A stretch of DNA of 64,000 nt, from NCBI RefSeq assembly GCF_034555375.1, contig NZ_CP140706.1:6086001-6150000 (forward strand), read 5' to 3'. The notes beneath the pieces are model-generated. The model saw only the letters and a program-made list of their open reading frames with translations. It was not told where the DNA came from and searched no databases. This DNA comes from Pseudomonas sp. B33.4. GTDB taxonomy: Bacteria > Pseudomonadota > Gammaproteobacteria > Pseudomonadales > Pseudomonadaceae. Of this stretch, positions 1 to 64,000 are shown piece by piece. Each line of letters starts with the position of its first letter. Within the stretch, counting starts at the first letter, position 1. A program made the translations under genes and the position numbers.

Positions 1-1
1 G

Positions 2-946
2 GATGGTCTGAACACTTTGATCCTCGACGAAGCCGATCGCATGCTCGACATGGGTTTCTACGACGCCATCGAAGACATCATCGTCAAGACCCCGGAGCGT
101 CGTCAGACCCTGCTGTTCTCCGCGACTTACCCGGTGGGCATCAAGCAACTGGCGTCGAAATTCATGCGTGATCCGCAAACGGTGAAAGCCGAAGCGTTCC
201 ACGATGACACGCAGATCGAGCAGCGTTTCTACGAGATTTCCCCGGAAGATCGCATGGGCGTGGTGACGAAAGTCCTGCACCACTTCCGTCCGGCGTCGTG
301 CGTGGCGTTCTGCTTCACCAAGCAGCAGGTGCAGGAAACCGTCGATCACCTGACCGCCAAAGGCATTTCCGCCGTCGGCCTGCATGGCGATCTGGAACAG
401 CGTGACCGCGATCAGGTGCTGGCGATGTTTGCCAACCGCAGTACTTCGGTACTGGTTGCCACCGACGTTGCCGCCCGTGGTCTTGACATCGATGCACTGG
501 ACATGGTGATCAACGTCGAACTGGCGCGCGATTCGGAAATTCATATTCACCGCGTTGGCCGTACCGGTCGTGCTGGCGAGAAAGGCATCGCCATCAGCCT
601 GGTTGCTCCGGGTGAAGCGCACCGTGCACAAGCCATCGAGCAACTGCAGAAGTCGCCGCTGAACTGGGATCAGGTCGATAACCTCAAGTCTCAGGGCCTG
701 GCCCCGCTGCAACCGCCGATGACCACGCTGTGCATCGGTGCCGGTCGTAAAGACAAGGTTCGTCCGGGCGACATTCTGGGTGCATTGACTGGCGATGCCG
801 GGATTCCCGGTGCACAGGTTGGCAAGATCGCGATCTTCGACTTCCAGGCTTATGTAGCCGTTGACCGCACCGTGGCCATGCAGGCCTTGCAGCGTCTGAA
901 CGACGGCAAGATCAAGGGCCGTTCGCTGCGCGTACGTATCCTGTAA
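2..946 (+). CDS. dbpA: ATP-dependent RNA helicase DbpA (C-terminal part)
   Basis: This is the 3' part of a DEAD-box helicase gene; the reading frame is already open at the window edge, so the start is outside. Visible helicase motifs are DEAD ([11 protein letters not shown]) near the beginning, SAT (LFSATYP), motif V (VATDVAARGLD) and motif VI (HRVGRTGRAG). The last roughly 75 residues, beginning around PMTTLCIGAGRKDKVRPGD, match the DbpA-type RNA-binding domain that targets hairpin 92 of 23S rRNA in the E. coli protein. The family acts in late assembly of the large ribosomal subunit; this role is taken from the family. The gene is followed by a REP palindrome and no obvious U-tract terminator. 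Confidence 0.93.
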   Translation, partial: DGLNTLILDEADRMLDMGFYDAIEDIIVKTPERRQTLLFSATYPVGIKQLASKFMRDPQTVKAEAFHDDTQIEQRFYEISPEDRMGVVTKVLHHFRPASCVAFCFTKQQVQETVDHLTAKGISAVGLHGDLEQRDRDQVLAMFANRSTSVLVATDVAARGLDIDALDMVINVELARDSEIHIHRVGRTGRAGEKGIAISLVAPGEAHRAQAIEQLQKSPLNWDQVDNLKSQGLAPLQPPMTTLCIGAGRKDKVRPGDILGALTGDAGIPGAQVGKIAIFDFQAYVAVDRTVAMQALQRLNDGKIKGRSLRVRIL

Positions 947-962
947 GAACAACGTAACTCCC

Positions 963-1049
963 CTGTAGGAGCTGCCGCAGGCTGCGATCTTTTGACTTTG
1001 TTTTTAAAGAGCAAGATCAAAAGATCGCAGCCTGCGGCAGCTCCTACAG
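963..1049. repeat. REP pair (REPIN), GGAGCTGCCGCAGGCTGCGA family
   Basis: Two inverted copies of a REP sequence (GGAGCTGCCGCAGGCTGCGA then GATCTTTT) face each other across an AT-rich loop, between dbpA and the flavoprotein gene. The same family recurs at 10416, 23529, 26770, 36695 (single), 39822 and 47416. Confidence 0.9.
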
Positions 1050-1083
1050 TTCGTTTTGTGGTGACATTTCAGAGGACACCGTT

Positions 1084-2262
1084 TTGCGCTCTACCGAAGT
1101 CGTGATCATTGGCGCTGGCGCCGCTGGGTTGATGTGTGCACTGACCGCCGCCGGGCGTGGGCGTCAGGTGTTGCTGCTCGACCACGCGAACAAGGCCGGC
1201 AAGAAAATCCTGATGTCGGGCGGTGGCCGCTGCAATTTCACCAACATGTACACCGAGCCGAGCAATTTCCTCTCGCAGAACCCGCACTTCTGCAAATCCG
1301 CACTGGCGCGCTACACCCAGTGGGATTTCATCGGCATGGTCGGCAAACACGCCGTGCCGTACCACGAGAAAAAACTCGGCCAGTTGTTCTGCGATAACAA
1401 ATCCAGCGACATCCTCGAAATGCTCCTGACCGAGTGCGATCAGGCCGGTGTCGAGCTGCACCTCGACACGTCGATCCAGACCATCGAGAAAGTCGAGAGC
1501 GGTTACCTGCTCGACACTACCCTCGGACAGGTTCAGTGCCAGTCGCTGGTGATTGCCACCGGCGGGCTGTCGATCCCGACGCTGGGCGCCACCGGTTTTG
1601 GTTATCAAGTGGCCAAGCAGTTCGGCCATGAATTGCTGCCGACCCGCGCAGGGCTGGTGCCGTTCACCATCACCGATCAGCTCAAGGAACTCTGCACCGA
1701 GCTGTCCGGGACGTCGGTGGATTGTCTGGTCAGCTGCAACGATCAGAGCTTTCGCGAGAACATCCTGTTCACTCACCGAGGCCTCAGCGGTCCGGCAATT
1801 TTGCAGATTTCCTCGTTCTGGGAATCTGGCGATACGGTGGAGATCAACCTGCTGCCGGATCACGACGCGGCGAGCTGGTTGCAACAGCAAGTGGCCGAGC
1901 GCCCGAACAGTGAATTGAAAACCCTGCTGGGTGAAATCTTCACCAAGAAGATGGCCAATCTGCTGGCCGACAACTGGTTCGTGTCCAAACCGATGAAGCA
2001 ATACACCCACGCTGAGCTGGCGGAAATCGCCGACAAGCTCGGCAGCTGGAAAGTCGTGCCGGCGGGGACTGAAGGTTATCGCACGGCCGAGGTAACACTC
2101 GGTGGCGTCGATACCCGCGAAGTGTCGTCCAAGACCATGGAATCGCTGAAAAGCCCTGGCCTGTACTTCATCGGCGAGGTGCTCGATGTCACTGGTCACT
2201 TGGGCGGCTTCAACTTCCAGTGGGCCTGGGCCTCCGGCTACGCCGCCGCGCAGTACGCTTAA
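1084..2262 (+). CDS. HI0933/YhiN-type NAD(P)/FAD-dependent oxidoreductase
   Basis: The 392-residue product begins with a Rossmann FAD-binding motif (VVIIGAGAAGLMCAL) and has the family-typical GKKILMSGGGRCNFTN segment at about residues 39-55. Near the C-terminus are the GGV motif and GEVLDVTGHLGGFNFQWAW, both diagnostic of HI0933-like flavoproteins. These are cytosolic flavoproteins of uncertain physiological substrate. The start is a TTG codon: AGAGGA at 1071-1076 sits 7 nt upstream and no ATG or GTG fits better. It is monocistronic, flanked on both sides by REP pairs. Confidence 0.88.
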   Translation: MRSTEVVIIGAGAAGLMCALTAAGRGRQVLLLDHANKAGKKILMSGGGRCNFTNMYTEPSNFLSQNPHFCKSALARYTQWDFIGMVGKHAVPYHEKKLGQLFCDNKSSDILEMLLTECDQAGVELHLDTSIQTIEKVESGYLLDTTLGQVQCQSLVIATGGLSIPTLGATGFGYQVAKQFGHELLPTRAGLVPFTITDQLKELCTELSGTSVDCLVSCNDQSFRENILFTHRGLSGPAILQISSFWESGDTVEINLLPDHDAASWLQQQVAERPNSELKTLLGEIFTKKMANLLADNWFVSKPMKQYTHAELAEIADKLGSWKVVPAGTEGYRTAEVTLGGVDTREVSSKTMESLKSPGLYFIGEVLDVTGHLGGFNFQWAWASGYAAAQYA

Positions 2263-2283
2263 CTCAAGGCCAAATACAAAACC

Positions 2284-2374
2284 CTGTAGGAGTGAGCCTG
2301 CTCGCGATAGCGGTGTGTCAGCCACTAATTTGGTGACAGACACACAGCTATCGCGAGCAGGCTCACTCCTACAG
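2284..2374. repeat. REP pair, GTGAGCCTGCTCGCGATAG family
   Basis: Inverted pair of the REP sequence GGAGTGAGCCTGCTCGCGAT. Other members lie at 4694, 25391 and 57201. Confidence 0.9.
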
Positions 2375-2491
2375 TTGTTATGTGTGATGCAGTAAGGAAC
2401 ACTTTTTGCTGTCAGATGTGATCGGCGCCATTGCGTCGGCGTCATTACTGGCTCAATTTAGCGGCATCGCCTCGGAAGGCCTTCGCACTTC

Positions 2492-4684
2492 ATGTCCTCG
2501 ACCTCGTTTCGTCAGTCTTTGCGGCGCCTGTGGGCGCTGGATAAATTCAGCTACAGCGTGCGGGTGTTCATCGCCCTGACCGGCAGCATGGCGCTGTGTT
2601 GGTATCAGGATGAAATGGGCCTGCTGATCCCGTTGTTCCTGGGGATTATCGCCAGCGCCCTGGCCGAGACCGACGACAGTTGGCAGGGCCGCCTCAACGC
2701 CCTCGCGGTGACGCTGGTGTGTTTCAGCATCGCCGCGCTGTCGGTGGAATTGCTCTTCCCCTACCCCATCGTCTTTGCCATCGCCCTGGCGCTGGCCAGT
2801 TTCGGCCTGACCATGCTCGGTGCGCTCGGCGAGCGTTATGGCGCGATTGCTTCGGCAACGTTGATTCTGTCGGTGTACACGATGATCGGCGTTGATCAGC
2901 GCGGTGGCGCGGTCACCGATTTCTGGCACGAACCGATGCTGCTGGTCGCCGGTGCGGCGTGGTACGGCTTGCTCTCGGTAGTGTGGCAGGCGCTGTTTTC
3001 CAACCAGCCGGTGCAGCAGAGTCTGGCGCGGTTGTTCCGTGAGCTGGGGTTTTACCTGAAGCTGAAATCCTCGCTGTTCGAGCCGATCCGGCAGATGGAC
3101 GTCGAAGCCCGGCGGCTGGAACTGGCCCAGCAAAACGGTCGCGTGGTGGCGGCGCTGAACAGTGCCAAGGAAATCATTCTGCATCGGGTCGGCAACGGCC
3201 GCCCCGGATCGAAAGTCAGCCGCTACCTGAAGCTGTACTTCCTCGCTCAAGATATCCACGAGCGCGCCAGCTCCTCGCACTATCCCTACAACGCGCTGGC
3301 CGAAGCGTTCTTCCACAGTGACGTGCTGTTCCGCTGCCAGCGTCTGCTGCGCCAGCAAGGCAAAGCCTGCCGCGCACTGGCCGAATCGATCCAGATGCGC
3401 CAGCCATTTATTTATGACGCGAGTTTCGCCGAAGCCCTGAGCGACCTCGACGCCTCCCTCGAACACTTGCGTATCCAGAGCAACCCGGCGTGGCGCGGAC
3501 TGCTGCGTTCGTTGCGCGCACTGGCGGCCAACCTCGGCACCCTCGACCGTTTGCTCAGCGACGCGAGCAATCCGGATGCCTTGGCCGATGCGACAGACAG
3601 CAGCCTGCTCGACCGCTCACCGCGCAACCTCAAGGACGTCTGGATTCGTTTGCGCACGCAACTGACGCCAACGTCGTTGCTGTTTCGTCATGCCCTGCGC
3701 CTGCCACTGGCGCTGAGTATCGGCTACGGCATGGTGCATTTGATTCACCCGTCGCAGGGTTACTGGATCATCCTCACCACCCTGTTCGTCTGCCAGCCGA
3801 ACTACGGCGCGACCCGGCGCAAGCTCGGCCAACGGATCTTCGGCACCGCCATCGGCCTGACCGTGGCGTGGGCGCTGTTCGATCTGTTCCCGAGCCCGTT
3901 GGTGCAGTCGTGTTTCGCCATCGCCGCCGGCGTGGTGTTCTTTACCAACCGCACCACGCGCTACACCCTGGCGACTGCAGCGATCACCATCATGGTGCTG
4001 TTCTGCTTCAACCAGGTGGGCGACGGTTACGGACTGTTCCTGCCACGCCTGTTCGATACGCTGCTGGGCAGCCTGATTGCCGGCCTGACGGTGTTCCTGT
4101 TCCTGCCGGACTGGCAGGGCCGACGGCTGAACAAAGTGCTGGCCAACACCCTGACCTGCAACAGCATCTACCTGCGCCAGATCATGCAGCAATACGCCGC
4201 TGGTAAAAGCGATGACCTCGCCTATCGTCTGGCCCGGCGCAACGCGCACAACGCCGATGCAGCGCTGTCGACGACGCTGGCGAACATGCTCATGGAGCCG
4301 GGGCATTTCCGGAAGGAAGCGGATGTCGGCTTCCGCTTTCTGGTGTTGTCGCACACCTTGTTGAGTTATCTGTCAGGGCTGGGCGCGCATCGCGAGACCC
4401 AGTTGCCGGCGGATGTGCGTGAGCATTTGATTGATGGTGCCGGGGTGAAGCTGGCAACGAGCATCGACGAAATCGCCCAAGGGCTGGCGAACAAGCAGCC
4501 GGTGGCGATTCAGAGTGATGAAGAAGAAGCGCTGGCCAATGAACTGGAACAGATGCCTGATGAGATCGATGAGGGTCAGCGATTGGTGCAGACGCAATTG
4601 GCGTTGATCTGCCGGCAACTCGGACCGTTGCGCACGTTGGCGGCGCATCTGATCAAGGACAGCTCAGAAATCAGCGGCGGCTGA
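2492..4684 (+). CDS. yccS: YccS-type inner membrane protein (FUSC family)
   Basis: The 730-residue protein has two blocks of hydrophobic segments, at about residues 20-175 and 400-550, each followed by a soluble region. This is the duplicated layout of the YccS/YhfK family and of fusaric-acid-resistance-like (FUSC) proteins. The N-terminus (LRRLWALDKFSYSVRVFIAL) resembles YccS. Family members are thought to be efflux-related, but the substrate is unknown. The ATG at 2492 has GGAAGG 12 nt upstream, which is rather far. It stands alone between REP pairs. Confidence 0.85.
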   Translation: MSSTSFRQSLRRLWALDKFSYSVRVFIALTGSMALCWYQDEMGLLIPLFLGIIASALAETDDSWQGRLNALAVTLVCFSIAALSVELLFPYPIVFAIALALASFGLTMLGALGERYGAIASATLILSVYTMIGVDQRGGAVTDFWHEPMLLVAGAAWYGLLSVVWQALFSNQPVQQSLARLFRELGFYLKLKSSLFEPIRQMDVEARRLELAQQNGRVVAALNSAKEIILHRVGNGRPGSKVSRYLKLYFLAQDIHERASSSHYPYNALAEAFFHSDVLFRCQRLLRQQGKACRALAESIQMRQPFIYDASFAEALSDLDASLEHLRIQSNPAWRGLLRSLRALAANLGTLDRLLSDASNPDALADATDSSLLDRSPRNLKDVWIRLRTQLTPTSLLFRHALRLPLALSIGYGMVHLIHPSQGYWIILTTLFVCQPNYGATRRKLGQRIFGTAIGLTVAWALFDLFPSPLVQSCFAIAAGVVFFTNRTTRYTLATAAITIMVLFCFNQVGDGYGLFLPRLFDTLLGSLIAGLTVFLFLPDWQGRRLNKVLANTLTCNSIYLRQIMQQYAAGKSDDLAYRLARRNAHNADAALSTTLANMLMEPGHFRKEADVGFRFLVLSHTLLSYLSGLGAHRETQLPADVREHLIDGAGVKLATSIDEIAQGLANKQPVAIQSDEEEALANELEQMPDEIDEGQRLVQTQLALICRQLGPLRTLAAHLIKDSSEISGG

Positions 4685-4693
4685 CAGGGCGTC

Positions 4694-4759
4694 ATCGCGA
4701 GCAGGCTCACTCCTACAGGGGAACGCATTTCAAATTGTAGGAGTGAGCCTGCTCGCGAT
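4694..4759. repeat. REP pair, GTGAGCCTGCTCGCGAT family
   Basis: Compact inverted pair (ATCGCGAGCAGGCTCACTCC and its complement) between the convergent yccS and solute-binding protein genes; as RNA it would form a strong hairpin from either side. Confidence 0.9.
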
Positions 4760-4796
4760 AGGGACATCAGCCACACAGAGGATTCTGGATCAGCCT

Positions 4797-5534
4797 TCAC
4801 ATCCCATGCTGGCGAAGCAACTTGTCATAACTCCCATCCGCCTTCATCGCCGCAATCGCCTTATCAAACCCCGCGACAATCTGCTCATGCTGCGGATTCT
4901 TCAGGCTGACCAGAATGTGCAGGCTGTTCTCACTCAACGGCTTGGGCAAAAACTCCACCGAGTTGCGCACCCTGGCTGATTCTCGCGCCAGGTAATACTT
5001 CGCCACATACTCATCTTCCAGCGTCAGCTTGACCCGATCCGCCGCGAGCATGCGCACGGCCATGGCGAAGTTATGCACAGGGACTTTCTGCAGCGCCGTG
5101 TCGGCATCGAACGGCGCCGAATAGGCGTAGCCGCGCACCACCGCAATCGGATAAGTGTGCAGTTGCTGCAGATTGGAATAGTCGAGTGGTGTGTCTTTGC
5201 GCTTGAGAAAGCGGATGCGGTTGAGCAGGTATTCCCCGGAAAACTGCCCGAGTCTGGTCCGCTCGTCGTTGTACCAGGCGTTGACTAACACATCGTAACG
5301 GCCCTCGCCAACGCCAAGCAGCGCCCGCGCCCAAGGCACCTGCTCGTAACCGCTGGCATAACCGGCCCGGGCCAGCGCGGTGCTGACAATATCGGTGGCC
5401 AGTCCGCCGTTGACCAGGGTGTCGTCGGTAAAGGGTGGCCAGATATCAAACACCAGCCGCAGCTTCTCCGCTGCGGCGGTCTGAGCCAGCAAGAGCAATC
5501 CGATCAAAGCAAAGGCTCGATGCAAACGCGGCAT
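4797..5534 (-). CDS. Periplasmic solute-binding protein, SBP_bac_3 type
   Basis: The 245-residue product begins with a Sec-type signal peptide (FALIGLLLLAQTAAAEK, cleavage after AAA). It continues with EKLRLVFDIWPPFTDDTLVNGG, the opening of family 3 extracellular solute-binding proteins. No permease or ATPase gene is adjacent, so it may be an orphan receptor or a component encoded apart from its transporter. Many orphan Pseudomonas relatives are annotated only as amino-acid-type binding proteins; the ligand cannot be told from the sequence. A second protein of this type is encoded at 36829-37641. Confidence 0.8.
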   Translation of the reverse strand: MPRLHRAFALIGLLLLAQTAAAEKLRLVFDIWPPFTDDTLVNGGLATDIVSTALARAGYASGYEQVPWARALLGVGEGRYDVLVNAWYNDERTRLGQFSGEYLLNRIRFLKRKDTPLDYSNLQQLHTYPIAVVRGYAYSAPFDADTALQKVPVHNFAMAVRMLAADRVKLTLEDEYVAKYYLARESARVRNSVEFLPKPLSENSLHILVSLKNPQHEQIVAGFDKAIAAMKADGSYDKLLRQHGM

Positions 5535-5789
5535 GCTTGAAAATCCTTAGCGGGCAAGTTGCCCAGCATGTTTTCAGTCAAAACCCCAAGGCCCCTTACC
5601 GGCAAAACCCAGGCCCTAACATTAGCTCATTGCAGCCAGTGCACAGCGCTCTCCTGCAGATTACACAAAGTCGCCGAGGCTGCGAGAAAGGAATGATGGC
5701 ATTTTGACCTTTGTCACAGACTCTTACGCCATAAAGACATCTTTGCCGCAGGCGCTTAGTATCGGGCGACACGTTCAAGGAATCGGCAC

Positions 5790-6242
5790 ATGACAATCGA
5801 ATGGGTCTGCAAACATCACAGTGATCTGGGCAAGGAACAGCTGTACGCGCTGTTGAAGCTGCGCTCGGACGTGTTCGTCGTCGAGCAGAAATGCGCTTAT
5901 CCGGACCTCGACGGTCAGGATCTGGAAGGCGATACCTATCACCTGATGGGTTGGGAGGATGACCAGTTGATGGCGTATTTGCGCCTGCTGGATCCGGAAT
6001 CCCAGGGCGGTGATGTGGTAATTGGCCGCGTCATTACCGCACCGCAGGGGCGTGGCAAAGGGCTGGGGCACGAAATGATGGAGCAGGCGCTGAAGCAGGC
6101 CGAAAAGCATTGGCCGCAGGTGCCGATCTATCTGTCGGCGCAGGCGCATTTGCAGGGGTATTACGGCAAGTATGGGTTTGTCGTGGCGGGTGAGGAATAT
6201 CTGGAGGATGACATTCCACACATTGGGATGCGTCGTGCCTGA
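5790..6242 (+). CDS. elaA: ElaA-type GNAT acetyltransferase
   Basis: The product is 150 residues, normal for ElaA. It has the N-terminal LYALLKLRSDVFVVEQKCAYPDLDGQD segment typical of the family and the acetyl-CoA loop (VIGRVITAPQGRGKGLG, with the Q/RxxGxG/A pattern) at about residues 75-91. The C-terminal YYGKYGFVVAGEEYLEDDIPHIGM is also ElaA-like. It is a cytosolic GNAT-fold protein whose acceptor substrate is not established. AAGGA precedes the ATG. Confidence 0.88.
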   Translation: MTIEWVCKHHSDLGKEQLYALLKLRSDVFVVEQKCAYPDLDGQDLEGDTYHLMGWEDDQLMAYLRLLDPESQGGDVVIGRVITAPQGRGKGLGHEMMEQALKQAEKHWPQVPIYLSAQAHLQGYYGKYGFVVAGEEYLEDDIPHIGMRRA

Positions 6243-6246
6243 ACAG

Positions 6247-6423
6247 CCCTCACCTTAGCCCTCTCCCAGTGGGAGAGGGGACTGACCTTATCGTCTTGCG
6301 TCAGACATCGACCTGAAAAACCGCGTCGATTATGGATTCACAGCAATTCGCTCACGTCGGCGTATCTCTCCAATATCCCCCAATCAGTCCCCTCTCCCTC
6401 CGGGAGAGGGCTAGGGTGAGGGG
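6247..6423. repeat. Long palindromic repeat, CCCTCTCCC/GGGAGAGGG ends
   Basis: A roughly 177-bp element. Its ends are inverted copies of CCCTCACC(C/T)TAGCCCTCTCCC. Its interior carries ACATCGACCTG, CGTCGATTATGGATTCACAG and CGTCGGCGTA. A close relative with the same interior lies at 56237-56412, and end-only or variant members lie at 21216, 28218 and 48480. Confidence 0.85.
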
Positions 6424-6429
6424 CTCTTT

Positions 6430-6726
6430 TCAGGGATACTCAAGAACAGCCTTGATCTGCCGCAAATTACGCTCGATCCACCCACGATCAATCGCCCCCC
6501 ACTCACGAATCCGATAGCGCCCGGCGTGATTACGCGCGCCCTCTTCCTGCTCGAACTCACAGACGATATCCAGATCCGCCAACGCCGCAATCGTGTCCTG
6601 CGCCGTGCGCCGCGGCATGCCGGTGACTTCGGTCAGCGTCGGCACGCTCGGCGCCAGACCGCTGTCGATCAGGTACGCCACATACAAGCGGCGGTAGAAA
6701 CTACTTTTGGTCTTGCTGACGTCCAT
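6430..6726 (-). CDS. Small winged-helix DNA-binding protein
   Basis: The 98-residue product is predicted as one winged helix-turn-helix: the segment SVPTLTEVTGMPRRTAQDTIAAL at about residues 27-49 reads as helix-turn-recognition helix, followed by a basic wing (EEGARNHAGRYRIREWG). ATG at 6726 is chosen over the in-frame GTG at 6732 because AGGAAGG lies 5 nt upstream of the ATG and would abut the GTG. It is 24 nt downstream of the YgjP-type metallopeptidase gene on the same strand, so they may be co-transcribed. Target genes are unknown. Confidence 0.72.
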   Translation of the reverse strand: MDVSKTKSSFYRRLYVAYLIDSGLAPSVPTLTEVTGMPRRTAQDTIAALADLDIVCEFEQEEGARNHAGRYRIREWGAIDRGWIERNLRQIKAVLEYP

Positions 6727-6750
6727 CCACACCTTCCTGGTTGCGTACTG

Positions 6751-7245
6751 TTAAGCCTGCATATCCCGCCAGGTCAGGTACACGCGCAGATCAAACTCGA
6801 CCTGGTGATACCCCGGCAGCATGTGCTCACACAATTTATAGAACGCCTTGTTGTGATCCGACTCCTTGAAGTGCGCCAGTTCATGCACGACGATCATTTT
6901 CAGAAAGTCCGGCGCGGCGTCCTTGAACAACGAGGCGATACGAATCTCTTTCTTGGCCTTGAGCTTGCCGCCCTGCACCCGTGAAACCGTGGTGTGCAGA
7001 CCGAGGGCGCGGTGGGTCAGGTCGAGGCGGTTGTCGAACAGCACCTTGTCGATGGCCGGCGCGTTGCGCAGGTATTCCTGTTTCAGGTCCAGCGCGTAGC
7101 TGTACAAGGCCTTGTCGCTCTGCACGTCGTGTCGCCCCGAATAGCGCTGATTCAGGTATTCACCCAGACGCCCTTCGGCGATCAGTTGGCGCACCTGATC
7201 CTGCAATGGCGCGGGATAGGCCTGGAGGTACTTCAACACAGTCAT
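6751..7245 (-). CDS. YgjP/WrbA-associated-type M48-like metallopeptidase (DUF45)
   Basis: The 164-residue product has the zinc motif HELAHFKESDHNKAFY (HExxH variant HELAH plus downstream His and family-typical DH) at about residues 112-127, as in YgjP-like metallopeptidases (PF01863 type). It lacks a signal peptide and is probably cytosolic. ATG at 7245 is preferred to an upstream TTG at 7293, which would overlap the end of the GGDEF-EAL gene, although no strong ribosome site is visible at the ATG. The substrate is unknown. Its neighbour is a small winged-helix protein. Confidence 0.78.
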   Translation of the reverse strand: MTVLKYLQAYPAPLQDQVRQLIAEGRLGEYLNQRYSGRHDVQSDKALYSYALDLKQEYLRNAPAIDKVLFDNRLDLTHRALGLHTTVSRVQGGKLKAKKEIRIASLFKDAAPDFLKMIVVHELAHFKESDHNKAFYKLCEHMLPGYHQVEFDLRVYLTWRDMQA

Positions 7246-7289
7246 GGACAAGCGACACGGTTCGAAAAAGGTCCGCCAGTGTAGCGAAT

Positions 7290-9413
7290 TCAACCGGGCA
7301 GCGCGCTCCAGTCAAACGGTTCGGCAAAACTTGCGGCGTCTTCGGCAACCAATGGCCGCGCCACAAGGAAGCCTTGCACGTACTCGCAGCCGTGAGCTTG
7401 CAGCCACTGGTATTGCTCGATGGTTTCCACCCCTTCGGCGATCACCAGCAAACCGTATTGTTTGCACAGACTGATCACCGTGCTGACCAGTGAGGCGTCG
7501 CGTTTCGAGTCCGGCAATCGCGCAATGAGATGGCGATCAAGCTTGAGCGTATCCAGCTCCAGATCGCGCAGATGCGCCAGCGAACACGGCCCGGAGCCAA
7601 AATCGTCCAGCGCCACGCGCACGCCGAGATTGCGCAGCAAGCGCAACTGCTTGCGGGTCTCGTCGGGGTTTTGCATCAACGCTTCTTCGGTAACCTCGAC
7701 TTCCAGCTGCCGAGGCTGCAAGGCATGTCGCTCCATGACTTGCCGCAACTCTGTGACCAGATTCGGCAGACTGAACTGGGTGTTGCTCAAACTCACGCCC
7801 AGCACCAGATCTTCGGCAAACAGGGTTTCCCAGGCTTTGCGCTGGCCGGCGCCGCGATGATAGATCCAGCTGCCGAGACGACTGATCAGCCGCGCCTCCT
7901 CCAGCAATGGCAAAAACAATCCCGGCGGCACATCGCCGACGCTCGGGTGCTGCCAACGCAGCAAGGCTTCGAAACCACGAATCTGCCCCGTGTCGATGGC
8001 CACTTGCGGCTGATAGACCAGATTGAAATCACGGTTCTCAATGGCGCTGCGCACGCTTTCCTCGAGCATCAGCCGCGAGCGCGCACGGCCATTCATTTCG
8101 TGATCGTAGAAACGGTATTGCTGGCGGCCAGCGCGCTTGGCTTCATACATGGCGATGTCGGATGCGCGCAGCAATCCGTCGAGGTTCGAACCGCAGTCCG
8201 GATAAGTGGCGATGCCGATACTGGCGCCCAAGGCGATGTCCAACCCTTCGATCTGCTGACAGATCGACACCCGCTCAATGAGTTTTTCGGCAATCTTCGC
8301 CGCTTGCTCGGGGAATTCCAGATCCAGCAGCGCGGTAAATTCATCGCCGCCCATGCGCGCCAGAATGTCGAATGGCCGCAGACAGGCCTTCAATTGCTCG
8401 GAGACCCAGCGCAACACCCGATCGCCGACGTCGTGACCGAGTGAATCGTTGACCCGTTTGAAGCCGTCGAGATCCAGATACAGCAACACCCAACTGCTAT
8501 CACTGCGCTCACCACGCAGAAGCAGATTTTCCACGGTCTGGTAGAAGCCACGACGGTTGAGCAACCCGGTCAGTGGGTCGGTCACTGCTTGAAATTCCAG
8601 TTGCTGATGCAAGTGACGCACCACCGACATGTCCAGCACGGTCACCACCATCGCGTGTTGTTCGGTGGGCAACGCCGCGCAGGACAGGGCCACCGGCACC
8701 TGCTGGCCGGGCGCGGTGCGCAGCAAGGCATCGTGCAGCCTTAGCGTTTCGCCACGCTTGTAGCTGGCATAAAACTCGGAATCGGCCCACAGCGGAATGT
8801 GCGGTTTCTGTAGAAAATCGAGAAACTCCTGACCTTCCAACTCCTTTACCGGAGCATTCAATAACCGCGAAATCGCCGGGTTGGCGAAACGGATCAAACC
8901 ATCCTCGCCCACCACCAATATCCCCTCGGCGGCGTTATCCAGTACCGAAGCATTGAAGGCGCGCGCCACTTCCAGGTCATGACTCAGGCGCTGCAGCGCG
9001 CGGCGATTGCGCTGGTGTTCCAGCAACGCCTGCACTTTGGGCTTGAGGATCTGTGGGTCGAACGGTTTGAACAGGTAATCCACCGCGCCACTGGCGTAGC
9101 CCTTGATCACGGCGTCCTGGGATTGCTCGTTGGCGGTCAGAAAGATAATCGGCGTCAGGCGCGTGCGCTGGCTGCCACGCATCAGGCGCGCCACTTCAAA
9201 GCCGTCCATGCCGGGCATCTGCACATCCAGCAGCACCAGGTCGACATCATGCGAGAGCAAAATATTGAGCGCTTCGAAACCGGAGGCAGCGGTGAGGACG
9301 TGCCAATCCTGACGCTGCAGCAACGCGCGCATGCTGATCAGATTTTCAGGGTAATCATCAACGATCAAAAGGACAGAGCTGCCTTCACCTGGCGGGGGTT
9401 GCGCGCATTCCAT
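7290..9413 (-). CDS. Response regulator with PAS, GGDEF and EAL domains
   Basis: The 707-residue cytosolic protein has four modules. An N-terminal receiver carries the phosphoacceptor motif DLVLLDVQMPGMDG (about residues 54-67) and the conserved Lys in LFKPFDP. A PAS domain follows (AAEGILVVGEDGLIRFANPA). The diguanylate cyclase domain has an intact GGDEF and an RxxD inhibitory site (RPFD) five residues before it. The phosphodiesterase domain has EALLR, VTEEAL, DDFGSG, LKLD, AEGVE and VQGF, the residues needed for c-di-GMP hydrolysis. Both activities therefore look possible. ATG at 9413 is chosen over the longer frame because AGAGAAG precedes it. It is transcribed divergently from the PL7 lyase gene. 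No cognate kinase gene is next to it. Confidence 0.9.
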   Translation of the reverse strand: MECAQPPPGEGSSVLLIVDDYPENLISMRALLQRQDWHVLTAASGFEALNILLSHDVDLVLLDVQMPGMDGFEVARLMRGSQRTRLTPIIFLTANEQSQDAVIKGYASGAVDYLFKPFDPQILKPKVQALLEHQRNRRALQRLSHDLEVARAFNASVLDNAAEGILVVGEDGLIRFANPAISRLLNAPVKELEGQEFLDFLQKPHIPLWADSEFYASYKRGETLRLHDALLRTAPGQQVPVALSCAALPTEQHAMVVTVLDMSVVRHLHQQLEFQAVTDPLTGLLNRRGFYQTVENLLLRGERSDSSWVLLYLDLDGFKRVNDSLGHDVGDRVLRWVSEQLKACLRPFDILARMGGDEFTALLDLEFPEQAAKIAEKLIERVSICQQIEGLDIALGASIGIATYPDCGSNLDGLLRASDIAMYEAKRAGRQQYRFYDHEMNGRARSRLMLEESVRSAIENRDFNLVYQPQVAIDTGQIRGFEALLRWQHPSVGDVPPGLFLPLLEEARLISRLGSWIYHRGAGQRKAWETLFAEDLVLGVSLSNTQFSLPNLVTELRQVMERHALQPRQLEVEVTEEALMQNPDETRKQLRLLRNLGVRVALDDFGSGPCSLAHLRDLELDTLKLDRHLIARLPDSKRDASLVSTVISLCKQYGLLVIAEGVETIEQYQWLQAHGCEYVQGFLVARPLVAEDAASFAEPFDWSALPG

Positions 9414-9734
9414 GCTGCTTCTCTTGTCGGGACTTTTGGTCGGTTTCCAGTAAAAACCGCACACATACTGAGCCTTCACTCTAGTACTGGATCCAAGAAA
9501 GCAGAAGCTGTCATCAGGCCATCATTTAACCAAAGGGTGAATTTGCCGACTAACGGTCACCGCTGAAGCCCCCGGAAACCGGTAGAGATGGCATTTCGAC
9601 AGGATGTTGACGTCAATCATCTGCCAAACGGGCGTTAACAAAAAATCCCTCTGCGCTTATAAAGGCCGCCCCCAAACGTGCGGGCTAGAGCTTCTGGCAC
9701 GTACGTGCAGTGAAACTTGAGTGGAAGAACCGAC
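9414..9734. other. Divergent intergenic region, GGDEF-EAL / PL7 lyase
   Basis: A 321-bp gap between divergent genes. No gene, REP or convincing sigma-70 promoter pair was recognised. A TTGACG at about 9605 and a TATAAA at about 9658 are too far apart to form one promoter. GGAAGAA at 9723 is the ribosome site of the lyase gene. Confidence 0.4.
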
Positions 9735-10403
9735 ATGATCGATCTCGCAACCTGGAACCTCAGCGTTCCCGTTGGCAGCCCGCCATACACCGTCGAAACC
9801 TCCAAACTGGTGAACGGCTTCAAAGATCAGTACTTCCATTCCGACACCGGCACCTTGTTCTTCTGGTCACCGGTTACCGGGTCAAAAACCGAAAACGCCA
9901 TTTATCCGCGCACCGAACTGCGTGAAACCTACAGCAACGGCACCCTGCGCAACTGGTACTACCCGGACGCCGACAACCTGCTGCGCGCGACCCTCACGGT
10001 GAACAAAGTGCCGAGCTCCGGCAAGATCGTCATCGGCCAGATTCATGCTTATGAAAGCCAGAAGCCGATGGTCAAACTTGAATACCAGTACAAGACCAAA
10101 ACCGAGACCGGCAACTTGGTTATCAAGGTACGCATGCATCCGGATGACGACGAGAGCCGCGTCATCACCCTCGCCACCGGGATCAAACTGGATCGCGAAT
10201 TCAACTACCTCATCCACCTCAGCCCCGGCGGTGCGTTGGGTGTCAGTGCGGCGGGATATCAGTGGGATTCACAGATAAGTGCGACCTGGCGCAACAAGCC
10301 GTTGTACTTCAAGGCTGGGGTTTATGTGCAGGACAACACCGGGTATACGAGTGAGGGTGGGCAAGTGACCTTCTCCAAACTCGACATCGATCACGACAAA
10401 TAA
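9735..10403 (+). CDS. Polysaccharide lyase family 7 protein (alginate lyase)
   Basis: The 222-residue protein has the three PL7 signatures in order: RTELRE (about residue 57), QIHA (about residue 102) and YFKAGVYVQ (about residue 195), which carry the catalytic Arg, Gln/His and Tyr of the beta-jelly-roll alginate lyases. It should cleave alginate by beta-elimination. No signal peptide is present: the protein begins MIDLATWNLSVP directly after a good ribosome site (GGAAGAA). Similar short signal-less PL7 lyases are known in P. aeruginosa (the PA1167 type, from memory). Export or a role at lysis is therefore open. Confidence 0.9.
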   Translation: MIDLATWNLSVPVGSPPYTVETSKLVNGFKDQYFHSDTGTLFFWSPVTGSKTENAIYPRTELRETYSNGTLRNWYYPDADNLLRATLTVNKVPSSGKIVIGQIHAYESQKPMVKLEYQYKTKTETGNLVIKVRMHPDDDESRVITLATGIKLDREFNYLIHLSPGGALGVSAAGYQWDSQISATWRNKPLYFKAGVYVQDNTGYTSEGGQVTFSKLDIDHDK

Positions 10404-10415
10404 CCCAATCCCCAC

Positions 10416-10507
10416 GGTAGGAGCTGCCGAAGGCTGCGATCTTTTGATCTTGTTCTTGATTCTGAAAAGACAAAATCAAAAGATCGCAGCCTTCGGCAGC
10501 TCCTACC
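10416..10507. repeat. REP pair, GGAGCTGCCGAAGGCTGCGA family
   Basis: Inverted REP pair with the CCGAAGG variant, just downstream of the PL7 gene. Confidence 0.9.
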
Positions 10508-10518
10508 TTTAAACAGTG

Positions 10519-10860
10519 CTGTTTAGATCTGTCGGCGGTTACTTCCGGATGCCTACAACACCTTGCGTCGTTGCCTACCGCTACGCCAGAATCCGCCGGC
10601 TTGTGCGCCTGGCGGGCCATCGGTAACTTGATTCGCGTCACTGATTTCCAGTGATCGGGTTTAGTAGCCCGTGGTTTCAAGCGTTGTGCACAAGCATCTG
10701 TCAGTCAGGTATTCCCATACCTGCGCTTGATGGTAGCTGTGCGCAGGGCACCTTCGGGTGCGCCGGCTTGCTCGAAACCCCGGTCTACTAACCTGCGTAC
10801 AGTTGCCTCCACTTTGATTTAGTAGCCAAAGCGGGGGCACTCCAATCAGGTTTCGAGCAA
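10519..10860 (+). ncRNA. Structured leader of DUF6124 gene, copy 1 (candidate cis-acting RNA)
   Basis: This 342-bp stretch is homologous to 56791-57124 (minus strand), and both precede a DUF6124-type gene. Helices readable here are TCACTG/CAGTGA (10638-10643/10649-10654), CGGG/CCCG with loop TTTAGTAG (10656-10671), CAGGTAT/ATACCTG (10706-10712/10717-10723), a UUCG-capped GCACC/GGTGC stem (10748-10761), and GCTCGAAACC/GGTTTCGAGC (10770-10779/10849-10858). The last covers the likely ribosome site (AGG at 10848-10850), and its distal arm ends 2 nt before the ATG. Inside it, CTACTAA (10785-10791) can pair with TTAGTAG at 10819-10825 or with the identical TTAGTAG at 10661-10667. Four of these pairings show compensatory changes in copy 2. 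Function as a riboregulator is inference. Confidence 0.7.
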
Positions 10861-11223
10861 ATGACAAAATCAACGCCACACCCGCCAGAAACAGATCCCG
10901 CATCCCCCTACGAATCCCTCGATTCCAAAAAACTCAACGACGCCGCCGAACGCGCCCTCGACCATTACCTCAAACCCTCCGCCTTCATCATGGCCAGCAC
11001 GCATAAACCCGAGCCCATGTACCTCGCCAACCCGAAGTACAACACCGAATCGCTGCTGGCCAACGCCAGCGAAACCCTGGGCTCAGCCAGCGAAATGCTC
11101 AACAACTTCGCCGCCATGCTCGACACCTCACACCGCAAGACCGCACTGGGCATCGCGCAGGTGGTCATGCTTGGAGAACTGGCGGTGAATCAGGCACTGG
11201 ATCATGTCGAACTAAAGGAATAA
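10861..11223 (+). CDS. DUF6124-type small protein, copy 1
   Basis: The 120-residue product has the family pattern: a proline-rich start (TPHPPETDPASPYESLDSKK), then AAERALDHYL, a variable spacer, and a C-terminal predicted helical pair (NTESLLANASETLGSASEM and KTALGIAQVVMLGELAVNQAL). No signal peptide or membrane segment is seen. Function is unknown; the family appears confined to Pseudomonas as far as I know. A paralogue with about 60% visible identity is encoded at 56425-56790 behind the same leader. A strong terminator follows directly. The family name is from memory. Confidence 0.82.
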   Translation: MTKSTPHPPETDPASPYESLDSKKLNDAAERALDHYLKPSAFIMASTHKPEPMYLANPKYNTESLLANASETLGSASEMLNNFAAMLDTSHRKTALGIAQVVMLGELAVNQALDHVELKE

Positions 11224-11234
11224 CCGCCCACAAA

Positions 11235-11260
11235 AAACCCGCCTCATGGCGGGTTTCTTA
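11235..11260. terminator. Rho-independent terminator after DUF6124 gene
   Basis: AAACCCGCC, loop TCAT, GGCGGGTTT followed by CTTAAG. This hairpin and its upstream bases (ACCGCCCACAAAAA) are nearly identical to the fba terminator at 12243, so the two bracket the accessory patch as direct repeats. Confidence 0.85.
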
Positions 11261-11307
11261 AGCCAAATGGACTAAATGTTCCGCATACGCAACATCGACA
11301 TCAAAAT

Positions 11308-11481
11308 GTGACGAGCGCAACATGGAATGACTCTCCTTTAATCACCCGTCTCGGTATTCAACTACACGAAAAACGTATAAATCGTGGCCTGACGCAGGCG
11401 CAGCTTGCCGATCTAGCGGGACTGACACGATACAAGCGAATAAAAGGGGACAAAGACACAAAAAAGGGAACGGAATCGTGA
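11308..11481 (+). pseudogene. Truncated XRE/HipB-type HTH regulator
   Basis: Reading from GTG at 11308, the frame encodes ITRLGIQLHEKRINRGLTQ followed by AQLADLAGLTRYK, a clear first half of an XRE-family helix-turn-helix. It then runs into a low-complexity tail (RIKGDKDTKKGTES) encoded by a GGGGACAAAGACACAAAAAAGGG sequence and stops after 57 codons. The rest of the HTH (usual xVSxxExGxxxP) is missing. The tail sequence, with its matching CCGCCCC at about 11492-11498, resembles the edge of REP-transposase (RAYT) type elements, so an insertion or deletion may have cut the gene. No ribosome site is evident. I see this as a remnant, not a working regulator. Confidence 0.5.
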
Positions 11482-11727
11482 TAAATAAATCCGCCCCTTT
11501 TTTTTTGCGATTTCACCGAGATCTTAATCAAACAAATCGACCAATTTGACATTGCCTCCTTTTGCCACTTCCTTACTTTATTAAAAAACCAGAACCCTTA
11601 TAGCGAAAAATATTAAAACCTGTCATTTATTACAGGTTACCTGCAACAACTTCTCACCTAATCTCATCGACGTAATACGAGACAACCTATTTGACTTTAA
11701 TACTTGAACACACAGAAGGTAAACATC
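11482..11727. other. AT-rich upstream region of orphan gene
   Basis: This AT-rich stretch contrasts with its GC-rich surroundings. It contains an inverted repeat AACCTGT/ACAGGTT (11617-11623/11632-11638) that could be an operator, TTGACA at 11546 and TTGACT at 11691 without well-spaced -10 partners, and AAGG (about 11717-11720) as the ribosome site of the next gene. Confidence 0.4.
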
Positions 11728-12075
11728 ATGAAAACTTACAATGGCTTCGTATTTAACGCCAGCGAGGAGCATGCCGCCACACTCAAATTCGACGATTTAG
11801 TCCAGCAAAATGGCAACATAAGCAAAGGCTACATGGACTATTGGGGACTTGACTTCGTCGTCACTGGCACCTATACAAAGCCCACCAGGGCCTTTACTCT
11901 CCAAGCGAAATCAGACGCCAAAAATAGAGATGAGCTCAACCATGGCCCGAGTTCTCTGACTATTGCCATGAAATCATCTGATGGAACCGATAGTTACTTG
12001 GAAGGTACAGTTACCGTTAAAGCAGGCGGGCAGAATGCAGGCCAGACCTATGGAATCAAATTCACAAAAGGCTGA
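11728..12075 (+). CDS. Orphan hypothetical protein, AT-rich
   Basis: The 115-residue protein (starts MKTYNGFVFNASEEHAATL) is not one I recognise. It is polar, rich in Thr, Ser, Gly and Lys, and its alternating pattern (FVVTGTYTKPTRAFTLQAKS, LEGTVTVKAGGQNAGQTYG) suggests a small all-beta fold. No signal peptide or membrane segment is present. ATG at 11728 is preferred to the upstream ATG at 11704 because AAGG lies about 7 nt before it. Codon use is more AT-rich than the neighbours, and it sits between duplicated fba-terminator sequences. Together these suggest recent acquisition. Confidence 0.6.
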   Translation: MKTYNGFVFNASEEHAATLKFDDLVQQNGNISKGYMDYWGLDFVVTGTYTKPTRAFTLQAKSDAKNRDELNHGPSSLTIAMKSSDGTDSYLEGTVTVKAGGQNAGQTYGIKFTKG

Positions 12076-12109
12076 CATCCTTCATTACCTATGAAACAGG
12101 ATGAATCAG

Positions 12110-12190
12110 TTAACCTTACACTTAGCCGCCCCTTCAGATAACGCTGGTATATAGCCTCCAGCGAGATCAGCTTAATATCCGAAGCATTAT
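12110..12190 (-). pseudogene. Decayed duplicate of the fba 3' end
   Basis: Read on the minus strand, about 27 codons match the last codons of fba at 12294-12376: NASDIKLISLEAIYQRYLKG against [20 protein letters not shown]. Several differences are synonymous (GAA/GAG, GCG/GCT, ATC/ATT), so the fragment diverged while it was still coding. A 1-bp deletion then frameshifts the end. Upstream codons of fba are absent. Confidence 0.75.
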
Positions 12191-12242
12191 GGGTTGCTCT
12201 TACTTTTAGATGACTTCGTCAGGCGACATAACCGCTCACAAA

Positions 12243-12268
12243 AAACCCGCCTCACGGCGGGTTTCTTT
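12243..12268. terminator. Terminator of fba (bidirectional)
   Basis: AAACCCGCC, loop TCAC, GGCGGGTTT with A-run on one side and CTTTT on the other, 23 bp beyond the fba stop codon. Nearly identical to the hairpin at 11235. Confidence 0.85.
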
Positions 12269-12290
12269 TAAAGCAGTTCAACACTCAGGC

Positions 12291-13355
12291 TTAGTTAACC
12301 TTGGCGTTCAACTCACCCTTCAGATAACGCTGGTACATCGCTTCCAGCGAGATCGGTTTGATCTTCGAAGCATTACCGGCAGTGCCGAACGCCTCATAAC
12401 GAGCGATACAAACATCGCGCATCGCCGTCACAGTCGCGCCGAAGAATTTACGTGGGTCGAATTCGCTCGGGTTGGTGGCCATCAGGCGACGCATGGCGCC
12501 GGTGGATGCCAGACGCAGGTCGGTGTCGATGTTGACCTTGCGCACGCCGTGCTTGATGCCTTCGACGATTTCTTCAACCGGGACGCCGTAGGTTTCTTTG
12601 ATGTCGCCGCCGTATTGGTTGATGATCGCCAGCCATTCTTGTGGCACCGACGAGGAACCGTGCATCACCAGGTGAGTGTTCGGGATGCGTTTGTGGATTT
12701 CCTTGATGCGGTCGATCGCCAGCACGTCACCGGTTGGAGGCTTGGTGAACTTATAGGCGCCGTGGCTGGTGCCGATGGCGATGGCCAGGGCATCGACCTG
12801 GGTGCGTTTGACGAAGTCAGCGGCTTCTTCCGGGTCGGTCAGCATCTGGCTGTGATCCAGAACGCCTTCGGCGCCGATGCCGTCTTCTTCACCGGCCATG
12901 CCGGTTTCCAGCGAACCCAGGCAGCCCAGCTCGCCTTCTACCGAAACGCCGCAGGCGTGCGCCATGGCCACGGTTTGTTGGGTAACACGGACGTTGTAGT
13001 CGTAGTCGGTCGGGGTCTTGCCGTCTTCGCCCAGCGAGCCGTCCATCATCACCGAGCTGAAGCCCAGTTGAATCGAACGCTGGCAGACATCAGGGCTGGT
13101 GCCGTGGTCCTGGTGCATGCACACCGGGATGTGCGGGAATTCTTCGATCGCGGCGAGGATCAGGTGACGCAGGAAAGGCGCGCCGGCGTATTTGCGAGCG
13201 CCGGCCGAAGCCTGAACGATCACCGGGGAGTCAGTCTTGTCAGCGGCTTCCATGATGGCGCGCATCTGCTCAAGGTTGTTGACGTTGAAGGCTGGAACGC
13301 CGTAGCCGAATTCGGCTGCGTGGTCCAACATCTGGCGCATGCTGATAAGTGCCAT
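12291..13355 (-). CDS. fba: Class II fructose-1,6-bisphosphate aldolase
   Basis: The 354-residue protein starts [27 protein letters not shown] and has the class II zinc-binding motif HQDHGTS (about residue 80), the [10 protein letters not shown] segment, and [10 protein letters not shown]. It catalyses reversible cleavage of fructose-1,6-bisphosphate to DHAP and glyceraldehyde-3-phosphate, needing a divalent metal. GGGAGAGA lies 8 nt before the ATG. It is the last gene of the pgk-epd-tkt glycolytic/pentose phosphate block on this strand. In Pseudomonas, which lacks phosphofructokinase, its main role is gluconeogenic (known of the genus). Confidence 0.97.
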
Positions 13356-13498
13356 TGTGTGTGTCTCTCCCGGTTGAGGGTCGTTAATCGTGCCAGCCTG
13401 CCGGAGCGGCGGCGGCTATTCAAGTGATTGCAGATCGGGGGTTGAGGCCCGGTCTGGTGATTCGATAAAGCAAAATCCTGAGAACTGCACAGATCCCC

Positions 13499-13587
13499 TG
13501 TGGGAGCGAGCTTGCTCGCGAAAGCAATCTTGCAGTCGCTGATGCAGTGCCTGTCAGACCGCTTTCGCGAGCAGGCTCGCTCCCACA
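13499..13587. repeat. REP pair, GGGAGCGAGCTTGCTCGCGAAAGC family
   Basis: Inverted pair between fba and the lysozyme-inhibitor gene; same family at 16539 and 33412. Confidence 0.9.
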
Positions 13588-13607
13588 TTAGAACTGTGGT
13601 GTGTCAA

Positions 13608-13940
13608 TTACTGCGCTTTGCAGCCGCGGCCGATCAGGTCATTGGTGGCGACCCAGTACACCAGGCCTTCCTCTCCCTTGACGTGAAATGCCAGCATGCC
13701 GTCGCTGTACAGCGTGCCCGAGGCGCCCGGCTCTTCTTTCAGGCGATAGACCTGATCACCGCCACCCAGTCGAACGTCGACTTCCTTCTGACCGGCATCG
13801 GCGTAACGCCACAGCACCTTGGCCTGGCTGTCGCAGGTCCAGTTGGTCCAGTTGTCCGCCGGGGCAGACGACTGAAACAGGTTCAACTGCGCGCAACCGC
13901 CCAACAATGCCAACGCCGCAATGGCGATCAAGCCTTTCAT
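13608..13940 (-). CDS. MliC-type lysozyme-inhibitor lipoprotein
   Basis: The 110-residue protein has a lipoprotein signal (IAALALLGGCAQ, acylated Cys at about 16). The mature part matches the MliC family: WTCDSQAKVLWRYAD, then YRLKEEPGASGTLYSDGMLAFHVKGEEG, including the Ser- and Lys-bearing SG..Y...KG region that enters the lysozyme active site in MliC. It would sit in the outer membrane facing the periplasm and protect peptidoglycan from C-type lysozyme. The family assignment is by pattern and the inhibition is not shown here. Confidence 0.8.
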   Translation of the reverse strand: MKGLIAIAALALLGGCAQLNLFQSSAPADNWTNWTCDSQAKVLWRYADAGQKEVDVRLGGGDQVYRLKEEPGASGTLYSDGMLAFHVKGEEGLVYWVATNDLIGRGCKAQ

Positions 13941-13997
13941 CCGTGTTCCTCGACTGACGGCGCATGCCGCCAGCCCTGAGTTAAAGAGTCAGACCCG

Positions 13998-14219
13998 TCA
14001 AGGACAACCATGTTCCTTGGCCGGGGTTTGCGTCTCGTATTTGTCCAGGCCGTCCGGCCCCGAGCGCTTGTTCAGCACCGGGTTGGTTTCGGCCTGCCAG
14101 TCGGCCTGATAGCAGCCCTTCTGCGACTCGCTCGGCGCCGGCGTGGCTTCGGCCTTCGGGTTACTCCCGCAGGCCGCCAGCGTACCGGTCAGCAACAACA
14201 GCGCTAACGACTTGACCAT
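13998..14219 (-). CDS. Small hypothetical lipoprotein
   Basis: The 73-residue product has a lipoprotein signal (ALLLLTGTLAACGSN, acylated Cys at about 18) and a short polar mature part with two further Cys residues (KGCYQADW and the terminal EHGCP) that could form a disulfide. I recognise no family. ATG at 14219 is preferred to an upstream in-frame start because AAGGAG lies 7 nt before it. It sits between pgk and the MliC-type gene on the same strand, as in other Pseudomonas (from memory). Confidence 0.75.
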   Translation of the reverse strand: MVKSLALLLLTGTLAACGSNPKAEATPAPSESQKGCYQADWQAETNPVLNKRSGPDGLDKYETQTPAKEHGCP

Positions 14220-14253
14220 GTAAACACTCCTTTGCCTGGCCAAACGGGCGGCC

Positions 14254-15417
14254 TCAGGCCTTGGCCCGGCTTTCCAGGACTTCTACGGCTGGCAGCACTT
14301 TGCCCTCGACGAATTCGAGGAACGCGCCACCGCCGGTGGAAATGTAGGAGATTTGCTCAGCCACGCCATATTTATCGATCGCAGCCAGGGTGTCGCCACC
14401 GCCAGCGATGGAGAACGCCGAGCTTTCAGCGATGGCCTGGGCCAGCACTTTGGTGCCGTTGCCGAACTGGTCGAATTCAAACACGCCGACCGGACCGTTC
14501 CACAGAATGGTTTTCGACGATTTCAGCAGTTCAGCGAAGTTGGCCGCGGTTTGCGGGCCAATATCGAGAATCATGTCGTCAGCCGCGACGTCAGCGATCA
14601 GCTTGACGGTGGCCTCAGCGGTTTCGGCGAACTCTTTGGCGACTACTACGTCCACCGGCAATGGCACGCTGACTTTCGCAGCGATGGCACGTGCGGTGTC
14701 GAGCAGATCCGGTTCGTACAGCGACTTGCCAACCGGGTGACCGGCTGCCGCGAGGAAAGTGTTGGCGATGCCGCCGCCGACGATCAGTTGATCGCAGATC
14801 TGGCTCAGGCTGTTCAGTACGTCGAGCTTGGTCGACACCTTGGAGCCGGCAACGATGGCTGCCATTGGCTGAGCCGGGGCGCCCAGCGCTTTCCCCAGCG
14901 CGTCCAGCTCAGCGGCCAGCAACGGGCCAGCAGCGGCGACTTTGGCGAACTTGGCCACGCCATGGGTCGAACCTTCGGCGCGGTGAGCGGTGCCGAATGC
15001 GTCCATGACGAACACGTCACACAGGGCGGCGTATTGCTGGGCCAGTTCGTCGGCGTTCTTTTTCTCGCCTTTGTTGAAGCGCACGTTTTCGAACAGCACG
15101 ATGTCGCCGGCCTTGACGTCAACGCCGCCGAGATAATCAGCCACCAGCGGCACTTCGCGGCCCAAGGCCTTGCTCAGGTAGTCGGCGACAGGCTTGAGGC
15201 TGTTCTCGGCAGAGAACTCGCCTTCGGTCGGACGGCCAAGGTGCGAGCAGACCATCACGGCCGCGCCTTTTTCCAGGGCCAGCTTGATGGTCGGCAGCGA
15301 AGCCAGGATACGCGCGTCGCTGGTGACAACACCGTCCTTGACTGGGACGTTGAGGTCTTCGCGGATCAATACGCGCTTACCTTGCAGATCGAGGTCGGAC
15401 ATCTTCAACACGGTCAT
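14254..15417 (-). CDS. pgk: Phosphoglycerate kinase
   Basis: The 387-residue protein has the signature [16 protein letters not shown] at the N-terminus, substrate-binding HLGRPTEG, and the nucleotide-binding GGGIANTFL and [17 protein letters not shown] near the C-terminus. It converts 1,3-bisphosphoglycerate + ADP to 3-phosphoglycerate + ATP, reversibly, in the cytosol. ATG at 15417 is chosen because AGGAAG precedes it; the frame extends 3 codons further. It lies 12 nt after epd and is very likely co-transcribed with it. Confidence 0.97.
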
Positions 15418-15429
15418 GGGTCGCACTTC

Positions 15430-16482
15430 CTACGGTTTTTTTGAAGTTGCTGTTTGCAGATAGTGTTCTGCAACGTCCAGCATTCGGTTGGCAAAACCCC
15501 ATTCGTTGTCGAACCAGGCCAGGATGTTCACCAGCTTGGGGCCGGAAACACGGGTCTGACTGGCATCGACGATGGCCGAATGTGGGTCATGGTTGAAATC
15601 ACAACTGGCGTGCGGCAGCTCGGTGTAGGCGAGCAGGCCTTTGAGCGGACCGCTGGTGGCGGCCTCGCGCAGGATCCGGTTGACCTCATTGGCGTCGGTC
15701 GCGGTGGCGGTCTGCATCGTGATGTCGAGGCAGGACACGTTGACCGTCGGCACGCGTACGGCTTTGGCCTGAATTCGCCCGGCAAGTTCCGGCAGCAGGC
15801 GCTCGATGCCACGCGCCAGACCGGTGGACACCGGGATCACCGACTGGAACGCCGAACGCGTGCGGCGCAGGTCTTCGTGGTGATAGGCGTCGATCACTGG
15901 CTGATCGTTCATCGCCGAGTGAATCGTGGTGATCGACACGTAATCGAGACCGATCGCCTTATCGAGCAAACGCAACAACGGCACGCCGCAGTTGGTGGTG
16001 CAGGAGGCGTTGGACACCAGCAATTCGTTGCCGGTCAGGCAATCCTGATTGACGCCATAAACGATGGTGGCGTCGACATCCGCCTCGCTGGCCATCGGCT
16101 GCGAGAACAACACCCGTGGCGCACCGGCGTCGAGAAAGCGCTGGCCGTCTTCACGGGTGTTGTAGGCACCGGAACACTCAAGCACCAGATCGACGCCCAG
16201 CGACGCCCAATCGATGCCTTCGGGAGTGCCACTGCGCAAAACCTTCACGCAGTCGCCATTAATATGCAGACAATCGCCCTCTACTCGCACTTCGCCGGGA
16301 AAACGGCCGTGGGTGGAGTCGAAGCGTGTCAGGTATTCGATGCTGGCCATGTCCGCCAGATCGTTGATCGCGACAATTTCAAACCCGGCTTTCTCGCCTC
16401 GCTCAAACAACGCACGCAAGACGCAACGACCAATCCGGCCGTAGCCGTTGAGTGCAACTTTGTAGGGACGCGGTTGAGGCAT
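15430..16482 (-). CDS. epd: D-erythrose-4-phosphate dehydrogenase
   Basis: The 350-residue GAPDH-fold enzyme has the NAD motif VALNGYGRIGRCVLRAL and the catalytic Cys in SNASCTTNC (about residue 157). The Epd-specific context (location between tkt and pgk; PYKVALNGYGRIGR) favours erythrose-4-phosphate dehydrogenase over GAPDH. It makes 4-phosphoerythronate, the first step of the DXP-dependent pyridoxal-5'-phosphate pathway. A GAPDH side activity is possible. Neighbouring tkt supplies erythrose-4-phosphate chemistry and pgk follows within 12 nt. Confidence 0.92.
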   Translation of the reverse strand: MPQPRPYKVALNGYGRIGRCVLRALFERGEKAGFEIVAINDLADMASIEYLTRFDSTHGRFPGEVRVEGDCLHINGDCVKVLRSGTPEGIDWASLGVDLVLECSGAYNTREDGQRFLDAGAPRVLFSQPMASEADVDATIVYGVNQDCLTGNELLVSNASCTTNCGVPLLRLLDKAIGLDYVSITTIHSAMNDQPVIDAYHHEDLRRTRSAFQSVIPVSTGLARGIERLLPELAGRIQAKAVRVPTVNVSCLDITMQTATATDANEVNRILREAATSGPLKGLLAYTELPHASCDFNHDPHSAIVDASQTRVSGPKLVNILAWFDNEWGFANRMLDVAEHYLQTATSKKP

Positions 16483-16538
16483 GGGGTTCTCGATTACCGT
16501 GGTGAATCAGGCAGTGCGATGTTGCCCGAACCAACGCT

Positions 16539-16602
16539 TTCGCGAGCAGGCTCGCTCCTACAGGGAAATGCATTCCAAAGTGGGAGCGAGCCTGCTCGCG
16601 AA
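16539..16602. repeat. REP pair, GAGCGAGCCTGCTCGCGAA family
   Basis: Compact inverted pair in the tkt-epd gap. Confidence 0.9.
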
Positions 16603-16632
16603 GACGTCAGCTCAGGCGACATCTTTTCCGGA

Positions 16633-18630
16633 TCAGTCTTCCAGCAGTTCTTCAGCCTGACCCAGGATGTTTTCCAGGGTGAAGCCGAACTCTTCGAACA
16701 GTGCCGAAGCCGGAGCCGATTCGCCGTAAGTGGTCATGCCGATCACGCGACCTTCCAGACCCACATACTTGAACCAGAAGTCGGCGTGCGCCGCTTCGAT
16801 CGCGATACGGGCGCTGACCTGCAGCGGCAGCACGGCTTGCTTGTAGCCCGCGTCCTGAGCATCGAACACGCTGGTGCACGGCATGGAAACCACGCGCACT
16901 TTACGGCCCTGCTCGGTCAGCTTGTCGTACGCCTGAACCGCCAGACCCACTTCCGAACCGGTCGAAATCAGGATCAGCTCAGGCTCGCCTGCGCAGTCCT
17001 TCAGCACGTAACCGCCACGGCTGATGTCGGCAATCTGGCCGGCATCACGTTCCTGGTGTTGCAGGTTCTGACGCGAGAAGATCAGTGCCGAAGGGCCGTC
17101 CTTACGCTCCAGAGCGTTTTTCCAGGCCACGGCCGATTCAACGGCATCGGCTGGACGCCAGGTGTCGAGGTTCGGTGTGGTACGCAGGCTGGTCAGTTGC
17201 TCGATCGGCTGGTGCGTCGGGCCGTCTTCGCCCAGACCGATGGAGTCGTGGGTGTAGACGTGGATCACTTGCTTCTTCATCAGCGCCGACATGCGCACGG
17301 CGTTGCGGGCGTATTCCATGAACATCAGGAAGGTCGCGCCGTAAGGCACCAGGCCGCCGTGCAGGGTGACGCCGTTCATGATTGCGGTCATGCCGAATTC
17401 GCGCACGCCGTAATACATGTAGTTGCCGCTGGCATCTTCAGCGCTGACGCCTTTGCAACCTTTCCACAGGGTCAGGTTGGAACCGGCCAGGTCAGCGGAG
17501 CCGCCGAGCAGTTCCGGCAGCAACGGGCCGAACGCGTTCAGGGTGTTCTGGCTGGCTTTACGGCTGGCGATGGTTTCGCCTTTGGCCGCGACTTCAGCGA
17601 TGTAAGCCGAAGCTTTTTCGGAGAAGTCGGCCGGCAGTTCGCCGCTCAGGCGACGCACCAGTTCGTTGGCTTCGGTCGGGAACGCAGCGGAGTAAGCAGC
17701 GAAACGCTGATCCCACTCGGCTTCGGCCGCGCGACCTTTTTCCTTGGCATCCCACTCGGCATAGATGTCAGCCGGGATTTCGAACGGACCGTGGTTCCAG
17801 TTCAGCGCCTGACGGGTCAGGGCGATTTCCGCGTCACCCAGTGGGGCGCCGTGGCAGTCTTCTTTGCCCTGTTTGTTCGGCGAGCCGAAACCGATGGTGG
17901 TCTTGCAGCAGATCAGGGTCGGCAGCGGGCTCTTGCGCGCGGTTTCGATAGCGGTCTTGATCTCTTCCGGGTCGTGACCGTCAACGTTGCGGATCACTTG
18001 CCAGTTGTAGGCTTCGAAACGCTTCGGGGTGTCATCGGTGAACCAGCCTTCGACTTCGCCGTCGATGGAGATGCCGTTGTCATCGTAGAACGCAATCAGC
18101 TTGCCCAGACCCAGCGTACCGGCCAGCGAAGCGACTTCGTGGGAAATGCCTTCCATCATGCAGCCATCACCCAGGAACACGTAGGTGTGGTGGTCGACGA
18201 TGTTGTGGTTCGGACGGTTGAACTGCGCCGCCAGGACTTTTTCAGCCAGGGCGAAACCGACGGCGTTGGCCAGACCCTGACCCAGCGGGCCGGTGGTGGT
18301 TTCAACGCCCGGGGTGTAACCGAATTCCGGGTGGCCCGGGGTGCGGCTGTGCAGTTGACGGAACTGCTTGAGGTCTTCGATCGACAGGTCATAACCGGTC
18401 AGGTGCAGCAGCGAGTAGATCAACATCGAGCCGTGGCCGTTGGACAGCACGAAGCGGTCACGGTCGGCGAACGATGGATTGCTCGGGTTGTGCTTGAGGT
18501 AGTCGCGCCAAAGCACTTCGGCAATATCTGCCATACCCATTGGGGCACCGGGATGGCCGCTGTTGGCTTTTTGCACGGCATCCATGCTGAGGGCACGAAT
18601 GGCGTTGGCACGCTCACGACGGCTAGGCAT
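16633..18630 (-). CDS. tkt: Transketolase
   Basis: The 665-residue enzyme has the N-terminal [29 protein letters not shown], the thiamine diphosphate motif [12 protein letters not shown] (about residues 154-165) and the transketolase signature [13 protein letters not shown] (about residue 470). It moves two-carbon units between sugar phosphates in the pentose phosphate pathway. CAGGAG precedes the ATG. It is the first gene of the tkt-epd-pgk-(two lipoproteins)-fba block and is transcribed away from the ArsR-type regulator gene. Confidence 0.97.
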
Positions 18631-18824
18631 CGCTGATCTCCTGGGTGTGAATAGATTGAAACGGAAAAAAGGAGGGCATTTTCCCTCACCGGAGCGCCTC
18701 GGGGCAATGACAGATAGTCATCGGGGGGCGTTTTTCCAATGGATAGCGGCGCTTTCTGTTGGTGAAACCTTTCCGCTACTCGTTTGTAGAGTTGACCGTC
18801 TCGTGAGAAGTGCCATTTATCGAG

Positions 18825-18848
18825 CAATATCAAAACTTTTTGATATTG
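18825..18848. promoter_or_regulatory. Perfect 11-bp palindrome, candidate operator
   Basis: CAATATCAAAA (18825-18835), 2-bp spacer, TTTTGATATTG (18838-18848). It lies 40 bp upstream of the ArsR-methyltransferase start, a usual place for autoregulation by an ArsR-fold dimer. The protein-DNA link is inference. Confidence 0.65.
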
Positions 18849-18888
18849 GCCTTGCGATGAATTCCCCCCGTCTCTAGACTGCGGCCCT

Positions 18889-19884
18889 ATGAATTTACGC
18901 GTGCCTTCCATTCGCCATGACGATTGCGACGAGCTGGCGGCCCTGTGCAAGGCCGGCGGTGATCCGTTGCGGCTGAATGTCTTGCGCGCGCTGGCCAACG
19001 ACTCGTTCGGCGTATTGGAGCTGGCGCAGATTTTCGGCATTGGCCAGTCCGGCATGAGTCATCACCTGAAGGTACTGGCTCAAGCCGACCTGGTGGCGAC
19101 CCGCCGTGAAGGCAACGCGATTTTCTATCGCCGCGCCCTGCCCCACACCGAACTGCTCGGCGGCAAGCTGCACGCGGCATTGTTAGAAGAAGTCGACAAC
19201 CTGGCACTGCCTGACGACGTGCAAGCGCGCATCGAGCAGGTTCACGGCCAACGTGCCGCCGCCAGCCAGGACTTTTTCGCCCGGGTGGCGGAGAAATTCC
19301 GTGCCCAGCAAGACTTGATCGCAGGCCTGCCGCAGTACCGCGAGAGCGTGCTGGCCCTGCTCGACAAACTGAACTTCAATGGTGCAGCCACGGCCATTGA
19401 AGTCGGCCCCGGCGATGGTGCTTTTCTGCCGGAACTGGCGCGGCGCTTCGGCACCGTCACCGCGCTGGACAACAGCCCGGCGATGCTCGAACTGGCGCGT
19501 CAGGTATGTGAACGTGAACAGCTGGCTAACGTCAGCCTGCAATTGGCCGATGCATTGAACGGCACAAGCCTCAAGGCTGATTGCGTAGTGTTGAACATGG
19601 TGTTGCACCATTTCGCCGCGCCGGCCGATGCGCTCAAGCACATGGCCGACCTGCTGCAACCGGGCGGTAGTCTGCTCGTGACAGAGTTATGTAGCCACAA
19701 CCAGAGTTGGGCCAGGGAGGCCTGCGGTGATCTGTGGTTGGGGTTTGAACAGGACGATTTGGCCCGTTGGGCCACCGCTGCGGGACTCGTTCCCGGGGAC
19801 AGCCTCTATGTAGGCTTACGTAATGGTTTCCAGATCCAGGTCCGCCACTTTCAGCGACCGGCTGGCGACACTCACCATCGGTAA
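18889..19884 (+). CDS. ArsR-family regulator fused to SAM-dependent methyltransferase
   Basis: The 331-residue protein has an ArsR-type winged helix at about residues 8-95 (DPLRLNVLRALANDSFGVLELAQIFGIGQSGMSHHLKVLAQADLV, given here as two joined helices and turn). A class I methyltransferase domain follows, with AIEVGPGDGAFLPELARR (motif I, about residues 166-183) and VTALDNSPAMLELA. It lies 18 nt upstream of metK on the same strand. The likely meaning is a regulator that senses SAM or SAH and controls the metK operon. Related ArsR-fold SAH sensors (SahR) are described in Proteobacteria. Whether the methyltransferase half is active is unknown. Confidence 0.85.
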   Translation: MNLRVPSIRHDDCDELAALCKAGGDPLRLNVLRALANDSFGVLELAQIFGIGQSGMSHHLKVLAQADLVATRREGNAIFYRRALPHTELLGGKLHAALLEEVDNLALPDDVQARIEQVHGQRAAASQDFFARVAEKFRAQQDLIAGLPQYRESVLALLDKLNFNGAATAIEVGPGDGAFLPELARRFGTVTALDNSPAMLELARQVCEREQLANVSLQLADALNGTSLKADCVVLNMVLHHFAAPADALKHMADLLQPGGSLLVTELCSHNQSWAREACGDLWLGFEQDDLARWATAAGLVPGDSLYVGLRNGFQIQVRHFQRPAGDTHHR

Positions 19885-19902
19885 ATTCAGGAAAACATCG
19901 AG

Positions 19903-21093
<1,191 letters not shown>

Positions 21094-21111
21094 GACTTCC
21101 CCCGGCGGTAC

Positions 21112-21149
21112 AAAAAGCCCCGCACGGTTCGCGCCGTGCGGGGCTTTTT
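21112..21149 (+). terminator. Rho-independent terminator of metK
   Basis: AAAAAGCCCCGCACGG, 6-nt loop, CCGTGCGGGGCTTTTT, 18 bp past the metK stop. Confidence 0.92.
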
Positions 21150-21215
21150 CATGCCAGCATCAAAGAGTTCAACTCAGAACGTTCAGGTCGATGCACATTC
21201 AACAAACCACTCAGT

Positions 21216-21261
21216 CAGTCCCCTCTCCCTCAGGGAGAGGGTTAGGGTGAGGGGCTTTTTT
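21216..21261. repeat. CCCTCTCCC/GGGAGAGGG palindrome (single end)
   Basis: One end-type palindrome of the long-repeat family (see 6247), followed by TAGGGTGAGGGGCTTTTTT, so it may also terminate transcription. Confidence 0.75.
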
Positions 21262-21338
21262 ACTGCACAGAAACAAGCCGTAAAACACCCATCCGGCGAA
21301 GTAAATATCTTCGCCTAACCTTCAAGCATTCCCCTTGA

Positions 21339-23030
<1,692 letters not shown>

Positions 23031-23127
23031 CTACGCAATCCCGGTGCGCCGGGAACCCATCGGTAGCCCAAGCGCTCCAACAGCGCAGTGCCTGACCGAC
23101 CCGATTGCCTTTGCACATGGAGCTTTT

Positions 23128-23523
23128 ATGAAATTTCTTGCACCGCTCGCCATGCTGACCCTTTGCGGCGTGATGGCCGCCCCCGTAATGGCCGACGAAG
23201 ATGCTCCGGGCCTGACCGGCTGCGCTGCGAAAAAGCAGGGCATCATGAACCAGATCGAACAGGCCAAGTCGCGCGGCAATGCCGACCAGCAGGCGGGTCT
23301 GGAAACGGCTCTGAGTGAAGTGACTGAGCACTGCACCGACGCCGGCCTGAAGAAAGAACGCGAAAACAAGGTGCTTGAAGCCAAGCACGAAGTGAGCAAG
23401 CGTCAGGCTGATCTCGACAAGGCGATGAAAAAAGGCGACCCGGAGAAGATCAACAAGCGCAAAGACAAACTCGCCGAGTCGCGTAAGGAATTGCAGGACG
23501 CGCTGGACGAAATCGATAAGTAA
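23128..23523 (+). CDS. DUF1090 (YqjC-type) periplasmic coiled-coil protein
   Basis: The 131-residue product has a Sec signal peptide (PLAMLTLCGVMAAPVMADED), then a highly charged helical body with CAAKKQGIMNQIEQAKSRGN, a second Cys in EHCTDAGLKKERENKV, and Lys/Glu heptads to the end. This is the pattern of DUF1090/YqjC proteins. The two Cys could pair. Function is unknown. ATG at 23128 is preferred because the signal peptide begins there. Confidence 0.82.
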   Translation: MKFLAPLAMLTLCGVMAAPVMADEDAPGLTGCAAKKQGIMNQIEQAKSRGNADQQAGLETALSEVTEHCTDAGLKKERENKVLEAKHEVSKRQADLDKAMKKGDPEKINKRKDKLAESRKELQDALDEIDK

Positions 23524-23528
23524 AAATC

Positions 23529-23596
23529 AAAAGATCGCAGCCTGCGGCAGCTTCTAACCTGATCAATGCAGGAGCTGCCGCAGGCTGCGATCTTTT
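23529..23596. repeat. REP pair, GATCGCAGCCTGCGGCAGC family
   Basis: Inverted pair between convergent genes (DUF1090 and cytochrome c). Confidence 0.88.
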
Positions 23597-23601
23597 AAAC
23601 A

Positions 23602-24051
23602 TCAATGATCGCGAAACTGTTTATGGCAAGCGCTGCAGGCATCTTCCACTTTCTGCACTGCCGGCCCGAGATTGCTGGCCTTGTAAGGCTGAACCTGACT
23701 GGCGATCACCAATTCACCGGTGGCCGCTTCAAGGTTGCGGGCCATTTCCTGAAAACGGGCCTGCTGCTTCCAGACATCGTCCTTGGCGCTAGTGTGATCT
23801 TCCTCGCGAACTTGCGGGAAATGCTTCCACGGTTCATGGGACAACGCATCGAGCTTGACCGCGCCTTCGGCGAACTTCGGCCCGTCGAACGGAATGCGCC
23901 CACGCAACATGCCGCCCAGGTCTTCGCCGGTTTTGAGCATTTGCTTGAAGATCGCTTTGCGTTGGCCCAGCGGAGAATTCGGATCGACACCGCCACAGGC
24001 GGACAAGGTCAGACAGGCCAGCAATACAACAGAAATGCGTTTAAGAGTCAT
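23602..24051 (-). CDS. Cytochrome c' family lipoprotein
   Basis: The 149-residue product has a lipoprotein signal (VVLLACLTLSACGG, Cys at about 19) and a four-helix-bundle-like body beginning RKAIFKQMLKTGEDLGGMLRG. A C-terminal haem attachment site CSACH (about residues 141-145) is followed by KQFRDH. Position and context match class II cytochromes c (c'/c-556). It would be anchored to a membrane and face the periplasm. The redox partner is unknown. GAGG lies before the ATG. Confidence 0.85.
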   Translation of the reverse strand: MTLKRISVVLLACLTLSACGGVDPNSPLGQRKAIFKQMLKTGEDLGGMLRGRIPFDGPKFAEGAVKLDALSHEPWKHFPQVREEDHTSAKDDVWKQQARFQEMARNLEAATGELVIASQVQPYKASNLGPAVQKVEDACSACHKQFRDH

Positions 24052-24179
24052 GGTGGCCTCAGGTCACGGAATTCGGCGGCCAGTATCCTCGCGTCACCAC
24101 CAAACACCAATAGCCCTATTAAAAATACGGGTTGTTCGAGCGCATGGAGCAATCGGGCGACCGACACAGGAACTACTCC

Positions 24180-25358
24180 ATGAACAGCCGTCTCAAGGCC
24201 TGGCGACACCCGCTGCTCGTCACGCTTCCACTGCTGGCGATCCTCGCCGGCTGCACCGGTGGCGATACTGCCAAGCCAAAAACCCACGCGCTGGCCACTT
24301 ATTCCAGCGCCACATGGGAAGCCCTGCCGACAGTGTCCGACAGCGATCTGGTCGCTGGCTTCGGTTCGTGGCGCAGCGCATGCACCCGGCTCAAGGCTGA
24401 TGCAGTCTGGGGCAACACCTGCGCCGCTGCAGCCAACGTGCCGCAAAGTGCTGACGAGATTCGCGCCTTCCTCAAACAAAATCTCGACGTCTACGGCCTG
24501 CGCGCTGAAAACGACAACCCCAACGGCTTGATCACCGGTTACTACGAACCGGTCTACCCCGGCAGTTTGACGCCGACCGACACGGCCAATGTGCCCGTGT
24601 ATGGCGTGCCGGAAGACATGATCATCGTCTCGCTGGACAGCATTTATCCCGAACTCAAAGGCAAACGCCTGCGCGGTCGCCTTGAAGGTCGGGTACTCAA
24701 ACCGTACGACGATGCCGCAACTATCGAATCGAAGGGAGTTAAAGCCCCAGTGGTGGCTTATCTGACCGACCCGATGAACCTGCAATTCCTGCAGATCCAG
24801 GGTTCCGGGCGGATTCAGACCGAGGACGGCAAACAGCTGCGCATCGCCTACGCCGATCAGAACGGGCACCCGTATCGCCCGATCGGCCGCTGGCTGGTCG
24901 AGCAGGGTGAGCTGAAGAAAGAAGACGTGACCATGAACGCGATCAGCAATTGGGCCAAGGCCAATCCGTCGCGCATCCCCGAACTGCTCGGCAGTAACCC
25001 GAGCTACGTGTTCTTCACCCGCAACCCGGACAGCAACGAAGGCCCGCGCGGCTCGTTGAATGTGCCGCTAACTGCCGGCTACAGCGCGGCGGTGGATCGC
25101 AAAGTGATTCCGTTGGGCAGTCTGTTGTGGCTATCAACCACTAAACCGGATGGCACTGCACTGGTGCGCCCGGTGGCGGCGCAGGATACCGGCGGCGCGA
25201 TTGCCGGCGAGGTTCGCGCGGATCTGTTCTGGGGCACCGGTGAAGCGGCCGGGCAACTGGCCGGAGACATGAAACAGCAAGGGCAGATCTGGATGCTTTG
25301 GCCAAAAGGCGCGGCGTTGCCGCAAGTGCCGCAGGTGGCGGATACAGAGAAGAAGTAA
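24180..25358 (+). CDS. mltA: Membrane-bound lytic transglycosylase A
   Basis: The 392-residue protein has a lipoprotein signal (LVTLPLLAILAGCTGG, Cys at about 23) and the MltA fold: GLITGYYEPVYPGS (about residue 116), PVVAYLTDPMNLQFLQIQGSGRI, and a C-terminal 3D domain (VPLGSLLWLS..., AAQDTGGAI with the catalytic Asp, RADLFWGTG). It cleaves peptidoglycan glycan strands non-hydrolytically at the outer membrane. ATG at 24180 is chosen because AGGAA precedes it. The gene is divergent from the cytochrome c gene. Confidence 0.95.
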   Translation: MNSRLKAWRHPLLVTLPLLAILAGCTGGDTAKPKTHALATYSSATWEALPTVSDSDLVAGFGSWRSACTRLKADAVWGNTCAAAANVPQSADEIRAFLKQNLDVYGLRAENDNPNGLITGYYEPVYPGSLTPTDTANVPVYGVPEDMIIVSLDSIYPELKGKRLRGRLEGRVLKPYDDAATIESKGVKAPVVAYLTDPMNLQFLQIQGSGRIQTEDGKQLRIAYADQNGHPYRPIGRWLVEQGELKKEDVTMNAISNWAKANPSRIPELLGSNPSYVFFTRNPDSNEGPRGSLNVPLTAGYSAAVDRKVIPLGSLLWLSTTKPDGTALVRPVAAQDTGGAIAGEVRADLFWGTGEAAGQLAGDMKQQGQIWMLWPKGAALPQVPQVADTEKK

Positions 25359-25390
25359 GCCTTGGAATCTGCTGAGGTAATCAGATAGCT

Positions 25391-25456
25391 ATCGCGAGCA
25401 GGCTCACTCCTACAGGAGAACGCATTCCAAAATGTAGGAGTGAGCCTGCTCGCGAT
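25391..25456. repeat. REP pair, GTGAGCCTGCTCGCGAT family
   Basis: Compact inverted pair between convergent mltA and MAPEG genes. Confidence 0.9.
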
Positions 25457-25484
25457 GAGGCCATCAGCAACACCAGTAAAATAA

Positions 25485-25868
25485 TCAGACCGACACAAAG
25501 AAGAACGAAGCAATCAGCCCCATCCCGACAAACCACACCAGCGACCGCAAGATCGCCCAGTCCGCCAGGTAGCAAATGATGTAAAGCAGGCGACTGGTAA
25601 TAAACATCACCGCCAGCACATTGACCGTCACCAACTGCGCGGTTCCCACCAGGTGCGCGACGATCACCGCCGCTGCAAACGCCGGCATCACCTCAAAGCT
25701 GTTCAGCTGCGCCGCGTGCGCCCGACGGGCCACACCGTTGAGACTTTCAAGAAAGTCGCGCGGATCGTGGTTGTCACTCAACCGGTAGCCGCCCACGGTT
25801 TTCGCCACGCCAGTGCAGACATACGGCAGAAAAATCGCAATCAACACACACCACAGAGCCACCGTCAT
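25485..25868 (-). CDS. MAPEG family membrane protein
   Basis: The 127-residue product has four hydrophobic segments and the MAPEG pattern: DNHDPRDFLESLNGVARRAHAAQLNSFEVMPAFAAAV (glutathione-site Arg/Asn and the ExxPxF motif) and ITSRLLYIICYLAD. It is an inner membrane protein related to eukaryotic microsomal glutathione transferases and eicosanoid enzymes. The bacterial substrate is unknown. AAGGAC precedes the ATG. Confidence 0.85.
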   Translation of the reverse strand: MTVALWCVLIAIFLPYVCTGVAKTVGGYRLSDNHDPRDFLESLNGVARRAHAAQLNSFEVMPAFAAAVIVAHLVGTAQLVTVNVLAVMFITSRLLYIICYLADWAILRSLVWFVGMGLIASFFFVSV

Positions 25869-25907
25869 AACGCCGTCCTTTTTTCGGGTTTTAGAATTCG
25901 CGAGCGG

Positions 25908-26741
25908 TCAGAACTTCATCACCAGCATGCCGATCAGCACCAACCCACAGGCTAAGAGCCGCGGTCGGCCGAAAGGTTCTTTCAAGTAGCGCATACCGAA
26001 CAGCACCACCAGAATCACGCTGATTTCGCGCAACGCTGCCGCTTCGGCAATCGAGCCCAACTGCATCGCCCATAGCACCAGAGCATAGCTGAACAACACA
26101 CAAAACCCGACGGCCAACCCCAGCTTCCATTGCTCACGCCAGAACTGCATGAACGCCGGACGCTTGGCGACCCATGCCAGCAACGGGAACGGCCAGGCAC
26201 TGAGCAGCGTGACCCAGACCAGATAATCGAGCGGATGCGACCAGCGCCTCAGCGCCTGGCCATCGATGTAGGTGTAGCAGCCGATGCACAGGCCGATGAG
26301 CGCCACCACTGGCAGCATCGACCAAGGCAAGTGTTTGCCACCGCCACCCTGCCAAAGCAGACAGGCCATGCCGAACGGAATCAGCATGATCCCGAAGATC
26401 TGCTGCGTGGTGAGTACTTCACCGGCGAAGATCAAAGTCAGTGCGAGCACCACTAACGGCGACAATCCGCGCATCAGTGGATACACCAGGCCCAGATCGC
26501 CGACCCGATATGCCTGAATCAACAGATAGCGATAGAGCAGTTCAAACGCAGCTGAAGCCAAAATCCACGGCCAGATTTCCACCGGCGGCAGATTCACGAA
26601 CGGCAATGCGATAGCGACAACCAGCAATGCCACAGTGTCCATGCACGCGACCACCAACAATCGTTCGGCACTGAACTTGATCAACGTATTCCACGCCGCA
26701 TGCAACAGCGCCGCCACCAATACCAACCCCGTCGCCAGCAC
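25908..26741 (-). CDS. EamA-type (DMT superfamily) transporter
   Basis: The 277-residue protein has ten hydrophobic segments in two EamA repeats, beginning LVLVAALLHAAWNTLIKFSAE, with PLMRGLSPLVVLALTLIFAGE in the first half and LREISVILVVLFGMRYLKEPFG in the second. It is an inner membrane drug/metabolite-type permease; the substrate is unknown. The start is a GTG at 26741 with AAGGGG upstream. It is 39 nt upstream of the MAPEG gene on the same strand. Confidence 0.85.
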   Translation of the reverse strand: MLATGLVLVAALLHAAWNTLIKFSAERLLVVACMDTVALLVVAIALPFVNLPPVEIWPWILASAAFELLYRYLLIQAYRVGDLGLVYPLMRGLSPLVVLALTLIFAGEVLTTQQIFGIMLIPFGMACLLWQGGGGKHLPWSMLPVVALIGLCIGCYTYIDGQALRRWSHPLDYLVWVTLLSAWPFPLLAWVAKRPAFMQFWREQWKLGLAVGFCVLFSYALVLWAMQLGSIAEAAALREISVILVVLFGMRYLKEPFGRPRLLACGLVLIGMLVMKF

Positions 26742-27047
26742 GTCTCACCCCTTGTTTTTATAGTCCCCATGTAGGAGCTGCCGCAGGCGGCAATCTTTTG
26801 ATTTTGATTTTTAACAGCGACATCAAAAGATCGCAGCCTGCGGCAGCTCCTACAGTGAAAATCCGAATAGTCAGATTATTGATTCGCGATGTGTCAGCAG
26901 CTGTTTATACTGCAAGCGACCACGCCGCACTCAGTTGCGCACAGAAAAATACCAATAATTCCTGCCTGCCCTGCTCTCCTCGGAGATCGGTTGTCGGCCT
27001 GCGTATGCCTGATCAAAGCGTCAAGACTACCGACAGAGACCTTGCGC
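26742..27047. other. Divergent intergenic region with REP pair
   Basis: 306 bp between the EamA and MFS genes. It holds the REP pair at 26770 and, beyond it, a TATACT at 26906-26911 that could be the -10 of the MFS promoter, with no good -35 at the right distance. Confidence 0.4.
26770..26855. repeat. REP pair, GGAGCTGCCGCAGGC family
   Basis: Inverted pair; the left copy has diverged (GCGGCAATC in place of GCTGCGATC). Confidence 0.85.
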
Positions 27048-28217
27048 ATGCCACTCGCCTTGCTTGCCCTCGCTGTTGCCGCATTCGGCATCGGCACAAC
27101 CGAATTCGTCATCATGGGCCTGCTGCCCGATGTTGCCCGCGACCTTGCCGTGAGCATTCCCGAGGCTGGTCTATTGATCACCGGCTACGCGCTGGGCGTG
27201 GTGTTCGGCGCGCCGATTCTGGCGATCGGCACCGCCAACATGCCACGCAAAGCGACACTGCTGGGCATGACGCTGATGTTCATCCTCGGCAACATTCTTT
27301 GCGCCCTCGCCCCCAACTACGCAACGCTGATGGCCGCGCGAGTGGTCACGGCGCTGTGCCATGGCGCGTTTTTCGGCATCGGTTCGGTGGTCGCCGCCGG
27401 GCTGGTGGCACCGAACAAACGAGCCCAGGCGATTGCGATGATGTTCACCGGCCTGACTTTGGCCAACGTCCTCGGCGTGCCGCTGGGCACTGCGCTGGGT
27501 CAGTATGCCGGCTGGCGTTCGACCTTTTGGGCGGTTTCGGTAATCGGTGTGATCGCAGCTCTGGCGCAGTGGTTGTGGCTGCCGAAACACATCCCGATGG
27601 ACAAGGCCAACCTCGCCAGCGAATTCAAGGTACTGGGCAAGATCAACGTGTTGCTGGCGCTGGGCATGAGCGTGCTGGCTTCGACCAGCCTGTTCAGCGT
27701 GTTCACCTACATCGCGCCGATCCTGCAGGACATCACCGGCGTCAGTCCGCATGGCGTGACGGTGATGTTGCTGTTGTTCGGCGTCGGTCTGACCGGCGGC
27801 AGCATGCTCGGCGGACGCTTGGCCGATAGCCGTTTGTTGCCTTCGCTGGTGGGTGTTGCCCTGGCGGTGGTGGTGATTCTGGCGGCGTTCAGCCAGACCA
27901 GCCGTTCGGTGGTACCGGCAGCGATCACGCTGGTGCTGTGGGGGATTTTTGCTTTTGCGCTGTGCCCGATCCTGCAACTTTTGATTATCGATCAGGCCCA
28001 TGAAGCACCGAATCTGGGGTCGACGCTGAACCAGAGCGCCTTCAATCTCGGTAACGCGGCCGGTGCGTGGATTGGTGGACTGGTGGTTGCCAGTGGCGCG
28101 GATCTGGCGGACTTGCCTTGGACTGGTGCGCTGGTCGGTGTGTTGACGGTGCTGACGGCGTTGTTTTTCATCTATCTGCAACGTCGCAGCGCTGCTGCGG
28201 TCAATGTGTCCGGCTAG
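27048..28217 (+). CDS. MFS efflux transporter (AraJ/DHA1 type)
   Basis: The 389-residue protein has twelve hydrophobic segments. Its N-terminus (FGIGTTEFVIMGLLPDVARD) and GYALGVVFGAPI (motif region before loop 2-3) are typical of the DHA1 drug/arabinose-efflux MFS group. RVVTALCHGAFFGIGSVVAAG in helix 4 and ANVLGVPLGTALGQ (motif C region) follow. It is an inner membrane proton-driven exporter with unknown substrate. The ATG at 27048 is chosen by family length. The frame is open further upstream, but those codons do not look like protein. Confidence 0.87.
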   Translation: MPLALLALAVAAFGIGTTEFVIMGLLPDVARDLAVSIPEAGLLITGYALGVVFGAPILAIGTANMPRKATLLGMTLMFILGNILCALAPNYATLMAARVVTALCHGAFFGIGSVVAAGLVAPNKRAQAIAMMFTGLTLANVLGVPLGTALGQYAGWRSTFWAVSVIGVIAALAQWLWLPKHIPMDKANLASEFKVLGKINVLLALGMSVLASTSLFSVFTYIAPILQDITGVSPHGVTVMLLLFGVGLTGGSMLGGRLADSRLLPSLVGVALAVVVILAAFSQTSRSVVPAAITLVLWGIFAFALCPILQLLIIDQAHEAPNLGSTLNQSAFNLGNAAGAWIGGLVVASGADLADLPWTGALVGVLTVLTALFFIYLQRRSAAAVNVSG

Positions 28218-28370
28218 CCCTCACCCTCTCCCAGTGGGAGAGGGAACTGACCGTGTTGAATGTTCGAGTTACATCGACCTGAAATTTCAGAGCCGAACTC
28301 AGGCCCTGAAAGACTTGAAGATCTGCTCCCTTTCCCCCTCTCCCCAAGGGAGAGGGCTGGGGTGAGGGGG
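28218..28370. repeat. Long palindromic repeat, CCCTCTCCC/GGGAGAGGG ends
   Basis: Inverted CCCTCACCCTCTCCC ends with an interior carrying ACATCGACCTGAAA, GACTTGAAGATCTGCTCCC; a variant member of the family described at 6247, closer in its interior to the units at 48480. Confidence 0.75.
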
Positions 28371-28481
28371 CTCTTGATCTCATCACAGCATCAACTGTGT
28401 CCCGATCCTGACTCAACCCATCCAACCCCTGCACCAAAGATTCGGTGCGCTATCTTTCACCCCTCATCCAAAGGACCCCGG

Positions 28482-29744
28482 ATGCTTGAACTTGTCGCCG
28501 CTTTCATCTGCCTCACCACCCTCCTCACCTTCGTCAACTTCCGCTTCATCGGCCTGCCGCCGACCATCGGCGTGATGGTTACCGCGTTGATGTTTTCCCT
28601 GCTGCTGCAAGGCCTGAGCGTACTCGGCTACCCCGGCCTCGAAGAACGCGTACAGCAACTGATCGGCCAGATCGACTTCGGCGATCTGCTGATGAACTGG
28701 ATGCTGTCGTTCCTGCTGTTCGCCGGCGCCCTGCACGTCAACCTCAACGACCTGCGCAGCTATCGCTGGCCCATCGGACTGTTGGCAACCTTCGGTGTGT
28801 TGATCGCCACTACCGTGATCGGCAGCCTCGCCTATTACATCTTTGCCCTGTTCGGCTGGCACGTAAGCTTCCTTTACTGCCTGTTGTTCGGCGCACTGAT
28901 TTCGCCAACTGACCCGATCGCCGTGCTTGGTGTGCTGCGTACCGCCAATGCCTCGAAACCGTTGAAAACCACCATCGTCGGCGAATCGCTGTTCAACGAC
29001 GGCACCGCCGTAGTGGTGTTCACCGTTTTGCTCGGTATCGCCCAGCTCGGCGAAACCCCGACCATCAGTGCCACCGCGATGCTATTCGTTCACGAAGCGA
29101 TTGGCGGTGTGCTGTTTGGCGGGCTGATCGGTTACCTGGTCTATCGGATGATCAAGAGCATCGAGCAGCACCAGATCACCGTGATGCTGACCCTGGCGCT
29201 GGTCATTGGCGGTTCGGCGATGGCCACCGAGATTCATGTGTCAGCACCGATTGCGATGGTGGTTGCTGGTCTGATCATCGGTAACGTCGGGCGCAATCTG
29301 GCGATGAATGAGATGACTCGCCGTTATCTCGACGGTTTTTGGGAGTTGCTCGACGACATGCTTAACGCGCTGCTGTTCGCGCTGATCGGCATGGAGCTGT
29401 TGCTGCTGCCGTTCAACTGGCTGCACATGGCCGCGGCAGGTTTGCTGGCGGTGGCGATTCTGTTGTCGCGCCTGCTCACCGTGGCCCCGGCGATTGTGCT
29501 GCTACGGCGCTGGCGCACAGTGCCCGCCGGCACCATTCGCATTCTGACCTGGGGTGGTTTGCGCGGCGGTGTTTCGGTGGCACTGGCGCTGGCCCTGCCG
29601 CTGGGCCCGGAGCGTGACCTGCTGCTGAGCATCACCTACATCGTGGTGCTGTCATCGATCCTGTTGCAGGGCCTGACCATCGGCAAACTGGTCAAGCATG
29701 CAACGCGCCATGAGCCGAAAGCTGCGACTGAATCTGCGCACTGA
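28482..29744 (+). CDS. CPA1-type sodium/proton antiporter
   Basis: The 420-residue protein has about twelve hydrophobic segments. It carries the CPA1 hallmark GALISPTDPIAVLGVLR with the ion-binding Asp (about residue 146), the GESLFNDGTAVVVFTVLL motif (about residue 167), and LTWGGLRGGVSVALALALP near the end. It exchanges Na+ or K+ for H+ across the inner membrane. There is no large cytosolic C-terminal domain. AAGGA precedes the ATG at 28482. Confidence 0.9.
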   Translation: MLELVAAFICLTTLLTFVNFRFIGLPPTIGVMVTALMFSLLLQGLSVLGYPGLEERVQQLIGQIDFGDLLMNWMLSFLLFAGALHVNLNDLRSYRWPIGLLATFGVLIATTVIGSLAYYIFALFGWHVSFLYCLLFGALISPTDPIAVLGVLRTANASKPLKTTIVGESLFNDGTAVVVFTVLLGIAQLGETPTISATAMLFVHEAIGGVLFGGLIGYLVYRMIKSIEQHQITVMLTLALVIGGSAMATEIHVSAPIAMVVAGLIIGNVGRNLAMNEMTRRYLDGFWELLDDMLNALLFALIGMELLLLPFNWLHMAAAGLLAVAILLSRLLTVAPAIVLLRRWRTVPAGTIRILTWGGLRGGVSVALALALPLGPERDLLLSITYIVVLSSILLQGLTIGKLVKHATRHEPKAATESAH

Positions 29745-29748
29745 CGTA

Positions 29749-31047
29749 TCACTGCGGCGCCGTCTGGCGGGCAGTGCTCAGCACTGCCTCAACCTGCCCG
29801 GCAGCGTGTAACAGATCGCTGTCGGCTCTGAACGCGCCAATCATTTGCAGGCCAATGGGCAACGCCCCGGTTTTGCGGACGAGCGGAAGGTTGATTTGCG
29901 GCAAGCCAAACGCCATCCACAACTTGCTGAAATCCGAAGGCCCGGTCGCCCCAAGGCCCAACGGCGCGACGATGCCGCAGCTCGCACCCAACAAGGCGTC
30001 AAACGGTTGGAATATCGGCTCCAGCACAGCGGCTAACGTTGCCAAGCGCTTCTTCGCCGCTGACTCTTGCGCCCACGTCGTCAGACGGGCGCGCTCGATC
30101 ATGGCCAACAATTCCTCACTGAGTTGGTCAGGGTGCGCTTGCAGCTCTTTGGCCAGTGATCGGGCGCCCTCGCAATCGTTGATCAACAGATGATCATCGA
30201 ATACCGACGCAAACGCCTCAGGCAGCACCACCTCGCTCACTTGATGACCCGCCGAGCGCAAATCTTCAACAGCAGCTTCCAGCGCTGCGGCCACCTCTTC
30301 ATCGACCTGATCCCAACGCGCCGTACGACAGAAGCCGAACGTGCAAACGCTCTGTTCGTGAGCAAGCGGCGGGAGACCGGAGATCAAGACTTGCGCCATC
30401 AGCTCCAGATCGCGCACCGAGCGGCCATACCACCCCACCGTGTCGAAACTCGGCGCCAATGGCTTTACCCCTTCCAGTGAAACCAGCCCGTACGAGGGTT
30501 TGAACGCGTACAGACCGCAGTAGGAGGCCGGCTTGATCAATGACCCGGCGGTCTGCGTGCCCAATGCGAGCGGAAAAAAACCGGCCGCCATCCCCGCTGC
30601 CGAGCCGGCACTGGAACTTCCCGGAGTTCTGTCGAGATGATGCGGATTGCGGGTTGGCCCGGTGTGCATGTAAGCGAATTCGGTGGTGTGGGTTTTGCCC
30701 ATGATCACCGCCCCGGCCTGGCGCAGAAGCGTGACGACATGGGCGTCACGCGAAGGACGGTTATCCTCATAGATCGGCGAGTAAAAACGAGTGGGATGAT
30801 CCGCACTGTCATAGATGTCTTTGACGCCCACGGGCACACCCGCCAGCAAGCCTTTTGCGCCGCTGTTTTTCAGATGCCGGGCCTGGCTGCGAACTGCGTC
30901 CGGGTCGAACGAAACAAACGCTTTTATGTCCTGTTCATGCGCGTCGACACAGTCAAGGAAATGCTCGGCGACGGTCTCGGGGCTCACGGCCTGCGAACGA
31001 ACCCGCTCAGCAATGGCGGTGGCGTCTGCCTGATTAAAATTGTGCAT
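29749..31047 (-). CDS. Amidase signature family enzyme
   Basis: The 432-residue protein has the amidase signature with its Ser-cis-Ser-Lys triad: VGVKDIYDSADHPT (Lys at about residue 77), GSSSAGSAAGMAAGFFPLALG (Ser-rich motif, about residues 142-162) and QTAGSLIKPASYCGLYAFKP. It would hydrolyse a C-N amide bond; the substrate is unknown. The gene overlaps the end of the upstream VOC gene by 14 bp, so the two are one transcription unit. A LysR gene is divergent from the pair. Confidence 0.88.
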   Translation of the reverse strand: MHNFNQADATAIAERVRSQAVSPETVAEHFLDCVDAHEQDIKAFVSFDPDAVRSQARHLKNSGAKGLLAGVPVGVKDIYDSADHPTRFYSPIYEDNRPSRDAHVVTLLRQAGAVIMGKTHTTEFAYMHTGPTRNPHHLDRTPGSSSAGSAAGMAAGFFPLALGTQTAGSLIKPASYCGLYAFKPSYGLVSLEGVKPLAPSFDTVGWYGRSVRDLELMAQVLISGLPPLAHEQSVCTFGFCRTARWDQVDEEVAAALEAAVEDLRSAGHQVSEVVLPEAFASVFDDHLLINDCEGARSLAKELQAHPDQLSEELLAMIERARLTTWAQESAAKKRLATLAAVLEPIFQPFDALLGASCGIVAPLGLGATGPSDFSKLWMAFGLPQINLPLVRKTGALPIGLQMIGAFRADSDLLHAAGQVEAVLSTARQTAPQ

Positions 31048-31450
31048 AAACTGCCTGCAAGTCAGTGAAGCCCTTTATCTCGATGGGGTTTGCGGCAGGA
31101 TCGCGAAAGAACATGGTTGCCTGCTCACCGGGCTCTCCGGGAAAACGAATGTGTGGACGAAGCACAAATTGCACTCCGCCTTCGATCAAGCGCTCCTTTA
31201 ACGCGACCCAGTCCGACATCTCGAGGATCACGCCGAGATGGGGCATCGGCACGTCATGCTCGCCGACTTTCCCGGTATTGCTGACCGCAAAGGGTTCGCC
31301 CAAGTGCAACGACAATTGATGGCCGAAAAAATCGAAATCGACCCACGTGTCGGTACTGCGACCTTCTTTACACCCCAGCAAACCTCCATAAAAATCGCGG
31401 GAAGCCTGCAAGTCACGGACGTGCATAGCGAGATGAAAAATCGACTGCAT
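31034..31450 (-). CDS. VOC (glyoxalase/bleomycin resistance-type) protein
   Basis: The 138-residue protein is one vicinal-oxygen-chelate domain: FHLAMHVRDLQASRDFYGGLLGC at the start (metal His), HQLSLHL in the middle, and MFFRDPAANPIEIKGF at the end (metal Glu). This is a common layout for small dioxygenases or lyases of unknown substrate. ATG at 31450 is chosen because AGGAG precedes it. It is co-transcribed with the amidase and faces the LysR gene, which suggests a small catabolic or detoxifying pathway. Confidence 0.85.
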   Translation of the reverse strand: MQSIFHLAMHVRDLQASRDFYGGLLGCKEGRSTDTWVDFDFFGHQLSLHLGEPFAVSNTGKVGEHDVPMPHLGVILEMSDWVALKERLIEGGVQFVLRPHIRFPGEPGEQATMFFRDPAANPIEIKGFTDLQAVYAQF

Positions 31451-31523
31451 AAGGAACTCCTGACGATCACCGGACGACGGAAACAGCGGGATGGTTGAAG
31501 ACTGTGCGGTTTCGATCAAAAGA

Positions 31524-31549
31524 GATAGCCTGTAATTCTTACTGCTATC
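31524..31549. promoter_or_regulatory. GATAGC/GCTATC inverted repeat in divergent promoter region
   Basis: Perfect 6-bp arms (31524-31529 and 31544-31549) with a 14-bp spacer. It lies 13 bp before the LysR ATG and about 75 bp before the VOC ATG. A candidate binding site for the adjacent LysR protein, by position only. Confidence 0.45.
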
Positions 31550-31562
31550 GAAAGCATTATTT

Positions 31563-32459
31563 ATGGACACGCGATATTTAAAGAGCCTGATCACCGTCGT
31601 CGAATGCGGCTCGATCGCCCATGCTGCGCGCCTTGAAGGACTGACGGCTGCTGCGATCAGTCAGCGCATTCTCGCGCTCGAACGGCAACTCGGCTTTGAG
31701 CTGTTGTCCCGTGTGGGCCATGCTGCCAAGCCGAGCCAGGCCTGCCTCGATTTACTGCCCCGGGCCAAACGCATCGTTCGCGAAGTGGCGTTACTGGCGG
31801 GAGATGCCGACGTCGCAGGGCTGACGGGACAGTTGCGCATAGGCGCGATTTCCACCGTTTTGACCGGGCTGTTGCCGGGAACACTGCGCACATTGACCGA
31901 GTTGGCGCCTGGGCTGACGCCAGTGATCGTTCCGGGAACATCGCGGTCGTTGTATCAGGCGCTGCTCTCAGGGGAAGTGCATGCGGCGATCCTCGTGATG
32001 CCGCCGTTCGAGTTGCCCAAAGCGCTGCAAGCGGTGTCCCTGCGCAAGGAGCCGCTGGTGTTTCTGTCAAAGGAAAAGTCCGCGCTGAGCATCCCCGCAC
32101 AACTGACGAGCCAGCCCTACATCCGCTACGACCCGGACGCATGGGGCGGACGGCACGCCGAGCAGTATCTGGCGGACCATGAACTGACGCCCACGTCGCT
32201 GGTCGATCTGGATGCACTGGAAACCATTGCCATGCTCGTGACGGGCGGCATGGGCGTGAGCCTGGTGCCCTATTGGTCCGGTTTTGAGCAATGGGGCCAT
32301 CAATGCGCGGTGAGCCAGATTGGCAGTGATCGCTATGACCGGGAGATTGCGCTGATCAGCCCGGCCCAGACCGATCGGCCAAACATGATCAGCGCATTGT
32401 GCGCGGCACTTTCAACGGCCACGCCTCAACGTTCTGAATCCTTCTTCGACTCGCCTTGA
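31563..32459 (+). CDS. LysR-family transcriptional regulator
   Basis: The 298-residue protein has an N-terminal LysR winged helix (LKSLITVVECGSIAHAARLEGLTAAAISQRILALERQLG, shown as one continuous motif from about residue 6, abbreviated here as SIAHAARLEGLTAAAISQRI) and a periplasmic-binding-like effector domain from about residue 90. It is divergent from the VOC-amidase pair and most likely controls it. Its 3' end overlaps the convergent FNT gene by 34 bp. Confidence 0.88.
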   Translation: MDTRYLKSLITVVECGSIAHAARLEGLTAAAISQRILALERQLGFELLSRVGHAAKPSQACLDLLPRAKRIVREVALLAGDADVAGLTGQLRIGAISTVLTGLLPGTLRTLTELAPGLTPVIVPGTSRSLYQALLSGEVHAAILVMPPFELPKALQAVSLRKEPLVFLSKEKSALSIPAQLTSQPYIRYDPDAWGGRHAEQYLADHELTPTSLVDLDALETIAMLVTGGMGVSLVPYWSGFEQWGHQCAVSQIGSDRYDREIALISPAQTDRPNMISALCAALSTATPQRSESFFDSP

Positions 32460-33316
32460 TCCTCATCAGGGCCGCTGGATTTCGGCTTCCCGCTTTCACT
32501 GCGAATCTGCGCGTGGCTGATCAGCGCAAAGATAAAACTACCGCCAATGATATTCCCGGCCAGCGTGGGGCCGGCGAAGACCATCCAGAAATCACTCCAC
32601 GGCAGTTCGCCGGCGAACACCAGATACGACACTTCCGCCGAACCCACCACAATGTGAGTGAAATCGCCGAGTGCCATGAAATAGGTGATGAGGATGATGA
32701 TCCACATCTTCGCGCTCTCCATGGAAGGGATCATCCAGACCATGGTGGCGATCATCCAGCCGGAAACGATGCCCTTGGCGAACATCTGGCTGGCATGGTT
32801 TTCCATGACCTTGCGGCCGATCTCGAGGAAGGCGTGGTCAGTCTTGGTGTCGAATATCGGCAACTCGAGCATCACGTACGCCACCAGAATCGTGCCACAC
32901 AGGTTGCCGACCAACACCACGGTCCACAGGCGGATCAGGCGGCCGAAATTCCGCATCGTTGGTTTGGTCATGACCGGCAGCACGGCGGTCAGCGTGTTTT
33001 CGGTGAACAACTGCTGGCGTGCGAGGATCACCGCAAGAAAGCCTGCGCAGTAGCCGAAACTGGCGATCACCTTGAATTCGTCGCCCTCGGGCAGGCGTGA
33101 ATTGAGTAAACCCATGCCCATCAATGACAGGCCCATGGTCAACCCGGCCGCCAGCGCCGACCACCAGAGTGCGGCGATGCTGCGCTCCAGTTCCTGATCG
33201 CCTTGAGAGCGGATGATTTCATGCAGGACGGCCGCGCGGGGCGGCTGGCTTTTCTCGACTTCGTGCTGTTCTTTGGCCGAGAGGTCGGGGGTTTTGCCGT
33301 CGGTGGGGGTGGTCAT
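32426..33316 (-). CDS. Formate/nitrite transporter (FNT) family protein, YfdC-like
   Basis: The 296-residue protein has six hydrophobic segments and FNT features (LWWSALAAGLTMGLSLMGMG, ARQQLFTENTLTAVLPV, GNLCGTILVAYV, FAGPTLAGNIIGG). Its long charged N-terminal (about 45 residues) and C-terminal extensions resemble YfdC rather than FocA or NirC. FNT proteins are pentameric anion channels of the inner membrane; the ion carried by YfdC types is not established. The gene converges on and overlaps the LysR gene. Confidence 0.85.
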   Translation of the reverse strand: MTTPTDGKTPDLSAKEQHEVEKSQPPRAAVLHEIIRSQGDQELERSIAALWWSALAAGLTMGLSLMGMGLLNSRLPEGDEFKVIASFGYCAGFLAVILARQQLFTENTLTAVLPVMTKPTMRNFGRLIRLWTVVLVGNLCGTILVAYVMLELPIFDTKTDHAFLEIGRKVMENHASQMFAKGIVSGWMIATMVWMIPSMESAKMWIIILITYFMALGDFTHIVVGSAEVSYLVFAGELPWSDFWMVFAGPTLAGNIIGGSFIFALISHAQIRSESGKPKSSGPDEDQGESKKDSER

Positions 33317-33411
33317 GGCGTGGCAACCGTGGGGGGTGGTGTTTAGCTACGACTCCCGCGGCTCACGACTGTTCAGTGGTCAGATGATTCTTCGGTGATT
33401 TTGAAAGCGCT

Positions 33412-33474
33412 TTCGCGAGCAGGCTCGCTCCCACAGGTTCACGCTATACCTGTGGGAGCGAGCCTGCTCGCGAA
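33412..33474. repeat. REP pair, GAGCGAGCCTGCTCGCGAA family
   Basis: Compact inverted pair between the thioesterase and FNT genes. Confidence 0.9.
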
Positions 33475-33490
33475 GGGCGCGCCGCCAATG

Positions 33491-35620
<2,130 letters not shown>

Positions 35621-35627
35621 GTTAAGA

Positions 35628-35806
35628 GCAGCTGCGAGCTTCTAGCTTCAAGCGGCAAGCGAGGTCAAAAGCCGGACTTGCCGTGCGAAGCCTGAGGCTC
35701 TGCCATCATTTCAAAACAGCGTCAGGCTACAGGCTACTTGCACAAGAGATCAGCGCACCTCCGCTCCTCTTGCAGCTCGTAGCTTGCAGCTTGTGGCTGG
35801 AGGTCC
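35628..35806. repeat. GCTTCAAGC/GCAAGC repeat region between ahcY and metF
   Basis: Clustered, imperfect inverted copies of AGCTGCGAGCTTCTAGCTTC and CTTGCAGCTCGTAGCTTGCA at the two ends, with a less regular interior. Same family as 33942-34023. Confidence 0.65.
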
Positions 35807-35812
35807 CCTCCG

Positions 35813-36658
35813 ATGTCTCAAGACCGTCGCTACAGCTTCGAGTTCTTCCCGACCAAGACCGATGCTGGGCATGAAAAACTGCTCGCCACTGCCCGTCAGC
35901 TGGCCACTTACAACCCTGATTTCTTCTCCTGCACCTATGGCGCTGGTGGTTCGACCCGTGATCGCACCCTCAACACCGTTCTGCAACTGGAAAGCGAAGT
36001 CAAAGTACCGGCCGCACCGCACCTGTCGTGCGTCGGCGACAGCAAGGACGACCTGCGCGGCCTGCTGAACGAGTACAAGGCTGCTGGCATCAAGCGCATC
36101 GTCGCCCTGCGCGGTGATCTGCCGTCCGGCATGGGCATGACCAGCGGTGAGCTGCGTCACGCCAATGAACTGGTGGAATTCATTCGTGAAGAAACCGGCG
36201 ATCATTTCCACATCGAAGTTGCCGCTTACCCGGAGATGCATCCGCAAGCACGCAACTACGAAGACGATCTCGCCAATTTCGTGCGCAAGGCTCGCGCTGG
36301 CGCCGACAGCGCGATCACCCAGTACTTCTTCAACGCCGACAGTTACTTCTACTTCGTCGACCGTTTGCAGGCGCAGGGTGTCGATCTGCCGATCGTGCCG
36401 GGGATCATGCCGATCACCAACTACAGCAAACTCGCGCGCTTCTCCGATGCCTGCGGTGCGGAAATCCCGCGCTGGATCCGCAAGCAACTGGAAGCCTACG
36501 GCGATGACACGCAAAGCATTCAGCGCTTTGGCGAGCAAGTCGTCAGCGAGATGTGCGAGCGTCTGTTGCAGGGCGGCGCACCGGGGCTGCATTTTTATTC
36601 CATGAACCAGGCTGAGCCTAGTCTGGCGATCTGGAATAACCTGAAGTTACCGCGTTGA
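35813..36658 (+). CDS. metF: 5,10-methylenetetrahydrofolate reductase
   Basis: The 281-residue TIM-barrel flavoenzyme has YSFEFFPTKTDAG (catalytic Glu), FFSCTYGAGGSTRD (about residue 42), RGDLPSG and ITQYFFNADSYFYFVDR, all typical of MetF. It reduces 5,10-methylene-THF to 5-methyl-THF, the methyl donor for methionine synthesis. It pairs functionally with ahcY: homocysteine from AhcY is methylated with the methyl group MetF supplies. GGAGG lies before the ATG. No separate SAH riboswitch is visible in the ahcY-metF gap. Confidence 0.97.
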   Translation: MSQDRRYSFEFFPTKTDAGHEKLLATARQLATYNPDFFSCTYGAGGSTRDRTLNTVLQLESEVKVPAAPHLSCVGDSKDDLRGLLNEYKAAGIKRIVALRGDLPSGMGMTSGELRHANELVEFIREETGDHFHIEVAAYPEMHPQARNYEDDLANFVRKARAGADSAITQYFFNADSYFYFVDRLQAQGVDLPIVPGIMPITNYSKLARFSDACGAEIPRWIRKQLEAYGDDTQSIQRFGEQVVSEMCERLLQGGAPGLHFYSMNQAEPSLAIWNNLKLPR

Positions 36659-36660
36659 AG

Positions 36661-36728
36661 CAGCTGCAAGCTTCAAGCTGAAAGCAACAAGCAAGATCAA
36701 GAGATCGCAGCCTTCGGCAGCTCCTACA
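36661..36728. repeat. GCAAGC repeat fragment and single REP
   Basis: AGCTGCAAGCTTCAAGCTG (36662-36680) followed by an unpaired REP half (GATCGCAGCCTTCGGCAGCT, about 36703-36722). Confidence 0.75.
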
Positions 36729-36828
36729 AGGGTTGTTGAAGTTGCGATTTTTTGCGTTTAAAGGCCCGAAACAGAGCTTGTGCAGGCACTTTCTGGCTCT
36801 TTCGCGTTTCTCGTCGTAATCTCAAGCC

Positions 36829-37641
36829 ATGCCTTTGATCACGCAGTTATTCGCCGTGCTGGTTTTTGCTTGCCTGAGCTTCGCCGCTAGGGGCGAGAAG
36901 CTACGTATTGTCACCGAGCCGTGGGCGCCGTACGTGTATGAAGAAGGCGGCAAGAACCTCGGGCTCGACTACGAAACCACAGCCATCGTCTTCAAGCGAC
37001 TGGGCATTGAAGTCGAATGGCAATTCCTGCCGTGGAAGCGCTGCCTGTCGATGCTTGAAACCGGTCAGGCCGACGGTGCACTGGATATTTTTCACAGTGA
37101 TGAACGCGACGCGACCCTGCTTTACCCAAGCGAGCCGCTGTCGGACGTCGAGTTCGTGATGTTCTACGCCAACGACAGGCCGCACCCGTTCAGCAAACTG
37201 GAAGAACTCAAAGGCCTGACCATCGGCACTTCGCCGGGCTATCTATACAGCCCGGATTTTCGCGAGTCGACGCTGTTTAACCGAGAACCGGCACCGACCC
37301 ACGAAGCCAACTTCGGCAAATTGGTGCGCGGACGTATCGACTTGCTGATCACTGATCGCCGCGTCGGCCAGCATTTGCTCGATGAGCTGAACATTCGCGA
37401 TCAGATCACTGAAAACCCTACCGTCATTAGCCGCCAAAGCCAGTTTCTGGCGGTTCGGCGCAATGCCGGCATGGATTTATTGGTGCAGCGGTTTGGCGCC
37501 GAACTCAAGCGCTTCAAGCGCGAACCAGCCTACGCCGAGCTGAGCGCACGCTACGGCGCCGCCCCCGCCAGCAGCCCTTCAATGAATTCAGCCACCGCCA
37601 ACAGCAAAACCGTTGAGCAGCAGGAAAGCAGCGCGCAGTGA
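36829..37641 (+). CDS. Periplasmic solute-binding protein, SBP_bac_3 type
   Basis: The 270-residue product has a signal peptide (LFAVLVFACLSFAARGEK), then EKLRIVTEPWAPYVYEEGGKN and WKRCLSMLETGQADGALDIF, the family 3 binding-protein pattern. A Ser/Asn-rich tail of about 25 residues ends the protein. No ABC permease is adjacent. It resembles, but is not a close copy of, the product of 4797-5534. The ligand is unknown. The ribosome site is weak. Confidence 0.78.
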   Translation: MPLITQLFAVLVFACLSFAARGEKLRIVTEPWAPYVYEEGGKNLGLDYETTAIVFKRLGIEVEWQFLPWKRCLSMLETGQADGALDIFHSDERDATLLYPSEPLSDVEFVMFYANDRPHPFSKLEELKGLTIGTSPGYLYSPDFRESTLFNREPAPTHEANFGKLVRGRIDLLITDRRVGQHLLDELNIRDQITENPTVISRQSQFLAVRRNAGMDLLVQRFGAELKRFKREPAYAELSARYGAAPASSPSMNSATANSKTVEQQESSAQ

Positions 37642-37647
37642 TTGCTC

Positions 37648-37656
37648 TGTTATACT
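37648..37656 (+). promoter_or_regulatory. Extended -10 element upstream of rhlE
   Basis: TGTTATACT fits TGN plus TATACT. No -35 box is clear, as is usual for extended -10 promoters. It would give rhlE a leader of about 200 nt. Confidence 0.4.
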
Positions 37657-37863
37657 CCGGCGTTCCCGCCAGGCTCACGCCCGGACGCCCGGAACCGTAA
37701 CAGGCCTCTCGACCCGCTACAGCGCAGCTTTGCAGCCCGCGCGAGCGCTCCAGACGTGCCTTCGGAACCGCAGCAGGACCGGACGGGATTGCGTCCTCTT
37801 AAACGCCATTCGCGCCAGGCAAGACTCCCATTGGGCCAAGCCCTAACTAAAACAGGATTACTC

Positions 37864-39747
37864 ATGTCCTTTGCTTCCCTCGGTCTCTCCGAGGCTTTAG
37901 TCCGCGCCATCGAAGATGCGGGCTATACCGAGCCTACTCCGGTGCAACAGCGGGCCATTCCCGCCGTGTTGCAAGGTCGCGACCTGATGGTTGCGGCACA
38001 GACAGGTACCGGTAAAACCGGCGGTTTCGCCCTTCCGATCCTGGAGCGGTTGTTCCCCAACGGTCACCCGGACAAATCCCAGCGTCATGGCCCGCGCCAA
38101 CCGCGCGTACTGGTCCTGACCCCGACCCGCGAACTCGCGGCCCAGGTACACGAGAGCTTCAAGATCTACGCCCGTGACCTGAAATTCGTCAGCGCCTGCA
38201 TCTTCGGCGGCGTCGGCATGAACCCGCAGGTTCAGGCCATGTCCCGTGGCGTCGACGTGCTCGTTGCCTGCCCGGGTCGTTTGCTCGATCTGTGTGGCCA
38301 GGGCAGCGTTGACCTGTCTCACGTGGAAATCCTCGTCCTCGACGAAGCCGACCGCATGCTCGACATGGGTTTCGTGCACGACGTGAAGAAAGTGCTCGCG
38401 CGCCTGCCGTCCAAGCGTCAGAACCTGCTGTTCTCGGCGACGTTCTCCAAGGACATCACCGACCTCGCCGGCAAGCTGCTGCACAACCCGGAACGCATCG
38501 AAGTGACGCCGCCGAACACCACGGTCGAGCGCATCGAACAACGCGTGTTCCGTCTGCCGGCCAGCCACAAGCGTGCGCTGCTGGCACACCTGATCACCGC
38601 TGGCGCGTGGGAACAGGTGCTGGTGTTCACCCGCACCAAGCACGGCGCCAACCGTCTGGCCGAGTACCTGGACAAGCACGGCCTGCCGGCTGTGGCGATC
38701 CACGGTAACAAGAGCCAGAACGCGCGCACCAAAGCGCTGGCCGACTTCAAGGCCAACCAGGTACGCATTCTGGTTGCCACCGACATCGCCGCACGCGGTC
38801 TGGACATCGATCAATTGCCACACGTGGTCAACTTCGAACTGCCGAACGTCGATGAAGATTACGTCCACCGTATCGGCCGTACCGGCCGTGCCGGTCGTTC
38901 GGGCGAGGCGATTTCGCTGGTCGCACCGGACGAAGAAAAACTGCTGAAAAGCATCGAACGCATGACCAAGCAGAAAATCGCCGACGGCGACCTGATGGGC
39001 TTCGATTCGAGCACCATTGAAGCCGAGAAGCCGGAAGTGCGCGAGCGTCCGGACGTGCGCAACCCGCGCAATCCACGTGGCCCACGCGGCGACGGCCCGA
39101 ATGGCGGCGGCGGTGGCGGCGGTCGTAAAGACAAAGGCAAAGACAAGGGCAAGGAAAAACCGGCCGGTGAACGCGGCGAGCGTCCTGCCCGTCAGCAGAA
39201 ACCGCGCGAAGGCACCCCAGCCCGCGAACAGCGTCCGAGCCAGCCGCCACGTGCGGCAGCTGATCGCGCACCGGACGAGTTCCTCGACGACGATATCGAT
39301 AACTTCGGTAACCGCGTTGATTACGTACCGAAGCCGGCTCCTGCTGGCGGCCGTGGTCGTCGTCCAGGCGCACCGGCTCAGGGCGCAGGCGCAGGTTCCG
39401 GCGCACCACGCGGCGGTCAGTCGCAAGGTCGCCAGAACGGTCCGCGCAACAGCAACGGTTCGAGCACCGGCACGCCGCCGGCAAAACGCAGCGGCCCGCG
39501 CAACGGCGCACCGCGTGATGGTCAGTCGGGTCGTCGCGACGAGTCCTCCTCGTCGTCGCGCAACCGTCGCCCGGCCCGTGACGATCAGCCACGCAGCGAG
39601 CCAGCCGTACAGAACCCGCGCAGCACCGGGCCGAAGATCATGCACAAGGAATCGAAAGCCGACCGCTTCCCGACGCCTGAGCAGCTCGATCAACTGCCAA
39701 GCCGCCCGCGTGGCGAAAAACCAGCCTTGCTGACCCGCAATCGCTGA
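37864..39747 (+). CDS. rhlE: DEAD-box RNA helicase RhlE
   Basis: The 627-residue protein has the Q motif ([14 protein letters not shown]), motif I AQTGTGKT (about residue 48), PTRELA, DEAD ([11 protein letters not shown], about residue 159), [13 protein letters not shown] and [11 protein letters not shown] (about residue 338). From about residue 385 to the end it is a long, low-complexity, Arg/Gly/Pro/Asn-rich basic tail that should be disordered and bind RNA. In P. aeruginosa the homologous RhlE2 tail mediates RNase E contact (from memory). The core matches RhlE. AGGA precedes the ATG at 37864. A strong terminator follows. Confidence 0.94.
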
Positions 39748-39762
39748 TTTCACGCTGCAGTG

Positions 39763-39799
39763 AAAAATGCCCCGCCTCGAAAGAGCCGGGGCATTTTTA
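39763..39799 (+). terminator. Rho-independent terminator of rhlE
   Basis: AAAAATGCCCCG, loop, CGGGGCATTTTT, 16 bp past the stop codon. Confidence 0.9.
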
Positions 39800-39821
39800 T
39801 GGGCGACTCAAACCCGCTTTC

Positions 39822-39909
39822 TGTAGGAGCTGCCGAAGGCTGCGATCTTTTGATCTTGATCTGCAAAAAGCCAGGATCAAAAGATCGCAGCCTTCGGCAG
39901 CTCCTACAG
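39822..39909. repeat. REP pair, GGAGCTGCCGAAGGCTGCGA family
   Basis: Inverted pair between the terminators of convergent rhlE and yceI-like genes. Confidence 0.9.
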
Positions 39910-39935
39910 GGGGAATTGTGTTGTGACGGGCAATA

Positions 39936-39971
39936 AAAAACGCCCCCGGCCTTTCGACCGGGGGCGTTTTT
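39936..39971 (-). terminator. Rho-independent terminator of the cytochrome b561-yceI operon
   Basis: AAAAACGCCCCCGG, loop CCTTTCGA, CCGGGGGCGTTTTT; on the minus strand the hairpin follows the yceI-like stop codon by 16 bp. Confidence 0.9.
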
Positions 39972-39987
39972 GTGTGGCGAGCGAAAG

Positions 39988-40566
39988 TTACTTAACTTTC
40001 ACGCCTTCCAGCGAGATGTCCAGATCCGCAGTTTGCGAGGTAGGGCCTGGGCCCTTGATCCCGAAATCTTTCAGGTTGAGGGTGGTCTTGGCATTGAAGC
40101 CAGCACGCTCGCCGCCCCATGGATCCTCGCCTTCACCGTTGAACGTGGCTTTGAAGGTCACCGGCTTGGTCACGCCGTGCAGGGTCAGATCGCCAGTCAC
40201 ATCAGCAGTCTTTTCACCGGTCGATTTAACGGCAGTGGAGACGAACTTGGCATCAGCAAACTTGCCCACGTCGAGGAAATCCTTGCTGGCGATGTGCTTG
40301 TCACGTTCAGCGTGGTTCGACCACAGGCTGGCAGTTTTCACATCAACGGAGATCTTGCTGGCTTCAGGCTTGGCCGAATCCCACGAGAAAGTACCGTCGA
40401 AATCTTTGAAAGTACCGTGGATGAAGCTGTAACCCAGGTGGCTGATTTTCCAGTCAACGAAGGCGTGCTGGCCTTCCTTGTCGATTTTGTAGTCCGCAGC
40501 CATGGCCTGACCAGCCGAGAGCAGTGCAGAACCGATTGCCAGAGCGGCCAGAGTCTTTTTCAACAT
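39988..40566 (-). CDS. YceI family periplasmic protein
   Basis: The 192-residue protein has a Sec signal peptide ([20 protein letters not shown]) and the YceI lipocalin-like pattern: [53 protein letters not shown], and [13 protein letters not shown]. YceI proteins bind isoprenoid chains such as polyprenols or quinones. It is 31 nt downstream of the cytochrome b561 gene, a pairing common for YceI and fitting a quinone-linked role. Confidence 0.93.
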
Positions 40567-40597
40567 GCTTTCTTTTCCTTTGAGTCGAGGTTGAATT

Positions 40598-41149
40598 TCA
40601 GGCTTTGCGACCGAGCATTCGCGTCAGGGTCGCATCACGATCGATAAAGTGGTGCTTCAATGCTGCCAACGCATGAAGGCCGGAAAAAATTACCAGTGCC
40701 CACGCCAGCCAGAGATGAATCACCCCAGCGGTATCTGCCTGATCCGGTAGCCCGGAAACCAGTGCAGGAACTTCAAACAGGCCAAACACCGGGATCCCGA
40801 CACCGTCTGCGGTGGAAATCAGGTAACCGGCAAGCATCACAGCGAACAGCGCCAGGTACAGAAACCCGTGGCCGAATTTGGCGCCGATCCGGGTCATGCG
40901 GCTGTAGCTTTGCAGCGTCGGCGGTGGTGGGCTGATAAAGCGCCACAGCACCCGCAACACCATCACGACCAGCAACACCAGGCCAATACTCTTGTGCAGA
41001 TCCGGCGCTTCTTTGCGCCAGCTGCTGTAGTAATCCAGCCCGACCATCCACAGGCCCAGCGCGAACAGTCCGAAGACCACCAGCGCCACACCCCAGTGCA
41101 TGAAGATGCTGACCCAACCATAGCGCGAAGAAGAGTTACGTAGCTGCAT
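40598..41149 (-). CDS. cybB: Cytochrome b561
   Basis: The 183-residue inner membrane protein has four hydrophobic segments and the haem-ligand His residues of bacterial b561: [16 protein letters not shown] (helix 1), [20 protein letters not shown] (helix 2) and [24 protein letters not shown] (helix 4). It moves electrons to or from quinones, possibly handling superoxide as CybB does. ATG at 41149 is preferred because AGGA precedes it. Operon with the YceI-like gene. Confidence 0.92.
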
Positions 41150-41469
41150 TGCCCAAATCCTGTGAGAACTGCGAACCAAGACTAGCGAGTTATCTATCGA
41201 ATTAAAGCGGAAAATTTCGCTTTGAAATATCGAGAAATACGATCAAGAGTCTGGAAGTGACGCGTTAAGGAAAGATTAAAGGCGATTTTCGCGCGCGGCG
41301 CTCGGACCACGGGGCGCGATTCTCCTTCTGCTCCGGCGCGCCGCGGAGCAGGCAGTGATCACAAAAAATTCGCAGAAAAAGAAAATTCATTTAATAACTA
41401 TGTATCGCTAGTTGACCGTTTTCCCCTGATCAAATGATGACTCAATCATTCATTGAATAGGTGAAAAAC
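41150..41469. other. AT-rich divergent region upstream of lectin gene
   Basis: 320 bp between the cytochrome b561 and lectin genes. It holds a perfect inverted repeat CTGCTCC/GGAGCAG (41328-41334/41345-41351) around GGCGCGCCGC with no T-run after it. A TTGACC at 41412 could be a -35 but lacks a good -10. The last 120 bp are markedly AT-rich. Confidence 0.45.
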
Positions 41470-41967
41470 ATGGCGCTTCGTTATACCCAATTTCAAGCAA
41501 GTGGCACTTGCGAGTTACCACCAAACCAGACAATGTCTCCGGGCCAATACCTGCAATCCGAGAACGGTCGATATCGGTTGTTATTGCAGAGCGATGGCAA
41601 TCTGGTGATAAAAGAAGGTGAAGCAGTAGTCTGGATTGCCGACAACAATCAACCTTACAGTGCAACTTTGCATCCAAAGAAGATGCGGGAGCCACTACAA
41701 TTTGTCGTCAGCAATAACGGATTTCTCTTCGACCCGTCCAGACGCCGACTATGGATTGCCGAAAGTACCCACAGCCTCGAAAAGTCGCTGTGGTACAACA
41801 CTTACCTGACGATGCAAGACGATGGCAACCTGGTCATCTACGATCAGCGCAACGGCAACCTGCGTTGGGCTCGCTTCGGTTTTGTCCCCGGGCGGATTCG
41901 AAAACCCAAGCAGCGATGGCTCAGAAAGTTGCCGAACGGCACGGAGTTCTTCAAATGGGATTTTTAA
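41470..41967 (+). CDS. Single-domain B-type (bulb, mannose-binding) lectin protein
   Basis: The 165-residue protein has the repeats of the monocot mannose-binding lectin fold: LLLQSDGNLVIKEGEAVVWIAD at about residues 37-58 and LTMQDDGNLVIYDQRNGNLRWA at about residues 113-134, both built on the QxDxNxVxY sugar-site motif (the first has I in place of Y). There is no signal peptide. LlpA-type lectin bacteriocins of Pseudomonas have two such domains and are about 270 residues, so this is shorter. A different role, such as surface or self-recognition, is possible. ATG at 41470 is preferred to the GTG at 41461 because AGGTG lies 8 nt upstream. Confidence 0.82.
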   Translation: MALRYTQFQASGTCELPPNQTMSPGQYLQSENGRYRLLLQSDGNLVIKEGEAVVWIADNNQPYSATLHPKKMREPLQFVVSNNGFLFDPSRRRLWIAESTHSLEKSLWYNTYLTMQDDGNLVIYDQRNGNLRWARFGFVPGRIRKPKQRWLRKLPNGTEFFKWDF

Positions 41968-41990
41968 CAAGCCATAGTTATTTTTATTGA

Positions 41991-42149
41991 TTAGTTGGTG
42001 AAAACTAACGGCGGTTGCAAGCAATCCGCGCTATATGGATCTATCTTGCATTGATGGGCAAGTTCAGCGTTATAACCGCCCGGAAAGAAATGCCCATTGG
42101 CACAACCGGAAATGGTCACTAATAAAAGTATCGCCGTAAGTGTTTTCAT
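41991..42149 (-). CDS. Small lipoprotein, 52 residues
   Basis: The protein begins MKTLTAILLLVTISGCANGH, a clear lipoprotein signal with Cys at residue 16. The mature part is only 37 residues, with two further Cys (HQCKIDPYSADC) likely to form a disulfide. GGAGG lies 7 nt before the ATG, a strong ribosome site that decides the start. It is convergent with the lectin gene, 23 bp apart. I recognise no family. Confidence 0.78.
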   Translation of the reverse strand: MKTLTAILLLVTISGCANGHFFPGGYNAELAHQCKIDPYSADCLQPPLVFTN

Positions 42150-42293
42150 CAAACGCCTCCAATTTTTTTCAAGCATAAAGTTGGAGCTCTGGCACCCGCT
42201 ATCATTTCGTTCCGATTGTTTTGTGGGAAGTGTCCTGCACAAAGGTAAGCCTTGAGACTGCACCGGGAAGGATTGAAGTGCGCTTCTGGCAAA

Positions 42294-42324
42294 AAAAAAC
42301 GCGGCCCGTATGGCCGCGTTTTTT
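42294..42324 (-). terminator. Rho-independent terminator of the amine oxidase gene
   Basis: AAAAAACGCGGCC, loop CGTAT, GGCCGCGTTTTTT, 14 bp beyond the stop codon. Confidence 0.9.
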
Positions 42325-42338
42325 ACTGGAGCGAAGGT

Positions 42339-44108
42339 TTACTGCGCCTTGCTCTCAGAGGTGGCTGCCGGCTTGGCCGCTGGCTTCTTCGCCGGCTCAG
42401 CCTTTTTCGCTGCTGGTTTGGCCGCAGGCTTTTTCGCCTCGGTTTTCGCAGCAGGCTTCTTCGCCGCAGGCTTGGCTGCTGCTTTCTTCGCAGGTTCAGC
42501 TTTCACCGGGGCCGCTGGTTTCGGCGCTTCCACCGGAGCTGGCGCAGGTGCCGGAGTCGGCGCAGGCACTGGAGCAACCGGAGCAGGAGCCGGCTCTGGC
42601 GCCTTCACAGGCTCAGGTTTCTTCTCGTCATCCGAACCACCGAACAGGTTGCTGAAGAAGTTGCCCTTCTTCGCTGCCACGGCACCCGCCGCGCCTGCCG
42701 CTGCAGCGGCCGGAACCACTTTGGCTGGCTCGAACGATTTGCCTGCCGCCAGATCTTCAACCTGACTCGCCGCACGCTGGCCGGTGCGCAGCGCGCCTTC
42801 CAGAGTGCCCGGGTACAAGGTGTCGGTGTGTTCGCCGGCGAACGTCACGCGTTGCAGCGGACGCTCCCACAGGCGCCAGAACTTGCTGATCTGACCCGGA
42901 CCATAAGCCAGGTAAGCGCCGCCCATCGACGGGTCGGTGCTGTAGCGACGGATTTCATAACCGGTGAACGAGCCACGGGCCTGTGGATAAAACGCGTGCA
43001 GACGGATCAGCACCTGATCGACCATCTGTTTGTCGCCAAACGCCTGCATCACGCGGGCATTGTCGCCGGACAGGTTGATCACCACGTTGGCGCCACCCTT
43101 CAGCGCTGGCTCGATCCAGAGCATGCCGAGACCGGTGTTGCTGTAGATCTCGCCGGACATGCGCGCCTTGCTTTCCCACACCGGCGTCTTGAACTTCAAC
43201 ATGATCTGGTCGCGCCAGCCGTAGTTGGTGCCCTTGATCGCGGCCAGATGCTGCGCATCCAGTGCCGGGGTCAGCGCAATCTTGTTCAGTGCGCGCAGTG
43301 GCACGGCCAGTACGACGTAATCAGCCTGGTAGCCAACACTGCCGACCTTGACGGTCACGCCGTCCTTGTCCTGATTGATCGCCGACACTGGCGAATTGGT
43401 CTTGATCGTCTTGATCTGTTTGACGAACGCCTGCGCCAGCACCTGGCTACCGCCGACCAGACGCGAAGCACGCAGGTCACGGTCGGAAACGCCGCGATAG
43501 ACACGGTTCTGCTGAGCGAAATACAGCAGCGACAGACGCGAAGGCTCGTCGTAATGGGTGCGGATGTCCTGGTTGATCAACTGGCGCGCAGTGGCTGGCA
43601 GGTTCTGCTTGTCGAGCCAGCTCGATACGGTGATCTGGTCCAGCGCGTGCAGGGTACTGGTCGCCGCCGGGTTCTGCGGGTCGTCGATCGAACGCGCCAG
43701 ATCGTCGAGGGTTTTCTGGTAGCGCTTCAGGGCATCGGCGGTGGCTGGCTGCTTGGTTGCCAGATCGGCAGCGGAGAAATACTCGCCGTCGATCAGGTAA
43801 CCCGGCGTACGCACGAATTCCGGTGCCGGCGTGGTGCCCAGCTTGAACGTCGAAACGTACTTGTTCAGCACCGGCTGCGTCTTGTCGTTGCCGATCCACT
43901 CGCTGGTGGCCATGCCCGAGCGCCCGCCCATGCTCGGCTTGGCTTCCAGCAAAGTGACCTGCCAGCCCTTGTTTTGCAGCTCATAAGCGGCAGTCAGACC
44001 CGACAGGCCACCGCCGATCACGATTGCGGTTTTATCCTTGGCCAGCGCTGTAACGCTGAACAGCCCCAACATCACCAGCGCACAGGCGCGCAGCCAACCG
44101 ACAGACAT
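42339..44108 (-). CDS. Exported FAD-dependent amine oxidase with Lys/Ala-rich tail
   Basis: The 589-residue protein has a Sec-like signal peptide (LRACALVMLGLFSVTALAKD), then the FAD motif AIVIGGGLSGLTAAYELQNK and the GGRSGM segment. A C-terminal FAD motif follows (RVTFAGEHTDTLYPGTLEGAL), the usual ends of flavin monoamine oxidases. From about residue 455 it continues into a low-complexity tail of Pro/Ala, then Lys-Pro-Ala-Ala repeats (PAAKKPAAKTEAKKPAAKPA), like histone H1 or AlgP tails. It should act in the periplasm or at the envelope. The substrate is unknown. GGAG precedes the ATG. Confidence 0.85.
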   Translation of the reverse strand: MSVGWLRACALVMLGLFSVTALAKDKTAIVIGGGLSGLTAAYELQNKGWQVTLLEAKPSMGGRSGMATSEWIGNDKTQPVLNKYVSTFKLGTTPAPEFVRTPGYLIDGEYFSAADLATKQPATADALKRYQKTLDDLARSIDDPQNPAATSTLHALDQITVSSWLDKQNLPATARQLINQDIRTHYDEPSRLSLLYFAQQNRVYRGVSDRDLRASRLVGGSQVLAQAFVKQIKTIKTNSPVSAINQDKDGVTVKVGSVGYQADYVVLAVPLRALNKIALTPALDAQHLAAIKGTNYGWRDQIMLKFKTPVWESKARMSGEIYSNTGLGMLWIEPALKGGANVVINLSGDNARVMQAFGDKQMVDQVLIRLHAFYPQARGSFTGYEIRRYSTDPSMGGAYLAYGPGQISKFWRLWERPLQRVTFAGEHTDTLYPGTLEGALRTGQRAASQVEDLAAGKSFEPAKVVPAAAAAGAAGAVAAKKGNFFSNLFGGSDDEKKPEPVKAPEPAPAPVAPVPAPTPAPAPAPVEAPKPAAPVKAEPAKKAAAKPAAKKPAAKTEAKKPAAKPAAKKAEPAKKPAAKPAATSESKAQ

Positions 44109-44331
44109 TCAGCGAACTCCGGAAATACACGTAGGAAAAAGCAGTTTTGCGGGTCAGACGACCCAAAGAACCGCGAAGAATACGTTAGCCATCAAAACGC
44201 CGCCAGCGACGTCTATCGGCTCATACAAAGTAGCTCAATCGACACAATGGGTTGTCCCCGCGCGAAGCATTGCATAGGCTTGCGCGATTGTTTGCCCGCG
44301 CCTGTCGCGAGCCGCCTCGAGGAGACTGTAA

Positions 44332-45738
44332 ATGGGCCTGAATAACCAGTGGATGCAACGCGACCTCGCGGTGTTGTGGCATCCCTGCACCCAGATGAAA
44401 GACCACGAACAGCTGCCGCTGATCCCGATCAAGCGCGGTGAAGGCGTCTGGCTCGAAGACTTCGAAGGCAAGCGCTACCTCGATGCCGTCAGTTCGTGGT
44501 GGGTCAACGTGTTCGGCCATGCCAACCCGCGTATCAACCAGCGCATCAAGGATCAGGTCGATCAACTGGAGCACGTGATTCTCGCCGGTTTCAGCCATCA
44601 ACCGGTGATCGAGCTGTCCGAGCGTCTGGTGAAGATGACGCCGGAGGGCCTGAATCGGGTGTTCTACGCCGATAATGGTTCGTCCTGCATTGAAGTCGCG
44701 TTGAAAATGAGCTTTCACTACTGGCTCAATCGCGGCCAACCGAACAAGAAGCGCTTCGTCACCCTGACCAACAGCTACCACGGTGAAACCATGGCGGCGA
44801 TGGCGGTCGGCGACGTGCCGCTGTTCACCGAAACCTACAAAGCCCTGCTGATGGACACCATCAAAGTGCCGAGCCCGGACTGCTACGGGCGCCCCGAAGG
44901 CATGAGCTGGGAAGAACACTCGCGCAACATGTTCGCCGCCATGGAACAGACCTTGGCCGAGAACCATGACAGTGTCGCGGCAGTGATCGTCGAGCCGTTG
45001 ATTCAGGGCGCCGGCGGCATGCGCATGTATCACCCGGTGTATCTGACGTTGCTGCGCGAGGCGTGCGACCGTTATGGCGTGCATCTGATCCTCGACGAAA
45101 TCGCCGTTGGTTTCGGCCGCACCGGGACCATGTTTGCCTGCGAACAGGCCGGCATTCGCCCGGATTTCCTCTGCCTGTCGAAGGCCCTGACCGGCGGTTA
45201 CCTGCCGCTGGCCGCGTGCCTGACCACCGACGAAGTCTACAGCGCGTTCTACGACGACTATCCGACCTTGCGCGCGTTCCTCCATTCGCACAGTTACACC
45301 GGCAACCCGCTGGCGTGCGCCGCAGCATTGGCGACGCTGGATATCTTCGAGCAAGACAACGTCATCGAGAACAACAAGGCTCTCGCTCAGCGCATGGCCT
45401 CGGCGACGGCGCATCTGGTCGATCACCCGAATGTGTCTGAAGTGCGCCAGACCGGCATGGTTTTGGCCATCGAGATGGTCAAGGATAAAGCCACCAAAGA
45501 GGCCTACCCTTGGCAGGAACGTCGTGGTTTGAAGGTGTTCCAGCACGCGCTGGAACGTGGCGCGTTGCTGCGCCCGCTCGGCAGCGTGGTGTATTTCCTG
45601 CCGCCGTACGTGATCACCCCGGAGCAGATCGACTTCCTTGCTGAAGTCGCCAGCGAAGGCATCGACATCGCTACGCGTGACAGCGTCAGCGTGGCCGTGC
45701 CGAAAGACTTCCACCCCGGCTTCCGCGATCCGGGTTGA
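44332..45738 (+). CDS. bioA: Adenosylmethionine-8-amino-7-oxononanoate aminotransferase
   Basis: The 468-residue class III aminotransferase has LWHPCTQMKDHEQLPLIPI at the N-terminus, diagnostic of BioA (HPxTQ), SSWWVNVFGHANP, and DEIAVGFGRTGTMFACE. The PLP Lys is in LCLSKALTGGYLPLAA (about residue 284). It makes 7,8-diaminopelargonate for biotin synthesis, using SAM as amino donor, which links it to metK in the same window. GAGGAGA precedes the ATG. The other bio genes are not in the window. Confidence 0.95.
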   Translation: MGLNNQWMQRDLAVLWHPCTQMKDHEQLPLIPIKRGEGVWLEDFEGKRYLDAVSSWWVNVFGHANPRINQRIKDQVDQLEHVILAGFSHQPVIELSERLVKMTPEGLNRVFYADNGSSCIEVALKMSFHYWLNRGQPNKKRFVTLTNSYHGETMAAMAVGDVPLFTETYKALLMDTIKVPSPDCYGRPEGMSWEEHSRNMFAAMEQTLAENHDSVAAVIVEPLIQGAGGMRMYHPVYLTLLREACDRYGVHLILDEIAVGFGRTGTMFACEQAGIRPDFLCLSKALTGGYLPLAACLTTDEVYSAFYDDYPTLRAFLHSHSYTGNPLACAAALATLDIFEQDNVIENNKALAQRMASATAHLVDHPNVSEVRQTGMVLAIEMVKDKATKEAYPWQERRGLKVFQHALERGALLRPLGSVVYFLPPYVITPEQIDFLAEVASEGIDIATRDSVSVAVPKDFHPGFRDPG

Positions 45739-45778
45739 TCTACTTCACTTAAGCTTCAGCGGTGACCGGACTTCCGTC

Positions 45779-45843
45779 ATCGCTGGCAAGCCAGCTCCCA
45801 CAGGTTCTGCGCAAAACCCTGTGGGAGCTGGCTTGCCAGCGAT
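45779..45843. repeat. REP pair, ATCGCTGGCAAGCCAGCTCC family
   Basis: Inverted pair between bioA and rsmE; a fourth REP family, seen again at 46609. Confidence 0.9.
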
Positions 45844-45882
45844 GGGGCCGCCAGACTTTGACAAATTTTACAGAGACCCCGC

Positions 45883-46602
45883 ATGAGACTGTCCCGCTTC
45901 TTTATCGACGCCCCGCTGAGCACCGGCGAACACGAATTGCCGGAGGCCCAGGCGCATTACATCAGCCGCGTGCTGCGCATGGCCGAGGGCGATGCGGTGC
46001 AGTTGTTCGACGGTTCCGGCCATGAGTTTCGCGGCGCCCTGCTGGACGTCGGCAAGAAGCGCGTGACCGTGCAGATCGACGAGCAATTCGCCGGCCAGGT
46101 CGAATCGCCGCTGCACATCCACCTCGGCCAGGGCTTGTCCCGGGGTGAACGCATGGACTGGGCGATTCAGAAAGCCACCGAACTGGGCGTGAATGAAATT
46201 ACGCCGATCTTCAGTGATCGCTGCGAAGTCCGCCTCAAGGACGAACGCGCCGACAAACGCCTGTTGCATTGGCGTCAAGTGGCGATCAGCGCATGTGAAC
46301 AGTGCGGGCGTTCGCGGGTGCCGGTGATTCATCCGCCGGTGTTGTTGGCGGACTGGATCAAGCAGACCGAAGCCGAGTTGAAACTGGTGCTGCACCCGGT
46401 GGCCGAGCCGTTGGTGAGTCATGCCAAACCGGCGACGCTGGCGTTTCTGATCGGACCTGAAGGGGGTTTGACTGACGCCGAAGTCGAGCAGGCCAAAGGC
46501 AACGGCTTCCACGCCGCCCGCCTCGGCCCGCGCGTGTTGCGCACCGAGACCGCGCCGGTGGTGGCATTGGCGGTGGCTCAGCAGCTTTGGGGGGATTTCT
46601 AA
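45883..46602 (+). CDS. rsmE: 16S rRNA (uracil-1498-N3)-methyltransferase
   Basis: The 239-residue SPOUT-fold protein starts MRLSRFFIDAPLS. It has HYISRVLRMAEGDAVQLFDG (N-terminal PUA-like part), KATELGVNEITPIFSDRC, and the C-terminal knot FLIGPEGGLTDAEVEQA with LGPRVLRTETAPVVALA, all typical of RsmE. It methylates U1498 of 16S rRNA. It follows bioA by 144 bp with a REP pair between. Confidence 0.95.
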   Translation: MRLSRFFIDAPLSTGEHELPEAQAHYISRVLRMAEGDAVQLFDGSGHEFRGALLDVGKKRVTVQIDEQFAGQVESPLHIHLGQGLSRGERMDWAIQKATELGVNEITPIFSDRCEVRLKDERADKRLLHWRQVAISACEQCGRSRVPVIHPPVLLADWIKQTEAELKLVLHPVAEPLVSHAKPATLAFLIGPEGGLTDAEVEQAKGNGFHAARLGPRVLRTETAPVVALAVAQQLWGDF

Positions 46603-46608
46603 GGCCCC

Positions 46609-46698
46609 ATCGCTGGCAAGCCAGCTCCCACAGGATCCTTGTTGGCCACAACATCCGTGAACAACGCTAAACCCTGTGGGAGCTGGCTTGCCAGCGAT
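46609..46698. repeat. REP pair, ATCGCTGGCAAGCCAGCTCC family
   Basis: Inverted pair between convergent rsmE and hemolysin III-type genes. Confidence 0.9.
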
Positions 46699-46713
46699 TA
46701 GCCGCGCCTCGGT

Positions 46714-47331
46714 CTAGAGGACGTAAAACAAGATCGCGACAAAGTGCAGCAAACTCCCCGCAATCACGAACAGATGCCAGATCCCATGCGCATGCCGCAA
46801 CCGGTGATCAAGGGCAAAAAAGATAATCCCCACCGTGTACAAAACCCCGCCCGACGCCAGCCAGGCAAACCCTGTAGTACCCAGCGCCGCAATCAAAGGC
46901 TTCACCGCCACCAACACAATCCAGCCCATCACCGCATAAATCACGATCGACAGAATCCGCGCCTCCGAACGCGGTTTGATCTCTTGCAAGATGCCGATCA
47001 ACGCCAGCCCCCAGACAATCCCGAACAACGTCCAGCCCCATGGCCCGCGCAGCGTGACCAGACAGAACGGCGTGTAGCTGCCGGCAATCAACAGGTAGAT
47101 CGAAAAGTGATCAACCTTCTTCATGATCGCTTTCTTGCGCCCGCGCACGCTGTGGTACACGGTCGAGGCGCTGTAGAGCACCAGCAAGGTAAACGCGTAA
47201 ATCGCCACACTGACAATCTTCCACGGGCTACCGTCCAGACAGGCAATCACCAGCATCCAGACCCCGCCGACAAAAGCCGCCACCGCCCCGACCAAATGCG
47301 TCCAGGCGTTGAGTTTTTCTCCGTGATACAT
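46714..47331 (-). CDS. Hemolysin III / PAQR family membrane protein
   Basis: The 205-residue protein has seven hydrophobic segments and starts MYHGEKLNAWTHLVGAVAAFVGG, the conserved opening of the family. It carries STVYHSVRGRKKAIMKKVDHFSIYLLIAGSYTPF and a terminal HAHGIWHLFVIAGSLLHF, whose Ser, Asp and His residues bind zinc in PAQR proteins. It is in the inner membrane. The hemolysin name is historical and the role here is unknown. GAGGTAAG precedes the ATG. Confidence 0.9.
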   Translation of the reverse strand: MYHGEKLNAWTHLVGAVAAFVGGVWMLVIACLDGSPWKIVSVAIYAFTLLVLYSASTVYHSVRGRKKAIMKKVDHFSIYLLIAGSYTPFCLVTLRGPWGWTLFGIVWGLALIGILQEIKPRSEARILSIVIYAVMGWIVLVAVKPLIAALGTTGFAWLASGGVLYTVGIIFFALDHRLRHAHGIWHLFVIAGSLLHFVAILFYVL

Positions 47332-47415
47332 GTGTCACTTACCTCAATAATTCGTTACCGCAGCGCGCAAGGCTCGGGCCTTGAGCGTAAAAGCGCAATG
47401 TTTCTGTTCAAAGCC

Positions 47416-47498
47416 AAGATCAACAGATCGCAGCCTTCGGCAGCTCCTACAGGTGATCGCATTCCAATGTAGGAGCTGCCGAAGGCTGCGATCTTTTG
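47416..47498. repeat. REP pair, GATCGCAGCCTTCGGCAGC family
   Basis: Inverted pair between the divergent hemolysin III-type and mdcR genes, just upstream of mdcR. Confidence 0.9.
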
Positions 47499-47541
47499 CT
47501 CTTGCGTGCACAATCGGCCGATACCAAAAAGAGTCCGCGCC

Positions 47542-48462
47542 ATGCTGATCGACGAAGAATTGACCCTGAAAAAACTCGAGGTGTTCCTCGCGTTCATGCG
47601 CACCGGCAACCTTGCCCGCGCCGCTGCCGAGTTGCAGACCAGCAACGTCAGCGTGCACCGCGCCATTCATTCGCTGGAAAGCGCCCTGCGCTGCCCGCTG
47701 TTCAAACACGAAGGCCGCAACCTGACGCCGCTGGAAAGTGCTTACGTGCTGGAAGAACGCGCGCAGAAGCTGATCAACGACGTGGTCGAAAGCGTGCGCC
47801 TGACCCGCGAAGCCGCCGGGTTCTCGGCTGAACGATTCAAACTCGGCTCGCTGTATTCACTGACAGTGAAAACCGTGCCGCAGCTGATAATGGGCCTGAA
47901 AATCCGCCGCAGCGAACTCAACATCGACCTGATCCTCGGCTCGAACATCGACCTGCTCTACAAGCTGAAAAACATGGAAGTCGACGCGATTCTGGTGTCG
48001 CTCGACGACAGCATCAACGACCCGGATTGCGAGCAGATTGCGCTGTTTTCCGACGACATCTTCCTCGCCACCCCGGCGGATTCAAAGTTTGCCCAGCGCA
48101 GTGAAGTGGATCTGGCTGAGGTGCGCGATGAAACGTTCATCACCCTGACCCAGGGCTTTGCCACGCATCAGGATGGTGTGCGGGTGTTCAAGCAGGCGGG
48201 GTTCGAGCCGAAAGTGGCGATGCAGGTGAATGACATTTTCACGCTGTTGAGCATGGTCAGTTCGGGGGTGGGTTATGCGTTGCTGCCGGGAAGGATTGCG
48301 GCGGTGTATGAGAATCGGGTGAAGCTGATTCCGTTGCAGGCGAAGTACCGGTTGCAGCAGCACATTGGTGTGGTTTTTTTGAAAGCCAAGGAGCGCGATC
48401 CGAATTTGCTGGCGTTGTTGGCAGAGTGTCGGATGTATGCCAATCGCCAGGCTGGGGTTTAG
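47542..48462 (+). CDS. mdcR: MdcR, LysR-type regulator of malonate use
   Basis: The 306-residue protein has an N-terminal LysR winged helix (LEVFLAFMRTGNLARAAAEL, then NVSVHRAIHSLESALRCPLF) and an effector domain from about residue 95. Its position beside the mdc-mad operon and its sequence (FKLGSLYSLTVKTVPQLIMG) fit MdcR, the malonate-responsive activator. It is convergent with the operon, as in other pseudomonads (from memory). ATG at 47542 gives the usual N-terminus. A candidate binding site lies at 56206, in front of mdcA. Confidence 0.85.
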   Translation: MLIDEELTLKKLEVFLAFMRTGNLARAAAELQTSNVSVHRAIHSLESALRCPLFKHEGRNLTPLESAYVLEERAQKLINDVVESVRLTREAAGFSAERFKLGSLYSLTVKTVPQLIMGLKIRRSELNIDLILGSNIDLLYKLKNMEVDAILVSLDDSINDPDCEQIALFSDDIFLATPADSKFAQRSEVDLAEVRDETFITLTQGFATHQDGVRVFKQAGFEPKVAMQVNDIFTLLSMVSSGVGYALLPGRIAAVYENRVKLIPLQAKYRLQQHIGVVFLKAKERDPNLLALLAECRMYANRQAGV

Positions 48463-48479
48463 ATCAAGATCAAGAGCTA

Positions 48480-48872
48480 CCCCCTCACCCCAGCCCTCTC
48501 CCCCAAGGGGTAGAGGGGGAAAGGGAGCAGATCGGCAGGCTTTTCACTGCCTGAGTTCGACTCAGGACTTTCAAATCGGCGTACCTCCAACATCCAACTC
48601 GGTCAGTCCCCTCTCCGTCAAAGGGTAGAGGGGAAAGGGTGCAGATCGGCAGGCTTTTCACTGCCTGAGTTCGACTCAGGACTTTCAAGTCGGCGTACCT
48701 CCAACATCCAACTCGGTCAGTCCCCTCTCCGTCAAAGGGTAGAGGGGGAAAGGGTGCAGATCGGCAGGCTTTTCACTGCCTGAGTTCGACTCAGGACTTT
48801 CAAGTCGGCGTACGTCCCACATCCAACTCGGTCAGTCCCCTCTCCCCCCGGGAGAGGGCTAGGGTGAGGGGC
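48480..48872. repeat. Three tandem 114-115 bp units within CCCTCTCCC/GGGAGAGGG ends
   Basis: This fills the 419-bp gap between mdcR and madM. Units starting with GCAGATCGGCAGGC lie at 48527, 48641 and 48756, nearly identical. Each carries CTGCCTGAGTTCGACTCAGG, TCGGCGTACCTCCAACATCC and TCAGTCCCCTCTCCGTCAAA. The outer ends are the inverted CCCTCACCC-type ends of the long-repeat family at 6247. Confidence 0.9.
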
Positions 48873-48881
48873 TTTTGATCT

Positions 48882-49646
48882 TCAGCCCACAATCGCGCGA
48901 ACAATGAAGAACAACAACGAAGGCCCAAGCAAGCACCCCAGCCCGGTATGGAACGTCGCCGTCAACGCCCCATAGGGCACCAACCGCCGATCCGTCGCCG
49001 CCAGCCCAGCAGTCACGCCACTCACAGTCCCGGCCAACCCACCAAACACCATCGCCGAACGCGGGTTATCCAGGCCCATCCAGCGCGCCGCGACCGGCGT
49101 GCCGACCATCACCAGAATCGCCTTGATCAACCCGGTGGCAATCGACAGCGCCATTACATCCGAGGTCGCGCCAATCGCCGCACCCGTCACCGGCCCGACA
49201 ATGTAAGTCACCGCGCCTGCGCCGATAGTGGTCATGCTCACCGCATCGCGATAACCGAACGCCCAGGCCATGCACGCGCCGACAATGAACGGCAGGATCG
49301 TGCCCAGCAGCAAGGCAATGACACCGATCAACCCGGCCTTCTTCGCCTCGGTCGCCTGCACTTCAAACGCGGTGGCAACAATCGCAAAGTCACGCAACAT
49401 CGCCCCGCCCATCAGGCCGATGCCGGAGAACAACGTCAGATCCGCCAGGCCTTTCTGCCCGCCGGTCATGGTGCCGCCGACCCACGCCAAAACCAGACCA
49501 ATAACGATGGCAATCGCCGAACCGTGAATGCGTCCGAACGTCAGGCGTTTGGAGAGCACCACCGACACCCACATGATCACGCCGACGAAGGCGAATGCAG
49601 TGACCAGCCCGTTGTGTTCCAGACCTTTCTCGATGAGATCCCACAT
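48882..49646 (-). CDS. madM: Malonate transporter subunit MadM
   Basis: The 254-residue protein has about eight hydrophobic segments and MadM-type sequence (LFSGIGLMGGAMLRDFAIVATAFEV, GAGAVTYIVGPVTGAAIGA, GLAGTVSGVTAGLAATD). With MadL it forms a two-subunit, sodium-dependent malonate importer of the inner membrane (family knowledge). It is the last gene of the mdc-mad operon; the madL stop codon is 1 nt from its start. Confidence 0.92.
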   Translation of the reverse strand: MWDLIEKGLEHNGLVTAFAFVGVIMWVSVVLSKRLTFGRIHGSAIAIVIGLVLAWVGGTMTGGQKGLADLTLFSGIGLMGGAMLRDFAIVATAFEVQATEAKKAGLIGVIALLLGTILPFIVGACMAWAFGYRDAVSMTTIGAGAVTYIVGPVTGAAIGATSDVMALSIATGLIKAILVMVGTPVAARWMGLDNPRSAMVFGGLAGTVSGVTAGLAATDRRLVPYGALTATFHTGLGCLLGPSLLFFIVRAIVG

Positions 49647-49647
49647 A

Positions 49648-50064
49648 TCAGCGGCCTCCTACTGGCGTGCCGACCGGGGAAATTTCCGCCGGTTCGTCGG
49701 GCAATGGCTCGCCTTTATGGGTGCGGCTGATCAAGGCAATCGTGCAACCACAGACCACCACCGAACCAATCGCCGCCAGCACCGCCACCGGCCCGCCGTG
49801 CAGCGCCGTGACGACGTTCTGTTGCGCGGCCATCGCCACCACCACCGGAATGTACATCGCGCCCCAGAAGCCGACGCCCATCTCGCATTCCTTGGTCATG
49901 CCGCCGCGTTTCTGCATCCACAACCGTGCGCAAATCAGCAGGATCATGGCGATGCCGACCCCGCCGACATTGGATTTCACGCCCAACAACACGCCGAGCA
50001 TGTCACCCATGATCACCCCTGCCAGCGTACAGATCGCGAGCAGCGCCACACCGTAAATAATCAT
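49648..50064 (-). CDS. madL: Malonate transporter subunit MadL
   Basis: The 138-residue protein has about four hydrophobic segments: IIYGVALLAICTLAGVIMGDMLGVLLGV at the start, then GIAMILLICARLWMQKRG and AVLAAIGSVVVCGCTIAL. It matches MadL and works with MadM. ATG at 50064 is chosen because GAGGA precedes it; the frame extends five codons upstream. There is a 65-bp gap after mdcH, the only real gap in the operon. Confidence 0.9.
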   Translation of the reverse strand: MIIYGVALLAICTLAGVIMGDMLGVLLGVKSNVGGVGIAMILLICARLWMQKRGGMTKECEMGVGFWGAMYIPVVVAMAAQQNVVTALHGGPVAVLAAIGSVVVCGCTIALISRTHKGEPLPDEPAEISPVGTPVGGR

Positions 50065-50129
50065 TGTTGTAGTCCTCAAAGTGCATCGTCGAATGTTGTT
50101 TTTGTTGTTCGAAGCTTGAGTCGGCGGTT

Positions 50130-51050
50130 TTAGAGTTGGCGGCCACCCTCCTCACGCAACAGCGCCTGCAAGGTGTCGAGACGCGCACTGTCGAAGGCAG
50201 TCACGGTGCCTTGTTCGAACACCCGGCGCGCCAGCCCGGTCAGCACCGCACCGGGCGGCAGTTCGATCTGTAAACGTACGCCGCGCTCGTAAGCGCTTTG
50301 CACGGTGCCGCGCCAATCCACCACGCGGCACATGTTGAAGGCGAGGTCGTCGCGCAGCGCTTCTACTTTGGTCACAGGGCGTGCACGACTGCCGCTCAGG
50401 TAGGCGATTTTCGGGGTTTTCAGTTCAATCTTGGCGAAAGCTTCGGCGAGGGTTTGCGCCGGATTTTCCAGCAGCGGACAGTGCGACGGCACACTCACCG
50501 CCAGACGTTTTGCCAGACCGGCACCACGACTGCGCGCCAGTTCGGCCACCGTTTGCATGGCCTTGTCACTGCCGGCAATCACCACCTGATTGTCGGCGTT
50601 GATGTTGGCCAGATACACCGGCGAATCTTCGCTGTGCACCTGCGCCAGCAACGTTTCGACTGTGGATAATTGCAGGCCGATGATCGCGGTCATGCCGTAG
50701 CCCTGTGGATAAGCCTGTTGCATCAACTCACCGCGCAGGCTGACCAGATGCAACGCATTGCTGAAGCTCAAAGCGCCGGCAACCACTGCTGCCGGGTAAG
50801 CGCCGATGGACAGGCCGGCGACGTAGTCCGCCGTCAGTCCGTCCTGCAACAACTGCCGCGAAGCAGCGACTCCGGCAATCAGCAGGCATAGCTGAACCGC
50901 CCTTGTCGTGCGCAACGCATCGCTGGAATCCAGCAACAAAACATCTTCGCCAAGCACATCGCTGGCCTCAACCAAGGTCTCCCGAGGCAAACGCTGAAGC
51001 ATTCCCGCCTGCTGCGCGCCCTGACCGGGGAACACCAGCAGACTGCTCAC
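50130..51050 (-). CDS. mdcH: Malonate decarboxylase epsilon subunit (malonyl-CoA:ACP transacylase)
   Basis: The 306-residue protein is of the FabD fold: LVFPGQGAQQAGML at the start, catalytic Ser in VAGLSIGAYPAAVVAG (about residue 85), and the His in VSVPSHCPLLE (about residue 196). It loads malonyl groups onto MdcC to start the catalytic cycle. The start is GTG at 51050, which overlaps the mdcG stop codon in GTGA, so translation is coupled. Confidence 0.93.
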   Translation of the reverse strand: MSSLLVFPGQGAQQAGMLQRLPRETLVEASDVLGEDVLLLDSSDALRTTRAVQLCLLIAGVAASRQLLQDGLTADYVAGLSIGAYPAAVVAGALSFSNALHLVSLRGELMQQAYPQGYGMTAIIGLQLSTVETLLAQVHSEDSPVYLANINADNQVVIAGSDKAMQTVAELARSRGAGLAKRLAVSVPSHCPLLENPAQTLAEAFAKIELKTPKIAYLSGSRARPVTKVEALRDDLAFNMCRVVDWRGTVQSAYERGVRLQIELPPGAVLTGLARRVFEQGTVTAFDSARLDTLQALLREEGGRQL

Positions 51051-51667
51051 GCTGCCTGCTCCTGCGGGTTCCACGGATCAATCACCAGACAAGCCTGATG
51101 AGCATTTTTCAGCAGCACGCGCGCCGAACCGCTGGCCCATTCACGCAATGCCACAGCACCTAACGGCGTCTGCAGTTGCATGTCGATCCGGCACACGGCT
51201 TGATCAAAAAGCTCGACCAGTTTGCGTGCCTGGTTACGCGTGAACAGTTGCGGTGTACGCAGAATCAGATCGAGATCACTGGCCGCGTGCATCGCTTTAA
51301 AACCGCTGGCCAATTCAAACCCGACACTGCCGCTGACACCCCATACCCAACCGCAATCGTCGAGCATCGGCCGCAGTTGTTTGAGCGCCTGCATGACCGG
51401 CAGATCGCGCTCGCTGTCGACATGACACAGCGCTTCCGGACTGACCCGACAGGCAATCGAATCCAACGCCATAAACGCCGCCAACCGCTGCTCGCGCAAC
51501 ACCCCGCGCACGCCCACCGCGACAAAACCTTCAGCACTCAACGCACGCCGCACCACCACCGGTTGCCCAGCGGCCAGCGACTCGACTGCCCACAACGGCG
51601 CATCCGCCGGCAACTGCGCCGGGGTCATGCCCCAGAGCAGATCGTGGGCCAGAGGCGTGCTCACCAC
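51047..51667 (-). CDS. mdcG: Phosphoribosyl-dephospho-CoA transferase MdcG
   Basis: The 206-residue protein has a nucleotidyltransferase motif (VSGSVGFELASGFKAMHAASDLDLI, with GS and DLD as the metal residues) at about residues 110-134. It transfers the prosthetic group made by MdcB onto the acyl carrier MdcC. Overlaps mdcE by 7 bp and mdcH by 4 bp. Confidence 0.92.
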   Translation of the reverse strand: MVSTPLAHDLLWGMTPAQLPADAPLWAVESLAAGQPVVVRRALSAEGFVAVGVRGVLREQRLAAFMALDSIACRVSPEALCHVDSERDLPVMQALKQLRPMLDDCGWVWGVSGSVGFELASGFKAMHAASDLDLILRTPQLFTRNQARKLVELFDQAVCRIDMQLQTPLGAVALREWASGSARVLLKNAHQACLVIDPWNPQEQAA

Positions 51668-52446
51668 TGCGCCCTCAACAGTTCACGCACCTTGCTGGAG
51701 GCCGTACGATTCTTCGCGCCGAGACGATTGCTCAAGTCAGTGCTGGAGATATCGCTGATGGCCTGTTTCAGGCATTCGTTCACCCGTGCCAGATCCTCTG
51801 CGGTTGGCTGCTCAATCTGCTGCACCGACAGGGTTTCCCAGAGCAATCCGAGACTCGCATAACTGTCGATGTCATAGGCCATCGGCGGCACAGTGGCGGC
51901 CAGCGCTTCCAGCTCTTCAACACTGCGCAACGTCACCCGCGCCGCCGACGCCTTGCCCATTGCATGCACCATCACGCCGGGATCGCGCAACGCAATCAAA
52001 CGGTTGGCCTGATAACCATGCGCCAGAAACGCCCCGGACATCGCCTTACCGACCAGCAACGCAATCACCGGATGCCCGGCCAAACGCGCGCGGGCATAAC
52101 TGTCCGCCGCACCGGCCAACGCCTGATGAATGCCGAGGGCTTCTTCGCGCCGACCGTAAGCCTGGCTCGGCACATCGACGATGGCGATGATCGGGCGCTT
52201 CTGCGCTTTGTCACGGTCAGCGCTGATCGCGTCATCCACAGCCTTGGCCAGACCCCAACCTTCGAGCAAGCCGACTTCGCCATTACGAGCACGCGGAAAA
52301 CGATTGTCCGGATCAGCGACCACAGCGATAAAACGCCCCAGCTCACTGTCAGCAACCTTCAACGATGGCGGCAGCCCTTCGACAGCGCCCGCGCCCGCGC
52401 TCAAGGCGTTGAACCAGTTCAAACCACGCAGCGAATAACCGCTCAT
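51661..52446 (-). CDS. mdcE: Malonate decarboxylase gamma subunit
   Basis: The 261-residue crotonase-like protein resembles a carboxyltransferase half: AIVDVPSQAYGRREEALGIHQALA, HPVIALLVGKAMSGAFLAHG and DPGVMVHAMGKASAARVT. With MdcD it forms the decarboxylase that converts malonyl-S-ACP to acetyl-S-ACP and CO2. The mdcD stop and mdcE start overlap in ATGA. Confidence 0.93.
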   Translation of the reverse strand: MSGYSLRGLNWFNALSAGAGAVEGLPPSLKVADSELGRFIAVVADPDNRFPRARNGEVGLLEGWGLAKAVDDAISADRDKAQKRPIIAIVDVPSQAYGRREEALGIHQALAGAADSYARARLAGHPVIALLVGKAMSGAFLAHGYQANRLIALRDPGVMVHAMGKASAARVTLRSVEELEALAATVPPMAYDIDSYASLGLLWETLSVQQIEQPTAEDLARVNECLKQAISDISSTDLSNRLGAKNRTASSKVRELLRAQW

Positions 52447-53294
52447 GAGCGCTCTCCTTGATACAGATCGCGAACCACCGACGGTTCGATTTGCGGGTCA
52501 GTGTTCAGACTGCCGAGACGTTGCAGAAACCATTCGGCGCTCTGGCTGCGAGGTTGCTTCGGCAAACCTTGCTGGAGCAATTCACCGACCTGCTGACGAA
52601 TCTTCGCCACGTCATCCGCGACGTAACGATCCACCAGACCACTGGCAAAACGCTGCTCGCCACCGGTCAGGCTCCAGATGAAGGGCCGGTCGCGGGAATC
52701 GTATTCTTCGATTCCGGCTTCCTGCTCAATCACCTGCGGGCCGTTCAAACCGAGGCGTGCTTCCTGAGTCACCAGCAAATAACTGCACAGCGCCGCCGCA
52801 ATCGACATACCGCCGAAACACCCAACGCTACCCGCGACCACGCCGACCACCGGTTGGTACTGCTGCAAATCGACAATCGCCGCATGAATATCAGCAATCG
52901 CCGCCAGCCCGAGATTGGCTTCCTGCAAACGCACACCACCGGTTTCCAGCAGCAACACCGCGCGGGTCGGAATGCCTTTGCGGTTGTCTTCAGCCGCCAG
53001 TTCCAGCGCGCCGGCGATCTTCGCCCCGCCGACTTCGCCAAGGCTGCCACCCTGAAACGCGCCTTCAATCGCGGCGATGACCACCGGCAAACCGTCGAGG
53101 CTGCCCTTGGCGATCACCACGCCGTCATCGGCCTGCGGCACCACGCCCTGGCGTTCAAGCCACGGCGACATCACCCGTTGAAACGGGTCGAGCAATTCAC
53201 GAAAGCTGCCGGCATCGAGCAAGGCCTTCGCCCGTTGCCGCGCACCGAGTTCGACGAAGCTGTGTTTGTTGAGCAACGCGGCGCTGTCAGTCAT
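52443..53294 (-). CDS. mdcD: Malonate decarboxylase beta subunit
   Basis: The 283-residue protein is a carboxyltransferase-like subunit (FVELGARQRAKALLDAGSF, GGSLGEVGGAKIAGALELA, VVGVVAGSVGCFGGMSIAAAL). It pairs with MdcE in the decarboxylation step. ATG at 53294 is chosen; the longer frame runs into mdcC. It overlaps mdcC by 8 bp and mdcE by 4 bp. Confidence 0.93.
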   Translation of the reverse strand: MTDSAALLNKHSFVELGARQRAKALLDAGSFRELLDPFQRVMSPWLERQGVVPQADDGVVIAKGSLDGLPVVIAAIEGAFQGGSLGEVGGAKIAGALELAAEDNRKGIPTRAVLLLETGGVRLQEANLGLAAIADIHAAIVDLQQYQPVVGVVAGSVGCFGGMSIAAALCSYLLVTQEARLGLNGPQVIEQEAGIEEYDSRDRPFIWSLTGGEQRFASGLVDRYVADDVAKIRQQVGELLQQGLPKQPRSQSAEWFLQRLGSLNTDPQIEPSVVRDLYQGERS

Positions 53295-53586
53295 GGCCGA
53301 TCTCCTCGAAACCTTGTTCCAGACGCAAGCGCACCACCCCCGGCGTCGCGCCGAAATCGTGGATATCGATGGCCATCGCCGGCGGCGTGGTGCCGTCGAA
53401 CATCCGCGCAAACAGGTGCTGCCAGCGCAGCTGCGCGCCGTTGACCGAGGTCTGCACGTTGATGGTCAGCTTGCCGGCCAGACCCGGTTCGATCAGCACT
53501 TCCAGATCACCCGAACCGACACAACCGACCAGCGCACGACCGCGTGGCGGCTGCCCGGCGGGGAATTCAAACGATAGGGTTTCCAT
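53287..53586 (-). CDS. mdcC: Malonate decarboxylase acyl carrier protein (delta subunit)
   Basis: The 99-residue protein carries the prosthetic group 2'-(5''-triphosphoribosyl)-3'-dephospho-CoA. The Ser in GCVGSGDLEVL falls at residue 25, the attachment position known in Klebsiella MdcC, which supports the ATG at 53586. The mdcB stop and mdcC start overlap in TGATG. It is the shuttling arm on which acetyl is exchanged for malonyl. Confidence 0.94.
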   Translation of the reverse strand: METLSFEFPAGQPPRGRALVGCVGSGDLEVLIEPGLAGKLTINVQTSVNGAQLRWQHLFARMFDGTTPPAMAIDIHDFGATPGVVRLRLEQGFEEIGHD

Positions 53587-54458
53587 CAAAACGCTCCCTG
53601 AAGGATGCCGTCGCGCTCGATGCGATCGAGCAGCAGCGTGGCGGCGAGCAAGTCGGCGGCGCCACCGGGCGAGGCATTCAATGCGATGAGTTGTTGATCG
53701 AGTTCGTGCAAGCGGCGTCGACCGCTGAGGCTGGCGCTGCCACCGGCGTCGAGCACCGCTTGCGCGCCGTGTTGCATGGCCTGCAAACCCTCTTCGCCGG
53801 CGCGGTAGAGCACGCAGGTGTCGGCCAGATTCGTCATGATTGCGAGCAAGGCGTCGAGCCGGGCGTTCTGTTCGCCGCTTGCTTGGGCACGGCTGAGCTT
53901 GAGTTGCGGCAGACCGCGTTGCAGCACCGAAGGGAAGCCGAGTTGCGCTTCTTCGCGAGCACCGCGTGCGCCGAAACGCAGGGCGACTTGGGCGCCGTGG
54001 CTCAAGGGTTTCGGCGCGTGGCGATCGTCCAGCAAGGCCAGACGTGCAGCACGCAGGGTCACGGCGTTAGCGCTGGAGGATTGCGGTTCGAGCGCAGCGG
54101 CCGTCACCAACAACCCCAGCGCCCAAATTGCACCACGATGCGTGTTCACGCCGTTGGTGGTCGTGAGCATGGCTTGCTCGCCTTCACGGCCGATGCGGCC
54201 AATCGCTTCGCGCAACGTTGAAACGACTTCGCCGATTGCAACCGCCGCTTCAGCCATTTCCTTGAACGCCGGCCACAACGACAGCGCCGAAGCGTGCATC
54301 AGACCCAGGTGCAAATCGGTGTGCGCGCCGTTGCCGCGACGGTCGACCAGTGCCGGTTTCGGCGACAGATCGGCTTCGTCGATCAGCGCGTCCACCGCCA
54401 GATCGGCCAATCGATCAGCCAGAGAAAGCGGTTTCGCTTGCAGGTTAAATGCGTGCAT
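53586..54458 (-). CDS. mdcB: Triphosphoribosyl-dephospho-CoA synthase MdcB
   Basis: The 290-residue CitG-like enzyme has [26 protein letters not shown] (KPGLVD-type motif) and [20 protein letters not shown] (NTHKG-type motif), both conserved in the CitG/MdcB family. It makes the prosthetic group precursor from ATP and dephospho-CoA. It overlaps the mdcA stop in TAATG. Confidence 0.93.
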
Positions 54459-56128
54459 TACCAGCTCCTGAATTTGGCGGGCGGGTTGTACAGGCCGCCG
54501 GACCACTCGACCAGATCGGCCACGCTCTTCGCCGCGAGCAGTTCGCGGGTGGCGTCGGTGCGGCGGATGCCGAGGTCTTCGGGCAAGGCGATCAGGCCTT
54601 CGCGGCGCATGCGTTCGGTGTCTTTCGGGTTGTGGCGCAGGCCGATGGCGGTGACGCCGGCGACCGCAGCGATCATCGCCTGGCGCTCTTCCAGCGAACG
54701 CGCCTTGTACAGATAGGCGATGCCTTCTTCGGTGAGCAGGTGGGTGACGTCGTCGCCGTAGATCATGATCGGCGCCAGCGGCATGCCGCTTTTCTTCGCC
54801 ACTTCCACGGCGTCGAGGGTTTCGACGAAGGTCGGTTTGCCGCCCTCCTGGAAGGTCTCGACCATTTGCACCACAAGCTTTTTGCCGCGTTCGAGCATCG
54901 GTTGCTGCGAATCGTCATGACGCATATCCAGCCACGCCGGGGTGCCGTGACGCCGACCGCGCGGGTCGTGGCCCATGTTCGGTGCACCGCCGAAACCGGC
55001 AAGGCGGCCACGGGTCACGGTTGAGGAATGGCCATCGCCATCGACCTGCAACGTCGCGCCGATAAACAGGTCCACCGCGTATTGCCCGGCGAGTTGGCAG
55101 AACATCCGGTTGGAACGCAGCGAGCCGTCGCGTCCGGTGAAGAACACGTCCGGGCGCGCGGCGATGTAGTTTTCCATGCCCAGTTCGGTGCCGAAGCAAT
55201 GCACGCTTTCGACCCAACCGCTCTCGATCGCCGGGATCAGTGTTGGGTGCGGATTGAGCGTCCAGTTGCGGCAGATCTTGCCTTTGAGGCCGAGGGATTC
55301 GCCGTAGGTCGGCAGGATCAATTCGATGGCGGCGGTGTTGAAACCGATGCCGTGGTTGAGCGACTGCACGTTGTGTTTTTCGTAGATGCCGCGAATCGCC
55401 ATCATCGCCATCAGCACGTGCACAGGCTTGATGTGGCGTGGGTCGCGGGTGAACAACGGTTCGATATAGAACGGCTTGTCGGCCACCACGACGAAATCGA
55501 CCCATGAGGCGGGGATGTCCACGCGAGGCAGTTCGCTGACGTCGTCGACCAACTGGTTGACCTGAACGATGACGATGCCGTCGCTGAACGCCGCCGGTTC
55601 GATCAGTGCCGGGGTGTCTTCGGTGCTCGGGCCGGTGTAGATGTTGCCGGCGCGGTCGGCCATGAACCCGGCCGAGAGCACGACGTTGGGGATCAGGTCC
55701 ACCACCAGCCGGGCGTAGAGTTCGATGTAAGTGTGGATCGCGCCGACTTCCAGCAAGCCGTCTTCGAGCAACTGGCTGATGCGCAGGCTCTGGGTGCCGG
55801 CGAAGGAGAAATCGAGCTTGCGGGCGATGCCGCGTTCGAACAGGTCGAGGTGCTCGGAGCGGCCGACGCTGGGCATGATCATGTGCAGGTCGTGGAGCTT
55901 TTCCGGGTCGGCTTTGGCCAGCGAGCGCGAAAGGAAATCCGCCTGCTTCTGGTTGTTGCCCTCCAGCACCACACGGTCGCCGGGATGAATCAGCGCTTCG
56001 AGCGCGGCGACGATCTTGTCGGTGGGCAACACCACACCGTCGGCCAGCCCGCGCACTTTGTCGAGGCGGCGCTGCTTCTCATCGCGCCGCCGCGTCCAGC
56101 GCGAGTCGGGGGAAATTGTTGTTGTCAT
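54458..56128 (-). CDS. mdcA: Malonate decarboxylase alpha subunit (acetyl-S-ACP:malonate transferase)
   Basis: The 556-residue protein is the first gene of the operon. It shows the CoA-transferase-like fold ([58 protein letters not shown]). It exchanges the acetyl group on MdcC for malonate. ATG at 56128 is preferred to GTG at 56134 because GGAG has the right spacing only for the ATG. A candidate MdcR site lies 78 bp upstream. Confidence 0.94.
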
Positions 56129-56205
56129 GCTCACTCCACGGGGTTCGCTGTCGTGGAGCTAAGGTAGGCGTGTGGGGTGGGGGCATCAATCAAGCGCGGT
56201 GGTGA

Positions 56206-56228
56206 ATCATTACGCTCAGGGTAACGAT
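56206..56228. promoter_or_regulatory. Candidate MdcR (LysR-type) box upstream of mdcA
   Basis: ATCATTAC, 7-bp spacer, GTAACGAT: 7 of 8 positions are symmetric and the inner TAC-N7-GTA fits the LysR T-N11-A rule. It lies 78-100 bp before the mdcA start. The link to MdcR is inference. Confidence 0.5.
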
Positions 56229-56236
56229 CAAGAGCG

Positions 56237-56412
56237 CCCTCACCCTAGCCCTCTCCCGGAGGGAGAGGGGACCGACCGAGGTGTCTGGCGCCATACATCG
56301 ACCTGCCCCACCGAGTCGATTATGGATTCACAGCAGTATTTTCAGGTCGGCGTCACTTGTGAGCATCCCACGGTCGGCCCCCTCTCCCTCCGGGAGAGGG
56401 CTGGGGTGAGGG
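56237..56412. repeat. Long palindromic repeat, CCCTCTCCC/GGGAGAGGG ends
   Basis: 176-bp element with inverted ends and the same interior landmarks as 6247-6423 (ACATCGACCTG, GTCGATTATGGATTCACAGC, GGTCGGCGTC). It lies between mdcA and the second DUF6124 gene. Confidence 0.87.
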
Positions 56413-56424
56413 TCGGCGTTTAAA

Positions 56425-56790
56425 TCACTCCGTCGGCACCAACTTATCCAAAACACGGTTGACCGCCATCTCCGCCACCATCACCACCTGCGCAATACCT
56501 TGCACAGTCTTGCGGTGCGTACCTTCCACCGTTGCCGCATGATTGTTGAGCATCACCGTAGCCGAGCCTAGGGTTTCGCTGGCGTCAGCCAGCAGGGATT
56601 CGGTGTCGGCATTGGGATTAGCCATGTACAGCGTGTTGGGGGTGTAGGGCGTGGCCATCAGATCGGCGTTGGTAGGGCCGAGGTAATGGTCGAGCGCGCG
56701 TTCGGCGGCTTCGTGGAATTTCTTCGAATCGGGGGATTCGTAGGGGGATGCTGGATCTGCGAGCGGGGGGTTAGGCGTAGGTTTAATCAT
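56425..56790 (-). CDS. DUF6124-type small protein, copy 2
   Basis: The 121-residue product aligns end to end with that of 10861-11223: TPNPPLADPASPYESPDSKK, AAERALDHYLGP, then DTESLLADASETLGSA, MLNNHAATVEGTHRKTVQG and IAQVVMVAEMAVNRVLDKL. The spacer after DHYL is the most variable part. ATG at 56790 is chosen by that alignment; a longer in-frame start at 56820 lies within the leader hairpin. No signal peptide is seen. Function is unknown. Confidence 0.82.
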   Translation of the reverse strand: MIKPTPNPPLADPASPYESPDSKKFHEAAERALDHYLGPTNADLMATPYTPNTLYMANPNADTESLLADASETLGSATVMLNNHAATVEGTHRKTVQGIAQVVMVAEMAVNRVLDKLVPTE

Positions 56791-57124
56791 CTTCAGGTTC
56801 CGAAATAAAGCTGGAACCACTTCTCTGCTAAAAGAAGGGGTGGCAGCTGAACGCAGGTTAGCAGACCGGGGAACCTAAGGAAGCCGGCGCGCCGAAGCGC
56901 CCTGCGCACAGCCGCCATCGAATGCAGGCGCTGAGCCTGACGATGATGCATGTGCACCCTTAGATTAACCACGGGCTGCTAAACCCGATCACTGGGAATC
57001 AGTGACGGAATCAAGTTACGCAGCATGACCAAGGCGCACAAGCCGGCGGATTCTGGTGCATGCGTAGGCAGCGGCGCAAGGATTTGTAGGCTAGGGAGCC
57101 GTAACACCGGGTGTCTTTAAACAG
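56791..57124 (-). ncRNA. Structured leader of DUF6124 gene, copy 2 (candidate cis-acting RNA)
   Basis: Homologous to 10519-10860 on the other strand. On the minus strand its helices are TCACTG-type (56989-57005), CGGG/CCCG with loop TTTAGCAG (56972-56987), CAGGC/GCCTG (56925-56939), UUCG-capped GCGC/GCGC (56889-56900) and AGGTTCC/GGAACCT (56870-56876/56795-56801). The last ends 5 nt before the ATG and overlaps the likely ribosome site. CTGCTAA (56858-56864) can pair with TTAGCAG at 56825-56831 or 56976-56982. Where copy 1 has TTAGTAG twice and CTACTAA once, copy 2 has TTAGCAG twice and CTGCTAA once, so all three segments changed together. Confidence 0.7.
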
Positions 57125-57200
57125 ATGTGCCTGGATGCGTTTATTGCGCTGCGGGGATTGAGGATTTGTCTGTCGGATTTTGGTGGATGCCGCAGGCGCT

Positions 57201-57265
57201 ATCGCGAGCAGGCTCACTCCTACAGGGGAATGCATTCCAAATGTAGGAGTGAGCCTGCTCGCGAT
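57201..57265. repeat. REP pair, GTGAGCCTGCTCGCGAT family
   Basis: Compact inverted pair just beyond the chpC stop codon. Confidence 0.9.
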
Positions 57266-57295
57266 GAGGCCAGTCAGGCCAATGAAAGTTCTGAA

Positions 57296-57766
57296 TCAGT
57301 GGATCAGCCCAGCATCCACCAACAACCTCTCCAGCCCCAACAAATCCGGCACTTTCGCCACCTGTTCCCCGACCTGCACCGCCGCCTGCTCCAGCGCACA
57401 CAACGGCACATCGACATAACTCAACTGGCTGTCGAGCTTGTACGAACGCGGAATCCCCTGCACCAGCAGCGCAATGAACTTCAACTCCGGCAACCCACCG
57501 AGCGCATTCAAAATCACGATCCGCGCGCGCTCGCCAATGACGATTTTCTGCCCGCACGCCGATTCAAAACTGAGCAACGGTATCTGCCGCTCACGCCACA
57601 TGACCCTGCCGAGATACCACGGCGGCGAGTCCAGATCGAAGGCGCTGGCCTGGTAATCGATCAACTCAGCAACAGCAACGTTAGGCAGGATCAGATTGCG
57701 ATCCGCCAATGGCAGCAGCAACCCGGTCAGCTGACTGCTGCGCTGATTGTGCCGGCGTTCATGCAT
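57296..57766 (-). CDS. chpC: CheW-like protein ChpC
   Basis: The 156-residue protein is a CheW-type beta-barrel: LTGLLLPLADRNLILPNVAVAELIDY, WYLGRVMWRERQIPLLSFE, and ALLVQGIPRSYKLD, with the typical W..G...WR...IP pattern. It would couple a receptor to the ChpA kinase in the type IV pilus chemosensory system. Its start overlaps the end of chpA by 8 bp. The methylesterase gene chpB, which lies between chpA and chpC in P. aeruginosa, is absent here. Confidence 0.85.
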   Translation of the reverse strand: MHERRHNQRSSQLTGLLLPLADRNLILPNVAVAELIDYQASAFDLDSPPWYLGRVMWRERQIPLLSFESACGQKIVIGERARIVILNALGGLPELKFIALLVQGIPRSYKLDSQLSYVDVPLCALEQAAVQVGEQVAKVPDLLGLERLLVDAGLIH

Positions 57767-60700
57767 GTTTCTTGCTCCACTGGGCAATGCTTTCAAGCAA
57801 CACCGACTCTTGATACGGCTTGCCGAGGTAGTCGTTGACGCCGATGGCCATGGCGCGGTCGCGGTGTTTTTGGCCGGTGCGCGAGGTGATCATGATGATC
57901 GGCAAGTGTTGCAGGCGTTCGTCGTTGCGCACCTGGGTGGCGACTTCGAAGCCGTCCATGCGCGGCATTTCGATGTCGAGCAGCATCAGGTCGGGCATGT
58001 GCTCTTCGAGCAGCAGCATGGCGTCGACACCGTCCTTGGCGGTCAGCACGTTCATGCCGTGGCGTTCGAGCAAACGGCTGGTGACCTTGCGCACGGTGAC
58101 CGAGTCGTCGACCACCATCACCAGCAGTGGTTTGTGCGGTTCGCTGTCGATCTCCGGCACCGTCGGCGGCTGCGCAACCCGTGCCTGCATGGCACGGATC
58201 GGCGCGAGCAAATCGAGAATCAGCACTACCCGGCCATCGCCGAGAATCGTCGCCCCGGACACGCCCTGCACTGCCGCGAACTGCGCGCCGAGACTCTTCA
58301 CCACGATCTCGCGCGTACCCGCCATGGTGTCGACCTGCACCGCGATGCGCCGGTCGTTGTAGTGCACCAGCAGCACCGGCAACGGCAGGTTCTGCCCCAG
58401 CAGTTTCGGTCGTGGCGCGGTTTTCAGCAGTTCGCCGAGGTAGCACAGTTCATAGGTCTGGCCGCCGTACTGATAGCGCGGCGGATCAACCCGGAAGTAA
58501 GCTTCCAGATCATTCGGCAACACGCGGACGATGCCTTCGATGGTGTTCAGCGGAATCGCATATTGATCCTCGCCACACTGCACCATCAACGCGCGGTTGA
58601 CCGACACGGTGAACGGCAGACGAATGCGGAAATGCACGCCCTGCCCCGGCACCGAATCGATGCTCATGCTGCCGCCCAGTTGCCGCACTTCTTCGTGCAC
58701 CACGTCCATGCCGACGCCACGTCCGGAAATCTGCGTGATTTTTTCTGCTGTGGAAAACCCCGGCTGGAGGATGAACTGCAACACGTCGCGGTCGCTGATC
58801 TCGGCATTCGGTGCGAGCAATCCACGCTTGATTGCTTTGCGCCGCACGGCTTCCAGCGGCACCCCGGCACCGTCATCGCGAATGTCGAAAACGATGTCAC
58901 CGCCCTCGCGCGACAGATCGAGGCTGATCTGACCTTGCGCCGGTTTACCCGCCGCCAGCCGCACTTCGGCGGACTCCAGACCGTGGTCGACGGCGTTGCG
59001 CAGCATGTGTTCCAGCGGCGCGGCCATGCGTTCGAGGACGTTGCGATCCATCTCGCCTTCAGCGTTGCCAATGACGAAGGCGACGTCTTTGTTCAGCTCT
59101 TCAGCGACCTGACGGACGATGCGTTTGAGGCGCGGCAACATGCGCTCGAACGGCACCATGCGCGTGCGCATCAGGCCTTCCTGCAATTCGGTGTTGATGC
59201 GGCCCTGTTGCTGCAACAGGTTCTCGGCGTCGTGATTGCGGCGGTCGAGGGTTTCCTTGAGATCGAGCAAGTCGGAGGCGGATTCGAACAGCGCCCGCGA
59301 CAGTTGCTGCAACTGCGAATGGCGATCCATTTCCAACGGATCGAATTCTTCGTAGCCGAGGCGTTCGGCATCGACTTGCTGACGGCTGAGAATCCGCCCT
59401 TGGGTTTCAGTATCGAGGCGGCGCAACTGATCACGCATGCGTTCGATGGTGGTTTCCATCTCGTTCAGGGCAATCTGTGCATCGTTGACTTGCTGTTCGA
59501 TACGGCCCCGGAAGATCGAGGTTTCCCCGGCCAGATTGACCAACTCGTCGAGCAGTTCGGCGGAGACCTTGACCATGTCCGCGCCAGCGTCGGCAGCCGG
59601 CAGCGCCGCGTCAGCCTTGACCGGAACAGGTAGCACTGGCGGCGTTTCTATCGTCGCCGGGTGGCTGAAATTCTGGATCGCGTTGATCAGCCGATCGGCC
59701 GGTGGGCACGGTTGCCCGGCGCGCACGCCATCAAGCATTTGCGCCAAGCGATCATGACCGCGCTGCACCAGCGCAAACAGCTCCGCCGACGGCTGCAAAG
59801 CGCCGCTGGAAAGACTTTCGTAAAGGTATTCCAACTCATGGGCGAGGTCGCCGATCGGGCCGATTTCGACCATCCGCGCGCCGCCCTTGAGGGTGTGCAG
59901 ATCGCGCAGCAGGGTTTCCACTTCCTGACGATTGCCCGGCTCGGCCTGCCAGCGCAGCAATGCGGCGCCGGAGTTTTCGATGATGTCGAAACCTTCTTCG
60001 AGGAAGATCTCCAGTAACTCCGGGTCGTGGCCGGCGCTGTCGTGCTCGGTTGTTGCTGGCGGCGTTTCAGCGACGCTGTGGCCCTGACGTACCTGACGGA
60101 TCGCTTCGATCAGATCCTGCGCTGGGGTCAGTGGCTGATGGTTTTGCAGTTGATCAAGCAACAGCGCCAAGCGGTCATGGCTCTTGAGCAGCAAACGTCC
60201 CAGGCTTTCGCTGTAGTGGTAGCGACGATCGACCAGTCCTTCGTAAAGGCTTTCCAGCTCCTGAGCCAGATCGCCGATGGCCTCGACTTCGGCCATCCGC
60301 GCGCCGCCCTTGAGCGTGTGCAAATCCCGTTGCAACGAGGACAGTGGCGCGACGTTGTCGGTGTCGCTCAGCCAGCGCTGCAAGGCTTGGCCGGAGCTGT
60401 CGAGAATGTCCACGGCCTCTTCAAGGAAGATCTCGACGATCTCGTCATCGGGCTCAAGCGCCGTTGCCTTTTGCTGCAACTCGGCGGTGGCGCTGCCCAG
60501 TTCACGGATGCTCAAGGTGCGGCTGCCATCGCTGCGAATAAGGCCCATCGACGACGGGTCGAGACTCTCATCGAGCAGATCATGCAAGGCACGAATCCGC
60601 TCTGGCTGTGGCGTGACTTCCTGCCCGGCAGCCAGTTCGTCGAGCATGTTGATCAGTGCTTCGTGGGCGTTCTGCGCTTCGCGGAAAAACTGTTCGCTGA

Positions 60701-63656
60701 CCGCCAGACTGCTTTCTTCCACCGCGCCATACAGGTCGAGCAAGGCTTCGCACAACACATCGACTGGCAGCAGATCGGCCAGATGCGCGCCTTCGCCAAG
60801 GGTGGTCAGCTCATCCAGCAGCGCGCTGAGTTCCTGACGCTCGCCGGGGTGTTGCTGCCAGCGTTGTAGCAGGCTCTCAGCATCGAGCAGGATGTCCATG
60901 CCTTGAGCGAGGAAGTTATTGATCAGTTGCGGATCGCGCTTGATCCGCAGGCCGGTATTCGGCGCATCGAGGATCGACGCCAGACGCTCGGCGAGCAGGG
61001 TTTCCGAGCGCTTGATCAGCGACTGCGCACCGACAATCGGCGCCAACGGATCGTGCTTGAGCTGACGCAGGCCGACGCGGAACAGGCCCTCGGCTTCGAG
61101 GAGCAACTCCACTTCGTCGAGGTCCAGCGGCAACTGGTGCGCCTTGAACTCGCGGGCCAGTTGATCGAGCGGTGCAGCGAGTTCGGCAATCGGCAATACG
61201 CCGGCCATCGAGGCGCTGCCCTTGAGCGTGTGCAAGGCGCGCTGCAACTCGTCGCTGGCTTGCAACGGTAAGTGTTCGGCGGCCTGATCGAGAAAACGGT
61301 TGAGGCTGGCGAGGTGCGTTTCGGCTTCGTTGCGGAAGATCTCCAGCAACAACGGATCGAGCGCCGCCACATCGTCGACGTCTTCGGCCGCCAGTGGTTC
61401 GTCACCCTTGGCCAAGGCATGTGCGCGGGCAGCAAGTTGGTCGACATCGCTGCGTTGACGTTGGCTGTTGGTGGCAAATTCGTTGATCAGTTCCGGCAGC
61501 AACAGCACCGTGTCGGTAAGCAGTTGCTGCACCACCGAACCGGGTTCGACGCTTTGTTCGAGCACGCGGTTGAGCAGGTTTTCCACCGCCCAGGCCAGCT
61601 CGCCGAGGATCAGCGCACGGACCATGCGCCCGCTGCCCTTCAAGGTGTGGAAGGCGCGGCGCAGTTCAGTCAGCGCGTCGCGATCCTGCGGATTGGCGGT
61701 CCAGCGCGGCAGGTATTCGTGGAGGACTTCGAGGACTTCGTCGGTCTCTTCGAGGAACACTTCGCGCAATTCGTCGTCGACCGGTTCTTCATCGGCCGGT
61801 GGCGGCATCAGGCTGCCGGGGGTGATCAGCGCTGGCGGGTTAACCGCAGAAACCGGGCTGGCCAGAACGTCGGCCAGCGACTGTACGGTTTCCGGATCAT
61901 CGAGCGCCTGCATGTCCTGCATCACCAGCGCTTCGCTGGGGCTAAGCACGTCTTCGAGCACGGGCACATGCGGCTCATTTGGAAAGAAACCCAGACTCGC
62001 AAGAGACTTCTGCGCGACATCCAGCAACTGCTCGCTCGGCGCCTGCGGATCGTCGCTCAGACGTTCGAGGTAATACTCGAGGCTGCTGATGACATCGGCC
62101 AGATGATCGAGTTGCTCCCAGCCCGGCTCATGCGGATCGAGCAGCAGATGTTCGCGGATAAAACCGTTGCACGCCTCGACCAGACTCGCCGCCCGGCTGA
62201 GCGGAATCATCGCCAGCGCACCGCGCACCTGGGTCAGCAGCGCCGGCAACGGTTGCAGGTGCTGGCGATCCCAATCGGCGTCGATGTAGTCGACGATCAT
62301 GTCCTTGGCCTGTTGCAGGCAGATACGCGCTTCCTTGATCACGATCTGATGAATCTGCGTCAGGTCGGTGGTCGGCAAGCGCGCGTCTTCCGGGCTTTCT
62401 GGCTCGACAGTGCCGACCATCCCGGCCAGCGTCGCTTCGACGTAGAGCAAGGCGCCGGCGACGTCCATCAGGATTGCGTCGTTCGGCTCACGCTGGCCCT
62501 GGGCGAGGCTGAGCACCACCGCCAATTGATCGATGATGACTTTGCGCGGCTGGCCGAAACCGAGCACGGCGAGGGTGTCGGCGATCTGCCGCAGCGGCGC
62601 CAGCAAGCTCTCCAGATCCGAGGTGTGCTGGCGGTCGCTGCGCACGAACAGGTCGAGGCGTTCCTTGACCCGCACCAGCTCTTCACACAGCGCCGCCAGC
62701 ACCGAGCGCATCGCATCGCGGTCGGGGCCGGCCAGGCGCGCGCGCTCTTCGTCGACCATCGCGCTGTCGGGCAACGCGTCATCCAGCGAGTAGCGATCTT
62801 TCATGGTCAGCATCTGCCCGGTGGGATGTTCGGCTTTGGCAATATAGAACAACAGGCTTTTCAGCAGGTCCGGCGGTGGCGACTGGTTGAGGCCAGAAAT
62901 GCCTTGGTCGAGCAGACGCTTGAGCTCTTTGTCGGCATCCTTGAACAGGCTGCGTAGCGCCGGGCTGTTGGCAATCACGCCTTCGCGCATGCCTTCGACC
63001 AGCGCCGAGGCGACTTGCCACAACGGGCTCAGGGGCGAATCACCGCTCAGGGCTTCGAGGCGGGTGAAGACTTTCGCCAAGTATTCGAGGTGCGTCTGGT
63101 CGTCCTGCTCGCGCAACAGACCGACCAACGCCATTTGCAGCATCTGGCGTAATTTGCGCAGCACGTTGGGCAGTTCCGCCGGCTCCAGCAGCGCCAGTTC
63201 ATCGGCGCTCAAGGACGGTAGTCCGGGCAATTGCGGGCTGAACAAACTGGTTTCCGAAAGCAGGCTTTCGCCACGGGCGCTGCGCAGATCGTTGATCAGC
63301 GGCAACACCACCAGCGGCAAATCACGGCGGGCGCTTTGCACGCGGTCGAGGTAGATCGGTAGTTGCCCAAGGGCTTGCAGCAACAGGTGCAGGGCTTCGT
63401 CGCGATGGCTGACGCGCTCGTGCTGCAGGGCTTCGACCAGATGTTCCATTTCTTCGGCGAGCAGGGCTGCGCCGTAGAATTCGACCATCTGCAAACTGCC
63501 GTGGACCTGATGGATGTAATCGTGGCACTCGTCCAGCCCGGGGAAGGCCTGCGGATCTTCGAGCACGGCTTCAATCGCCTGATGCGCCTGTCTCAGCGTT
63601 TCGGCAATTTCGCCTTTGACCCATTCGAGGGCCACATAGTCGTGCCGATCACCCAT
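57759..63656 (-). CDS. chpA: ChpA hybrid sensor kinase of the type IV pilus chemosensory system
   Basis: The 1965-residue CheA-like protein has a first Hpt-like site (HQVHGSLQ, about residue 50), a degenerate one (TQVRGALAM), and four canonical Hpt sites: HTLKGSGRM (about 669), HTLKGSASM (about 807) and two HTLKGGARM (about 1111 and 1252). A CheA dimerisation helix and ATPase domain follow (LRNAVDHGLES about 1550, DDGAGV, GRGVGMDVV), then a CheW domain and a C-terminal receiver (VVDDSVTVRK, LLDIEMPRMDG, LGKPY). It should phosphorylate PilG/PilH-type regulators to control twitching and surface sensing. ATG at 63656 follows GGAG. P. aeruginosa ChpA is about 2470 residues (from memory), so this one is shorter. 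Confidence 0.93.
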   Translation of the reverse strand: MGDRHDYVALEWVKGEIAETLRQAHQAIEAVLEDPQAFPGLDECHDYIHQVHGSLQMVEFYGAALLAEEMEHLVEALQHERVSHRDEALHLLLQALGQLPIYLDRVQSARRDLPLVVLPLINDLRSARGESLLSETSLFSPQLPGLPSLSADELALLEPAELPNVLRKLRQMLQMALVGLLREQDDQTHLEYLAKVFTRLEALSGDSPLSPLWQVASALVEGMREGVIANSPALRSLFKDADKELKRLLDQGISGLNQSPPPDLLKSLLFYIAKAEHPTGQMLTMKDRYSLDDALPDSAMVDEERARLAGPDRDAMRSVLAALCEELVRVKERLDLFVRSDRQHTSDLESLLAPLRQIADTLAVLGFGQPRKVIIDQLAVVLSLAQGQREPNDAILMDVAGALLYVEATLAGMVGTVEPESPEDARLPTTDLTQIHQIVIKEARICLQQAKDMIVDYIDADWDRQHLQPLPALLTQVRGALAMIPLSRAASLVEACNGFIREHLLLDPHEPGWEQLDHLADVISSLEYYLERLSDDPQAPSEQLLDVAQKSLASLGFFPNEPHVPVLEDVLSPSEALVMQDMQALDDPETVQSLADVLASPVSAVNPPALITPGSLMPPPADEEPVDDELREVFLEETDEVLEVLHEYLPRWTANPQDRDALTELRRAFHTLKGSGRMVRALILGELAWAVENLLNRVLEQSVEPGSVVQQLLTDTVLLLPELINEFATNSQRQRSDVDQLAARAHALAKGDEPLAAEDVDDVAALDPLLLEIFRNEAETHLASLNRFLDQAAEHLPLQASDELQRALHTLKGSASMAGVLPIAELAAPLDQLAREFKAHQLPLDLDEVELLLEAEGLFRVGLRQLKHDPLAPIVGAQSLIKRSETLLAERLASILDAPNTGLRIKRDPQLINNFLAQGMDILLDAESLLQRWQQHPGERQELSALLDELTTLGEGAHLADLLPVDVLCEALLDLYGAVEESSLAVSEQFFREAQNAHEALINMLDELAAGQEVTPQPERIRALHDLLDESLDPSSMGLIRSDGSRTLSIRELGSATAELQQKATALEPDDEIVEIFLEEAVDILDSSGQALQRWLSDTDNVAPLSSLQRDLHTLKGGARMAEVEAIGDLAQELESLYEGLVDRRYHYSESLGRLLLKSHDRLALLLDQLQNHQPLTPAQDLIEAIRQVRQGHSVAETPPATTEHDSAGHDPELLEIFLEEGFDIIENSGAALLRWQAEPGNRQEVETLLRDLHTLKGGARMVEIGPIGDLAHELEYLYESLSSGALQPSAELFALVQRGHDRLAQMLDGVRAGQPCPPADRLINAIQNFSHPATIETPPVLPVPVKADAALPAADAGADMVKVSAELLDELVNLAGETSIFRGRIEQQVNDAQIALNEMETTIERMRDQLRRLDTETQGRILSRQQVDAERLGYEEFDPLEMDRHSQLQQLSRALFESASDLLDLKETLDRRNHDAENLLQQQGRINTELQEGLMRTRMVPFERMLPRLKRIVRQVAEELNKDVAFVIGNAEGEMDRNVLERMAAPLEHMLRNAVDHGLESAEVRLAAGKPAQGQISLDLSREGGDIVFDIRDDGAGVPLEAVRRKAIKRGLLAPNAEISDRDVLQFILQPGFSTAEKITQISGRGVGMDVVHEEVRQLGGSMSIDSVPGQGVHFRIRLPFTVSVNRALMVQCGEDQYAIPLNTIEGIVRVLPNDLEAYFRVDPPRYQYGGQTYELCYLGELLKTAPRPKLLGQNLPLPVLLVHYNDRRIAVQVDTMAGTREIVVKSLGAQFAAVQGVSGATILGDGRVVLILDLLAPIRAMQARVAQPPTVPEIDSEPHKPLLVMVVDDSVTVRKVTSRLLERHGMNVLTAKDGVDAMLLLEEHMPDLMLLDIEMPRMDGFEVATQVRNDERLQHLPIIMITSRTGQKHRDRAMAIGVNDYLGKPYQESVLLESIAQWSKKHA

Positions 63657-63667
63657 AACCACTCCGA

Positions 63668-64000
63668 TCACGCTTTATCTGTCGCCGCCGGCAAGGTGAA
63701 CCCGGACACCGAACGCCGCAACTGACTGGCCATTTTCGTCAGGTTGCCGATGCTCTCGGCGGTGGCCGTGGAGCCGGACGAGGTTTGCGAGGTGATCTGC
63801 TGGATCACATTCATCGTCAGCGAGATCTGCCCGGCGGAAGTCGTCTGCTGCTGCGCCGCGTTGGAGATGCTTTGAATCAGCGCCGCGAGGGTCTTCGACA
63901 CGCCTTCGATTTCTTCCAGGGCCACACCGGCATCCTGCGCCAGTCGCGCGCCGCGCACCACTTCGGTGGTGGTCTGTTCCATGGAAATCACGGCTTCGTT
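63668..64000 (-). CDS. pilJ: Methyl-accepting chemotaxis protein PilJ (C-terminal part)
   Basis: The last 110 or so codons of a chemoreceptor run off the window end. EEIEGVSKTLAALIQSISNAAQQQTTSAGQISLTM, written here in part as SKTLAALIQSISNAAQQQ, is the last section of the cytoplasmic signalling coiled coil, followed by a short tail. The position 11 bp upstream of chpA on the same strand identifies it as PilJ, the receptor feeding ChpA. No C-terminal CheR-binding pentapeptide is seen. Confidence 0.9.
   Translation of the reverse strand, partial: NEAVISMEQTTTEVVRGARLAQDAGVALEEIEGVSKTLAALIQSISNAAQQQTTSAGQISLTMNVIQQITSQTSSGSTATAESIGNLTKMASQLRRSVSGFTLPAATDKA

Follow-up and report, generated by a model that had tools for sequence, protein, structure and literature searches.

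The window considered here, the whole stretch of DNA that was analysed, comprises 64,000 nucleotides of Pseudomonas sp. B33.4. Within it a structured leader precedes a gene for a DUF6124 protein, and the locus raises the question of what kind of RNA this leader specifies. The original prediction was a translational switch or pseudoknot sensor, without a described RNA family, in which one segment has two alternative partners. The stretch 10601-10860 very probably represents a full C4 antisense module, of the kind known from phages P1 and P7, that has become part of the chromosome. C4 is a phage RNA, and phage P1 silences antirepressor genes with it. The family and anatomy of the element, its covariation, its conserved and specific complementarity, its copy number and its turnover are established here.

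Identity and anatomy of the C4 module

A search with Rfam (cmscan) identified RF01695, the C4 antisense RNA, at 10726-10813 of the plus strand with 70.8 bits against a gathering cut-off of 45. An existing Rfam entry thus explains the element, contrary to the view that no described family matched it. RF03163 (c4-a1b1, the a1/b1 targets) was placed at 10624-10675 with 27.2 bits, below its cut-off of 46.7. The Rfam search of 10400-11000 gave no riboswitch family at E <= 1, no aptamer-like conserved core was seen and nothing was found pointing to a ligand. Elsewhere in the window, the plus strand carries a match to the SAH riboswitch (RF01057) at 34089-34187, with 67.6 bits. With the Rfam C4 match and the layout of phage P1 in its place, the reading as a new riboswitch or pseudoknot sensor was rejected.

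The C4 fold consists of three stems (P1, P2 and P3) with 27 pairs, 16 of which are changed on both sides among 42 copies, a result equalled by 0 of 500 shuffles. Across these copies 96.6% of the cells are paired, and both-side changes occupy 122 cells compared with 34.4 in the shuffles. The outer stem takes part in this covariation, with both sides changed in nine of its 17 pairs. A covariance model made from the Pseudomonas copies recovers the C4 of phage P1 itself (44.5 bits). Immunity of the phage P4 CI type is based on seqA, seqB and seqC together with transcription termination. This type was set aside because the sequence agrees with the C4 model and has its b2 at the ribosome site, although the C4 module may conceivably include a termination component as well.

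The order of the module in the window is a1, b1, C4 (with b' and a'), a2, b2 and the gene (Table 1). The 10-bp inverted repeat of the original prediction, GCTCGAAACC and GGTTTCGAGC, is present with ten of ten pairs and ends 2 nt 5' of the ATG at 10861. Of the AGG said to lie inside its second arm, the GG is within the arm and the A, at 10848, is outside. The pairing of CTACTAA with both TTAGTAG segments was confirmed in the sequence, and the upstream TTAGTAG does sit in the loop of a hairpin formed by CGGG (10656-10659) and CCCG (10668-10671). The notion of a single segment with two partners applies to a' but was incomplete, as b1 had been overlooked: GGTTTCAAGC adds an upstream partner for the 10-nt arm, so that both a' and b' have two partners.

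Table 1. Features of the two C4 modules in the window, with the evidence for each
Feature	Position	Strand	Basis
Likely promoter, TTGTGC and TAACTT separated by 17 nt	10601-10606, 10624-10629	+	consensus match only, 6/12
5' hairpin TCACTG/CAGTGA, probable transcript start	10638-10654	+	sequence; retained in related loci
a1, TTAGTAG, upstream partner of a'	10661-10667	+	sequence; z -11.2 over 43 copies; positioned like P1 a1
b1, GGTTTCAAGC, upstream partner of b'	10673-10682	+	9/10 pairs; z -9.0; positioned like P1 b1
C4 antisense RNA	10726-10813	+	RF01695, covarying fold
RNase P cleavage site (predicted), 5' of GG 10732	10732-10733	+	analogy with P1 and Acinetobacter (PMC5320573)
b', GCTCGAAACC, pairs with ribosome site	10770-10779	+	sequence; distinct in 43/43 own-genome copies
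a', CTACTAA, second specificity segment	10785-10791	+	29 sequences in 43 copies
a2, TTAGTAG, downstream partner of a'	10819-10825	+	7/7 pairs; z -10.8
b2, GGTTTCGAGC, downstream partner of b'	10849-10858	+	10/10 pairs; z -14.3; overlaps Shine-Dalgarno GG
DUF6124 gene, 120 aa, target of the module	10861-11223	+	PF19619 70.2 bits, cut-off 27
Second C4 module (L035), own a' and b'	56836-56922	-	71.2 bits
DUF6124 gene behind the second module (L035), 121 aa	56425-56790	-	

A promoter-like layout (TTGT.., 17 nt and a -10-like hexamer ending 9-10 nt 5' of the hairpin) occurs in 18 of 26 copies, a count without shuffle control that covers the 26 of 43 own-genome copies where the hairpin pattern matched, with 17 of 43 unread. 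Directly 5' of the -35 hexamer there are two distinct conserved blocks, depending on the copy group, for example at 10584-10600 (GCCAGAATCCGCCGG versus CACAAGGTTTTCAG), which are possibly the sites of shared transcription regulators. Just 5' of the module, a near-perfect long inverted repeat is found at 10419-10506 (GGAGCTGCCGAAGGCTGCGATC...), which we take to resemble a Pseudomonas palindromic repeat element. Models of eukaryotic microRNAs match it below their cut-off on both strands, surely by chance.

The assignment of the gene to DUF6124 was confirmed by PF19619. The AlphaFold2 model of its protein is a helical hairpin (pLDDT 75.4, pTM 0.48), for which no PDB match was found at E <= 0.001. 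Four representative proteins gave no match to the PADLOC defence families at E <= 0.1, and DUF6124 had none in PHROGs; the DUF3077 protein of locus L010 matches two functionally unassigned phage families in PHROGs (1.1e-10 and 0.00087). The downstream proteins are not similar to Icd of phage P1. A toxin function for DUF6124 was considered but is without evidence and is not claimed.

Copies, partners and private codes

The original prediction spoke of both copies of the element. The window does hold two, on opposite strands, and the genome in total (6.6 Mb, one contig) holds 43 C4 matches, 42 of them above the cut-off, dispersed at a median spacing of 117 kb. For 33 of the 43, a DUF6124 match starts at most 330 nt downstream; four of the other ten have a DUF3077 match within 700 nt and six have neither. 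Seen from the genes, 33 of the 39 DUF6124 matches in this genome are preceded by C4. A scan of 37 downstream proteins at E <= 0.01 assigned 29 to DUF6124 and four to DUF3077, although one of these four falls slightly short of the curated cut-off (20.4 versus 21 bits). At loci L016, L046, L049 and L050, C4 precedes small proteins without a Pfam match, which by eye have a helical part like that of DUF3077 and DUF6124.

Within a set of 57 genomes (own, genus and order), C4 was found in 36, namely in 32 of 36 from the genus and in four of the remaining 21, and copy numbers in the relatives reach 42. DUF6124 and DUF3077 occur in 28 and 26 of the 57, all within the genus. In a sample of the phylum 42 of 299 genomes had a C4 match, 40 of them above the cut-off; the copy numbers of this sample are lower bounds, as 14 candidates were scored per genome. 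C4 was absent from the 14 control genomes. The 80 best of 183 DUF6124 loci from other Pseudomonas were also examined, and in 80 of 80 C4 precedes the gene by 46-57 nt. A limited search found no literature under DUF6124 and tentatively suggests that the chromosomal expansion, to about forty modules, may be an undescribed variant of a known RNA.

Specificity was assessed by comparing own with swapped partners. The a' and b' segments were taken by alignment columns, and the best duplex was computed against both flanks of every copy, 120 nt on the upstream side and about 75 nt on the downstream side, with energies that ignore accessibility. In the 43 own-genome copies the own pairings are stronger than the swapped ones for both segments and on both sides (z from -9.0 to -14.3; Table 1), and for each of the four pairings 0 of 5000 permutations was as strong. 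Three control segments of the C4 RNA reached |z| values up to 1.7. Four further genomes gave z from -6.1 to -16.4. The best 80 of the 183 loci in other, named Pseudomonas gave -13.4 to -18.1, values inflated by relatedness, as the control segments there range from -3.3 to +3.4.

The same results bear on the idea that C4 and DUF6124 are functionless passengers left over from old, decayed phages. C4 is a phage RNA, phages PAJU2 and CF74b share the layout (in CF74b before an annotated antirepressor), and there are broken copies in the genome: L012 (2293883) is without a2 and b2, L041 (1769799) has a stop in its gene, and L051 (1167377) combines a C4 below the cut-off with a gene fragment. Such an origin as debris is scarcely credible all the same, because complementarity has been retained or renewed in most copies and genomes, with no majority loss of the b'/b2 match, and the copies are dispersed. 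Moreover, DUF6124 is present in only one of 50,697 phage records (at the edge of the record), in 0 of 72,556 plasmids and in four viral contigs (close relatives only).

No b' segment recurs among the 43 copies of the own genome, nor among the 42 and the 27 copies of its two nearest relatives. A further two genomes have 38 distinct b' in 39 copies and 33 in 35, counting above-cut-off matches only (39 of 42 and 35 of 36). The repeated a'-b' sets, one in each of these two genomes, belong to neighbours 0.7-0.85 kb apart, and in one of the two a further b' is common to two copies with different a'. The proteins of L011 and L015 in the own genome differ at one of 119 residues, and both a' and b' are different. 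Within the first three genomes, 0 of 19 gene pairs with an identity of 90% or more have a b' in common, compared with 13 of 24 syntenic pairs; over five genomes the counts are one of 29 within and 16 of 59 between (Fisher 0.009), although the pairs are not independent. This pattern could also stem from gene conversion of the coding part.

The modules have been considered as one RNA-controlled regulon, in which C4 RNAs cross-regulate many DUF6124 genes through a shared class of a'. One a', GTCTACCAACC, is indeed common to nine of the 43 own-genome copies, and in about 11% of foreign pairs the duplex energy of b' reaches that of the own target. A regulon is unlikely, given that the b' over the ribosome site is distinct in every copy and that own pairs are much stronger on average. 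The own target is uniquely best of 43 for 23 copies when b' is paired with the ribosome region, and for nine, seven and five copies with b' upstream, a' upstream and a' downstream. As this holds for part of the copies only, some cross-pairing is expected, mainly via shared a'. The mean foreign b' energy is the same within genomes (-7.89) as between them (-7.85), so that privacy is visible only as an absence of repeats. Active avoidance of cross-talk was rejected on these equal energies, as partial cross-pairing is not rarer within genomes than between them.

A doubtful but conceivable reading of the private codes is that the modules form a chromosomal compatibility system, a heteroimmunity turned inward, with codes that are private in each cell and pass from species to species as the RNA cassette is exchanged, the gene itself being conserved. 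A resident C4 would silence every copy that shares its code, whether newly arrived or duplicated; only different codes could then be active together, and the dispersed copies would end up private. If this were true, the specificity segment would evolve like an incompatibility group or a mating type, unlike an ordinary regulator.

Alternative folds and predicted mechanism

The proposed mechanism begins with one transcript, which would carry a1-b1, the C4 RNA, a2-b2 and the DUF6124 gene. C4 would fold into its three stems, with b' exposed in a loop and a' in a single strand, and would probably be excised by RNase P as an RNA of about 77 nt; the GG at 10732-10733 stands where its 5' end would be expected. 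The processed C4 is expected to pair with the a2 and b2 segments on the mRNA from which it derives, thereby covering the ribosome site and blocking translation. As long as the outer C4 stem still awaits transcription of its 3' arm, a1-b1 could capture b'-a'; this fold would exclude the C4 stem and leave the ribosome site free. Since capture and C4 fold compete, the module is predicted to be bistable in the cell, resulting in escape (ON) or self-silencing (OFF). As each of about forty modules has its own b' and matching targets, each would silence its own gene. If this holds, about forty parallel antisense repressors operate on one scaffold in a single bacterium.

The claim of mutually exclusive pairings is borne out in part. 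Both sets exist, are conserved and covary, and the ribosome site lies under the downstream set. In silico the C4 fold cannot form alongside the upstream set, and the exclusivity itself remains a prediction, strongest for the growing chain. When the nascent RNA ends at a', its lowest-energy fold contains a1:a' and b1:b' in 42 of 43 copies; with the upstream parts swapped, the mean of 20 shuffles was 8.75 and the highest 14 of 43. The same nascent fold appears in 39 of 42 and 27 of 27 copies of two relatives (own sequences only, without the swap control) and in the leader of phage P1. For the full leader the lowest-energy folds are mixed: 18 of 43 copies adopt a1-b1 (0.55 when swapped) and 22 of the 43 form the C4 stem (35.5 when swapped). 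Given these mixed folds, and with computations that cover pairings other than loop-loop contacts, exclusivity stays a prediction.

The leader may alternatively be a translational switch acting only in cis, releasing no C4, in which a' and b' choose between a1/b1 and a2/b2, possibly on a signal. Nested alternatives are certainly available in the window: over 10630-10866 the fold with a1:a' and b1:b' has -98.3 kcal/mol, the C4 stem -89.6 and the cis pairing b':b2 with a':a2 -88.1. The preferred fold flips with a few nucleotides at the ends, being a1-b1 for 10630-10880 and cis b':b2 for a slightly longer stretch. The covarying part, however, is the outer C4 stem, which a switch of this kind does not need in that form, and C4 folded alone forms this stem in 43 of 43 copies. 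An aptamer-like core is likewise not seen, and C4 is a separate, processed RNA in P1, where it acts in trans, and in Acinetobacter baumannii (PMC5320573). A switch acting purely in cis is accordingly quite improbable.

Code exchange between species and comparison with known systems

The nearest relative, G019 (neighbour gene of 2190 nt 92% identical), has 30 loci that are reciprocal by their flanks. Twelve have the same a' and b', one the same b' only and 17 another b', which means a different b' at over half of the syntenic loci. In most of the changed loci the module is 52-75% identical and the coding region 79-94%; the changed loci also include three with small changes (module 93-97%) and three with broken or fragmentary genes (L041, L045 and L051). 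A second relative, G011 (88%), has the same code at two of 15 loci and a changed one at 13, several of them with weak flank evidence. Among the changed pairs of the two relatives, b' binds its own ribosome region more strongly than the swapped one in 16 of 17 and 13 of 13 cases (p 2e-4 and 1e-4). Codes move between related species, and the genes under them change little.

The window's own locus adjoins a gene that is presumably polysaccharide-lyase-like, a name given from reading alone, and usually fba. Together with the orthologous loci of 28 other genomes, two of which were assigned by the lyase-like gene only, it yields four kinds of b', with 13 loci of type A, 9 of type B, 6 of type C and 1 of type D. 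Types B-D are 45-58% identical to the window from a2 to the ATG, compared with 76-97% in the gene and 80-97% upstream. A natural change with compensation is found in L102, where b' is GCTAGATACC and b2 is GGTATCTAGC in place of GCTCGAAACC and GGTTTCGAGC. The z values of b' in the 28-locus set (-4.9 and -7.7) are inflated by relatedness, as one control reached +4.8, and those of a' (0.2 and -1.4) are uninformative because a' is constant at this locus. A 27-tip tree of the two genes next to the module, in which some branches have weak support and whose genes may recombine, requires 13 changes of b' type versus 12.64 +- 1.25 with shuffled labels. The tree of the DUF6124 gene itself (29 tips) requires 14 versus 13.58, and neither tree holds phylogenetic signal in the four types.

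The region between the DUF6124 gene and fba (11224-12290) varies strongly by species, fba being almost adjoining or several kb off. It contains a 57-aa frame at 11308-11481 of the plus strand, which by eye resembles the start of a helix-turn-helix protein and is apparently cut short. A small BACON-like protein (0.042, below the cut-off) occurs in six of 26 loci with fba.

If the proposed mechanism holds, natural alleles that differ in code and not in gene would be a ready set for studying the specificity of short RNA pairings, and the C4 set would be useful for RNA parts without cross-talk. The role of DUF6124 and DUF3077 under repression by their own RNA, and the driver of the rapid exchange of codes, would become testable questions.

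The closest known system is the immI region (c4, icd and ant) of phages P1 and P7, which has the same order of a1, b1, C4, a2, b2 and gene, the same C4 fold and a b2 at the ribosome site. The distance from the end of C4 to the start codon is 50 nt in P1 and similar here. P1 differs in having a single phage locus, which controls icd and the antirepressor and has a C1 operator at its promoter, whereas here about forty chromosomal copies precede genes of the DUF6124/DUF3077 type and icd and ant are absent downstream. Among the two families that come from Weinberg et al. 2010 (PMC2864571), RF01695 is passed by 42 of the 43 copies and RF03163 fails its cut-off.

A. baumannii AB5075 has 21 similar copies of 'Group 1' C4-like sRNAs, with RNase P-type processing apparent in RNA-seq (PMC5320573). 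The likeness lies in the many C4-like copies per genome and the variable a' loop. In the available part of that report, the a' loop is the sole variable part and no upstream or downstream partners are given for each copy. Here, by comparison, b' varies most, a1-b1 and a2-b2 accompany each copy, and the gene family is another one.

The Pseudomonas aeruginosa phages PAJU2, R656 and CF74b carry a C4 that is 77.5% identical to that of the window, and in PAJU2 and CF74b partners resembling a1/b1 and b2 are present, as here. The C4 of these phages precedes an 861-nt gene, annotated as an antirepressor in CF74b and as hypothetical in PAJU2, where the window has DUF6124. The simplest story would be that a phage immunity module was taken over for chromosomal genes, the presumed direction being from phage to chromosome.
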